From Lepidurus packardi (Eukaryota > Arthropoda > Branchiopoda > Notostraca > Triopsidae): DNA of 64,000 nt. A model generated the notes under the pieces. It was not told the origin of the DNA and did no database searches. It saw nothing but the letters and a program-made list of their open reading frames with translations. The stretch lies in contig JAKZAN010000005.1 in assembly GCA_023053545.1 (NCBI GenBank), positions 4,340,001 through 4,404,000 of the forward strand, in the 5' to 3' direction. Of the stretch, positions 1-64,000 are shown in pieces (the first letter of the stretch is position 1; each line of letters starts with the position of its first letter). The position numbers and the translations under genes were made by a program.

Positions 1-434
1 GACAGCAGTTGCAATGGGGGTATCTGGGCAGTCTGTGTGCAAAATACATGTGCCAACTATTTTGCTTGATGCATGTCCCAAATTTAAATTTTTTCATCCT
101 AAGAATCGTTTCGCAACTTTACGCCTCTTCACCTAAAGTTTCTAGTCTAAACATTGTTATCAAAAGGGTCAACATTCATTCGTTACATAGAATAGAAAAC
201 TTTCACACAAAAAAGACTTCATCACAAAACGCACTTTCGAAAACCGAATAACTTGACTGGGGTTGGCAAAAAGGTGTTTTCAATTCTGCACACACAAAAC
301 AGGTTTCCTGACGCGATAAGAACGTAAAACCAAAAGGTAAAAATATTAAAGTCTCTGAATCTCCTTGCTGAGGAGCATCAAGAAGTGACGCTTGAGTTTA
401 GTTCAAACACAACTATCCGCGGTTTGATTGCCAC
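1..434. other. Non-coding stretch, probably 3' flank of the Ptp69D-like gene
   Basis: I see no supported gene here. The open frames are short and lack codon or family signal. The part next to position 435 is probably 3' UTR of the phosphatase on the minus strand. Confidence 0.5.
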
Positions 435-3400
435 TCATGGAGACTCTGGTAAACTGTGCGCATGATTCGTCACATAATAAACCAAAGCTTCGTACAAAAA
501 TCCGTAATAATTCTACAAAACGACAAAGGGGAAATACGTTAGTAAGAACAATCTAGCTGCTTTATTTCTTACCGGATACTGGAGCATGTAATGACGTTGG
601 GATCTAAGTTTTCTGGCAGTAACAAAGACGTCAACTCGCCCTTCTAAACGAGCCTGCTCAATTAATATACATAGGCCAACAAAGACGGAACTGCGCAAGC
701 TTCCAGTACTAGGAAAGGTTCGAAGCATTACAGTTACTTGAAATTCATAAATTTTAAATAAAGCAATTAAAGTTACCTGCAATGGACACAAAGTGTGGCT
801 TGTTCGGGATGTTGAGCCTGTAAAGCCAAAGCTTCTACAGCTAATTTCACCAAACCAGCTACTTCCTTGCCAGAAGGTACCCGTTCTTCGTCTTCAGTAC
901 TCGGCCAACCCAGAAACTGTAAATGAAAAACATCCAGTTCTTCGCCGGTCTAGAAAACAATCAATTTATTATTAGGGTTCAAAAAAGAAACATTCTGCTC
1001 TATACCTTATCATTCCTTAGGAGAAACGTTCGACTGATGTAAGGTCCGACAGGTTTGGTTGAAACGTGTTTGATAATCACATTCTCAAACGAAATAGTTA
1101 AGCCGTCACTCGGCCAATATTGGGGACAGCGATAGGTTTCATTACCACACTAAAACAAAGCCATACATAACATTACCACACTATAAACATGGTTTTCAAG
1201 TTATAAAACGTATGTATATATACTTCGGAAAGCATAACAATTGCAGCTACATGATGATCCATAACCATTTTCCAGAAATCCCGAGCAGTCGACTCCAACG
1301 GATCTTGCGTCACAATAAAAGATTCGCTGTTATCATAACCCTAGAGTAAACCACAAAGGATGAATAAAGAATGCAAACTAAACTCTGCAAAAACGTGTGG
1401 GATACCTCAACATAAGAAGCATTGATATAAGTAGAATGCTCTCGGCCAGGCACAGGGGTTAAGATAACACGGTTTCGATCATAAGGTACGACATTGTCAT
1501 GGCGATTTTTAGCTCGATTTTCTTCATTAGAGCCCACAGTTAAGGCTTTTCTATCTTCCGTTACGTGACTTAATTTCTAGGCAATAAATCATATTAAAAA
1601 AAAGAATAGGAATGAAGTATTTCTGAACGAAAATAGTAGAATTTTACTTCAAATTCTTGTTCCCATGAAACATTATGCAAAGACTGTGTAGACTGGGTCA
1701 TCGATTTCCACAAAGAAGGTAACTCTGACGCTTTCCGTTCCGTATTTCCAAACTGGATCCACTCCATAAGAGCACGATATACAAATACGTACTGTTTCTG
1801 CAAAAATAAAAATAAATAAATCACAAAAAATAAAATTTGTAAAAAAGTTAAGTTAACGAAATCTAAAGAAATGTTGATGTTACCACTGATTGAACCAAGA
1901 AGTTCCTCTGGTGACGCAAGTCACAAACAGTGTTAAAAACCGCCGCAACGCTTTCTTCTTTCAACTGATCCAGCAAATAGTCAATAGCCACTAAAGTCCC
2001 CGTACGCCCCACTCCAGCGCTGCAATGAACCAGAATTGGTCCTCTATCGGTACTATAATCTTCCTGGATTCTTCTTAAGAACTTGAGAAGTGAGGCTGGG
2101 TACTCTGGGGCTTGGAAATCTTTCCATACCATGAAATGGTACTGAAATACGGGGCGGACTTCTCTTTCTAAAATGCACGCTTCTTCATCGCTATCCTTTG
2201 CATCACGACTCGGGGAGTTTGAGTTGTTCTTGGGTCTGGAAACTTGCAACTCTCTTATGATGAATTCTAACAAATCAAAAAGAAAGAATTAATAAAGACA
2301 GACATTTACAAGCCATTTACAAGACATTTACAAGTAATTGATTCGCATACCTGAATACCGTGTTTCTTTTACATGCAAAACCTGGACGTCCCCATATTGT
2401 TTCCGGCCACTGGGTAACTGAATTCTTTCCAAAGTTTGGTTCGGAGTGGGCGTCGGCGTTTGACTGCAGTGTCTAGGTAATGAATTGTCGGCGCTGCCGT
2501 TGAGAATAGTCGAAGGGGTCGACGGCGCCGTTTCTGAGACAGGATCCACATATACCGGTTCACCGGTGCTCAATTTAGGGTCTGGATCAGGCTCAGGCCA
2601 ATACTGATGACACTTGGTTTTGTTGTACTCCTCCAAGTTGGTCAACATGACGATAATCTCCACACGTTGCTCCCATAACATGCGCCAAAAGTCTACCACC
2701 GTGCTTTCCATCGGACCTTGGGCGCAGATAAACTTCTTGCGTTCTTTATAGCTCATGACAAAGTTGGCGTTAATGTATTCTGTGCCGGGGATACCGTCCA
2801 CTAGGGCTAATTTCACGCGGGTTTGATCGTAGCATTTGATATCCGGGTAGCGGTTTTTATGGCCGTTTTCCCTTGCGTCCGTAAACCGCGTCGTGCGATC
2901 CGGGAAACGTTCGGGCAGCATCTCGAACTCGTGCTGGAAACCCATATCGTTGTTCTGATGCCTTTCGATATACGCAGCGACCAAGGCATCCCGCGGAATT
3001 GGCTCGAAGCTTGAATTTTGGGAAGAAACCAAGAGTTCTCTTCCATCTCGAAACTGGCGCAGCCAGTAGCGACATGTGGCTCCCAGTGACATTTCAACTC
3101 CTTCCGCTTCGGCTACTCGCTTGGCATAGCGTCGTAAGGCTAAAAGAACTCCTACCAAGCAAATAAGTACAAATGCCAAACCGCAAAGAATACCCAAGGC
3201 GATAATGAGAGGAAGAGAATCTTCCGAAGGAACTGGACTGCGTGACAAGGAAGGGTTTTGAGGAGCCATGGGGTTCATGTAAGGACTGTAGAATAGACGT
3301 GTCTTCGGGGGATTGCTATCGACATCAAGCACTAGAAACGAGAAATTTATATTATACTTAGACACATATATTTTACCAGCACCGAATGCGGTTTATTTTG

Positions 3401-6219
3401 CAAATTAAAATAAACCACATTCGATCAAAGTTAAGCTTCATCGTTTGGCTCAAAAGTGTAACACTTACCTACGATTTCTACCAGTGCTGTATAATTACTT
3501 GCGGCATCTAGAAACCCATCTTGTTTGCTAAAAGACCGCCTGTGCCGCAGTTCACCATCGATCTCGGATACATCGTCTGGAGCCTCTAAATTAGTGATTT
3601 CCGAAGACTTGCCGTTCAACGGACATTGCTCACAGTTTGATGTCTCAGCCAACTCTCCATCCCCCAAAATGATATCTGACCATGCCGTATTCCTAGAATA
3701 GCGCCAAGATTACGATCTATAAAAGAAAAGCTTGTAGGTTTTCTAAAGTATTACGGTGAAACCGTTTTAACGTAGAAAGCGCCCGAAGTCGGCGATTCCC
3801 CTTCACTATGGACTTCACCGTGCGAGCTGTGGTCTGCCAGTAACTTATCTATGGGCGGCAAACTTTGGATGCCCATTTGTGGAGCCATTTTCACCAAAAT
3901 AATCCTAGAGTGAAATAACGAAAGTTACAAAATTGGAAACTGATTGGGAACAGACTTACCTCAGACAACAAATTCGACCGTTTCTTTGCGACATGGGGGG
4001 CATTCTCAACTTGAACATCCAGCGATTGTTGTCGTAGTAGGAAGACCACGAAATCTTGTTCAAGACGTTTCTATCTGGACCAGATGGCGGCATTGTGCAA
4101 TGCGCAACTGCTGCTTCCCCATTACGTTTCACCGAGGTCACGCCACTCACTTGGACCGTGTATTTCGTATTGGGCAACAGATTTTCAAAATTACAGTTCA
4201 AAACAGACCCATCCACATGTTTCAGGTTGTTTCCGATATCTTCATTAATCATGCGACTGGACTCAATGTAACTCGCCATTCCGTTAAGTTTGGCCTAGAA
4301 TAGTTCCTAATATTAATTTCTTTCGTACAAACTCGAAAACAATGACAGCTTACCAAATACTGGATAATATTGCCATTAGGTTGTGAAGGCGGTTTCCATT
4401 CAACCTGTACGGAACGAGTGTTGCTCTCGCTGTTTTCCTTACAGTCAACGGACAGCTCTGTTGGCGGGCTAGATTCTGTGTTAAAGAGATTTGTTTAACG
4501 AAACTCTTAAAAATACAGTGGTTACCGCCATCCATGGTTTTTCCTTTAACAAGTTTAGACCAGTTCCCACATTCCTTATCAATAAAACGATGACAAGCCC
4601 TAACCTACGAGATAATACATGAAAGAAAAGGCTTGGAATGTTTTACGCGCTTTTTCGAATGTTTGTTAGGCTTACCTTGAACTCGTAATTCGTTGCAGGA
4701 AGTAGTTTCACAAACATATATAAATTTCCATTTTCTGGGTAAGTTACAGCATCGGTATGCTCGTGTGTGTCATCGGCTTTGGCTTGCCACACTTCAAAAT
4801 GCCCAATAAAAGGTTTAATACTTTCTGCAGGCGCATTCCAACTGAACGAAACAGATTCCGATGTGGAGCCTGTTACAAAAGCTTCCGGTTGATAAAAGGG
4901 ATCTATGAAATAGTTACAGAGGATAGATCATAGTTACTGCACTAAAAAAAATACATTAGATTACCTGTTTCCAACGGCTTTACATACTCATTTGACTCAG
5001 CCTTTTTGCTTTCTCCGATCTTATTGGACGCAGTCAAGCGAAACTTATAGCCGGTTGCTTCTTCCACGTCCATCACCAGTTCCGTGGCCGCACGATCTAT
5101 TTCCTTTGGCCAGTAAACCCAACCCGTTTCATTGTCAGCTTTCATGGTGGCAAGCATGTATTTGGTGATGGGCGAATGGCCATTATCCACTGTCCAGTTT
5201 AGGTAGATTCTTTGCTTGCCTACGCCGAAGACTTGTCCAATCTTAATCTCAGGGGTTACTAGTACAGGATATATGCCTGTAAAATCGCTTACAAAGGGAT
5301 GTATAAATGACTACCTTGCACTAATAATTGAACTGTCGCGATTTTCTCGTCTTCTCCATTAGAAGCTTTGCACTGATAAGTTCCATTTTCTTTTCTTTGC
5401 ACATCCGTAAAGTTTAGTTCCAATGTCTTCCATATTCCTTCCATTGTAGTGCTTTGGTTTAACCTGACAAGAAATAGAAAATGTCACTTTCGCGAAAACG
5501 GTCAGACACGCGAATAAAAAAATCACCTTTCGGAAGGTTCTAAAATTTGGCCTGAACGGGTGATTTCTAAATTAGGAAAAGGATATCCCGTGGCTTTGCA
5601 ACGCAAATGAGTGCTTTTTCCCTTGGTAACGTATATTTTGTCATCTGCCAAACCTTCGAACATGACTTCAACAGGAACTGAAAGCAAATGCAACATTTAG
5701 ACTATTTTCGCGTAGGACAGTCCTTGATTAGGCTACCCAAAAAGCTTAAGTCCTTGGTTTCTTCAACCAGGGAGTCTCCACTAGAGGCCTGACAAGTCAC
5801 GTTGCCCACTGACTCTGCCGAACAGTTTACATGCAGCCAATCGTTTATTAAATAATCCCCTTTATCATTATTTTGTCGCATGTTGGGGTGAGCTATAACA
5901 ATTCCGTTGTGTAGCCAGGTAAAATTAACCGACTTAATTTCCTCGTCAGTATCCACCTTTGCTTGGCAAAGGACCTTGACGTCGCCTGCGCAAGGACTTT
6001 CAGACACGCTGACTTCTACATCCGTGATGATTATTTCACCTGTAAGCGTAAGATACAAAAAGAAGCACAAGCATAGAACGAGTGAGTAAGAGATACAAGA
6101 TCCATTGTTGTTGTTTTTTTACCTAAAACAGGTGCCGGTAAAGTAATCCACAGTATGGACACAATAGTAAGGAGGCGCTGACAGGTCCACTGCCATCTCA
6201 AACCCTCTTTTCTCTTCAT
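435..6219 (-). CDS. Ptp69D: Ptp69D-like receptor protein tyrosine phosphatase
   Basis: Single-pass surface receptor that removes phosphate from phosphotyrosine; Drosophila Ptp69D acts in axon guidance (family knowledge). Twenty exons close to 1,493 aa: 6123-6219, 5737-6039, 5527-5677, 5315-5463, 4965-5276, 4676-4902, 4526-4604, 4354-4475, 3960-4294, 3755-3904, 3469-3692, 2351-3331, 1884-2266, 1648-1797, 1406-1576, 1224-1340, 1006-1149, 777-949, 573-708, 435-512. Order: signal peptide (MKRKEG start), two Ig-like domains, several fibronectin III domains, membrane helix near residues 757-782, then two phosphatase domains. D1 has HCSAGVGRTG (Cys ~1125) and a WKDFQAPEYP acid loop. D2 keeps a CSTGSLRS loop (Cys ~1422), but its WPD motif reads WPS. 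The length and the D1 segment KNRYPDIK...YDQTRVKLAL favour Ptp69D over LAR. Two low-complexity inserts sit inside D1. Confidence 0.85.
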
Positions 6220-7071
6220 GGAAAAACGTTGTATGGAACGCCCACAGCACTTTGATTCTGACTAGTTTTCCTAAGAATACTTGATATTAGTGAGCAGATT
6301 TTATTTACCAAAATAGGCCTTATCGTAGACTACTGCTCCGTAAATGTTAGACTGTTTAAAACCCAATATCAAAGAAACAAATTTGCCGAAGGCCACGAAA
6401 CAGACGGAAATCTCACTTGATAAACGAAGGAAAGGAAGTAGCACGAACAACTCCCTCGATCTAGAACCTAATCAGTTTTGCGTTTTATGCCGGAAATTAA
6501 TATCTAAGGAAACGACAGTTCCAACCCAAACTGTTGACGTCCGCCATTTTAGCCAAAATATCGGCGCCAGAATCAAATTAGGTTCCGCCCTCTACTCCCA
6601 TTGATGCTGCTAATAAAAAGTTATAGCAGCATCAAACAGTAATGAACTATCTTATGATTATTATATATTGTAGCGAATGACCCTTTTGAAAACGTTGGTC
6701 TTGGTTAATTTGCATGTTTGGGAGTAAGTGGCGGATTCTTGGAGAATGGCAAGGTCAGGTCAATGAAGGACAAACGTTGAAGGAAGCATGTTCGCTAAGA
6801 AAGGGGTCGCCAAGTGGTATAAAAAGATACGCCAATGTACAGACGAGGCAGTTGGGTTTTAGACCAAGCAAAAAAATACAGCGTTGAAAAAAAACCATCC
6901 GTGACAATATTGATTAAGAAATTGAGATATTGATTAAGAAAATGCAGTATTATTCCGTATATAAGACTGAAGCTCTTTGGCAATTATAGGACAAACAATT
7001 CCAAGTTATGGCGTAAACAAAACGTGACAACAAGTTATTCAATGATTAACATAAGAATTCGCTCCCCAGCT
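6220..7071. other. Intergenic, Ptp69D promoter side / SMC5 3' flank
   Basis: No supported gene. The one structure I see is an inverted repeat at 6601-6635: 12-bp perfect arms with an 11-nt loop. The 86-codon plus-strand open frame at 6344 has no recognisable signal. Confidence 0.5.
6601..6635. repeat. Inverted repeat with 12-bp arms
   Basis: ttgatgctgcta (6601-6612) and tagcagcatcaa (6624-6635) are exact reverse complements around an 11-nt A-rich loop. Confidence 0.8.
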
Positions 7072-11258
<4,187 letters not shown>

Positions 11259-12273
11259 CTAAAAATACTAATGTAGTGTATTCGAATAAAACGTTTAAAT
11301 AATAATTATTGTCTACACGTTTATACAATTGTAATAATATGAGACAGGCAACAGGCGAAAGCCTACGACTTAACAAACATTTAAAAGATTATTGGAAAAG
11401 AGCTTTTTTTTAGTATAGTAAAACTTCTCATACTAAATATAGAAAAAAAATTCAGTTGCCTCTTTTTAGTCCCTAAAGTAAAGCTAAGGGCCAGAAAAGT
11501 GTACGCGTTCTTTACTATTTGTAACTAGAGCGTCCTCCTCTTTTTTTTTTTTTTTACTTTATTCACTGCAGTTTTCCGTATTCTGTATATTTTATCCTTG
11601 TCTGATAGTCATAGGTTACGCTGGCTAAGTTGGATTTGGTTAGATTCGGTAAATTTCGTTTAGGTTAGGCTCCGAAACATGGCAAAGAAAGCGTTCTTCC
11701 AGCGGTTTGAAAGCAGAACTGGATTAGGTCATGTGACATGTCTGACCCAAGTCGGTTTCCTGCGTTCTCTTTCTTGGCCTAAATCCTAAAAGTCGAAAAC
11801 TGTACACATTGCTAATACTAATGCTTACATGAAATTCTGCATATATATCCGCACAACAGATCCCTCAGCAGCCATCTCTGCTTTGGTTAACATTTCTCAA
11901 ACATGGGGAAAATAACGTCCTATTGTTGTTGAAGTCTGCTATTTTCCCCGCCTTTTATAAGAAATGAACAACACTGGTAGTTAGCAATGATAAGAAGAAG
12001 TTCATGTTTTTAGATTCTGGAAGCACGCTCGATGACAGCGACTCCAAAGTTTCTTTTGCGCAGCAAAAATTAGACGCCTCCTAACCCTCTAGTATAACGA
12101 ATCTGAAACTAGTAGAAAACGCTTGCAGTTGCGGTCAAAGCTTATCTCGTGGTTTCACGAAAAGTTGCTAACTTTTGCACTCAGTAATTCCGAAGTAAGT
12201 AGTTAGCAATAATTTTTAACTATTAATTTAATCATTGCTTCATATTTTTTATTTTAGAAACACACAGGTAGAA
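11259..12273. other. Intergenic; SMC5 5' side and CARHSP1 promoter and 5' UTR
   Basis: It should hold the unlocated first exon of SMC5 on the minus strand. On the plus strand a GTAAGT donor at 12195 and a TTTTAG acceptor ending at 12257 outline a 5' UTR intron of the cold-shock gene. T-rich runs lie around 11530-11560. A short TTAGG-like patch lies near 11635-11670. Confidence 0.5.
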
Positions 12274-12809
12274 ATGACTTCTACTCCTACTCCAACTTCT
12301 GAAGACAACTTATTGTCTCCCGTATCTTTGTCACCCGGTAACAAGATGCATCTCTTGTTTCCTAGCCCAATCATCACTCGTCGTACGAGAACTGCTTCTA
12401 TGTAAGTTAGTTTAAGTCATCACTATGCGTTACCAACCTTACTTAACCGCGTAGGTCGGAAATGGCGCTAGAGCGACCCATCGAGAAGGGCAAGGTCAAA
12501 TACTTCTGCAGGGTCAAGGGCCATGGTTTCATTACCCCAGATAATGGAGGAGAAGATATCTTTGTCCATATTTCAGAGTAAGTTGATGTTAATATTTTTA
12601 ATTAAGCTCTGATGGTAATTGTTTTTAGTATCGAGGGAGAATATGTTCCACGAGTTGGTGACGAAGTCTCCTACAGATTGGTGGCTATTCCACCGAAAAG
12701 GGAAAAGTTGCAAGCTGTCCACGTTCAAATTACACATTTTACGCCTGAAGTGCATCAGCGTTGGGAATGCCCTGTCCTGGATGCAGAAAACGGCGAAGCT
12801 GGAAACTGA
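12274..12809 (+). CDS. CARHSP1: CARHSP1/CSDC2-type cold-shock domain protein
   Basis: Small cytoplasmic single-stranded RNA/DNA-binding protein; the vertebrate orthologue binds 3' UTRs and is a calcium- and stress-regulated phosphoprotein. Three coding exons (12274-12401, 12455-12577, 12629-12809) give 143 aa (human CARHSP1 147). The N-terminal tail ends in [14 protein letters not shown], matching the family's phosphorylated LPSPxxTRRTRT segment. The cold-shock fold follows, with the RNP1-like GHGFITP and the RNP2-like DIFVHISD. It then runs through VEGEYVP-like and [11 protein letters not shown] blocks typical of this subfamily. The ATG follows a probable 5' UTR intron (12195-12257). CSDC2 is the close alternative name. 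Confidence 0.93.
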
Positions 12810-13202
12810 CTGTAAAAAAAAATACTTGTTGCCCAACTCTAGGGATGACTCTATTGCTCTCATTCCAAGCAGTAATTGTTACAAGCTACTAGACCTACTT
12901 ATGATGCAAAACTATGCTAATCTGTCCAATTATTGTTTAAGCAGTTCTCGTTCCTTTTTCTATTTTGTAAGCCTATATGGTGCTGATCTCTTGCTACAAG
13001 TTAGGGAAACGTAGTTTTAAATAATCTTTCCATGTGTTCAGCATAAAATACAATAATGGTCGTTAGGTACGTTACATAACTTAGAGATTAGCTTAACAGA
13101 AAATACTGTGTTGGAATGAATTGTTGCTTGCATAGGGAAGTTTCAAGTTAATGTGCATGAGAGAAGGTCCCTGGGGAGTGAAAGGAAGACATGAATGAAA
13201 GT

Positions 13203-13651
13203 TTAGGAACATTTCCAAACACAAATAGCCAGTGTGCCACTGAAGAACAAATACAACAGATTCTTGGCTTCGTGAGATACATCAAATCCGTAACCTTCCC
13301 CTACTACGACATGCCAAGCAGGGCCGTACTTTTTGTCCAAAGTTTCCTTTATGTGTCTGGCAGCACTCTGACAAATAAAAAAATTAACAACAATAATAGT
13401 ATATGGAAGATATTTTTTATTACAAACCTACTTCATTATTTTGTGGATGTTTTTCACAAGCGGAAACGCAGATTTCGAGGGCTTCATGTTTCAGTTCGTC
13501 ACTCATGTCTGTATACTAAAGGTGTCCAGAAACAAAACTACAACTTCTAAAACATATTTTTAAGTCTTACTCGTATAAGGGGGTAAGAATGAATAATTTT
13601 CCTGGTTCCCTCACCCATGTTGTCTTTCCGCAATTCGCTTATGTTGTCCAT
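13203..13651 (-). CDS. DNAL4: DNAL4, dynein axonemal light chain 4
   Basis: LC8-family dynein light chain, 109 aa (human 105). The coding exons are too short to stand out as open frames: 13571-13651 (MDNISELRKDNMGEG start), 13432-13515 (DMSDELKHEALEICV) and 13203-13367. Splice joins are all phase 0. The C-terminal exon reads GEGYGFDVSHEAKNLLYLFF and ends TLAICVWKCS, nearly the vertebrate ending. Between the second and third exons, NNE joins SAARHIKETLDKKYG, matching the human NNESAAKMIKETMDKKFG. It converges on the cold-shock gene. The family assembles with dynein motor complexes; in arthropods a role in sperm or sensory cilia is likely (inference). Confidence 0.93.
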
Positions 13652-14739
13652 GGTTTAGCTTGTTGAATACTCCCGATTTGTTGAATTAATTGTTCTGTTG
13701 CAGTGGCCTCACATCCGTAGCCCAAGGCTAGCTTCAGGGAGAATAACCGTAGTCACGGACTTAACATACAATCACTGCATACCATGAATCTGTTCTCACG
13801 CAATTGAAATCACGGTCTTGCCATAAAGCTATTGTTACGTAAGTCAATCCTTCCCAATAAACCCGCTGCGTTTCCGGCCCTACATGCTCAGCCAAAACTC
13901 GTTAGTTACGGAAGAGCATACAATTTTCTAAAGCAATTTTGTGACACCTTCACAAACGGATCCCACGATCGCGGAAACTGATTGTTGGTCTACCCAGAGA
14001 GCCACAATCCGAGGATCATGGAAAGCCATATAAGTTGCATAAAATCAAGCCACAAAAGCGACAATCAAGCTTCGAATTTGTTGGTCAGTTTCAGCTACGG
14101 AAGGTCTCGTGGGTCGCGGAAAGAGCGCAATGGAGCAAATATTGTTTACGAGACTGCGGAAAAACGCCTCAGGTGTTAAGCTTACGGGTACCAATACAGA
14201 AGGCTCTCTTTCTTCTTTTTCTATGTGGTGTTAAAGACGACAGGCGAAGTGGCATTGCATCGTCGTCTGCTGCATTCACAATAGGTGTCGCTGTCTATTC
14301 AACCGGTTGACTTTGGGTCCGAACACGAATTTACACTGTTATGTTGGGATGGGCGTGCTTAGGAAAGTTCGTGTCTTGTGAGGTCTCTTAATACTATTTG
14401 GTTGAAGTCTTTGCCAATCTTTGCCGCCATATATGCTGCTTCGATTCCTGCGATTCCTACATGCACTGAAACCCATTACAACGTGATGTCAGAATTGTTC
14501 GTTTGTAAGGACATTTTTCTACTCTGGATTTCTTGGACTATTTCGAAGTATGCCCTCCGTCCATAAGAAGCAATAGCGCCGAGGGCCGCTTCCGACCCAA
14601 CAAGTTTGCTTTACTTCTCTTTCGTTCTATAACACTGCTATACTACTTAAAAAATAGGTTTCCAAAAACACTGTTATCTGTTCTGACCATTACGTCGCTG
14701 AAGATTTCGCTGTCAAGTACCTGTCAAGTAAATTAGGAA
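13652..14739. other. Intergenic, no supported gene
   Basis: Contains the DNAL4 promoter side. Plus-strand open frames at 13982-14310 and 14378-14736 show no domain or family resemblance that I recognise. The stretch leads into a degenerate retrotransposon, so part may be older transposon sequence. Confidence 0.4.
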
Positions 14740-15397
14740 ACTGAAATATATCGATATTTGAAGACGATATTGCGCTATGGGTTACAGGGATTAGTGTAGA
14801 TATAGCAATGGGAAAGACTAATACAATTCTCGGGGATGTGAACTCTTGGTGTGGTAAAAACGGCTTTCAAATTACCACTGCAAAATCAAATTACATGGTC
14901 ATCACGCGAAAACGAAAATTAGAAAGTAAATGGAAATTAAAGATCCATGGGACGGAGATAACAAGAGTGAAGTCGGCCAATTTTTGGGGATAACTTTTTA
15001 GCAAGTCTTTGTCCTTCTCAAAATATTTGGAAGCCATCAGAAAAAAAGGTATTAAAGCTATAGGGATGCTCAGTAGACTAGCAGGGGCCAGTTGGGGGGG
15101 GGTAGCCAACAAGTTACGAAAACCCTATATCAAGGACTAATAAGATAAAAGCTTGAATATGGCTCCATAGTATTCGAAGATATCAATGTTAAAAACCTGC
15201 AATGACTTTAGGTAATTCAAAACAGAGCCCTAAGGATTATTCTAGGAACTACCAAAACTACACCGATAGCAGTTTTATTGTGCGCAACAGTCATCATACC
15301 GCTGAGGGACAGAAGGGAGCTGTTAGCTACTAATTATATCAATAGAATGTTCGAGTGCCACAAACACGACCTAGTAGCCAAAAGGGTTGTCAACAAC

Positions 15398-15427
15398 CGT
15401 AATTCTTCGCTATAGCGAAGAATTACG
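15398..15427. repeat. Perfect 30-bp zero-spacer palindrome (P1)
   Basis: The left arm cgtaattcttcgcta is followed directly by its exact reverse complement, with centre gcta|tagc. It lies inside the retrotransposon remnant, 6 bp before a second palindrome. Confidence 0.9.
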
Positions 15428-15433
15428 ACGTCC

Positions 15434-15469
15434 GTTTAAACGACGTCCATATATGGACGTCGTTTAAAC
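15434..15469. repeat. Perfect 36-bp zero-spacer palindrome (P2)
   Basis: The left arm gtttaaacgacgtccata is followed directly by its exact reverse complement, with centre cata|tatg. Part of the arm (gacgtccgtttaaac) also occurs just to the left. Confidence 0.9.
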
Positions 15470-15734
15470 AGATGTACAAGATTTCTTTGTAGGAGATGTC
15501 GGAGATTTCTTTGAGAACCTAATACCACCATGGAATTTGATCCCAAGGATATAGTTAAAGATACACCGAAACTAAGCATGAAAAAAGAACTGTTAAAGAA
15601 CAAAATTTCTACGCTTGTTTTGCTTCTGACAAATAAAAATTGTCACCACAGTTTGCTGTAGCGACACAATGCCCCAAATCAAGTCGCCGAACTTTCTGAA
15701 CAAGATTTCTTAAAAACGGCTTGTCACATTTGAA

Positions 15735-15798
15735 AATCTAAAACAACAGTTTTTTTTTAGCAGCTATAGCTGCTAAAAAAAAACTGTTGTTTTAGATT
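15735..15798. repeat. Perfect 64-bp zero-spacer palindrome (P3)
   Basis: Two 32-bp arms meet with no spacer at gcta|tagc (15766/15767). Each arm includes a run of nine T or A. It is the longest palindrome in the window and would extrude as a cruciform or fold as a long RNA hairpin. Confidence 0.92.
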
Positions 15799-15815
15799 GT
15801 TAAATTAAATTGTTG

Positions 15816-15845
15816 TTTGATTGTATACTATAGTATACAATCAAA
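15816..15845. repeat. Perfect 30-bp zero-spacer palindrome (P4)
   Basis: The left arm tttgattgtatacta is followed directly by its reverse complement, with centre acta|tagt. It lies 17 bp after P3. Confidence 0.9.
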
Positions 15846-16371
15846 GGACATATATTTTTAGGCAACGTATTTCACGTAGTTGCAAATTTCATTTGCATGA
15901 AAAAGTTGGATATTGGTTGTGCTGTTATAGTAGTAGCTTAAGCTTACTGTCAAAAACTTTTTTCACGAAATTTGCTGGTTTTAACGAAAAGTTGCTCCGC
16001 AATTTTCCATGCTAACCGCCCGTACCGAGCTAAGGTATATGGGAGCCTGAATTATTATATATACATTTGTAGCTCTGAACTAAAGTAAAAGACGGAGAAA
16101 ACCCTTCCTTTTTGTGTGGATTCCCAGGCATTTTACTGGGGGATGGGTAGAATTCTGGTGGTTTTTTGGTGATACTGTGGCCATCTATGGAGCATCCATT
16201 CATAAACTGGCGTCCAGACAACCCTACAAATTCTCGTTGCATAGCTTTATCGGCAGTTCACTGGCATCTTGTTCACATATCCTCATTTGTATAGTAAAGC
16301 TCAATTGTCTTGTTTTTTGATAATAAAGTTAAAAATCTATTGCGATTAAATGCAAATGGCATTCCGCTTTT
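15846..16371. other. Intergenic, NUBP2 3' flank
   Basis: No confident gene. A 70-codon minus-strand frame (16030-16242) starting MQREFVGLSGRQFMNG has fairly protein-like composition, but matches no family I know. It could be transposon-derived. Confidence 0.4.
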
Positions 16372-17524
16372 CTACTGTTCCAAAGGTTTACTTTCTGTCA
16401 GGTTTTTAGCAATTCGCAGAAATATTTGCGCTGTGCCCGAATCAGGAAAAGCTTGCTGGAAATTCTTGCCTTCTTCGAGCATTTGGGTCAACTTAGGATC
16501 TATGGGTATTCGTCCCAAGAAAGGAACATGAGCCATGGAAGCTAGCGATTCGCCTCCACCCGTGGAGAAAATATTTGTGCATTCCTTACATATGTATAAA
16601 TGCATTAGAAATAATCTTCCTAAATATCAAAATGTATAACACTCACGGCGCAATTAGGGCATATAAATCCGCTCATGTTCTCGATTACCCCTAAAATGGG
16701 AATACCCGTTTTTCGGCAAAACGTAAGTTCACGACGTACGTCGCCAACTGCAATGGCTTGTGGTGTTGTGACCAAAACCGCACCGTTCAGAGAGACATTT
16801 CTATAAAGTTACCGGACTGTACTCTTTTTTTCCCATCTTTTAAGCTTTATTACTTTAAATTTTCCATTACAGCGATGTGCTCGTCCGAAGTCCCCGGAGG
16901 TGTGTCGATAATCAGGTAATCGAGATTGTCCCAACACACATCGGTTAAGAATTGCTTGATCATGGCTATTAAAAAAAGTAAAGGTTTTATTTATTATATT
17001 TTTTTTTAAATACCATTTTTCTTTGGGCCTCTCCAAACTACAGCATCATCTGGATTGTTTAAAAGGAAGCCAATCGACATGACAGCGAGCGTTTGGTCTG
17101 CTCCAGCGTAAACGGGGACCCAACTAGAATAATTAAAAAACATTATCGTAGCGATTTAAGCAATTCCTATTTTATTGTAATACCCCTGTGGACATTGATG
17201 TACTGATTGGTTGTGAAGGCCAAACATACGAGGGATACTGGGTCCACATAAATCCACATCCAGGACACCAACCTGGTATAATAATAATAATGCCTTTAAT
17301 TATAGCTATTATGTCAAGTTGATGACGTAGAAACCAACCTTGAAGCCCAACATCTGTAGGGATAGTGCCAACTGGGTACTAACTGTGGACTTCCCAACTC
17401 CCCCTTTGCCAGAAAGGACTAGAATCACATTCTTCACTCCGGGCAAAATAACTACAGAAGCATACATTTAAGTGACATTTCTCTAAAACAAAGAAAGTTT
17501 CAAACCTGCAGTTTCGCTCGGCAT
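16372..17524 (-). CDS. NUBP2: NUBP2/Cfd1, cytosolic iron-sulfur cluster scaffold ATPase
   Basis: P-loop ATPase that, with NUBP1/Nbp35, forms the cytosolic scaffold assembling 4Fe-4S clusters for nuclear and cytosolic proteins. Seven exons (17506-17524, 17339-17451, 17184-17272, 17014-17123, 16854-16965, 16647-16800, 16372-16584) give 269 aa (human NUBP2 271). The short N-terminus MPSETAVILPG precedes [17 protein letters not shown] (Walker A). Then come [49 protein letters not shown] and the C-terminal CPNCAECTNIF motif, whose CxxC cysteines bridge the cluster. It lacks the long Cys-rich N-terminus of NUBP1, which decides the paralogue. The start is 309 bp from the divergent CANT1 start, so the promoter region is shared. 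Confidence 0.95.
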
Positions 17525-17833
17525 CTTCGACGTGCGAAAAAACTCCGATTTCTCACTCTGGAACGCACGCCTAATAACAAGTTACGAACGTTTTCTCTTG
17601 GGTGTCTATTGACCGTTGCTCCTCCCCATTCCTCCTACTTTCCCTTGTGTCCGCCTCTTTGGTCTCACTGCCACGTAATCTTTGTACACATTCTTCACGT
17701 GTGCTGTCTGGGGCAACTCTTTTCGCGGCAAACCGGTAATATAATTTTATCTTTCCCTATTACGAGTGATAAGCAAATTGCCCTTTGTCGTCTTCCTTCT
17801 CAGGCTGCACAAGTTGTATAGGAAGGCTTCCAA

Positions 17834-19391
17834 ATGCCCCTTACTACAAGAAGTGCATCCACCTCTTTACTCATCGGACTAGATGATGTTTCTTCCAGCC
17901 AAACCATGAAAGATTGGCGGCAAGCTATACAGATTCCAACCTCATACCGTATTGGCAATAGCACCGTTCGTTTGCAATCCAATTTCATAGTGGCAGTTGT
18001 TATTGTCGGTATCGTTACTCTGTTAGCTTTCTACACTTCCTCGGGATACAAAACCGCGTTTAAAGAACCTTACCAAATACAACGGATCCCCGAAGAAGGT
18101 GACCATGGTCATCGTCACTACTTCAACGGCGTACTAGCTCCCCAGATCAGAAATTCCACCTATAATTCCACCTACCCTTTAACCCAGCCTGTGAGAACAG
18201 ACAAAGGTCTGCGCTACAGAATTGCCATTATTGCTGACTTGGATACGGCTTCCAAGAGTACTAGCGAAGATAATACCTGGCTCAGTTATCTCAAAAGTGG
18301 AAATCTTATTGTTGACGTGGACAACTTGAAAGTATATTCTCTCAAATCGTAGTTTATTAAACAAGCGTAGTTTAGTAAACAGTAATAGATCGGTTCTTCT
18401 TGTAGGTTTCCTTGGAATGGGACAAAGATGAACCTGTATCTTTGAAGACAACCTTAGCCCAAGGCGGTCGAGGAATGGAACTTTCAGAACTTATAGTATT
18501 CAATGGGAAGTTGTATTCATTGGATGATCGTACGGGTGTCATCTACCAGATTGAGGGTAGAAAAGCTTGGCCTTGGGTTATTCTACCTGACGGACCAGGC
18601 AAAGCTCCGAAAGGTGAATTCCAAAAAGTAAAATAATCTCTTTCAAGACTTCCTATATTAATTTTTTCTTAGGATTCAAAAGCGAATGGGCGGCAGTACG
18701 AGATGGATTATTATACGTTGGAGGCTTGGGCAAAGCCTGGACTACAGCTACGGGCGAACTAGTCAATTTACATCCGCAGTTTGTGAAAACCATTACTCCC
18801 AATGGGGAAGTACAGCATCATGATTGGCATGACCGCTACGATACCTTGTCTAGGGCAGTTAGCATAGAATTCCCTGGTAAATCGCGTATTGCTTCGCAGT
18901 CATATTTGGGTGTCTTTAACACTATCCTTGGTTTACATCAGGTTATTTGATTCACGAATCCGCAGCTTGGAGCAACGTACATAAAAAGTGGTTTTTCTTG
19001 CCCAGGCGAGAAAGCAAGGAACGCTACGATGAAAAAATAGACGAGAAACGGGGAAGTAACTTGATGCTAATGGCTGATAGTGATTTTAAGCATGTTGAGG
19101 TACGGTATCAGTTTTTTTTAAGAAAAAGAAAAGGATTTTCTGCCTGGAAGTTAATTTCAAATTTGTTGACTTTCGTAGGCTCGTCGAGTTGGCGACGTCA
19201 TTCCGACACATGGTTTTTCCAGTTTCAAGTTCATTCCCGGTACCAAAGACCGTTTCCTAATTGCGCTTAAATCCGAAGAAATTGAAGGGAAAACGGCGAC
19301 GTATATCATGGCCTTTACAATCGATGGAACTATTCTCATGCCTGAGACATTGGTAGGTGACTGGAAATACGAAGGTATCGAGTTTGTGTGA
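17834..19391 (+). CDS. CANT1: CANT1, calcium-activated nucleotidase (apyrase)
   Basis: Ca2+-dependent nucleoside diphosphatase (UDP/GDP) of the ER/Golgi lumen, supporting proteoglycan glycosylation in vertebrates; the same fold gives secreted apyrases in blood-feeding arthropods. Five exons (17834-18331, 18406-18613, 18673-18876, 18942-19099, 19179-19391) give 426 aa (human 401). A type II membrane anchor lies near residues 52-70 ([17 protein letters not shown]). The five-blade propeller core follows: [84 protein letters not shown] and the terminal KYEGIEFV. The intact anchor argues for the Golgi enzyme over a salivary secreted form. Its 3' end faces ATAD5, 159 bp away. Confidence 0.95.
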
Positions 19392-19550
19392 TACTTGTAG
19401 AAAAAGATGTTTTACTATTGAACTGCCCGCGATCGTTTTAATACTGCGAAAGATTGCCTCTTTGGGACGCAAAAAATACACATTATTTATAAAACTATCT
19501 GTAAACACTTGTATTTGTGCCAAAACCAGTGAATTGTCATTTGATACACA

Positions 19551-22500
19551 TTAAAAGTAAAGTGTTTGTGAGCTTAACGAGGACAATTTTGCACTGCAAG
19601 AAGGCAAATAATGTATAAATCTTTGCGCTCGACGACTATGCGTCATTGCTTCGCGTCTTCGGCACTCTTCTAATTTGCAAATCGTTCGCAGCGTGGGTAA
19701 AACGTCCAAGTTACACGCATTTCTTGATAAAATTAATCCAGGGGAAACAAGATCCAATAATTCTTCATCAACATCGTTCCTTTGCATACTGTTAGTTAGA
19801 TTCCCTAGCTGTACTGTTTGGAAACGTTGGGATAAATCACAGTTGATCATTTCTGCGCTTAATTCTTTGGCTAAACTGACATATACTGAGTCTCGCCAAT
19901 AAGGAATATCCGAAACTTCTAGCAAGCTCAAATCTGACAGACCACGAGTAGCAGTTTGCAGCAATTCAAACTGTAACTGTTCCTCTGTACTAAGTTTTGA
20001 AACGGTCAGCTTATTTTCACTATTTTTCGGCTCCATAACTTTGTCGGGAACCACTCGAGAATCAGATTGGTCATCAAATGTACCCAAGTCTAATATTCGA
20101 CTAAATTTCCGAGGCTCGCTAGCAAGGGGCGTATACGGAGGTTTGATCCAGGTTTCCAAGCCAAAAAGGCTTGCTAAGCACGGTGAAATGTTCGTTAGAT
20201 TCGGTTCAGTCCTCAAATCCAGTGAAATGATTTCTGGTTTCCAACTGGAATCGCAGTCTTCCTTTACCGAAAAAACAAGATCCTTCTGCAATGTATCTTC
20301 GCTCTCTGACAGCACCTGTTGCTTCAACTTGGTAAGTTTGAACGTTTTGATCCCTTTTTTTTTGTTCGGAGCAGATTTCTGCACTTCAAGCTTGAATTGG
20401 CATACGAAACTCCGTAACGGTCTGACGTAGTACTGCAAGTGTAGCAGGCATTTTCTTAAGTCGCACTCCCAATTGATACACAAGGTTCTAAGTTCCTGGA
20501 TTTGTAATGCGACGCCTTCCACAAAGCACACATTCCACAGAAATGATGCTAAAAAATGCACTGAAATTAGAATTTTTGTAATGAATATATAAACCGAATT
20601 ACGTTTACCTAATAGAACTGGACTTGGGGTACAAAAATGAACATGCCTAAAATCGCCTTTAAGTTTGCTAAAACAGGAGTTGATCAAATGGTCACTTCTG
20701 GAGGTAGTGGTCAGAATGATGGGCCTTTTGCTGGATGCCATAAACGAGGACAACGCAGTCCAGAAACCTTCGTCTTCCTCTTCAAAGGTAACATCCACCT
20801 AGGCAAAATATGGTATTAAAATATATTAAATTTGTCTCTTTTTAAAGAATACGTCTTCAAATAGGAGTAGCGTTAAGGCATCCTTTTCTGACTGCACTAC
20901 ATCAATGAGCTGTCCTTCTCTTTGTAGTCTATGGGACTGGGTGGCTTCCTGCATTTTGGCTAAGATGCTTTTCTGATTCCGGCGCGAAGAGGCATTAATT
21001 TCCAAGACAGTGAAACCCAAAGTTTCCGCTAAGGCATACACACTAACTGATTTGCCCACCCCCGAAGGTCCAGATATCAGAAATGTATTGCAGTTTTCAT
21101 CGACAATGGGCGACGGGCTCCCGGTACAGTCGTCGAAATCGGAATTGCTATTAGATCTGTGTCTCTTGCGATGCCGAGGTTGTCTTTCTTCGGGATTTAG
21201 CCAGTTCTTAAGCCAAGTTTCAAGACGTTTTAAAGAGGGTTGTCCTAAGACTTCCTGGGTGGAACGAGGGCGGTATTTTTCGGTCCAAAGTTGGTCTGGC
21301 TTTTTATATTTTTCCAGAACAGTGAAGAAAACTAAATAGATGGGCAAATCAGGGTGCTCCGTGCTAAACTGGGTTAAAAATTGCTGACATGTGGTATAGG
21401 AAACAGCTTCAAGAGAGCCGCCAGGAACTTTCTTGACTCTTTCAGACAAACAGGGCGTAACTAAAGGGAAACTAAAAGTTTTGGGCTTCGCAATCGTAAC
21501 GGAGTCTAGTGCAGGTTTTAAATACAGGTTGAGAAATTTTGGGTAAGGTAAATTCCACATGGGATCGGCAATGATTTGCTTCACATGACTAATATGCGGA
21601 AATAATGGCCCTTCCTGAATCTCTTGGCTAAGAAAAGGAGAAGACAAGAAATTAATGAAATAAATAAAAACTTGCTTAAGTTAACTGCTAGTCATGTATG
21701 TTACCTGTTGATGATTTCTTGTTGAATTTTTACTATTTCAGGTAAACCGCTCATCAAGAACTTTCTCTTGGCTTCGTTTTGTTGGACTCCCAGAGCTTTT
21801 CGTCTAGCAAGTTCGGCCTTATTTGAACGGGAAAATATAGACGCCATTGTCTTCTCTAGAAGCTTACAGGGTTATCTGTATGTGACAAGGATATCGGATG
21901 TTATACTTTTCCCATTAGAATCAACTTCCACAATTTCGTCGCTTTCATTCTCCAGAGTCTTGATTTTCGTTCGGCTCTTCCTCTTTCTTACAACAATATT
22001 TTCCTCATCTTCAGAACTGGGATTTGATTCCACAGTTATTTTACGGGATGCTATGCGGGAGCTTCGCCTCCGATTCTCAACTGTACATTCGCTAGGTTCA
22101 ACTTCCATGGAAAATGCGGTGTCCAAGATCTCCTCACCTGAAAGACCACAAATATCTTTACAAAACATTTAGTCCTCTGACCCCATGTTCACAGTTGTGA
22201 TGCAATAAAACATTCAGAGATCAAGGTGCTGAAGTCATGGTTGTCTTAGGTAGCCGAAACGCAATTTGGTCTCAAGGCTTTAACTCAAAGACCCTCACTC
22301 AAGCGCTTCCCCGTTTATCATCACCAGAAAAATAAAACAGAAGATAAAAAAGGTATTCTAATAGAATAGAAAATGATAGAATACTTGAGTCTGTCGCTTG
22401 TGGCGCTTCAATTATGACTTCTTGTTCACTATCTGAGCCTACGAGAAAGGCAATTAGGAATGCATTGAACTTTGAAAATGTCGGACCTTACTTGAAGCTG

Positions 22501-23380
22501 AGCCAGGAGATTGACTCTCTTCACGCAGCTGAATACGTAAGGAAAATGCAGGTTTAAGGCCTTTTTTCGCGGGTGCTATTGTCGGACTGGGCTGAGGATT
22601 TTGTCCCTCATTGCTTAAACCGGTAACCCGTTGTTCACGATGTGCAAAAAAAAGGCGGGTCTGTTTCGTTTTCTTAACTGTTGGTTCCGAGACTGATAAG
22701 ATGTCGATTGAACTTTTAGGTTTTGTTTCTACTGATCTCACTTGGAACCCCACCAGAGGGCTTGGCTCCAAGATTTCTGAGGAAACTAGCTCAATAGAAT
22801 CGGTTTCTTTGTCGTTCAAACACCGGGAACGCGGTTTTCTTAGTTTGGGGCGCTTGTTACGACCGTCTGAAGAATGCGACTGTGTTTTGCCTGGCGAGCC
22901 GTGTATCAAAACTTCTACTTCGACGCTCTTGCTCTGGGGTTGTTTGGTGGGGAATTTGTTAACGGGTATTAAGAATTTATCTAAACGATTCTTTTGCGTC
23001 AGCTTAGGCTGTGTGATTATGTGCTCTTCTTCGGAATTTTCTTGGCCATCTGTTCCCTCGGAATCAGAAGAAGGGGGTTTTCTAGCCTTTCTTTTCTTGC
23101 CTTTTCCCGCGTTCACCTTTAAGTCAGGCTCAGACGTAGTTTCAGCTGGAGTCACTTGCTTTTTCCTACCTTCCAGTAGGGCTGTGAATGCATTTCTGGC
23201 TTGGTTTACTGCAATTCCACCTTTAAAAATGTCACAAGAAAAGCACAATTAAAGTTATAAATATAAGTTATAAATTGTTATACATCTTTGTTTTTTTTTC
23301 ACGAATTCCCCAAAAGTGTTACCATCTTTAGTGCTCTGGCGCAATTTTCCATTTTCCGCGTGTTTCTTGTCACAAGACAT
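19551..23380 (-). CDS. ATAD5: ATAD5/Elg1, PCNA-unloading AAA+ ATPase
   Basis: Large subunit of the Elg1-type RFC-like complex, which unloads PCNA after replication and helps its deubiquitination. Eight exons (23323-23380, 22492-23220, 22385-22438, 21907-22137, 21705-21855, 20853-21627, 20609-20798, 19551-20548) close to 1,061 aa. The N-terminal third is charged and disordered, rich in SDSE, KRK and proline. The conserved part starts AKRKFLMSGLPEIV and PLFPHI, then LWTEKYRPRSTQEVLG. The AAA+ core has Walker A GPSGVGKSVSVYALAE, NASSRRNQKSILAKMQEATQ, Walker B LLLFEDVDVTFEEDE-like, and sensor 1 PIILTTTS. The RFC-like C-terminal domain follows. An in-frame upstream methionine at about 23482 is possible; I chose 23380. 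Confidence 0.92.
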
Positions 23381-23850
23381 GGTTAATGGAAAGGCCCAAA
23401 ACAAAGAATGCTTTCTTTGAGTGTCTGTTATAGCGCGGGAACTTACAGCAACTGCTAAAGCAACTCGTACTGGGGATAGCATTTCTTAAGGCTTCCTGAA
23501 GGTGGCAGCGCCAATCGATTTTAGGACACAAAGAAAAAGGAAGGCACTTAGAGACAAAAAGGCGCGAACTCAAAAGGAATTTATTACTTTTATTATAATA
23601 AAAAAGTATAATAAATATCGCAGATATTTAGTCATTGTAATCCTTATTATGAGCAATAGTGTATTATATTAATCCGCCGCTAGATGTCTCCGGCCATTGT
23701 TAGTCGTGGGACCAACAGGTTCTCCAGTTTCGGAACTCGGAGATAAAATTGACACTAGTGTGTATTATTGTTGCAAAACGTTCTCCGGAAAAAGAATGAC
23801 AAATGGGTGTAACTCGAGTTGAAAATTGTTGTTGGATTGGAAATGAATTA

Positions 23851-23954
23851 GTTTAGGTTAGGATAGGATAGGTTAGGATAGGTTAGGTTAGCTTAGGTTA
23901 GGTTAGAGGTTAGGTTATAGGTTTGCTTAGGTTAGATTAGGTAGGTTAGGTTAA
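23851..23954. repeat. Degenerate TTAGG-like array
   Basis: About 100 bp made of GGTTA, GGATA and GGTTAGCTTA-type units on the plus strand. TTAGG is the ancestral arthropod telomere unit. Here it is interstitial and imperfect, so it may be simple drift, a scar of telomerase action at a break, or part of a retroelement. Confidence 0.7.
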
Positions 23955-23990
23955 CGATTCTCATCAACGAAAGTTGATGAGAAACGTTAA
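23951..23990. repeat. Hairpin with GAAA loop
   Basis: The arms ttctcatcaac and gttgatgagaa pair perfectly around a GAAA tetraloop. An A-A mismatch follows, then six further pairs (ttaacg with cgttaa). It directly abuts the TTAGG-like array. Confidence 0.75.
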
Positions 23991-24279
23991 AACTTGCACT
24001 TTCACTCCACCAGCTGAAAAAAATAAAAATTCATTGTTAGACAGTGACACACTAGTGTAAATTTTTAACTCCGGGATACATTACGTACGTTGGTAACTAA
24101 ATCCGGAGAACGTGTTGTCCAAATCTTGTTTCAAATCGTGTTTCAAATGTTCCAAATGGTCCGAGGCGTATGGGGGCAAAAGAACACCCCCTATACATTC
24201 ACTCGGTTCCTTTGCAACTGACTGACCTTCCGCCCGCAACGCCAAGATAGCTTATCTAGGGTATGATTAGAACGACCCA

Positions 24280-24330
24280 AGCCAAAACGACATTTTGGTA
24301 GAGGGACGTTTGGTTGAGGTCGTTTTGGCT
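24280..24330. repeat. Inverted repeat of agccaaaacgac
   Basis: agccaaaacgac (24280-24291) pairs exactly with gtcgttttggct (24319-24330). Further gaggtcgttttg copies follow to about 24350. It is probably the end of a small transposon or a decayed satellite. Confidence 0.6.
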
Positions 24331-24675
24331 GAGGTCGTTTTGACTAAGGTCGGAACCAAACATTAGTGCATATGTTTATAAGTAAAAATTTAAAATGCGT
24401 TTAGTTATTTAAGTGAAATATTGTCTAACACAGTGTTTAAATACTCAACCATAAAAGACCATGCTTTTTCCGTAAATTATATTTAGTTTCTTGAACTACA
24501 AAAATGAACAAGAATTTTGATATTATATTAGTGAAAAGGATTCGTAACATTTGAAGGAGGTTCTTATATTTGGGTTATACTTGTATTATGGAAGCCAACC
24601 AGCGAGCTGGTAGGTCAAACACCAACTCCCTTAGGTATATTATATAGGCTGCAACGCCAGTTATTAACAGACGGC

Positions 24676-24697
24676 GGGGGGGGGGGGGGGGGGGGGG
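24676..24697. repeat. Homopolymer G run
   Basis: Twenty-two consecutive G on the plus strand. The length is prone to sequencing error, and the minus strand could be a C-rich i-motif. Confidence 0.9.
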
Positions 24698-24745
24698 TTG
24701 ATAGTCTGGTCATAAACATAACAGAGATGCTTGATGTGACTATAT

Positions 24746-25810
24746 CTATGTCCAGTACTGCTCCGATCCAACATCAACGCAATCGCTAAATCTCACAGTA
24801 TGGGAACTACCATCATTAAAGGCAAATACAACTTGTTCATTAGCATCAATAGGTCTACCAACGTCAAAGGCATAATAAGGATTATCTCCCCTGTGACCCC
24901 CTGCCTGCCCATTCAGGGTGGCTCCGGTAACGATCTTCTCGTTGGTGTTGAGGAGTCCGATATTCCTGTAGTAAGCATTGTTGGTCCCAGTTCCGGGCTT
25001 GTAGAAACACCGGTAACTTCCTCCAGCCAGAGGGTTCTTGTTGGTCATTCGGACTTGGCACCAGGCCTGTCCAGGGGGTTGGTTGTTGGTAGCGGTTGGC
25101 CTGAAAGGAATATTTATTATACATACTTTCATAATATAAAAATTGACCAAATTCAGGCGTCTTGAAAGGCTGGTCTTCACAGAGTCCACAGTTCAAAGTG
25201 CCAAGCACGTATGTGTTCTATGATATTCAATGGAAATTACTTACCAAGTATTCCGGGAATAGAGATCAAGGCCTCCTCCATAGTTTGAATTAGTGATGAT
25301 GATGTCAAGTGAACCGTGTCCACAGTCAATATTTAAGACGTGGCCACACAGATCAGGCTTAAACTTCAGGTGTCCCAGCTCCGCAATGTTACCAAGAGCA
25401 AAGGGGTTTGTAACTGCATAGCTCGCGGCCGGCAAAGCACAGGCGTCTCCACCTCCATTTTCATGCCGGGTAGCCAGGACATTAGAAAGAGTTCCAACAG
25501 AAGGAGACTGTGTGGATATTGACATTACTCCACAAACCATACTAGAATCCCCCGTGTCACGTGCATCGTTCTGCGATGCCCCGGTGTTTTTCATCCAACA
25601 TGTCCCGCCATTGTACGACGTCCAAGAGAAATGGGTACAACCGGAGGTTCGAGCACAAGTCCCGCCGCAATCGTATGATGAAACCCTGGCGTTAGTGAAG
25701 TCGCCACCATAGAAGTCGCATCCGAGCGCCCAGTTGTTGCCATTCCAGTTTACGCTGTGGACATGAGATATTCCGAAGAAAAGTAGCAAGGTGGCGAATT
25801 TCAAATCCAT
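24746..25810 (-). CDS. Secreted PAN/apple protein with barwin-like (double-psi beta-barrel) region
   Basis: Two exons (25245-25810, 24746-25100) join in phase to 306 aa. The signal peptide MDLKFATLLLFFGISHVHS has a clear hydrophobic core. Residues ~25-95 form a PAN/apple-like module with even cysteine spacing (ALGCDFYGG, CGGTCARTSGCTHFSW, GGTCWMKN, MVCGV). A second region follows: CGHVLNIDCGHGSLDIIITN, then GGGLDLYSRNTW. Its CG...C...D/N...GGLDL pattern resembles expansin, GH45 and barwin folds. The C-terminal region has WCQVRMTNKNPLAGGSY and FYKPGTGTNNAYYRNIG. It probably binds carbohydrate outside the cell (inference). I see no clear catalytic aspartate pair. The alternative is a lectin-like protein of unknown role. 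Confidence 0.75.
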
Positions 25811-28371
25811 ATTCTCCGCTTCGAAATTACTGCACCTACTGAGAAATTGAAGTCTGTGTAAAACATGGGGACCAAAATATTTTTTCGTGTTAAAAGGATT
25901 TCGTGCTAAAAGCATTTTTTAAAGCATTTTAACAGAGTGTAACTAAAAATTAAATCTTTTGACTGCCCACATGTTTTGACAGACTGTTGGGGCAAAAATT
26001 GGAAGACACAAATTTTAACTTAAGTCAGGGATGTTACTAAGGCTCTACAAACCCTTCCCATTGGCAGAGGGGGACGGTTGTTAAGATGACAATGTATTTT
26101 GTCGTTCAAAAAGTACTTTGTCGAACAAACCTCTTTTGTCGTTCATCCCAGGCGCGATTTTTTGTGTTAAGCGATTTTTGTTTCGTGTTAAAAGAAAACA
26201 AATGTATGAAATTACGTAGTATTTTGTCCGGACCAGAATATCATTTTGTGTTAACTGGTTTTACGCGTTAAGCGATTTTATGTTAAGCCGCTTAAGCGGT
26301 TTCCACTGTACTTTTATATAATTATGTATTAATTCCATAGGCCTATTTAATATGCTCGTTGCGTAATTTTAAAAATTAACCTAAGGATTTCTGTCAGTAA
26401 TTAGCAAATTTCTGTTTTCAAATGCTAGACGAATAAAAGACATGAAAATAATTTTTTGCTAATATTTTAAGCATATAATAAGCGCTCCTATTATTTTTAT
26501 GTGGATGTAAGGCGAAACATTCAAATTTGGAATGTGTAATATTAAGAAAACATAATTTGATTTATAGTCAAAAATTAAAATGTTTGTACCTCTTTTACAG
26601 CTGATTTATGGTAACTATATATCGGGACACTTGTGTGCAGTTAAGAAAAGAACGACTGCGACTTACTGGATGAGTTCGAGAAATGGCGGCCTTTTATATG
26701 GCAGCAATCGGGCGATGTGAGGAAAACCCCACAAGTCGGCGGAAACCTGATTGTTGGCCAAGGCAGAGCGTAAGTTCATATTTAACTTATTTTTCAAACC
26801 CGCTTCCAGGAAACCCAAATTTCCCATGTTTCGAAAATCTGAAACGTGTCAACGTGAAAAAGGAGCGTAAACAAGTAGCAAACTTTGTGCTCCAACGTAT
26901 CACAAGTCATCTTTGACCAGCCTTACAAAATAGCACTGATGGTCCCAAATATTTATTTTAAGTGTGAAGTAATAGTAGCTATGCTTTCTACCCGGTGTTA
27001 GATATCGTTACGGAGAAAAAAAACATTTCGGGGGGTTTAAACCCCCCAGGGTACGGACCTGCTTTCTACCCCTTGCTCTTCCTATCTGTGCTGCTCTCCA
27101 GAAGTCTTGGCTCAATCAGCTAGTTTACGCTATTATCACATAACAAAAAACGAACCAGGAAAATCCGCGAAGTTTCGCCAATATATTTTCCTAAAGGTAA
27201 AAAGCAGTGTTGACGCCATAGATATAGGTCTATTAACCATAAACTGTGTAACTATTACAAACCTATATACCTGTATGTTGATGTTGACTTTCTGAGCTTT
27301 ACAACAATGCTGTCCTCGGATTTCCCCATTGCAACGCCCAATAGAACTGCGGTTAATTCTTCGATATATAATGGCAAATCGAAGGGATGTGGAGGAACAA
27401 AGGAATATTTGAAAATGCTGAATGGAACACTATGTATCACTATACCTACTTGTTATAATTTATAGTCCAATTAATTATTCGAATTAAATCGGATATATCG
27501 CGAAGCAACATGAATGTATATCAATTTATTAAAATGTTACATTTGTGTTTAAATGCGGCACACCTAATTTTGCTAGAATATCAGCAATGTCAGAAAGCTG
27601 AACGTAAATGGCATTCAAACACTCAAACTTCTGAAGCTTAAGAAATTTCAGAATAAAGACAAATATTTTAAACACGCTGTATATTCCCTTATTAAAGCTT
27701 TTTAAGACCCACTTCAAGTTGAGGGGAAGTCTACCTGCGCTAAACTCCCGCTTGTAAAAAAAGTATTCGTGCCCTTGGAACGTGCCCTTAGGAAGCGGAA
27801 TCCAACAAGTTATACGTGCATGTGCAATCAAGCCTGTTCTGTTTCCTCGCAAACGTTTTGAACCTGTTTCATCACATACATACTTCACTTATAAAGTGAC
27901 AAAAAATAAAGATACAAAACCATAAGACTAAAACTTGTGTCGGTATCAATTTCCATCCGGGCTATGCATACTGGTCATGGAATTCAGACAATTCAGGCCG
28001 TATAGTTAACTTGCAGTTTGGTCTCTTTTTACCAGTAATTGTTCTGGTTAATAATAATTACCTGCAGGTATTTGGTAATAACTCTATCGTATTGTGGACT
28101 CTTAATATTCTGGACTGTTTCCAATTAATGGAGAGTAATTACTAGAAACTAATTAGTGATTCGAGACAATCTTGAACTCCTTTGTATATTTACGGTGAAA
28201 ACGAGCACACGTTAACAATATAAAGGACACTACTCACAATATTAAAAGAGGCAAAGTAATTAAGGCACTGATGTAAACCGTAAAGGGCAGAACGGGTGCA
28301 AGGGCAGTATGGCACATGTTGATAAAAAATTGAAGACTACTTGTACCGCTGATCCATTTCGCCTGTTTTCA
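25811..28371. other. Gene-poor stretch between the PAN protein and the ZNF474-like gene
   Basis: AT-rich, with no recognised gene. Repeated gtgttaagcgatttt-type units fill 26060-26310. A 119-codon minus-strand frame (27529-27888) ends in DIADILAKLGVPHLN, but matches no family I know. A 77-codon plus-strand frame at 26683 is also unassigned. Confidence 0.5.
26060..26310. repeat. Possible end of a pogo/Tigger-type DNA transposon or MITE
   Basis: Read on the minus strand from 26310, the sequence begins TACAGTGGAAACCGCTTAAG and continues with repeated CGCTTAACAC-like blocks. A CAGT terminus next to TA is typical of pogo-like elements. No opposite terminal repeat was seen, so only one end is supported. 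Confidence 0.4.
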
Positions 28372-31806
<3,435 letters not shown>

Positions 31807-33247
31807 TCACTTGGACTCGCAGACAACACTCGATTGGATCCAGTCTCGTATCCGCTGTTTTTTCGCAGTTCTATCCACTGTGGTTTCAATGCCGAATTCC
31901 GTGAGCGTCCGCAAAAGTTTGTTTTTTTCTTCCAAGCAACTGTGAACGCTCACCATACTAAAGTTGACGGATTGAAGATCACTAAATTTGGATTTGGTCA
32001 TGGGCGGAACTTTAGTACCATCGTCATCACGCTCCCAAGCTTTCGCTATCCACTTATCTTGCGTGTACTTGAAATACTCTTCCATTGACACTCGCTTGTT
32101 CTCATTGGGCTCCAAAAGGCGCTTGAGCAAGCGTTGGAGTCGAAGAGTCAAGTTTTTAAATTTGGGCGGTGCTTTGACGTTCTTTCGTTGTTGCCAGTCG
32201 CAAAAAGACGCAAATTTTGGGTCGGCGGTGACGTCAGCTTTTTGCCAAGGTAAAGCTCCAGTGAGGCACACAAAAAGCAAAACACCAAACTGCCACACAT
32301 CCTGGGCCGTATTGACATGATACCCTTCATTGTAAACGGCTTGGACAATCTCAGGAGCGCAATAGGGAAGGAGTTCATTCCGTCTTTTGACGAGCGTACC
32401 CACCAAGCGCGTACTTCCGAAATCTGCCAGCTTGATGAGGGAAAAGTCGCTGGTAAAGACTAGGACGTTGTCCATTTTCAGGTCGCGATGGACGAGCTCT
32501 TTACTGTGCATGAAATCGATGGCAGAAGCTAATTGCCACATGATGCGCTTGGTATACACTTCCCCCAAACCCCCACAACCTGAATCGGACCCAATATTCG
32601 ATGTAAGGTCTCCGAGCGGCGCCACTTCTTGGGCAAACAGGAAAAATCGATCGCTCTCAAAAGCAACATCATACGTCTTGACGATATTGGGATGGGGGCT
32701 CAAGTAATAGCTGTAATGGAACTCGCGAAAAAATTCTCGACGACTCGTCGCGTCTTTGGACACGGCTTTCAGGATCACTTCGCTACGAGTTAACCGGTGT
32801 TCTGTCAACAACACTTGAGCAAACCAGCCCTGGCCCACGGTGGCTAAAACATCGTATTCCTCAGTTAAATTAACCTACAAGATACCAGAAACAAACACAT
32901 GGTTAAATGGAGGTATTGACGTCAGCCATTTCGTTGCTACGGTATTAGATACGAAATAAGGAGAAAAAACCCGGAAGGTTAAGGCTATTTTTAGCTCCAT
33001 TTTCACTCTTCAAACGTCTCCCCAGTAACGAGTAATCTTCAAGACAATTCTTATCCTTATTATGTTGTCAATACATCGATCGACCGATGACGTCATTCCA
33101 TGCCGTTTCGACAAGGCGAGGTTTACCAGGGAAAAGGACTTACAGTGAAAACAAGGTGCATAAAAAGTGTTGTTTTTTTCTTACCTTGGACAATGGAAAC
33201 TCCCGTATTTTGTGGATACTGCTTGTACGACGAGCCAGAGTGCCCAT
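31807..33247 (-). CDS. SBK1-like serine/threonine protein kinase
   Basis: Two exons (33185-33247, 31807-32874) give 376 aa. The first exon supplies MGTLARRTSSIHKIREFPLSK and joins in phase to VNLTEEYDVLATVGQGWFAQV, which carries the Gly loop. The catalytic lysine is in VILKAVSK (~57). The HRDLKMDNVLVF catalytic loop, KLADFGSTR (DFG), PYCAPEIVQ (APE) and DVWQFGVLLFVCLTGALPW are all intact, so an active kinase is expected. The SH3-binding-domain kinase family (SBK1/NIM1-like) is the best match, from PYCAPE, the DVWQFGV motif and the PWQKAD segment. The ~80-residue C-terminal tail is unique. The substrate is unknown. Confidence 0.85.
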
Positions 33248-35044
33248 GATAGGGAGAAAATCTGCGTGTAGAGAAAAAATAACGCACACGGTTATAGCTA
33301 ATTTTAAAGGTTTGGACGGAACGGTTCAGCCACTTGACACGTGACCTTCCGTGTGAAAATAAGCGAAAAGTCCAATTTTAGTAGCCCTGTGTGCTATTTT
33401 TTGACCTAGTGTATGGCACTTGAACCAAACCTTGAGCTTTGCTTAATACCATGCATTGTCTCGTTGCGACTTTGGAACCTGTCCAAGAAACTACAAGTTC
33501 AAACTTGAAAAGTTAACTTGACCATGTACTGACGTCGAAAAGGATTGGCTTTGTGGCTGGTCGGTAAGTACTGGGTTTTACCTGCATGAATGGTATTATC
33601 CTTGTCGAAAGATGTGAGAGGTGTTGTGTAGTTACGGAGAAAAGTACGGGTTAAGAAATTCACTTTGGAAATATATAGTGTGACTGGTAGGACAATCTTG
33701 TAAGCAATGTTAGACCAGCACAGACTCCCGAAGACCTAAGTATAGCTTCAGCGTCTCCAAGCTCCGCCTCTTCCAAGACTAGTTCCAAAACCCCTCCCGG
33801 CACGGCATCACCTTAGAGCCGCCGACCGCCAAGACGTATTTCTGTTCTCATAAACTTTACGGGAAAAACAAGACAAAAAAGAGAATGGAAACAAAGCCGT
33901 CCAAGCGCTTCTTCTAACTGTCATACTGCGGAAGATTTCAGGAAGCAGTAAAGATCTCGTCCGAGTCACGTCTCAGCTCTGCTCCAGGATGATATACTTA
34001 CGTAATGGTCTGTTCATGATACACATTGAAAGGCTTATGAGTTGCCTTTCACCAAGAACAACCTGCGTGAAGGAATATGCGGAATCAGCTATACAAGAAG
34101 GATCCATTGAAGCCTCGGTAACTCAATCGTGTATAATTGAATTTACCTGAAAGTTAGAGTACAGCAAGGTTGCCAAGCAGCAAAATAATGATCTTGATAA
34201 GTTTCTGTTGTTGTACCATGTCGTTTGGAAGTATACGTGAGCGCTCCTCGGTTACGTAGTTCTCAGAAGCCCAAATTTTGGAAAATACAAGTTGAGCGGT
34301 GAACTCATCTCTTTTTCGGGAACCAGCAAGCGTTTTACTTTCCCCTCTTAAACTTTATTTTAGGGTGAAAACTGTGCCGTCAGTTCTCATAAAGGAGAAC
34401 ACGAGAAATAGGTTGCGAGTATTATTTTGGGTGACTTTCCCTCACCTTTCCAAAAGGATTACCTTCTACGTTTACTTTTAGTCTAGCGGACAAGGACCTT
34501 TCGGAAGTTGTGACGAGACTCTCCCTTCAAAACAAGTTATCATTATGCAGCTTCTGTGCCGGATTCACTCCATCGCAACCACTTGCCCATTTTCTGCGAG
34601 GCCTCTTTGCATCAACAATGTAATTTTGGACTAGTAGGCCATTTATGTTTCCGAAACCGAGTTCATTGTTGAACTTGGCTAGGGTAGGTCCAACGCCGGT
34701 TTTCCCCTGAAAAGCATTACAACAGCCCTAGCATCCCACTTGGTTCGGAGAAAAGGCCGCCTTACTTTTTGTAAATATGCGTCAAGTTTGGGAGTATGAG
34801 CGGTTCCCAAAATAGACTTTCGTTCTAGGGGTTTTTCCCCAACACGAATGGTTTGACTTTTTTTGTGATCTAGCGGATTAATACTTTTTTTGTTTAACTC
34901 GTATTGGAGGTTTTAATTGCAGTTTTTGTTTGGACAAGGCTGCAATTGTAGCATGAAATGATTTGTACTGCTCATGTTCGAGCCGCGTGTAGTCTACGCG
35001 TCGCGCCAGGTTTTTCAAACGGGGCTGGAACACACGCCTCGACG
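33248..35044. other. Intergenic between SBK-like kinase and METTL25B
   Basis: About 1.8 kb divergent between the two genes. No exon with family resemblance was found on either strand. It should contain both promoters. The plus-strand open frame starting near 34958 overlaps the METTL25B first exon in another frame. Confidence 0.5.
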
Positions 35045-36920
35045 ATGGCGACTGTTTGTTGTGATAGCAGTCATGTGCAAAGTCTGCATAATTTGGCTAA
35101 ACAGTGCACCGAGTTGTTGCAAGTTTATAAGTGGCTTACAGAGTCTTTTACACTGGTAGATTATTTACGTAACATGCCCAAAACCGCCGTTGCTTACTTT
35201 TCTTTTTCGTTTACATCGTAGGACTTCTTTAGTAAAGATCATTGGAAACAACTTCCCACATCTTGGGCGGCCGTGTTGGAAAAAGAACCAATAGAAACCC
35301 TTGGAAAATGGCTGTCAAGTGAGCCACGTGACATAAAGTATATACTAGGGTTCATTATAAGTGTAATTTGGATCTAATAAATTAAAAAATTTTTTAGACA
35401 AGTTTTCCCATTGTCGTTGCTGGCATTCAGAGCTTCAGCTGCGACGCTGACTCTTGGTCGAAAGCCCGTACGTTCCACTAGATCATTACTTGATTACTTG
35501 GGCCGCAGAGAAGAAGTTGCTCAAGATTGGGAGTCATCGACCCATTTACTGGCAGCTCCCAGTCAAGAGAAGCTTTTAACTTTATTTCGCAAACATGTAA
35601 AGCCTAAAAAGCGTCACGAAGTCGTCAGGCTGGCTGGAGCTTGTGCCCAAACGGCCAAGACGTGCCAATGCGCCCCTCTAGTAGATGTAGGTGCAGGCGT
35701 AGGCCATTTGTCCAGAATGCTGGCGTACGGCCACGGATTGCAGGTGTGTTGTCTGGAAGCAAAAGGACAGTTTAACGGCACAGCCCAGTAAGCTCTTTTT
35801 CATAGACATGTCGTAATGATTTTTTAATATGGGGGGTTCACCAGAAAGTTGGACGCCGAGTTTCAAATGTTTTTCCAGAAAAACCAAGTCAACTTGCCAG
35901 CTGTTGGGCTGGCACCCCCAAAGCACGTCACTCTTACTTTAAGACCGAACAGCCATGCCTCTGAATTGCGTGAAGTAAGCACCCTTTTTGCTTGTCGGTT
36001 CGTTATGAAACTTCGTGCGTTTTTCCGGTAAAGGCACTTGGAACCCCGTCAAGGAACGTTGGGCTCATTGGGTTACACACGTGTGGAGATTTAGGCCCGA
36101 CGTTAATTCGCTTATTTGTGGAATCATCTGATATCAACATGCTTTGTTCTGTGGCCTGTTGTTACATGAAAATTGAGAACGAGTATGGTATTCCTTTAAG
36201 TAATCTCAATATGTTTTTGACAATGTTGAAAAGGGCCAGTTATCCAGTTAGCCAATTCGTTCTGGGCTTGCCGAACCATCAACTCAGCTATGAAGCCAAG
36301 GAAATTGCGTGCCATGCCATTGAAATGTATTGCCAACGACTCTCTTCAAGTCAGAATTACAAAAAGTTAAAAGTACACAGCCCAGCTGTAGTTTACTAAC
36401 AATGTATAATGTTTGCGAAGATTCATAGTTATCGCGCCGCATTGGAAGTACTGCTACAGAGGCGGGGCATCGTCCGAGCTGGCTTAAAAGGAGTGAAAAA
36501 CGCACACCTCATGCCTTTTGAGTGGTAATTTTGTCTTGAAAACGTTAGACGCATTTTTTAAAGTTGTTAATTTATAAGCTATGCAGCTTTAGCTACGGAA
36601 AAGATGGGCGTGGCTTGGGATTCTAGCGAGTTGTCTTCCCCTGAATTGGACGGTTACTTAAAGCAATGGAAAAATGTAGTCATTTTCTATACTTTACGGC
36701 TTGTACTGGCGCCGGTAATAGAAACGGTACTTCTTCTAGACCGAATCTTCTACTTGTATGAGCAAGGTATGTTTTCCTAATTGTATTCATAAAAGAACGC
36801 ATTCATTGGCTCATCCTACTGGCTACGACAGGCTATCCTTCGTGCCTGATCCCATTGTTCGATCCTTTATTGTCGCCGAGGAACATGGTCCTCGTAGCCG
36901 TTAAACCCGCCCCCAAATAA
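35045..36920 (+). CDS. METTL25B: METTL25B (RRNAD1), methyltransferase-like protein
   Basis: Rossmann-fold S-adenosylmethionine-dependent methyltransferase-like protein; the substrate is not firmly established for this family. Eight exons (35045-35155, 35222-35337, 35398-35787, 35845-35974, 36034-36372, 36421-36524, 36579-36766, 36832-36920) give 488 aa (human METTL25B 475). Marks in order: LDFFSKDHWKQLPTSW, FPLSLLAF, FRKHVKPKKRHEVVRL, the SAM motif I VDVGAGVGHLSRMLA, GLHTCGDLGPTLIRLF, SVACCYMKIE, YRAALEVLLQRRG, LAPVIETVLLLDRIFYLYEQ and the ending LSPRNMVLVAVK. The PKK-HEV block and the C-terminus favour METTL25B over METTL25. Its stop lies 45 bp from that of DUS1L on the other strand. Confidence 0.92.
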
Positions 36921-36965
36921 ACATAGTAAGTTATAATGTATTTATGTATTCGATTGCACCATAAA

Positions 36966-39146
36966 TTATGTCTTGTCTTGAACGATGGATACTTCCGTAT
37001 GGGCGTTGTATGTATGGTCTTGTTTAGGGCTCGCCGGTGCGTTTGTCAGTGGTTTTCTCTCTTGCTGCTTCAACTGAGCCTTGTCTCGGTTGGATTTGAT
37101 GAAGAGCCGGTGCCCGGGACAGTCTAGGTTTTTCGTAAAACAGTCATTCCGGCAACACTGTTTACACAGTTTAGCTTCACACTTGATCCCCTACAAGAAT
37201 ACCGCACGACAAGCGTTTTTAAGAAAATCGCTACGATTTGTTTTACTTACCATAGGGTTAGGGCAGCGGCTGCACAAAGGGGCATTACTACGCCCAACGC
37301 CGAATTTTTTACCGGGCTTTTTCTCGAGTTTCTTTTGCTTTTTTTTTGAGAGTTCAACAGATTCCCCATTGACTTGCTTTCGCTTCAACGCCGCTTCCTT
37401 CATTTTCTCTTCATTAATCTTGCGAACCATTTCCATCTTTTCTAAATGTTCCTCAGGAGCCGCTCGCACATACGGCTGACATATCCAAGGAAAGAAAGGC
37501 AGCGAATTTTCTTCTGATGGAAAAAGGTAGTCTTGAGACATGTCCTTGTAAAAATACGAGAGAAAAGGCGAAATAAGAAGAAACTACTTGGCCATGTTTG
37601 ATTTCCGGAATGAAAAGGTCGGAAAAAAAGCTTCAAGCTCTCAACCATGCTGGCCATTTCCTCTATGGAGTTGGCTTTTGCTAACGTGGCACGCATCTGT
37701 AAGCATTCTTCGAATGCCAGGCTGTATCATACAATGGCTTATAGAACTACACCATTCGTTAGGTCAACTCAAATGATATTACCAGTGATGGAAAAGTTTG
37801 AACAAATGTCCGCGTGTGTAGGACAAGGGACAAGGGTGCTCTAGCGCATATCCGAGGTACTGCTCCGCCATTTCCCATACTGGGTAATGCACACCAGTAA
37901 ACAAGGCAGGATTGGTTAAACTGCCTTCTGCAATCATTATCGCATCCACGCCAGTCTCTTGCAAACAGCAATGTACATCCGACAGGTACTGAATGTTGCC
38001 ATTAGCAATTACTGGAATCGATACCGCCATTCTATAAAAGGTTTAAAATGCGACCTGTTTTATTGAGTTTCACCATGGATAACTTGCATTACTTGACCGC
38101 TTTGATTTGTTCCCAAGACGCCAAACCCGTCAAGGCTCCTTTTTGCTCCCGAGTACGACCGTGTACTGTCAATACCTGACAGCCAGCCTTTTCCAGTAGT
38201 TTCGCGTACGCCACTGTCTTTTCAATTTCCGGGAAGACTCGAACTTTGCAAGTGATGGGAATTGCCAAGTTTTCCGCCACATTTCGCACTAGTTGCATTC
38301 AGAAAAACTAGTCTACAGATGCAAGGATACAGAATTTTAATGTATGTTTTTACCCATGGTTTCCACCAATTTCCACTCGTCTTGCAGAAACGAGCCATAA
38401 TGGCCACGCTTGGCGATAGCTTGAGGGCAGCCCAAGTTGAGATCCACCGCATCGCAATGCGGCTCGGCAAATTTGCAAGCCTTTAAGAATATCTCTGGGT
38501 CGTTTGCACAAAACTAGTCCAAAAAGGTTGGAATTAAAATGAAGCCAAAACATCATGAATGGATGACAGAAATAGACACAAAAATCGAGTTTCTTATTGT
38601 GACGTTTTTCTTTCTGTCGTGTACGGAGGAGTAATAGGAGTAATGTAAGCTAATCAAAAAGGATGAAATGTTAATAATAGGTTCACGTGGTTTTCTGACG
38701 TCACAGACGTATCCAAGATACTCGACAGATTTCTGTACTATTTTTAGGCGTGGAAATATACAGCAGTCGTGGTAACGGCGCTGCAAATCACGTCACGATA
38801 CGTCCATGACACCATGGAAGTTATAATCTATAGTTACAAGCATCCATAAAAACATTCCAACGTATAGTTCTAAAGGCTATAATACTGCTCTTGGACTCAC
38901 TTGTACGATTAGAGGACGGTCTCCTGGACAAGACTGTAAACTTTCTTTACGGTATCGAGCGTCTTTAATAAAGGTAGCGGCGTGCCACATGGGTGTATAG
39001 CACAACTGAGCGCCGTGTTGACGTGAGAGCATTCTCCACGCCAATTCTGAAGCATCGACCATAGGAGCCAGAACAAATTTTGGGCTTTTCAATGTCTCTC
39101 GCCAAAATTTCCAGCTTTTGGTAGCAGCACTGCCCAACTCTTCCAT
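36966..39146 (-). CDS. DUS1L: DUS1L, tRNA-dihydrouridine synthase 1-like
   Basis: FMN/NADPH enzyme that reduces uridines 16/17 in the tRNA D-loop. Seven exons (38901-39146, 38354-38513, 38093-38288, 37783-38031, 37588-37721, 37251-37531, 36966-37190) close to 496 aa (human 473). The TIM barrel shows [54 protein letters not shown] (the catalytic Cys is the C of GCPQ), [26 protein letters not shown] and VIANGNIQ. The C-terminus carries FPWICQPYV, a lysine-rich tract and a Cys cluster ([24 protein letters not shown]) expected to bind zinc. The first intron (38514-38900) is longer than its neighbours. The donor at 38353/38354 uses the second of two GG positions, fixed by frame. Confidence 0.95.
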
Positions 39147-39285
39147 ATTTCGTTCTTGTTTCTAGTTATTTTTCCCCCTGCAAAAGCCATCACAACCATC
39201 AACACTTGAATCAAAAGCAAACACTTGAACCCATATAGTGCAAAATAACTCGATAGTTGAATCTTATAAACTCTTTTCTATGTAA

Positions 39286-40653
39286 CTAAAGTGAATTCTG
39301 TTTGGCAGGTTTGACGTATGAAACGTGGGACTTGATATAAATCGGGTTCAACTCGGGATGAATGTACACCATACTGGACAACGCCGACTCGAGACTATAT
39401 GGATCCTCCCCAAGAGTCGAATTGGCGTTGGGATCTTTGGGCGGGCGGCGACTGAGTTGGGGACTGAGGTCGGGAGGGTTTCTTGTGCTTATTTGAGCTG
39501 TTGGCCCGTTTGAGGGCTGGACTTTCTTTCTCATCTTGCAAGAATAGCACTGACAGCACGGGCAGTTCCTTTGGAAAGTGGTCAGCTGCGTAGGGGTCGA
39601 GTTCTCTTCTTTCTGGCGTTGTCGGCGAATGTATTCGTACGTCGTGAGGCCATGATAGGCCAGATAGATGTGAAATACGGCGAGGTGGGCCAATAGAAAT
39701 AACGCAAACAAGCTGAGCAATGACAGTGCGATCAACAAGATAATGAAGCTCATGGGCGAGATGGGCGACCCAAAAAAGGTCGGTTGGATGCTCAAGGAAG
39801 GCAGCCAAGCTGCAGCACCCTCGCCCACATACGTAGCCAAGATGATGAGCACGAGGTCTACGACGGATAGTGCCAGGACGGAAGCACTGTACAAGAGGAT
39901 GATAAAGAGAGAGACGCAAAAAACGCGGTAATTCTTTGCGCCAATGCATTGATTGAGCCACTTGCAGTGGTGGTCAAACCGCTCCACGCAGCGATTGCAT
40001 AGGCCGCAGTGTTTGGTGGTCTGTGGTTCGCCGACGTCCAAGTTGCAGTAGTAGCAATGCGAGGTGACCTGGTGTCGAGCCGTCGCCTGTAAACTGGGAT
40101 CGATCAGCGAGGTGCTGAGGAGAAAAGTGATTAATGCAGCCAGCAAACAACCGCTCGATACATGGACGGATGTCGCTATCGTAGGCGGAAGAAAAGGAAT
40201 AAGGACACCGTGACTGATGACTACGGTAAACAGTAAAAGAATCCAACCCGTAATTTGCTGCGTATGGAGCGGACGTTGAAGCCCATGTTGTCTTCGCCAA
40301 GATTTCTCAGATGGTTTCGCTGATGTGTTCCCGGCGGGAGAAGCCAACGATGCGTTATCGGTGCTGATTTGCGAGGCTGCGAAATGTTTAATAGGAGGCA
40401 ATACAGGTTTCTTTAAGACTGGAGTACGTGAAGGGGAGGAAAAGTTAGGAACAGAATTGGTTAAATGGTTGGATTGTGACATTTGCGAGTCCATGGAACG
40501 TGGCGAAACAAGCATTTGTGTTGTCACTGTTTGCGTTTGGGCCCTACCGCTCCCACTCACGCCACGTTCATAAAAGGTACTAGCAGTGTAAACTATAAGA
40601 AAAGGCGAGTTGTGTCTTTGCACAGACAGAACCGACAATGCCGGTGTTGCCAT
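39286..40653 (-). CDS. DHHC palmitoyltransferase, ZDHHC1/11-like
   Basis: Membrane protein S-acyltransferase that attaches palmitate to cysteines of target proteins. A single uninterrupted exon encodes 455 aa from the ATG at 40651-40653. A Ser/Pro-rich cytosolic N-terminus precedes two membrane helices ([37 protein letters not shown]). The DHHC domain follows: [29 protein letters not shown] and [12 protein letters not shown], with the catalytic Cys in DHHC. Two more long hydrophobic helices come next. A C-terminal Cys cluster ([10 protein letters not shown]) may itself be acylated. The pre-DHHC pair of helices and [10 protein letters not shown] point to the ZDHHC1/ZDHHC11 group. It has no introns, unlike every other coding gene in the window. 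An internal start at MDSQMSQS is possible. Confidence 0.87.
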
Positions 40654-41039
40654 GACGTGCACAAGGGGGTATTATTGATTTCTTCTTTTTAGTCTTGGGC
40701 GGGGGGACAAGCTTTTGCGCTTGCGTAACAATTTTTGAATCGTGCGCTCTTGAAAACACTAAATACTTGCCAGCCAATGGCATAGCTAGGCCAGCGGCAA
40801 ATCTGTGAAGCTCGATTCAACGGTAAACCAATTGCTTTTGCATCAGTCAAGTTAAAACTAAGTTAATGTAAAGGTTACTTAATGCTATTGAAAAATAGGA
40901 TAAGTAGTACGTATTGTTAAGCTCACAAAAGCAAGTGGAGTTCTTACCTAGTTAAAAAGGAGCAATCTCCGGAACGCATAGATTCGTGATTCCAGTCCCT
41001 CTGGTGACTAATAAAACTGACAAAACAACCAAGCCAAAC
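40654..41039. promoter_or_regulatory. Divergent region between the DHHC gene and RRS1
   Basis: A 386-bp head-to-head spacer with no coding signal. It must contain both promoters and the 5' UTRs. An in-frame upstream start for RRS1 (around 40986) is unlikely because the family begins near MDVSHVLQQ. Confidence 0.5.
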
Positions 41040-42339
41040 ATGGATGTCAGCCACGTGTTACAGCAAATTGTCCAGCAAAATGAGGAGAATATCAAGTCTG
41101 TGGAAGTGGAAAAGCTTCTAGAATTAGATTTTGATGTTGGGAACTTGTTAGCCACCGACAAGAACGATCTAGACATAAAGTCACTGAGGTTCGTTAGAAA
41201 AAGTTGAGACAATTCGTTTTTAATTTTTTTACAAATCTTACCAGGAAGCAAAAAGACGAGTATTTAAAAGAACTTGCTAGAGGCAATGCTCAGCTTCTGG
41301 TCAACGAGATTTGGAAACTGCCTACCGAACAAGTGGAAGAAGTTCTAGTAGCCAAATTGCCTCTACCCTCCACAAGATTACCTAGGGAAAAACCAGTCCC
41401 TAAACCTAAAGCTCCGACGAAATGGGAACTGTATGCGAAGGAAAAGGGCATCGTAAAGCAAAAGAAGGACAGCAAAGTCTGGGACGAAGCGCTCAATGTA
41501 AATTGCCCGTTTTTCTTGTTTGATAGCTGATTCATATTTTTGAGTTTGTATTATATAGCGATGGGTTCCACGGTTTGGTTACCAAAAAGCTCAAGCCGAC
41601 AAGGAGAAAAACTGGGTGATGCCCTTGCCTGGTAATGCGGCAAACGTAACGGAAGACCAGTTTGCCAAGAAACAAGAAGCCAAAGCTGAACGTGTTGCCA
41701 AGAACGAATTCAAACGTCTAAAGAACTTGGCTGCCAGTGGCAAACACAAGGCGGGCAAAGTAGAGTTGGTTCCTACAGAAAGGCGAACTTTGGAGCAGTT
41801 AAACAAAGCTGTGTACGTTGCTCATACGGCTACGGCATCTGCCGGTAAATTCCAGCCAAACTTGGACCAGCAGAAGCCCGTCATGAAGTCTGGGGTGAAG
41901 CGAAAGTTTAAACCTACTTTTGGGGACATGACTGCCGAAAAGAAGCGAAAGTATGCACATTTTCTCTCAAGGATCACTTATACAATGTTAAATAATTTTT
42001 TTTAGTTTGGAAATTTTTGACAAGATTCAGTCTCACGCGCCCGTCTTGGATATTGAAAAGGCTGTCAACAAATCAATGCACAAGGATCAAGTCGAGTAAG
42101 TCTTCCTAAATTGGTACAGTTAAGCAGTTTCATGAAACGTGTTTTGTAGAAGATCGCAAGAGAAAAGGGAAGGTGGAGGTCAGCGAGGCAGAGGCGGTAA
42201 AGCCAAGACAGGCCGACCCAAAAGCAAAGGTTTTACTCCTGCGAAAGGTAAAGGTGGTCCGGCAGGACGAGGCAAGGCTGGTGGAAGGGGAGGCCGGGGT
42301 GGGTCATCACGTGGAGGTGGTAGGGGGGGGAAAAGATGA
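41040..42339 (+). CDS. RRS1: RRS1, ribosome biogenesis regulator
   Basis: Nucleolar factor that, with RPF2, brings the 5S RNP into the pre-60S particle. Five exons (41040-41188, 41245-41497, 41559-41950, 42006-42095, 42150-42339) give 357 aa (human 365). Conserved parts: [56 protein letters not shown] (with KGI), [34 protein letters not shown]. The C-terminal tail is rich in Gly, Arg and Lys (repeated GRGG), as in the human protein. The first donor is GTTCGT, which is non-consensus after GT but is required by frame. An AATAAA lies just after the stop. The 3' end faces RPS15, 113 bp away. Confidence 0.93.
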
Positions 42340-42452
42340 ATGAAATAGGTTTCAATACAACTTAATCTAATAAATAAAATCTGAGTCAAACAAGAGCATT
42401 TTTTAAGGAAGATGTGTATGTTAATCGTTCCCCAATACAGCGCAGAGAATGT

Positions 42453-43179
42453 TCACTTCAATGGGATAAATCTGGAGCTGTGGGTGGCACCAATACCTGG
42501 ACGACCGTGCTTGACAGGTTTGTAACAGATGGAGAATTCTCCCAGGTGGTGACCAATCATTTCTGGCTTGACTTCGACGCTGTTGAAGGTTTTGCCGTTG
42601 TATACTCCAATCATGGATCCGACCATTTCAGGCACAATGATCATGTTGCGCAGATGAGTCTTGACAATAGCAGGCTTCTCAAGATCATCACAAGCTTTTT
42701 TGGCAGCGCGAAGCTTCTTTAACAAAGCCATATGCTTCCGCTTAAGTCCGCGACGGAAACGACGACGAACACGAGTGCTCATCATTTCCAAAAGTTGGTC
42801 CCTTAAAGAAATAGGTCATTATAAAGCAGCTACTCCCATGGTCATATTTTTTGCGTTCATTGTTTTTACTCACATGGACATGTCCAACAATTGGTCCAAA
42901 TCCACCCCACGGAAGGTGAATTTACGAAACGTACGTTTCTTCTTCTGATCGACGTCGGCCTAAAACCCATGGCAAAAACAACAAGAATTAAAGAAAATCT
43001 GAAAAATTTCGACCTATACAACAGACAGTGTTACCATGTCTGTGTCAACTGTAACTCCACAAAAAGAAAATACACGATGCTACGATACAGAAACACAAAA
43101 TCATCACTAATAAAGGCTACGGATGAAACGGCTAATGCCAGATATTTTAAGATAAAAGATGAAACTTACGTCCGCCATG
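42453..43179 (-). CDS. RPS15: RPS15 (uS19), small ribosomal subunit protein
   Basis: Head protein of the 40S subunit near the decoding site and A-site tRNA. Three exons (43171-43179 coding only MAD, 42874-42959, 42453-42801) give 147 aa (human 145). Order: [20 protein letters not shown], then [60 protein letters not shown] and the invariant end [15 protein letters not shown] nine-base first coding exon is typical of ribosomal protein genes. It is head to head with eEF2, with 331 bp between the start codons. Confidence 0.97.
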
Positions 43180-43510
43180 GTTGATAATTTATCCCAAGAG
43201 AAGAACACTACAGGGTTGCCAGAACTGAAAAACAAAAGCGCAGTGTACAACTGCAATTGCACCATAGTAAGAAACCCCATTGCATCATGAAAAGTAACAC
43301 ATATAAGATCTATTAATTTTTTATGGTTTTATAAAAAGCAATTTCTTCCTTTCAGAAGGCTCATACTGCCCAGAAAATTTACCAGTCAATGCCATCCCCA
43401 GCATTGCTTGTCTGGCAACGTTGACAAGGCATAAGGTCTTTTCCAGACGGGATCAAGAACGCCCGTCTTGTGCTTGATTTTAGTGCAGAGGAAATCCCAA
43501 AACATCCAAA
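43180..43510. promoter_or_regulatory. Shared divergent promoter of RPS15 and eEF2
   Basis: Start codons of the two translation genes face away from each other across this stretch. A pyrimidine-rich TTCTTCCTTTC at 43342-43352 sits where a 5' TOP transcription start for eEF2 could lie (inference). The following bases to 43510 would be the eEF2 5' UTR. They hold a 12-codon upstream frame (43389-43424). Confidence 0.55.
43389..43424 (+). promoter_or_regulatory. Short upstream open frame in the presumed eEF2 5' UTR
   Basis: ATG at 43389 reads MPSPALLVWQR and stops at TGA 43422-43424, 86 bp before the eEF2 ATG. It is real only if transcription starts upstream of 43389, which the sequence alone does not prove. 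It could tune eEF2 translation (inference). Confidence 0.4.
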
Positions 43511-47351
<3,841 letters not shown>

Positions 47352-48114
47352 AAAGGAAAATGGGTCGAAATTGCCGAAGCTGGTGGACTACCAGGACAAG
47401 AAGGGACAGCGGAGTGAGCAAGAATTATAGGAGGGTGGGGAAGACGAGTTTTTTATATTGACACCCGGAAATGGTTTTATTGTTGGATTTGAATTGATTT
47501 GCTATGCTACTAGGTTCGGGGTTTCAATTCCAATATCATTTTCTGTTCTTCCGGTTTGTTACGCGATTAGGGAATATCTTAAAACTTCGCTTGAAGAAGA
47601 ACCATTACGGCACGCTCTTGCAAAGCTCCCTGTTTCATACCATCTTGAATTGGCTGTCCGGGTCCAAATACAAGAATATGGGATACAATTATATTGTTAC
47701 CTTTTATTTAAAGATAAATTCGTAAAGTTCAGATACATGATGTAAATTGGATTCCAAAACCAAGTTCGTTTATTAATCGTTTACATAATTTCGACGGATG
47801 CCTAGTACTCGGTTTCAGAACTTCAAACTGCAAATACATTCCCAACCTGACGTCAAAATTTGTTTACACTGTAGAGGAGAAAATGAAATTTATAAAATGA
47901 AGAACAGATGGCACTTAATAACAGACTCCTCATGGGCAATGTAGTAGGAAAGAGACTTGTATATGGCTTGACGGGTCGGCCTTCATCAAAATACTCCATA
48001 GAATGTCGGTAAGAGTTTCAAAAAATGTCCCAAGCGGAAGAACTTGGAAATAGAAGCAATGCTTTTGGAGCACAAGCGAAGCTCAACTAGCTCTGGAGGA
48101 CATTACTATTTGTC
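47352..48114. other. eEF2 3' flank, no gene seen
   Basis: Starts with the eEF2 3' UTR. A 95-codon plus-strand frame at 47458 has no family signal and is AT-rich. Confidence 0.5.
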
Positions 48115-48186
48115 GCCGTGATCGTCTAGTGGTTAGGACCCTGCGTTGTGGCCGCAGTAACCCAGGTTCGAATCCTGGTCACGGCA
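48115..48186 (+). tRNA. trnH-GTG: tRNA-His (GTG anticodon)
   Basis: A 72-nt cloverleaf. The acceptor stem pairs GCCGTGA with TCACGGC, followed by A as the discriminator. The D arm contains TAGTGGTTAGGA (box A-like). The anticodon loop centres on GTG. The T arm holds GGTTCGAATCC (box B). There is no intron. A T7 run four bases after the gene is a Pol III terminator. CCA is not encoded. The family adds G-1 after transcription. Confidence 0.97.
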
Positions 48187-48313
48187 CACTTTTTTTACAA
48201 CGTTGTTTTTTCGTTAAAGCGTCTTGATAAGCTTAGTTTTTTATAACATCACCCGTTTGGTAAACGTTTTCTTTACTCAGTGAAATGCTTCTTCGGCATT
48301 GCAAACAATAGAA

Positions 48314-49491
48314 ATGGAAGAAACCTCTGAGTTTCAAGATCCCATTCCAGCCTCAAGTAAAGAACCGTTTTAAATTTTATCTCGAAACTTATTTTAAAAG
48401 AGAAAAATATCCAAACAGGAGATGCGTTGGAGTGTTGGGTTTTCGAGAATTTCGGCAAGTACAACAAAAGAAGTTTTATTTGCTTCATGGACAATCAAGG
48501 TCTTGCCGAATTAATTTATAGCGTATGCGAATCATTGGAGCAGCCTCCAGGAGTTTGGCATATCTGCTTCGATATATTCACAAAGTAAGGATATGTTCAG
48601 AATCTCACCCACCGTAAATTCAAGCACGTCCCAAACTAATAACTCTTAGATTCATCGAAGAACGTTTCACACAATACCTCAAGTCTTCGGCTGAAACTGG
48701 GATTCTCCACCAAATTCAAGAGCATTCTTTTCTGCAACTAGTTTCGGCTTGTCAAATTGCTTCAAAATTAAGCAGCTATTCATCAGTAATTTTACAGATT
48801 TTAGATAAAGAAATAAAACTAAGCACACCTCAAATCAACGTATATCTGTGAAGCATTTAGGTGTCTACCAATGTCAAACATTTCTCAGGACAGCGGGATT
48901 GGAATACGCACCCAAGGATATATCCAACTCCGAAATTCAAGTTTTGACGACTCTGAACTATGACGTAAATTAACTACCATAATAAGGCTTGATCAAACCC
49001 CTATACTTGGCACAGGTTGGTGGACCATCGGTCTACGCTCTGATACAAACAATAATATCCGCTTTGATTGCCAATCACACCAGTAATGTCGTATATTCAG
49101 ACATCCTGCCCAAATTACAGCCCACTATCGTTCACCTAATTGATGCAACATACTTACATAGTTACGAAATTTATCTTGAGCTCTACAGAACCGTTACCAA
49201 GCAAACCAGCATACAACCAAATGTAAACAAAAACGTGCTAAAAAAACTCAACTAAACTCAGTTTAAATGCGTTTGAAATGCTTCCGTCTTCAAAAGGATC
49301 GAGACGGTTTCCGCCAACTGACGTCTAACCGCTTGCAACTGGCTGCCGCTATTCTGTGCGTTGCTGTCTACATGGTGGATGTTTCTGCAGTGGACGCCTT
49401 CTTGAATGTGATGCATCTCATAACGGGAATTGAATTAGAGGATTTGGCCGAATTCGCGAACGCAATTCACAACGTTATTCTTGAAATTTAA
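48314..49491 (+). CDS. CNTD1: CNTD1-like cyclin N-terminal domain protein
   Basis: Cyclin-fold protein; the vertebrate and worm (COSA-1) orthologues mark crossover sites in meiosis. Six exons (48314-48356, 48401-48584, 48650-48847, 48889-48964, 49016-49222, 49297-49491) close to 300 aa (human 330). The cyclin box includes WHICFDIFTKFIEERF, QIASKLSSYSS, LEYAPKDISNSEIQVLTTLN and GPSVYALIQTIISAL. The C-terminal part is LAAAILCVAVYMVD and ITGIELEDLAEFANAI, echoing the human ITGIASESIAEFSYAI. The exon 3 donor at 48848 (GTGAAG) and the last acceptor at 49296 were chosen by frame; the alternatives break it. Divergence is higher than for neighbouring genes, as usual for meiotic proteins. Confidence 0.8.
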
Positions 49492-49552
49492 TCCCTCAAT
49501 CCCTATGTCTTGGACTTCAAAGAAAGCAAGGATGATCGTTTTTTTGTTTTCT

Positions 49553-52500
49553 TCACCCGGAATAATCAAAATAATCCTTCACCGGTTCAGCAGGTTTGGC
49601 CGTCACCTTCCCCTTCACCACATCGGAAAGGGTAGCAAAATGCGTTGCCCCACTTCCCCATGCAGAAGGTTTTTTTGTTGGGTCATTTGTCCTGAACGAT
49701 TCCCTATGGAGTCAGAAATACGATAAAATTTCCAAGTAAAATGTTTTGTAATACACTTACGTTAGTTCAACAAGTTTCTTAGAGTTCAGTGCTGGGGCAG
49801 GCATCTTTCGCTGCCCACTTTCTCGCTGAACTACTTCCACCAAGGGAACGCTAGGCAGCCACGAAGTTTCCCCAAAAGCAGTGGCTACTACGTTGCGTTT
49901 AGGTTCCTCGTCATACGAGACAGTTTCACAGCCAAAAAACTCGGCGTATTCGTGAATCACCTGCCGCTTATCACGATTCATGGGATCAAAGCTGAAACTC
50001 CGGCTTCGTTGCTTACTAGCCGACTGCTTTGCTAACTGAACCAGATCTGTTAACTTGTCATGGATCACGGTGACAAAACGAGGATCTTTCTTAGTCCACT
50101 CTTTAAGTAAGTCCGGGTATTTGGGAGGACCCGGCTTAGTACTCAAGTCTGGATTCCGTATCTGAAGGGCCAACGCCAAACGACGGTTGCGCTCCACTAC
50201 GGCGCATTCCTCGTTGCATTCCAAACTTGCACCAGAACGCCATTATTAAACCATCACGTAGAGGAAATATTTATAGATTTTTTTTTACCTCTTCGTGTTA
50301 TCCTTCCTGTTGCCATTTGAAAGTAAATTTTTTAGGTCCACAGATTGCCCACTTTGCATAGCAGCCATTTTGGATGCCAATAACGAAGTAGCCATCCGCC
50401 TATACGCAGTTTGCTGCTCCTCGCAAGATACGGTAGCTTTACGTTGGCCACAAAGACATTGCACTTTAACCTAATAAATTCCAAAATGGAAAGTCAAACA
50501 CTGTAAAAAACCAAAAGAAAGACATTTACCTTCTCTTTGCAAGACACCTCAGGACAGTCTCCTTGATGACAAGGCGCTCCACATGGATGTCCGCATTCTT
50601 GGCGAGGAGTAGTGCAAGGCTGGGTACATTTTTCCAATTGGCCATTATCCAACGTCTTCACACAAGGGCCAGGATGGCATGAAGCAATACATTGGTGCCG
50701 ACCACATGGTAATGGTTTTCCACATGGCTTTCCGCAAGCCACTTCTTGTAAATAGCATGGTAAATTTTTGCGCAACTGTTTAAATAAAATTTCGCATGAA
50801 AATACGTATTACAAATTTTAACTGACTCTAGCTTAGTTACCTCGTGATGACCATAGCACCATTTCGCACAGAGAAACGTACACGGGGGGCAATTCGGGTC
50901 AGCGTGACAGTTGTGTGTCTTGGAATGACCGCAGCTTGATGGTCGCATACAAGGCTGATCACATTCTGGTGGACGGGTTCCACATGCTACGGGTGGATAC
51001 ATAACGCTGGTACCACAGTGACAGCGCAATTCATCAAAACCTAAGACAAATACATTCCGGTAAGTGATAAAAAAAGTTCTGAAGGAAAAGACGTACTAGT
51101 CTGCCAACATTTGGGACAATTTCCAGCATGGCACAACGCTTCGCACTGGTGCAAGCCGCAAGATAACTTACGACCACACTCCTGGGGACAAATATGTTCT
51201 TTGTCGACACAGCACACGGCCAGGCATTTATGCCTCCCACACGACCGTTTCTACGACAAAAGAAAACAGTTAAGTCACAGTGACATTGTCATAAAACCAA
51301 ACATATACTTTGTTACATCGCCTTTCGCATAAAACCGCTTCGTCCGATTTAGCCAGCAGCTGCTCGCAAGTCACTTCTTTCTCGTTTTTCCCACAACGAC
51401 AGCGCACGGAAGTGTTTAACTTGCATGGCGGGCAGGGCCCCATGTGGCACATTTTTTTACAACGGTGAAGGGCTTCTAAGATGGATACCCAAGACAATAA
51501 ATGCATATTTCTCTGACACAATTTATAAAAAAGAAAATTACCTTCGGGCCCACAGCCAAGACCTTTATCGCAAACATACCCACACGTAGGGATGTTGTCT
51601 TTACACGACGTCCTTCCTTTGAAACCCTTAACTCCATACAATTCCCGCAATGGAATCTTACCACAAGGACAGTGAGTCACGTTGGACACCAATAACGGAC
51701 AAGTATCACAAGGCCCAGGATGACAGGCCTTTTCGCAATAATGATTCCCACAAGCGAGAAGCTTTTGACAAGTTTTGTCGCAGACAAAGTTATCGCTGCT
51801 TTTAACGGATTTGTCACAAAGAAGTTCCCGAGTAGTACGACTGCAGAAACAACCTAAATAATTCAGCATTCAATTAAAGAACTCGCTCTATCATTACAAA
51901 AATTGCTTTGAGGACTTACTTTGTTTAACGACGACTTCGCAATCAATGCACTCGCCAGTATGACAAAGTTGTTGGCAAGAATGCTTCTTGCATGACAACA
52001 ACTTGTCGCAAACTTCACCACACACAAAAATGTCCACAGCTCCACAGCGTGCCCTACGACTACTTTTCCCACATTGACAGGACCTAGAAATTAGAAGTTG
52101 AGTTTTTGAAACTCCGCTGATTCTCTGGGTACGTAAAGTACAGTGTTAGATGCAACGTTACCTAGTAACTTGGGCGTTACAAGAGGGACAAGGGCCGGGG
52201 TGACAAAGCAAGTTGCACTGATGACTGCAAAAGCCTGAACCGTCTAAAGTGCTTACTAGTTGCCTACCGCATACTTCCCCACAAGAGTGAGGAGTTTCTC
52301 GTCGATTCCATTCCGGATCCCTTATCTTGCCACAAAAACAATAATAGGCAGCGGGAAGGCGAGCATTGACAAACTGACACGCTGGACAGCGCCAACCTCC
52401 TTCTTCTGTGAAGAAAACAATACACAAACAAACAAAAAATTTTGAAAAAAGACGTCATTGATGAAAATAGTATAAATAATTACCGTTTTGAGATGCCTTG

Positions 52501-53399
52501 GCCCAACGTTTACTACATCCCAAGTGAAAGACGTGGAAGCAGTTTTTACAGCCCCAGACAGCTTGGTCAGGACGAATGCGATCACAGCAGACCATACACT
52601 CATAACGACCGTTGCTGAGTTGCTCGGTCAAACGCTCACGTTGGCTCTCTAAGTCTATCTTAACAGGTTTACTGTTCGCAGGCTTTTCTTTCTTGCTAAA
52701 CTCGCGCTGTTCAGCTCCCTTAACTTGAGCGTCTTGGAGAGCTTGCTGCGTCTCATCTAAAGCAGCGCTAGCTGTATCTTGAAGTTCTGCTTCTGGTTTC
52801 CGGTCGTAAGTACGTCGATAGTTTTGAGACCCAGCTCCAGGTGGGCGACCGTAATTACGTCTAGGAGGCCTGGACAGCTTAGACTCATCTCTTCTTGGAC
52901 CAGAGTAAGTTTCGTACTCTCTTTCATCGCGTGAATTGGAGGCTTGATTATGATATCTACCTCTGCCTCTTGATTCCGTATAAGTGGCTGAATGCCGCGT
53001 TTGTTGACTTGCAGATTGATCAGGAGGGTAGGGGTTTTCTATAGCAGAAGCAGCTGTTGGTGCTTGTCGAAGTGAACTTAATAATGACGCAGTTTCTTGC
53101 AACACAGCTTGTCGACCTTGCATCCGCGAATCGTTAGCTTCTTCAGAAGACCTACTGGATTGCTCAGGCCTGGTATAGTGCCTGTTTGAAGCAGGCCTAT
53201 AATCTCGACCACGATATCTAAGTTCTTGTGGTTGGTTGCTGCCTTCCAACAGGGGATTTTGATCTTGTGATGGAGCTTGGGAACGGTAATGTCTTCCGCC
53301 TCCTCTATACCGGTTACTATTATGCTGTCGTTGTCTGGATCCAGACTCGTTGTTAGGTCCAGAACTGGGATTCCTGCTCTCTCCTCGCTCGTGTTCCAT
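49553..53399 (-). CDS. NFX1: NFX1-type zinc finger protein (RING plus R3H)
   Basis: Nuclear protein with an E3 ligase-type RING and an array of NF-X1 fingers, known for transcription repression and for poly(A)-binding-protein-linked mRNA control (family knowledge; Drosophila shuttle craft). Eleven exons (52484-53399, 52162-52405, 51920-52083, 51542-51853, 51309-51475, 51097-51250, 50841-51040, 50530-50775, 50289-50470, 49761-50225, 49553-49703) give 1,066 aa (human NFX1 1,120). The N-terminus is RG/Q-rich and disordered. The RING is at ~270-330 ([19 protein letters not shown] ... GWRCPACQ). At least eight Cys/His NF-X1 repeats follow, for example [10 protein letters not shown] and [10 protein letters not shown]. 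The R3H domain contains [17 protein letters not shown] and [15 protein letters not shown]. The RING separates it from NFXL1-like proteins without R3H. Confidence 0.93.
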
Positions 53400-53964
53400 G
53401 TTTGCTTCAAAGATTTAACAGAAAGCCAACAACTATATGCAAATCAATAACAGAACTATTACACGAGTTGACCGTACAAATGTTATTTATTTCGTCCAAG
53501 TTTTACTTACGTTAACAAAGCAAAGCAACGTGCTATAGACTATAGACTGAATTCAGAATGAAGACACTTGCTGGTGGGCAATTCAGAAGCAAAGAAGACG
53601 AACAAACATGCTGCCAACATTACTGGCCACTACCGTGGCTGATAACAAGCCCACAAGATGCAACTAGGTTTGCGCTTTTTACAAACGAAAGAAGGAACTC
53701 ACAAATTCTGACTGATTGCACTCTCTAGTCGAGAGAGCATGCCATATTCCATTCACGGTCTTTTCGACAAGCCACGCCTTTTCCTTCTTTCGTCATCACA
53801 AGAGCTTACTGTATTGGTCAGAAATTAACTGAATCACAAAAGACGTTGCGAAACTTTTTTTAAATTTGCAAGATTTGTACTTTGTAAGTAATTTGATGCC
53901 TAACTGTAATAGCTTACATAAAGCCGAATTTACCGACTCATAAAGACAAGAAACAAAAATTTTT
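53400..53964. other. Intergenic, NFX1 promoter side
   Basis: The 5' flank of NFX1 and the 3' flank of the SOUL gene, both transcribed from the minus strand. No further gene was seen. Confidence 0.5.
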
Positions 53965-55000
53965 TTACAATTTTTGTATCAACCAAATTTCATTCCTTCT
54001 ACCAAACAGTTTAAACGGCGAATCGTAACCCACTACGTAATAAGCTTGACCATCACTCCTAATAGTTGCACGATCTACTTCTGACAAATATCCCAGTAAT
54101 TTAACACGCTCTTCTTCGATGTTCTTGTCGTTAGCAAAACCTCCATACGTCCTAAAAAAGGAGAAAAAGAGAAGCCAAAGAAAACATTAGCAGCGAGAAC
54201 AGAAGTTACGCAAGCCTACGTAATTTTAATCGCTCGATGAAAACCATATCTCATTTCGAATATCAGTGGGATTAGCGCTAGAATTGTTGAAGTTATAGAT
54301 AGCCAGGAAATATCTTTGATAATTGATTTGGCGATCTGGAAACGATTGCTGCAACTCCATACCCAACTTAACTGCTTCTTCGACTAGAATCTCGTCTGTA
54401 ATTTCGCCCATAAAAGAGCTGGCATGCTCGAAATGATGAAATCCACCGAGGGATTGTATGCATGAAGAGCATACCTGGTAAAGATGGCCAACTCAGGCCG
54501 TTCTTCAATGCTGACGTCTGCTTCGTTCGGGGTGGGAGGGGAATCCTGAAAGGCTTCAGGAATGTAGAATGCCATAGAAAATGTGCTTTCGCAATTTGGT
54601 CCATCCCCAGGCTCCACAAAGGTAGTAACTGGAGCTGTCATCGGAATCTTTGCATCTAAAATAAGACTTATAGTTACTATTTGCTAGAGTCTCTAGTTTT
54701 CTATTCACACTTGCTGAATTATTTCCCGAAATATAGCCAAAAAGTTTCCAAAAGCAGGCGCTACTCGTTGACTTATATGTCATTCCTATGCTGCTGGTCT
54801 TCACCCATTTACAAGGCTTATAACGTCGTTCCTCATAGTTCTAAATTGTTAAAAATTTACATTATGTACCGCATACCATAACAGAACTTATACATAATAA
54901 TATATCTACTTACTTCAGTTCTCTTTACCACGGTATAAGAAGGTTTTTCATAATCACCTCCTGTAACGAAGTTCTTTACCGAGTTAAAAATTCCGGACAT
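53965..55000 (-). CDS. SOUL/HEBP haem-binding protein with two alternative last exons
   Basis: SOUL-family protein, which binds haem or tetrapyrroles in the cytosol. Shared exons: 54914-55000 (MSGIFNSVKNFVTGG start), 54711-54840 (KWVKTSSIGMTY) and 54475-54655 (IPMTAPVTTFVEPG, VSIEERPELAIFTR). These can splice to either of two homologous terminal exons in the same phase. The distal exon B (53965-54151) reads TYGGFANDKN ... YVVGYDSPFKLFG ... RNEIWLIQKL and gives 194 aa; it is the canonical form. The proximal exon A (54226-54418) reads SFMGEITDEI ... YFLAIYN ... RNEIWFSSSD with its own stop and gives 196 aa. Both end on the family RNEIW strand. I cannot tell which is used where; A may be a decaying duplicate. 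Confidence 0.9.
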
Positions 55001-55364
55001 AATTTCGATTCAAGTGAAATATAGAACTGACCTCCAAGTCCCAGTTTCCCTGGTACGATTCTAAGGACACCTGTTTAGTATCGAGACAAGGTTTTAGTAG
55101 ACTTTACGTAATCTTGGAAATAGCAATAAGTAACTCGCATAGATGGTTGCCCCTAGCAACACGAAACAACAACATACCTTATAGATCCCATCTGACCATC
55201 TCGTGTTTCAATTCAACGAAATTTCACAGTCGTGACTAAACTTTCAGCTAAAATAAATAAATCATGCTCATATGCCCATGCTCCGCATCGTCCAATCTCC
55301 ACTGTACTGAAAATTGGAAAAAAAGAAAATAAATATCGGCAAAGAGCTTTGCTCACGCTGAGAT

Positions 55365-55405
<41 letters not shown>

Positions 55406-56427
55406 CCACTGTACTGCATAACCCACAAACGATAAAAGCAAAACTTTTCGCTGATCTTAGTCATGCAACATTCGTCGCGGAACCCGTAACCTTATCGGTA
55501 TGTATTTCTGTCGAACAAAGTATAAGGCTAAAATAAATAAAATTTCAATGTACAATAAGACAAACGAAATAAATTATCTTTATCACGGATTTTTTTTATT
55601 CATTTTTGTACAAGACATTGAAATAAAAATAATCACAATCTAATCTATACATTAAATGTGAGATCATGTTGGATGAGACTGCAAGATTCCTTCCAAGAAC
55701 GCCCTTGTGTCGTTAAATATCCGGAAACTTGTCCTTGGACGGTGGACTTGGGTAAAAATTGCAACTAGCAAACGTAATGAACGCAAACTCAACGAGTAGG
55801 ACGTTGTCACGTGAAAGCGAGCTAGGCCCATTCGTCTTGAAGTTCTGGATGGAACACCTGCTCAAATAGATATAAAAAAATGGATGGATGACCGTTTATG
55901 GTAAAATTAATCCGTCCAAATAAGTGCTTATAGAAGTTATTTACCTCATTAAAAATGACGACTAAAGCGAGAGGTTAAAAAACATCATCTCAAAAAGTGT
56001 TTACAATAGTACGTTTAAAAAAAAGATGGAGCCTAATCAGAAGCACCTGACTGTGCTCATCAGATGAAAGATGCATAATTTAGAAAGTTGGATAACCGCC
56101 TGATTTTTAAAACAAAAAAAAGATTGGGTAAGTTTCCCAAACTGTCTCATCCTTTTGATCAAAGGCCAATCCGGAGAGCTCCATCCGGCATCGACCCTGT
56201 TCTTATTGATCTAATAGTTTGAAGTTACATGAAGTGACTGCGTGATTGCATCATTGCAACCAGTAGGACAGTAGCAACAGGGTGAGGTATATCCCACATG
56301 CATAGTCTGGTGTCTCTCCATTCTCGAAATAGTCGGCATGGTGTGTCCTATGCTAGAGCGAAGGTGGCTATTGCGTGAAGTGCTGGAACAGTGCCAAATC
56401 TGAATATCTCATAAGAGGTTTCCTGCC
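55001..56427. other. Intergenic with a small retroposed insert
   Basis: About 1.4 kb divergent between the SOUL gene and the SLC16-like gene. No coding signal. Contains the poly(A)-tailed insert listed separately. Confidence 0.55.
55294..55416 (+). mobile_element. Small poly(A)-tailed retroposed insert with 16-bp target-site duplication
   Basis: aatctccactgtactg occurs at 55294-55309 and again at 55401-55416. Between the copies lie 91 bp ending in about 30 A. Perfect direct repeats flanking an A-tailed insert are the mark of target-primed reverse transcription using LINE machinery. The ~60-bp body (containing gctttgctcacgctgag) is unassigned; it may be a truncated small-RNA or SINE copy. Confidence 0.8.
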
Positions 56428-59400
56428 ATGACGAAAACAGTATCAAATATGTCATCCACACAAACGGAAGAAGAAGACATGGATGTCGACAACCAAATGA
56501 CTGTCACGAGTTTAAGTGGTAAACCTTTACTAGACTTCATAAGTGGAAACAAAGCCAGATCCAAAGTTTTCAAACAAGTAATGAAATCAGAACTTTATTT
56601 CCATTTGAAAGGTTAAAGGAATATCACAAAGTGATTAGTACAATTTTCTTCTTTTTTTCAAATTAGTACCCAATATGGTCTCACGCAGAAGTCGAACGTT
56701 TACGAAAAGCCTTTGTTGCGCCTGATGGTGGGTACGGATGGTTTGTCGCTACTGGAGCCTTTGTTGTACAGTTTTGGATAGCTGGACTCATTAAGTCCTA
56801 CGGTGTAATTTACCTCGAGGTGTTACAACTTTTTCCAGATGCTAGTGCATACCTTGCATCCTGGATCCCGGCTGTTCTCTCAACGCTATGTCTCCTTTTT
56901 GGTAAGTCAAAGTGTCTCTCGGCAACCATGAATCGAGCACGGCTTAGCAACAGAAAACCCAACCTTCTCTTTGGGGATTATATAAGTAGCGTAAAAAGTC
57001 AACATAGCAAATCTTTGCCTGAACAATAAATAATTGCAATTAAACCCATTATGCTTTTTCCACTTAATCCTCTTCCAAATACTGCTTAAAGGTTCGACAA
57101 GGGTTCGAAAAAAGGTAAACGCGGTGAATTGTTATGTATCAATTATGTTGCATTATAAAAAAGTAAACAGCTAGCGATTTTGGCAGCTGGCCAAACGTAA
57201 AGTGTTATACTCCGGCTTGCTTTTCTGGTTGCACAACGATGAACAAAAAGGTAACGGTTGACTGCCAGGGCAAGTCCGACTACGACTTAGAGTCCCGGCC
57301 AGGAATCACTTGCCATACTCGGACAATCTTTATTTTGGCTCCTCGTGCAGTGCTTTTTCTATCCCTATCTTCCCAAGAAAATGAAAGCTGGACACGGATG
57401 GTTTCCCCAAAGGTCAAGTCAGTGCCAAAAGGCTTAATTAGTCAACGATTTATTACGGGGAAAATGTTAAGCACAATTTCCTCTAGGTTGCGTGCCTTTT
57501 TTGGTCATGTTTAGATTTAATTTCTTTACTTCTTTTATCTTTTAAATTTACTTTGTTTATTTGAATTACATTTGTTTTTTTGACTACTTTCGTACGCTTT
57601 TGTCTTTACTGACCCGATTTCTGACACGCGATGGGAAAGCCATTGTGCGATGAGCTAAAAAGCTGCCAGTTACTGTGCAATCTATTCTCCTTAAAAAAAT
57701 GAGACAAAAGCTAATTAACCTACTCGTTTATTATAGCTCCTGTCGTAAGCGGCCTTTGCCAACGTTTTTCCTGCCGAGCCGTTGTATTCGTGGGCGGACT
57801 CTGCTGCTGTGCGGGTCTGACATTGAGTTTCTTTGCTACCAATCTGATCCAGTTATGTTTCACCTTTGGCGTCATCACTGGTAATACAAAAAAGGGGAAA
57901 GCCATATGACTGTCACTGTAATATGCGTGTTCTTAATTTATTAGGTATTGGAGCAGGGCTTTCCACAACCCCGGGCATTATCATGACTTCACGCTATTTT
58001 CGCAAACGACGAGCTCTCGCCAACGGAATATGCCTGTCGGGCACAGCGGCTGGAAGCATGGTAATTCCGCCCTTACTGGAAGTCCTTGTGCCCGAGTACG
58101 GATTCTTAGGATCTGTATTGATTTTGGGAGCCTGTATGCTTCACGTTTGTGTAGCAGCCAGTCTATACCGCCCTATCGAAGTGCACCAGTGGATCGTCGA
58201 GGTCAGACAGCGGAAATTTGGCATAGTAAACCAACACCCCGAAAAGAACGACGAAACGGAAGGCTACATTTCAGACGCGAATGGGAATGACGAAATTGCT
58301 AAGGAGAACCGTAAAAAAACTTATTCTGATCAGCTTATATTGAAAAGCACACGTCCTGCGAACGTAAACTTGGCAAACTCTGGCGACGACCAAAATTCGA
58401 TCCATTTGCCAAGTGTCGCATCCAAAACAAGCATTCAGAGTATACAACTAACGGATAAACCGCTGGCTGTGATCCTTGAAGGGCAAATTTCAGTCAATGA
58501 CAACGACAATGATAGTATGATCGATTTTACTGCCAGCGTAGAATTGCGAACGTCATTTCGACGAAAACGAGAGCACAGTTTCCTTATGTACAGTCTCGAA
58601 GACCTTAGTACCAATTCCACGTGTGTCCACAAAGACAGTATATCTCGCCGAGCGTCAAGCGTGTCTTCCATTCCCTTTCACCAATCCAACAAATTTCTTA
58701 ATAAATCTTGCGAAATTTCGCGAAGTCAAGAAACGGAGCAAGAAGCACGTGGCCGACGTTGCTGCCCGAACCTGCAGCGCTACATTGACATAACATTAGT
58801 TAAAAACCCTTTATTTTTGCTGCTGGCTATCACCGTAATGCTCATGGCTACAGGATGTCCGCACATGTTATTTTATATGCCCGCCCATGCTGCTAGCTTG
58901 GGTTACAGCAGAGCCGATGCTGGGTGGTTACTCTCGATAAGTGCCATTTTTGACCTCGCAGGAAGATTACTAACGGGCTATGTAGCGGACCTCAATTTGT
59001 TTCGTAAAGCTCATGGCTACATTGTCAGGTAAGCGAAAGCTTTCTAATTAAACGCACTGGCTATACTAATTACCTATTAAAGAATTTTTTGTTTTAGTTT
59101 ACCCAAAAATAATTATTTTTTTATAGCTAATTTATTTCATTTTCAGTACGGCAATGGCCGGAATCGCAGTACTCTGCATTCCGTGGGCGACTCATTACTG
59201 GGTCTTAACTGTAATTGTATCATTTTATGGATTCGGTTTGGGATCCTGGTTTCTACTCATTCCCGTCCTCCTGAGCGAGCACCACGGCACTGATGCTATT
59301 GCTTCTTCTTACGGGTTTATTCGAATGTTTCAAGGAGCCATGACGTTGGCAGTGCCTCCATTCGCAGGTAGGAGTAAATTTTTGCTTTGATTGAAATGTG

Positions 59401-59588
59401 ACACCTAACTGAGTGAATTTTTGCTAGGTTTTCTACGGGATGTGACTGGAAGCTATATTCCTTGTTTCGTATTCATGGGTTGTTGTATGGTCACAGGAGC
59501 GTGTATCATGTTCCTCGAGCCGTGCGCCCAGCGACTAGTACGTGAACGTGTGAACGAGAAAGAAAGTGGAAAAGAGGGTGGCGCCTAG
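56428..59588 (+). CDS. SLC16-family monocarboxylate transporter-like protein
   Basis: Plasma-membrane major-facilitator transporter of the SLC16 type; members move lactate, pyruvate, thyroid hormone or aromatic amino acids with or without protons. The substrate cannot be read from sequence. Six exons (56428-56577, 56667-56901, 57737-57880, 57945-59028, 59147-59367, 59428-59588) close to 664 aa. The TM1 signature is PDGGYGWFVATGAF. TM3-5 include AVVFVGGLCCCAGLTLSFF, GAGLSTTPGIIMTSRYFRKR and RALANGICLSGTAAGS. A ~210-residue Ser-rich cytosolic loop links the halves. The second half has LLAITVMLMATGCPHMLFYM and FDLAGRLLTGYVADL (family motif). Intron 2 (835 bp) is by far the longest here. AATAAA at 59631 is a likely poly(A) signal. 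Confidence 0.9.
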
Positions 59589-59768
59589 CGTTGTTATACA
59601 TATATATATATATATATACAAATAAGTTTCAATAAAGCTTTAATTTTTACTCATTTCATAGTAATGACCTTTTTGAACTCGTCTTTGCTTGCTAGAAAAT
59701 CAATACTGTTCCTTATTACGGAAGGAAAAAGAAAAAAGTTCTACTTGACGGCGAAAATGAGTAGATTC

Positions 59769-61095
59769 TCAAAGGGGCTTGGAGCTCGTTGAAAGGCCTT
59801 CAAATATGTCCAACAAGCGTTTGATTTCCTTACTACATTACGATAATTAGGCAACTTTTTTAAGAAAGGGGAACGAAAAAACAACTTACACTTGCTCGGC
59901 TAACTTGTATACAGGAACCATAGCTTTGGTTAACTCCTCACATTTAGCCATCAACTGATACATAGCCTGGAATAGACAAAAATACGATTCTCATGAGCGA
60001 TCTTTTTCTAAATCACCAAACAACATGTAGCATACTTACTTTAATATTGGAGTCCATTGCGTCACATGTTTTCGATACAGCATCGCGATAAAGATTCATT
60101 GAGTCGACGGTCACGGAAGAAATCTGAGACCGATTTACATGAGTCTCGTATAAGTCACTGAATTTTTCATATATTACCCCATAAAGAGAAGAACCAAGGT
60201 GCTCTATCACGCCATCAACGCTCGCAGCAATATGTCGAGCTTCTTTTTCGAGCTGTAGTAAAAAGACGGCGTCAGCCGTATGTGAACCTTCAGGTAAGAA
60301 ATGTGAGGCAAAGGAACCAAATTTTGGTTTGGTATGGCCATTAAATAGAGATCCTAAATAAAGAGACCATTAAGAGAAATGAGCTTGTACCGAACATTTT
60401 TAAATAAAACGTGAAAGAATTCACCGGAATCTTCTGATGCGGGGCTCGACAAGCGGATTTTTGATTCGAGATCTTCAGCAATAAAACACACCAGTTCTCC
60501 TTCCTGCGTTAGTAAGCCTTTCTTGGCCAAATTCTGTAAAGTGTGAGCCTTCATGCCCGACTCATGGAGTTGGACAAGTTCTTCATCTTCCTCGTAATTT
60601 GGGGTTGGTAAAAGACGATCTTCGAAAGAAATGGGAATTCCGGGGTTCCCATGAATTTCTGAATAAGAAGCCGTCATGACCTGAAGCTAAATATACAGCC
60701 AATTAGCTAGTATAAGCTAGAGCTAGCTAGTTTAGTTACATTAACTAGCGAACATCACTCCTACGAACGAAAAAGAAAACACTTACTGCAGCATCGTCAA
60801 GCTCGACAGTCCCAAACTCAGATTTGACTAGCCTTTTAATTTTATGTTGAGATGTAGAATCCTTGTAGAGCATAGTTTCCCGCGCCGTGTGATCTTCGTC
60901 TCCATTATCACTTTGACTGGTATCATCTTCACCATTATCACCACCGTCGCCTGCACTAGGCATGTCAATCACATCTTCTTTACTCAAGTCCTGCTCTACT
61001 TCGGAAATTGACATGTGATCACCTTCTCTTTCCGCTACTTCATTTCCCGTTTCTAAAATATCACTTGGACTTTCAAGGTCCTCAGAATCAGACAT
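59769..61095 (-). CDS. BORCS6: BORCS6, BLOC-1-related complex subunit 6 (lyspersin)
   Basis: Subunit of BORC, which recruits ARL8 to lysosomes and drives their outward movement. Five exons (60787-61095, 60425-60686, 60040-60353, 59890-59966, 59769-59832) close to 341 aa (human 357). The first ~110 residues are acidic (SDSEDLESPSD start; GDGGDNGEDD). The conserved C-terminal part has EGELVCFIAEDLESKIRLSS, LLQLEKEARHIAASVDGVIE, and AMYQLMAKCEELTKAMVPVY. The small last exon gives KEIKRLLDIFEGLS, matching the human RDIKRTLDALE; its donor GTAAGT at 59889 was chosen over an earlier apparent stop (TAA at 59886-59888). A coiled coil is likely over the last 150 residues. Confidence 0.88.
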
Positions 61096-61241
61096 TTTTA
61101 ACGCTAAACAGATCAAATAATCCCTCAACTTCGCCAAGACAACAACAAACAGAAGGTAGCGCCTCCTGTGGATAAAGGCGAATGAAAACTTTTGGTGGGC
61201 AATTCCAATTAAAACTTCTTTTTTCGGTTCAAAAAGTAGGT

Positions 61242-62694
61242 TTATGTCGTTATTTTAGATAAATTCGTAAATCCAACACCCAAACAGGTTAAAAGAACTT
61301 TATCCCCACCAAGTCGCAAGTTTTCATCTTCGTCTCTCGTCTGGGTTTCCATCTTAAACATGGTCCCGAAGAAATCCCGAATATGTTGCAAATATTTCAC
61401 TCTGAAGGAAATCGAATCGGATGAATACACGCACTGTAATAACTACTTCCAAACTTACGTATAAGGAGAAATGGGGCCGGTTTGGATCTTTGAAACATCT
61501 TTTTGACTAAGCGTCATGTGAAGCAGAGCTAAACTCTGTACGTTGGAGTCAACGCAACCACCTCGATATATTTCTTCCAATAAGGCTTGGGCTCCTTTCA
61601 GTCCCACATCTTCTGCTAACGACGGAGGCTGATCCGGTCCGGGTGTCACCGAACATGCTTCTGCTGTTAGCATAGTGCCGTTAACCGTTTCAGCCGTCAA
61701 TACGATGCCAAAACCTTTCAAATGAAACAAACATAATTTACCTGGCTTACTAGAATATTCAAAGTTGTAATTTTTACCTGGTGATAGACCACTCGAAGCA
61801 CCTTTCCTATGATCAGTTAATATGAACACATCCGAAAGGTAATTCAGCAGCAAGCCTTTGGCTGCTTCAACAATTCGGTTCGCCAACGCCGGAGAAACTC
61901 GTACTGCCCAGGCTACGCCACGGATTTTTTTAATTTTACCAGGATCGACATACTAAATATACAGCTACATATGCATTATTCTTTCTTGCTTTATACATTA
62001 TATAGGTTACTTGAATGGGTCTTAATTGCTTTCTAACGGGACATGAGAAGAACACTTCCCCACCGCCCTTTGGTGCGGCTCCGCGTTTATTGATTTTGAA
62101 CTCCAGACCATCATCAACGATCAAAAAGCGTTTCAACAAAGACATCCCACTCGCTTTCATGGTATCAACAGAGGGATCAACCTTTGAGTAAATGACAAAT
62201 AGCAAGGAAGGATTAGGAAAGCGTAAAACAAATGGTTGTTTGACACTTACATTGTCGTTGGAAATGCCACGAAGGGTAATTCTAAGCGGTTTCTTGCAAA
62301 ATGGTCCCAACGCAAATAATGGCTCTAGGTAATAACCGATACTTCTCTGTAAAGAGCAGTCATGCTCAAGATTGCCTCCAATCAACAAACCAGGTTGAAA
62401 AAACAAGGCTGTACCAGTTTCGCTAACTTCAACCGTGGAACCGTTGGTTAGTTTATCAAATAGACGTAGTAAACTAGCCTCGTGTTCTAAAACAGATTTA
62501 ATTGCCATACATAAAAGGGTTAAATAAATCAAAATGTTTCACATGGTACCTTTTAGTCCAGGGTCACCTTCTTTAGACCTAATCTTTGTGATCTTAACGG
62601 GTCTTCCACTAAGGACGGAAAGAACTAGACGTTGTCTAATGAAGTTACTACCTTCATAGGTTAGTAATAATGTGTTTCCACCACTTTTTGACAT
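61242..62694 (-). CDS. RCL1: RCL1, RNA 3'-terminal phosphate cyclase-like protein
   Basis: Nucleolar protein of the cyclase fold required for early 18S rRNA processing (A2 cleavage, with BMS1); it is not itself a cyclase. Six exons (62550-62694, 62251-62486, 62011-62181, 61778-61952, 61459-61714, 61242-61401) give 380 aa (human 373). Marks: FIRQRLVLSVLSGRPVKI, DKLTNGSTVEVSETGTALFF, QPGLLIGGNLEHDCSLQRSI, GISNDNVDPSVDTMKASG, RGAAPKGGGEVFFSCPVRK, KIRGVAWAVRVSPALANRIV, LTAETVNG, EEIYRGGCVDSNVQSLALL and GVGFTNLSK. The catalytic histidine of true RtcA cyclases is not expected at the C-terminal site here. RCL1 is favoured by VDPSVD and GGCVDS. Confidence 0.95.
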
Positions 62695-63375
62695 TCTGAT
62701 GCGCTATAAAATTTCAGGAATCTGTGTTGTGTGTGTTGATTAACCACGTGTGGTTTCGAGGTGTAAGTAAAATGCGAAACTCGAACCGGGAAATTAATTA
62801 TTGATTTGGTTTTTAATTACGACTTTCTAACTACGTTTTTTATTACGGTTTTTAAATACGACTTTTAATTTTACTTTTATTTAAAACTTTAATTTTTTTT
62901 AGATTTAATTGTGTCATAAGAAGACTATTAAAACTCAAACCAGACAAATAATAGTTGTTTGGTTTGGTTTTTATTACAACACAACTACAATCAAGCTAGT
63001 CTACGGTAAAGAATCTGAAGGCCTTGAAGCTCGTAATAGCCGTTTCGCACTTTCTGTTTAAATTTACCAGCTCAACAATATTTAGTAAAATGCGAAATGG
63101 ATGTGAAACGGTAAAAAGCGAAATTGACATTTTACTAGTCCGTGTTTCAGAATTCGTCTTTTATCAACACCCCTGATTCCATCGAATGAGGTTACTGCTG
63201 TCCCACTAGATGGCAATAACTAAATGTTGCATCCCACTAGATTTCCCCCTTTTCAATCTTTACGAGATTCAGAACTAAATAAATGTAGTAATGCAATAAA
63301 CAGATTTCCACACAATTTTTCGCTATCTTTACTCAGCCTATAGTTACAAATCCTATATAATATGCACATTTGAAC
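62695..63375. other. Intergenic, RCL1 5' side and NDUFA5 3' flank
   Basis: AT-rich, with repeated tttaattacg-type words around 62800-62900. No gene recognised. Confidence 0.5.
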
Positions 63376-63844
63376 TTAGACAGGCCATTTCCATTGGTTC
63401 GCGGGAGCTTGCTTCATAAGAGGTTCCCACGGCTTCCAAACAAGCATTTTTCTGGCCAAAATGAGCTCATTCTCAGCTTGGACGATGAGTTCCTCGACCT
63501 GTCCAGATTTAATCTGTGCCTCCAATTTCGCCACGTTAGGTTCCTAACCGCAAAATATTCAGCTACACAAAATCAAGGTTATGGAATATTGGGTCTGTAT
63601 ACCTCCTTGATTGCAACAGATCTTTCGTTCACGATTTGCTCGGTATAGCGGCGATACGCTGCATCTGAGGGCATCTTCTGTAAAGTACGCAGGATTTTGC
63701 CATAAAGCACACCAAGGGTATGATGAGGGTTCTTGGCCACGGCTAGCCCCGTTAATCCCGTAGTCTAAAGCAAACAATAGGAAAGTTAGGTTACTAAATT
63801 GGCAACTGAGTTAACTGTACCTTTTTCAAAGCGCCTGATGCCAT
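63376..63844 (-). CDS. NDUFA5: NDUFA5, complex I subunit (B13)
   Basis: Accessory subunit of mitochondrial NADH:ubiquinone oxidoreductase on the matrix arm. Three exons (63821-63844, 63603-63764, 63376-63543) give 117 aa (human 116). MASGALKK joins [20 protein letters not shown], then [50 protein letters not shown], and [20 protein letters not shown], nearly the vertebrate C-terminus. No separate cleavable presequence is seen, as in the family. Confidence 0.97.
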
Positions 63845-64000
63845 TTGAGCACAATTTCCTTGAAAAGCACGTACAGGAAGTAAAGAAAGTAAACGAAAAC
63901 AATTTAGTGAGACCGTAACCATGGAAACAGCAAGAAACTGTAAAATAACGCCTTCTCTCGGAGCTACGAACGTGCAAAAGGAAAAGGCGGAGTTATCAGA

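Follow-up and report, generated by a model that had tools for sequence, protein, structure and literature searches.

A candidate tandemly duplicated alternative last exon in a HEBP2-like SOUL gene of Lepidurus packardi

A HEBP2-like SOUL gene in the genome of Lepidurus packardi appears to carry two homologous last coding exons in tandem. The reading that we favor, and consider on balance the probable one from the DNA itself, is that the downstream, canonical copy (exon B) is the default, and that the upstream, divergent copy (exon A) is an alternative last exon that is used conditionally, or was used until recently, and has diverged under selection.

Results

The gene lies on the minus strand of the window, by which we mean the entire 64,000-nucleotide stretch analyzed (assembly GCA_023053545.1, contig JAKZAN010000005.1, positions 4,340,001 to 4,404,000); coordinates below refer to the window, and all parts of the gene are on its minus strand. 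Exon 1 (54914..55000), which contains the start codon (MSGIFNSVKNF...), and exon 2 (54711..54840), which covers positions 14-58 of the SOUL profile, are supported by spliced alignment. Exon 3 (54475..54655; profile positions 59-116) ends in phase 2 with ...CAG, the AG belonging to a split codon, and is followed by a donor, gtatgc, that is common to both candidate last exons. Exon A (54226..54418) supplies 63 residues past the split codon and a stop, and exon B (53965..54151) supplies 61 residues and a stop. The first two introns measure 73 and 55 nt, and the third measures either 56 nt (to A, 54419..54474) or 323 nt (to B); the intron at the corresponding site of a paralogue, C2, is only 97 nt long. 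The 74 nt between the exon A stop and exon B (54152..54225) hold a CTAAT that resembles a branch point, together with the B acceptor's pyrimidine tract.

Directly after its AG, exon A begins with C and exon B with G, completing the split codon as AGC (Ser) or AGG (Arg), respectively. The 64 codons of exon A are uninterrupted by frameshift or stop and its AG is retained at the homologous place. Each exon has a TAA stop of its own, and in A, B and the C2 paralogue alike 5 residues separate a conserved W from the stop. Coordinates, acceptor AGs, frames, stops and the split codon had all been given correctly by an earlier sequence-only reading of this DNA. Since the spliced alignment was built from conceptual proteins, it confirms GT-AG sites but does not test them independently. 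The arrangement of A and B is that by which tandem exon duplications are recognized, with adjacent homologous exons of equal phase, and the separate stops are those expected of alternative last exons.

Homology of both exons to the SOUL family was assessed with the Pfam profile PF04832. Exons 1-3 scored 125.1 bits, rising to 156.6 bits when A was added and to 187.9 bits when B was added; both forms clear the family's curated threshold (27 bits) and extend over profile positions 1-172 of 173. In the context of exons 1-3, exon A thus contributes 31.5 bits, and the A form outscored the ordinary C2 paralogue (149.8 bits). Taken alone, exon A matched positions 117-172 with 19.0 bits, which is below the curated cut-off (E 0.0016), and exon B matched the same positions with 47.6 bits. 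The A-B alignment score was reached by 23 of 5000 shuffles of A. Among PDB chains, the A form matched HEBP2 over residues 29-192, across the exon junction, with an E-value of 1.7e-29 (B form, 1e-41); for the best HEBP1 chain the values were 1.8e-24 for the B form and 5.6e-14 for the A form. These matches bear out the earlier claim of two homologous, phase-compatible last exons and show that exon A is homologous to the C-terminal part of SOUL. Less in its favor, exon A was missed when the genome was searched in six frames with the SOUL profile at E up to 0.001.

Exon A shares 19 of 59 residues with B, 14 of 60 with C2 and 14 of 58 with HEBP2, and B shares 21 of 59 with C2 and 24 of 58 with HEBP2. 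By these counts exon A is closest to B, although by a small margin, yet has changed faster than B. Tandem duplication, proposed at the outset as the origin of the pair, is accordingly likely, on a small difference in identity. The description of B as canonical and A as divergent also stands. The loop GYDSPFKLF of B corresponds to GYDAPMKLF in C2 and GYNSPVKLL in HEBP2, and exon A lacks this GY-x-(S/A)-P-x-KL loop and has three extra residues in its place. In HEBP1 the loop has a role in haem contact.

A search of the genome with exon A, carried to E 10, returned A alone; as it failed to return even exon B, this excludes close copies only. Neither the exon A protein nor the B form had a relative in a collection of prokaryote genomes, and viral contigs held none of the A form; both collections are non-animal and imply nothing about conservation of A.

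Exon A might instead descend from a complete second SOUL gene in tandem, of which deletion removed the first exons and left only the tail, so that both last exons ended up in one gene body; the duplication would then not have been of the exon alone. Such a history would give the same final arrangement, and tandem duplication does occur at SOUL genes in this genome, as a partial tandem copy (~450 bp) 3′ of the last exon of C2 illustrates. Against it, no remnant of exons 1-3 was found between exon 3 and B by DNA self-comparison or by a six-frame SOUL profile search, and A and B are just 74 nt apart. The profile search (E up to 0.001; 108.6 Mb, 344 contigs) picked up exons 2, 3 and B and missed A as well, so it is not sensitive. 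We regard this origin as very improbable.

The copy at C2 (L008 4041-4495 and 4510-4948; 92.5% identical over a 456-column alignment) comprises the end of the last SOUL exon, with the coding tail ...GYDAPMKLFNRRNKVWYVKKQ-stop, and 3′ sequence. It was considered as a parallel case and rejected: the nearest acceptor-like AG puts the partial copy out of phase with exon 3, with a stop after 8 residues. A further, divergent SOUL-like gene (C5; L009 2600-4100) gave a profile match that holds two in-frame stops, probably introns; on visual inspection, another SOUL-like stretch seems to come after this gene. Contigs C1, C2, C4, C5, C6, C21 and C38 carry numerous COX1-like fragments interrupted by TGA and other stop codons, several of them at C4 0.78-1.54 Mb, a pattern typical of mitochondrial DNA copied into the nucleus; COX1 also gave three matches free of stops (C52, C214 and C43), which may come from bacteria. 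The gene content of the window points to an animal, perhaps an arthropod: its EF2 is closest, among the 22 sequences listed, to PDB entry 4v6w, which is fly EF2. Elsewhere in the window (24746-25918, minus strand), open reading frames give the impression, from their translations, of cysteine-rich PAN-like and expansin-like stretches.

We asked whether exon A bears signs of selection as protein. An open 63-codon frame was found in 880 of 13703 sampled frames (training ORFs and the SOUL gene excluded), and taken alone the open frame of A is weak evidence. Differences at codon positions 1, 2 and 3 numbered 32, 30 and 46 of 60 between A and C2, 30, 25 and 46 of 59 between B and C2, and 28, 25 and 37 of 56 for exon 3 as a control. 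Between A and B they numbered 27, 29 and 37 of 59, only a mild skew to third positions; the alignments were made on protein, which favors positions 1 and 2. At the level of bases, 93 of 177 aligned positions differ between A and B, or about 0.9 substitutions per site (Jukes-Cantor), part of which falls on the branch of B.

Neutral decay was simulated with B as the ancestor and simple mutation, 2000 copies per setting, counting those that kept an open frame (at least 58 codons) and a SOUL score at least that of A. Without indels, 948, 552, 379, 130, 13 and 0 copies qualified at 0.1, 0.2, 0.3, 0.5, 0.7 and 1.0 substitutions per site, respectively; with 0.1 indel per substitution the same series gave 334, 91, 36, 0, 0 and 0. 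The copies that qualified at low divergence remain closer to B than A is. In a second simulation, run without indels, 6718 tries yielded 250 stop-free neutral copies that differed from B at 40-56% of bases. Only 2 of the 250 were as close to C2 as A is at codon positions 1 and 2. The identity of A was reached by 10 copies with respect to C2, by 13 with respect to HEBP2 and by 43 with respect to B, and a single copy matched A in identity to both C2 and HEBP2 while being no closer to B.

These results bear on the possibility that A was copied from B and has drifted unused ever since. The faster change of A (its HEBP2 identities against those of B), the mild third-position skew between A and B, and the 130 indel-free copies that qualified at 0.5 substitutions per site are all compatible with such drift. 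The drop to 13 copies at 0.7, the absence of any qualifying copy with indels at 0.5 or above, and the rarity of neutral copies resembling C2, or C2 and HEBP2 jointly, as A does, speak against it, and we consider drift from the start very improbable. As A is nearer to the paralogue and to HEBP2 than unselected decay of B usually gives, exon A has probably been under selection as protein for much of its history. The simulations count against an exon that was never selected, not against one that was selected until recently.

Two other potential lines of evidence were set aside. Codon usage does not mark A as coding: its score is reached in 25% of 6091 control windows (stop-free, overlapping), and that of B is hardly higher. 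A poly(A)-like signal was likewise rejected as evidence because ATTAAA is expected near 15% of TAA sites; one such hexamer (54230-54225, minus strand) overlaps the exon A stop codon and is followed by U-rich sequence.

Splice acceptors were scored, leave-one-out, with a matrix from a small set of 17 reference introns (EF2, RCL1, the SOUL gene and C2). The set includes the two introns common to both gene models a single time and lacks the first EF2 intron, which falls in the start codon. A tyrosine phosphatase gene, sought as a source of further reference introns, had none in the two aligned stretches. The A acceptor scored -4.36, below all 17 references (-3.88 to 12.33) and hence the weakest of 18, and 53% of the 7472 AG sites in the window scored at least as high. 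The B acceptor, at 10.56, was among the strongest. The A acceptor has 9 pyrimidines in 16 positions (reference range 7 to 16), the intron length falls within the span of the references (55-323 nt), and a branch-like TTCAT is present, this being a loose motif found in most introns. An acceptor inside exon A at 54395 scores 4.98, better than A's own, and was rejected, as it would leave A out of frame. The weakness of the A acceptor makes exon B the likely default last exon.

The 56-nt A intron is predicted to fold strongly. A perfect 9-bp stem with one G-U pair joins 54475-54467 to 54429-54421. One arm (54467..54475, GGUAUGCUC) comprises the last base of exon 3 and the shared donor, and the other (54421..54429, GAGCAUGCC) the 9 bases immediately 5′ of the AG of the A acceptor. 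The intron folds with -19.9 kcal/mol (z -3.59), matched by 1 of 200 shuffles; z-scores for three other stretches of the SOUL gene were -0.97, 0.75 and 0.67, and the longer segment between the donor and the B acceptor is ordinary overall (z -1.11, 12 of 100 shuffles). In a comparison of 14 introns no longer than 130 nt, the A intron is the most extreme (z -3.3; next, -1.8), and 9 of the 13 others have less structure than their own shuffles do on average. A genome search for the structured intron as a repeat returned only itself; this search skips very common words.

Of the 18 introns, this one has the strongest pairing between donor and acceptor. Of 20000 composition shuffles, 10 reached its pairing score and 94 its stem length alone; of 4585 random GT-AG pairs, 7 and 70 did so, respectively. 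The pairing thus exceeds chance, although the stem was picked after several folds had been viewed, so the odds are weaker than these numbers. The same donor pairs weakly with the B acceptor (score 8 versus 21.5 for the A acceptor), and it is predicted to lie in a local hairpin before the A acceptor is transcribed. RNA pairing that bridges donor and acceptor has been described in a review for distant sites (PMC11802352). Here the stem may bridge the splice sites of A, or may instead silence or hide both; because the donor is common to A and B, hiding it would slow B too. Since the real introns here are mostly unstructured, the strong fold of this one might equally count against present use of A.

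This last reading fits an exon that was long a working alternative last exon, had its acceptor weakened lately, and survives merely as intronic sequence whose frame is still intact. An acceptor weaker than every reference, splice sites buried in a strong hairpin, unlike in most of the 13 other introns, and ordinary codon usage are what such an exon might be expected to display. Its 64 codons, however, hold neither frameshift nor stop, the AG is still at the homologous place, and the pyrimidine content of the acceptor is within the reference range. We consider a retired exon possible but rather unlikely.

Discussion

Taken together, the data are best accommodated, in our view, by a tandemly duplicated alternative last exon. 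The last coding exon of a HEBP2-like SOUL gene would have been duplicated in tandem. Exon B would have preserved the ancestral sequence together with a strong acceptor, and exon A would have diverged faster while still selected as a SOUL C-terminal part. Used, now or until recently, as an alternative to B, exon A would be spliced to the exon 3 donor that both share. The resulting protein would keep the N-terminal two thirds but end in a different helix and final hairpin, possibly with altered ligand or partner binding. The stem between the donor and the weak A acceptor may control the choice, favoring A or holding splicing back when formed and letting the strong B acceptor win when melted. The sequence-only reading had suggested different ligand pockets in the two forms; the loop missing in A may be one such difference. 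The weakest acceptor, unremarkable codon usage and a stem covering the donor that B needs count against this reading, and a recently silenced exon would look alike.

A more specific and distinctly speculative model is that one hairpin switches the C-terminal third of the protein. By tying the shared donor to the weak proximal acceptor, the formed hairpin would select A, and its melting would select B. If this is true, the products would be distinguished by partner binding and by a loop beside the ligand pocket, and one gene would encode both a haem carrier and a protein that binds a different ligand or no ligand. SOUL/HEBP functions are poorly understood, and in PMC6321638 the roles of haem binding by SOUL itself are described as not sufficiently clear. 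Two isoforms alike except for the C-terminal third would offer a natural test of which part binds haem or partners.

It had also been suggested that a switch of this kind was new to the SOUL family. Within the family this holds as far as the literature covered, which leaves out most subscription journals: no title or abstract reported alternative last exons in SOUL/HEBP genes, and "hebp", "heme" and "soul" are absent from the main text of PMC9741552, a study of human tandem exon duplications. As a kind of event, C-terminal swaps by exon doubling are well known and make up 77 of 236 human events in that study. The unusual part here would be a possible RNA switch.

Both forms match structures of HEBP2/SOUL (PDB 5gqq, 3r8j, 4ayz) and HEBP1 (2hva, 2gov, 4a1m); the A form differs in lacking the GY-x-SP-x-KL loop and in having three residues more at that place. 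As in the human duplications of PMC9741552, one of two homologous neighboring exons would be chosen and the remaining protein left unchanged; in the SOUL gene the protein is globular, and roughly its final third would be exchanged. The closest parallels in mechanism are the 3′ variable regions of Drosophila PGRP-LC, pip and CG42235, as presented in PMC9013439. Unlike in those genes, no second selector was found in the SOUL gene. In the Drosophila genes, too, pairing ties a donor to its proximal acceptor, whereas the Lepidurus candidate, read from sequence, would do so through a single local stem in a 56-nt intron and in a different protein family.
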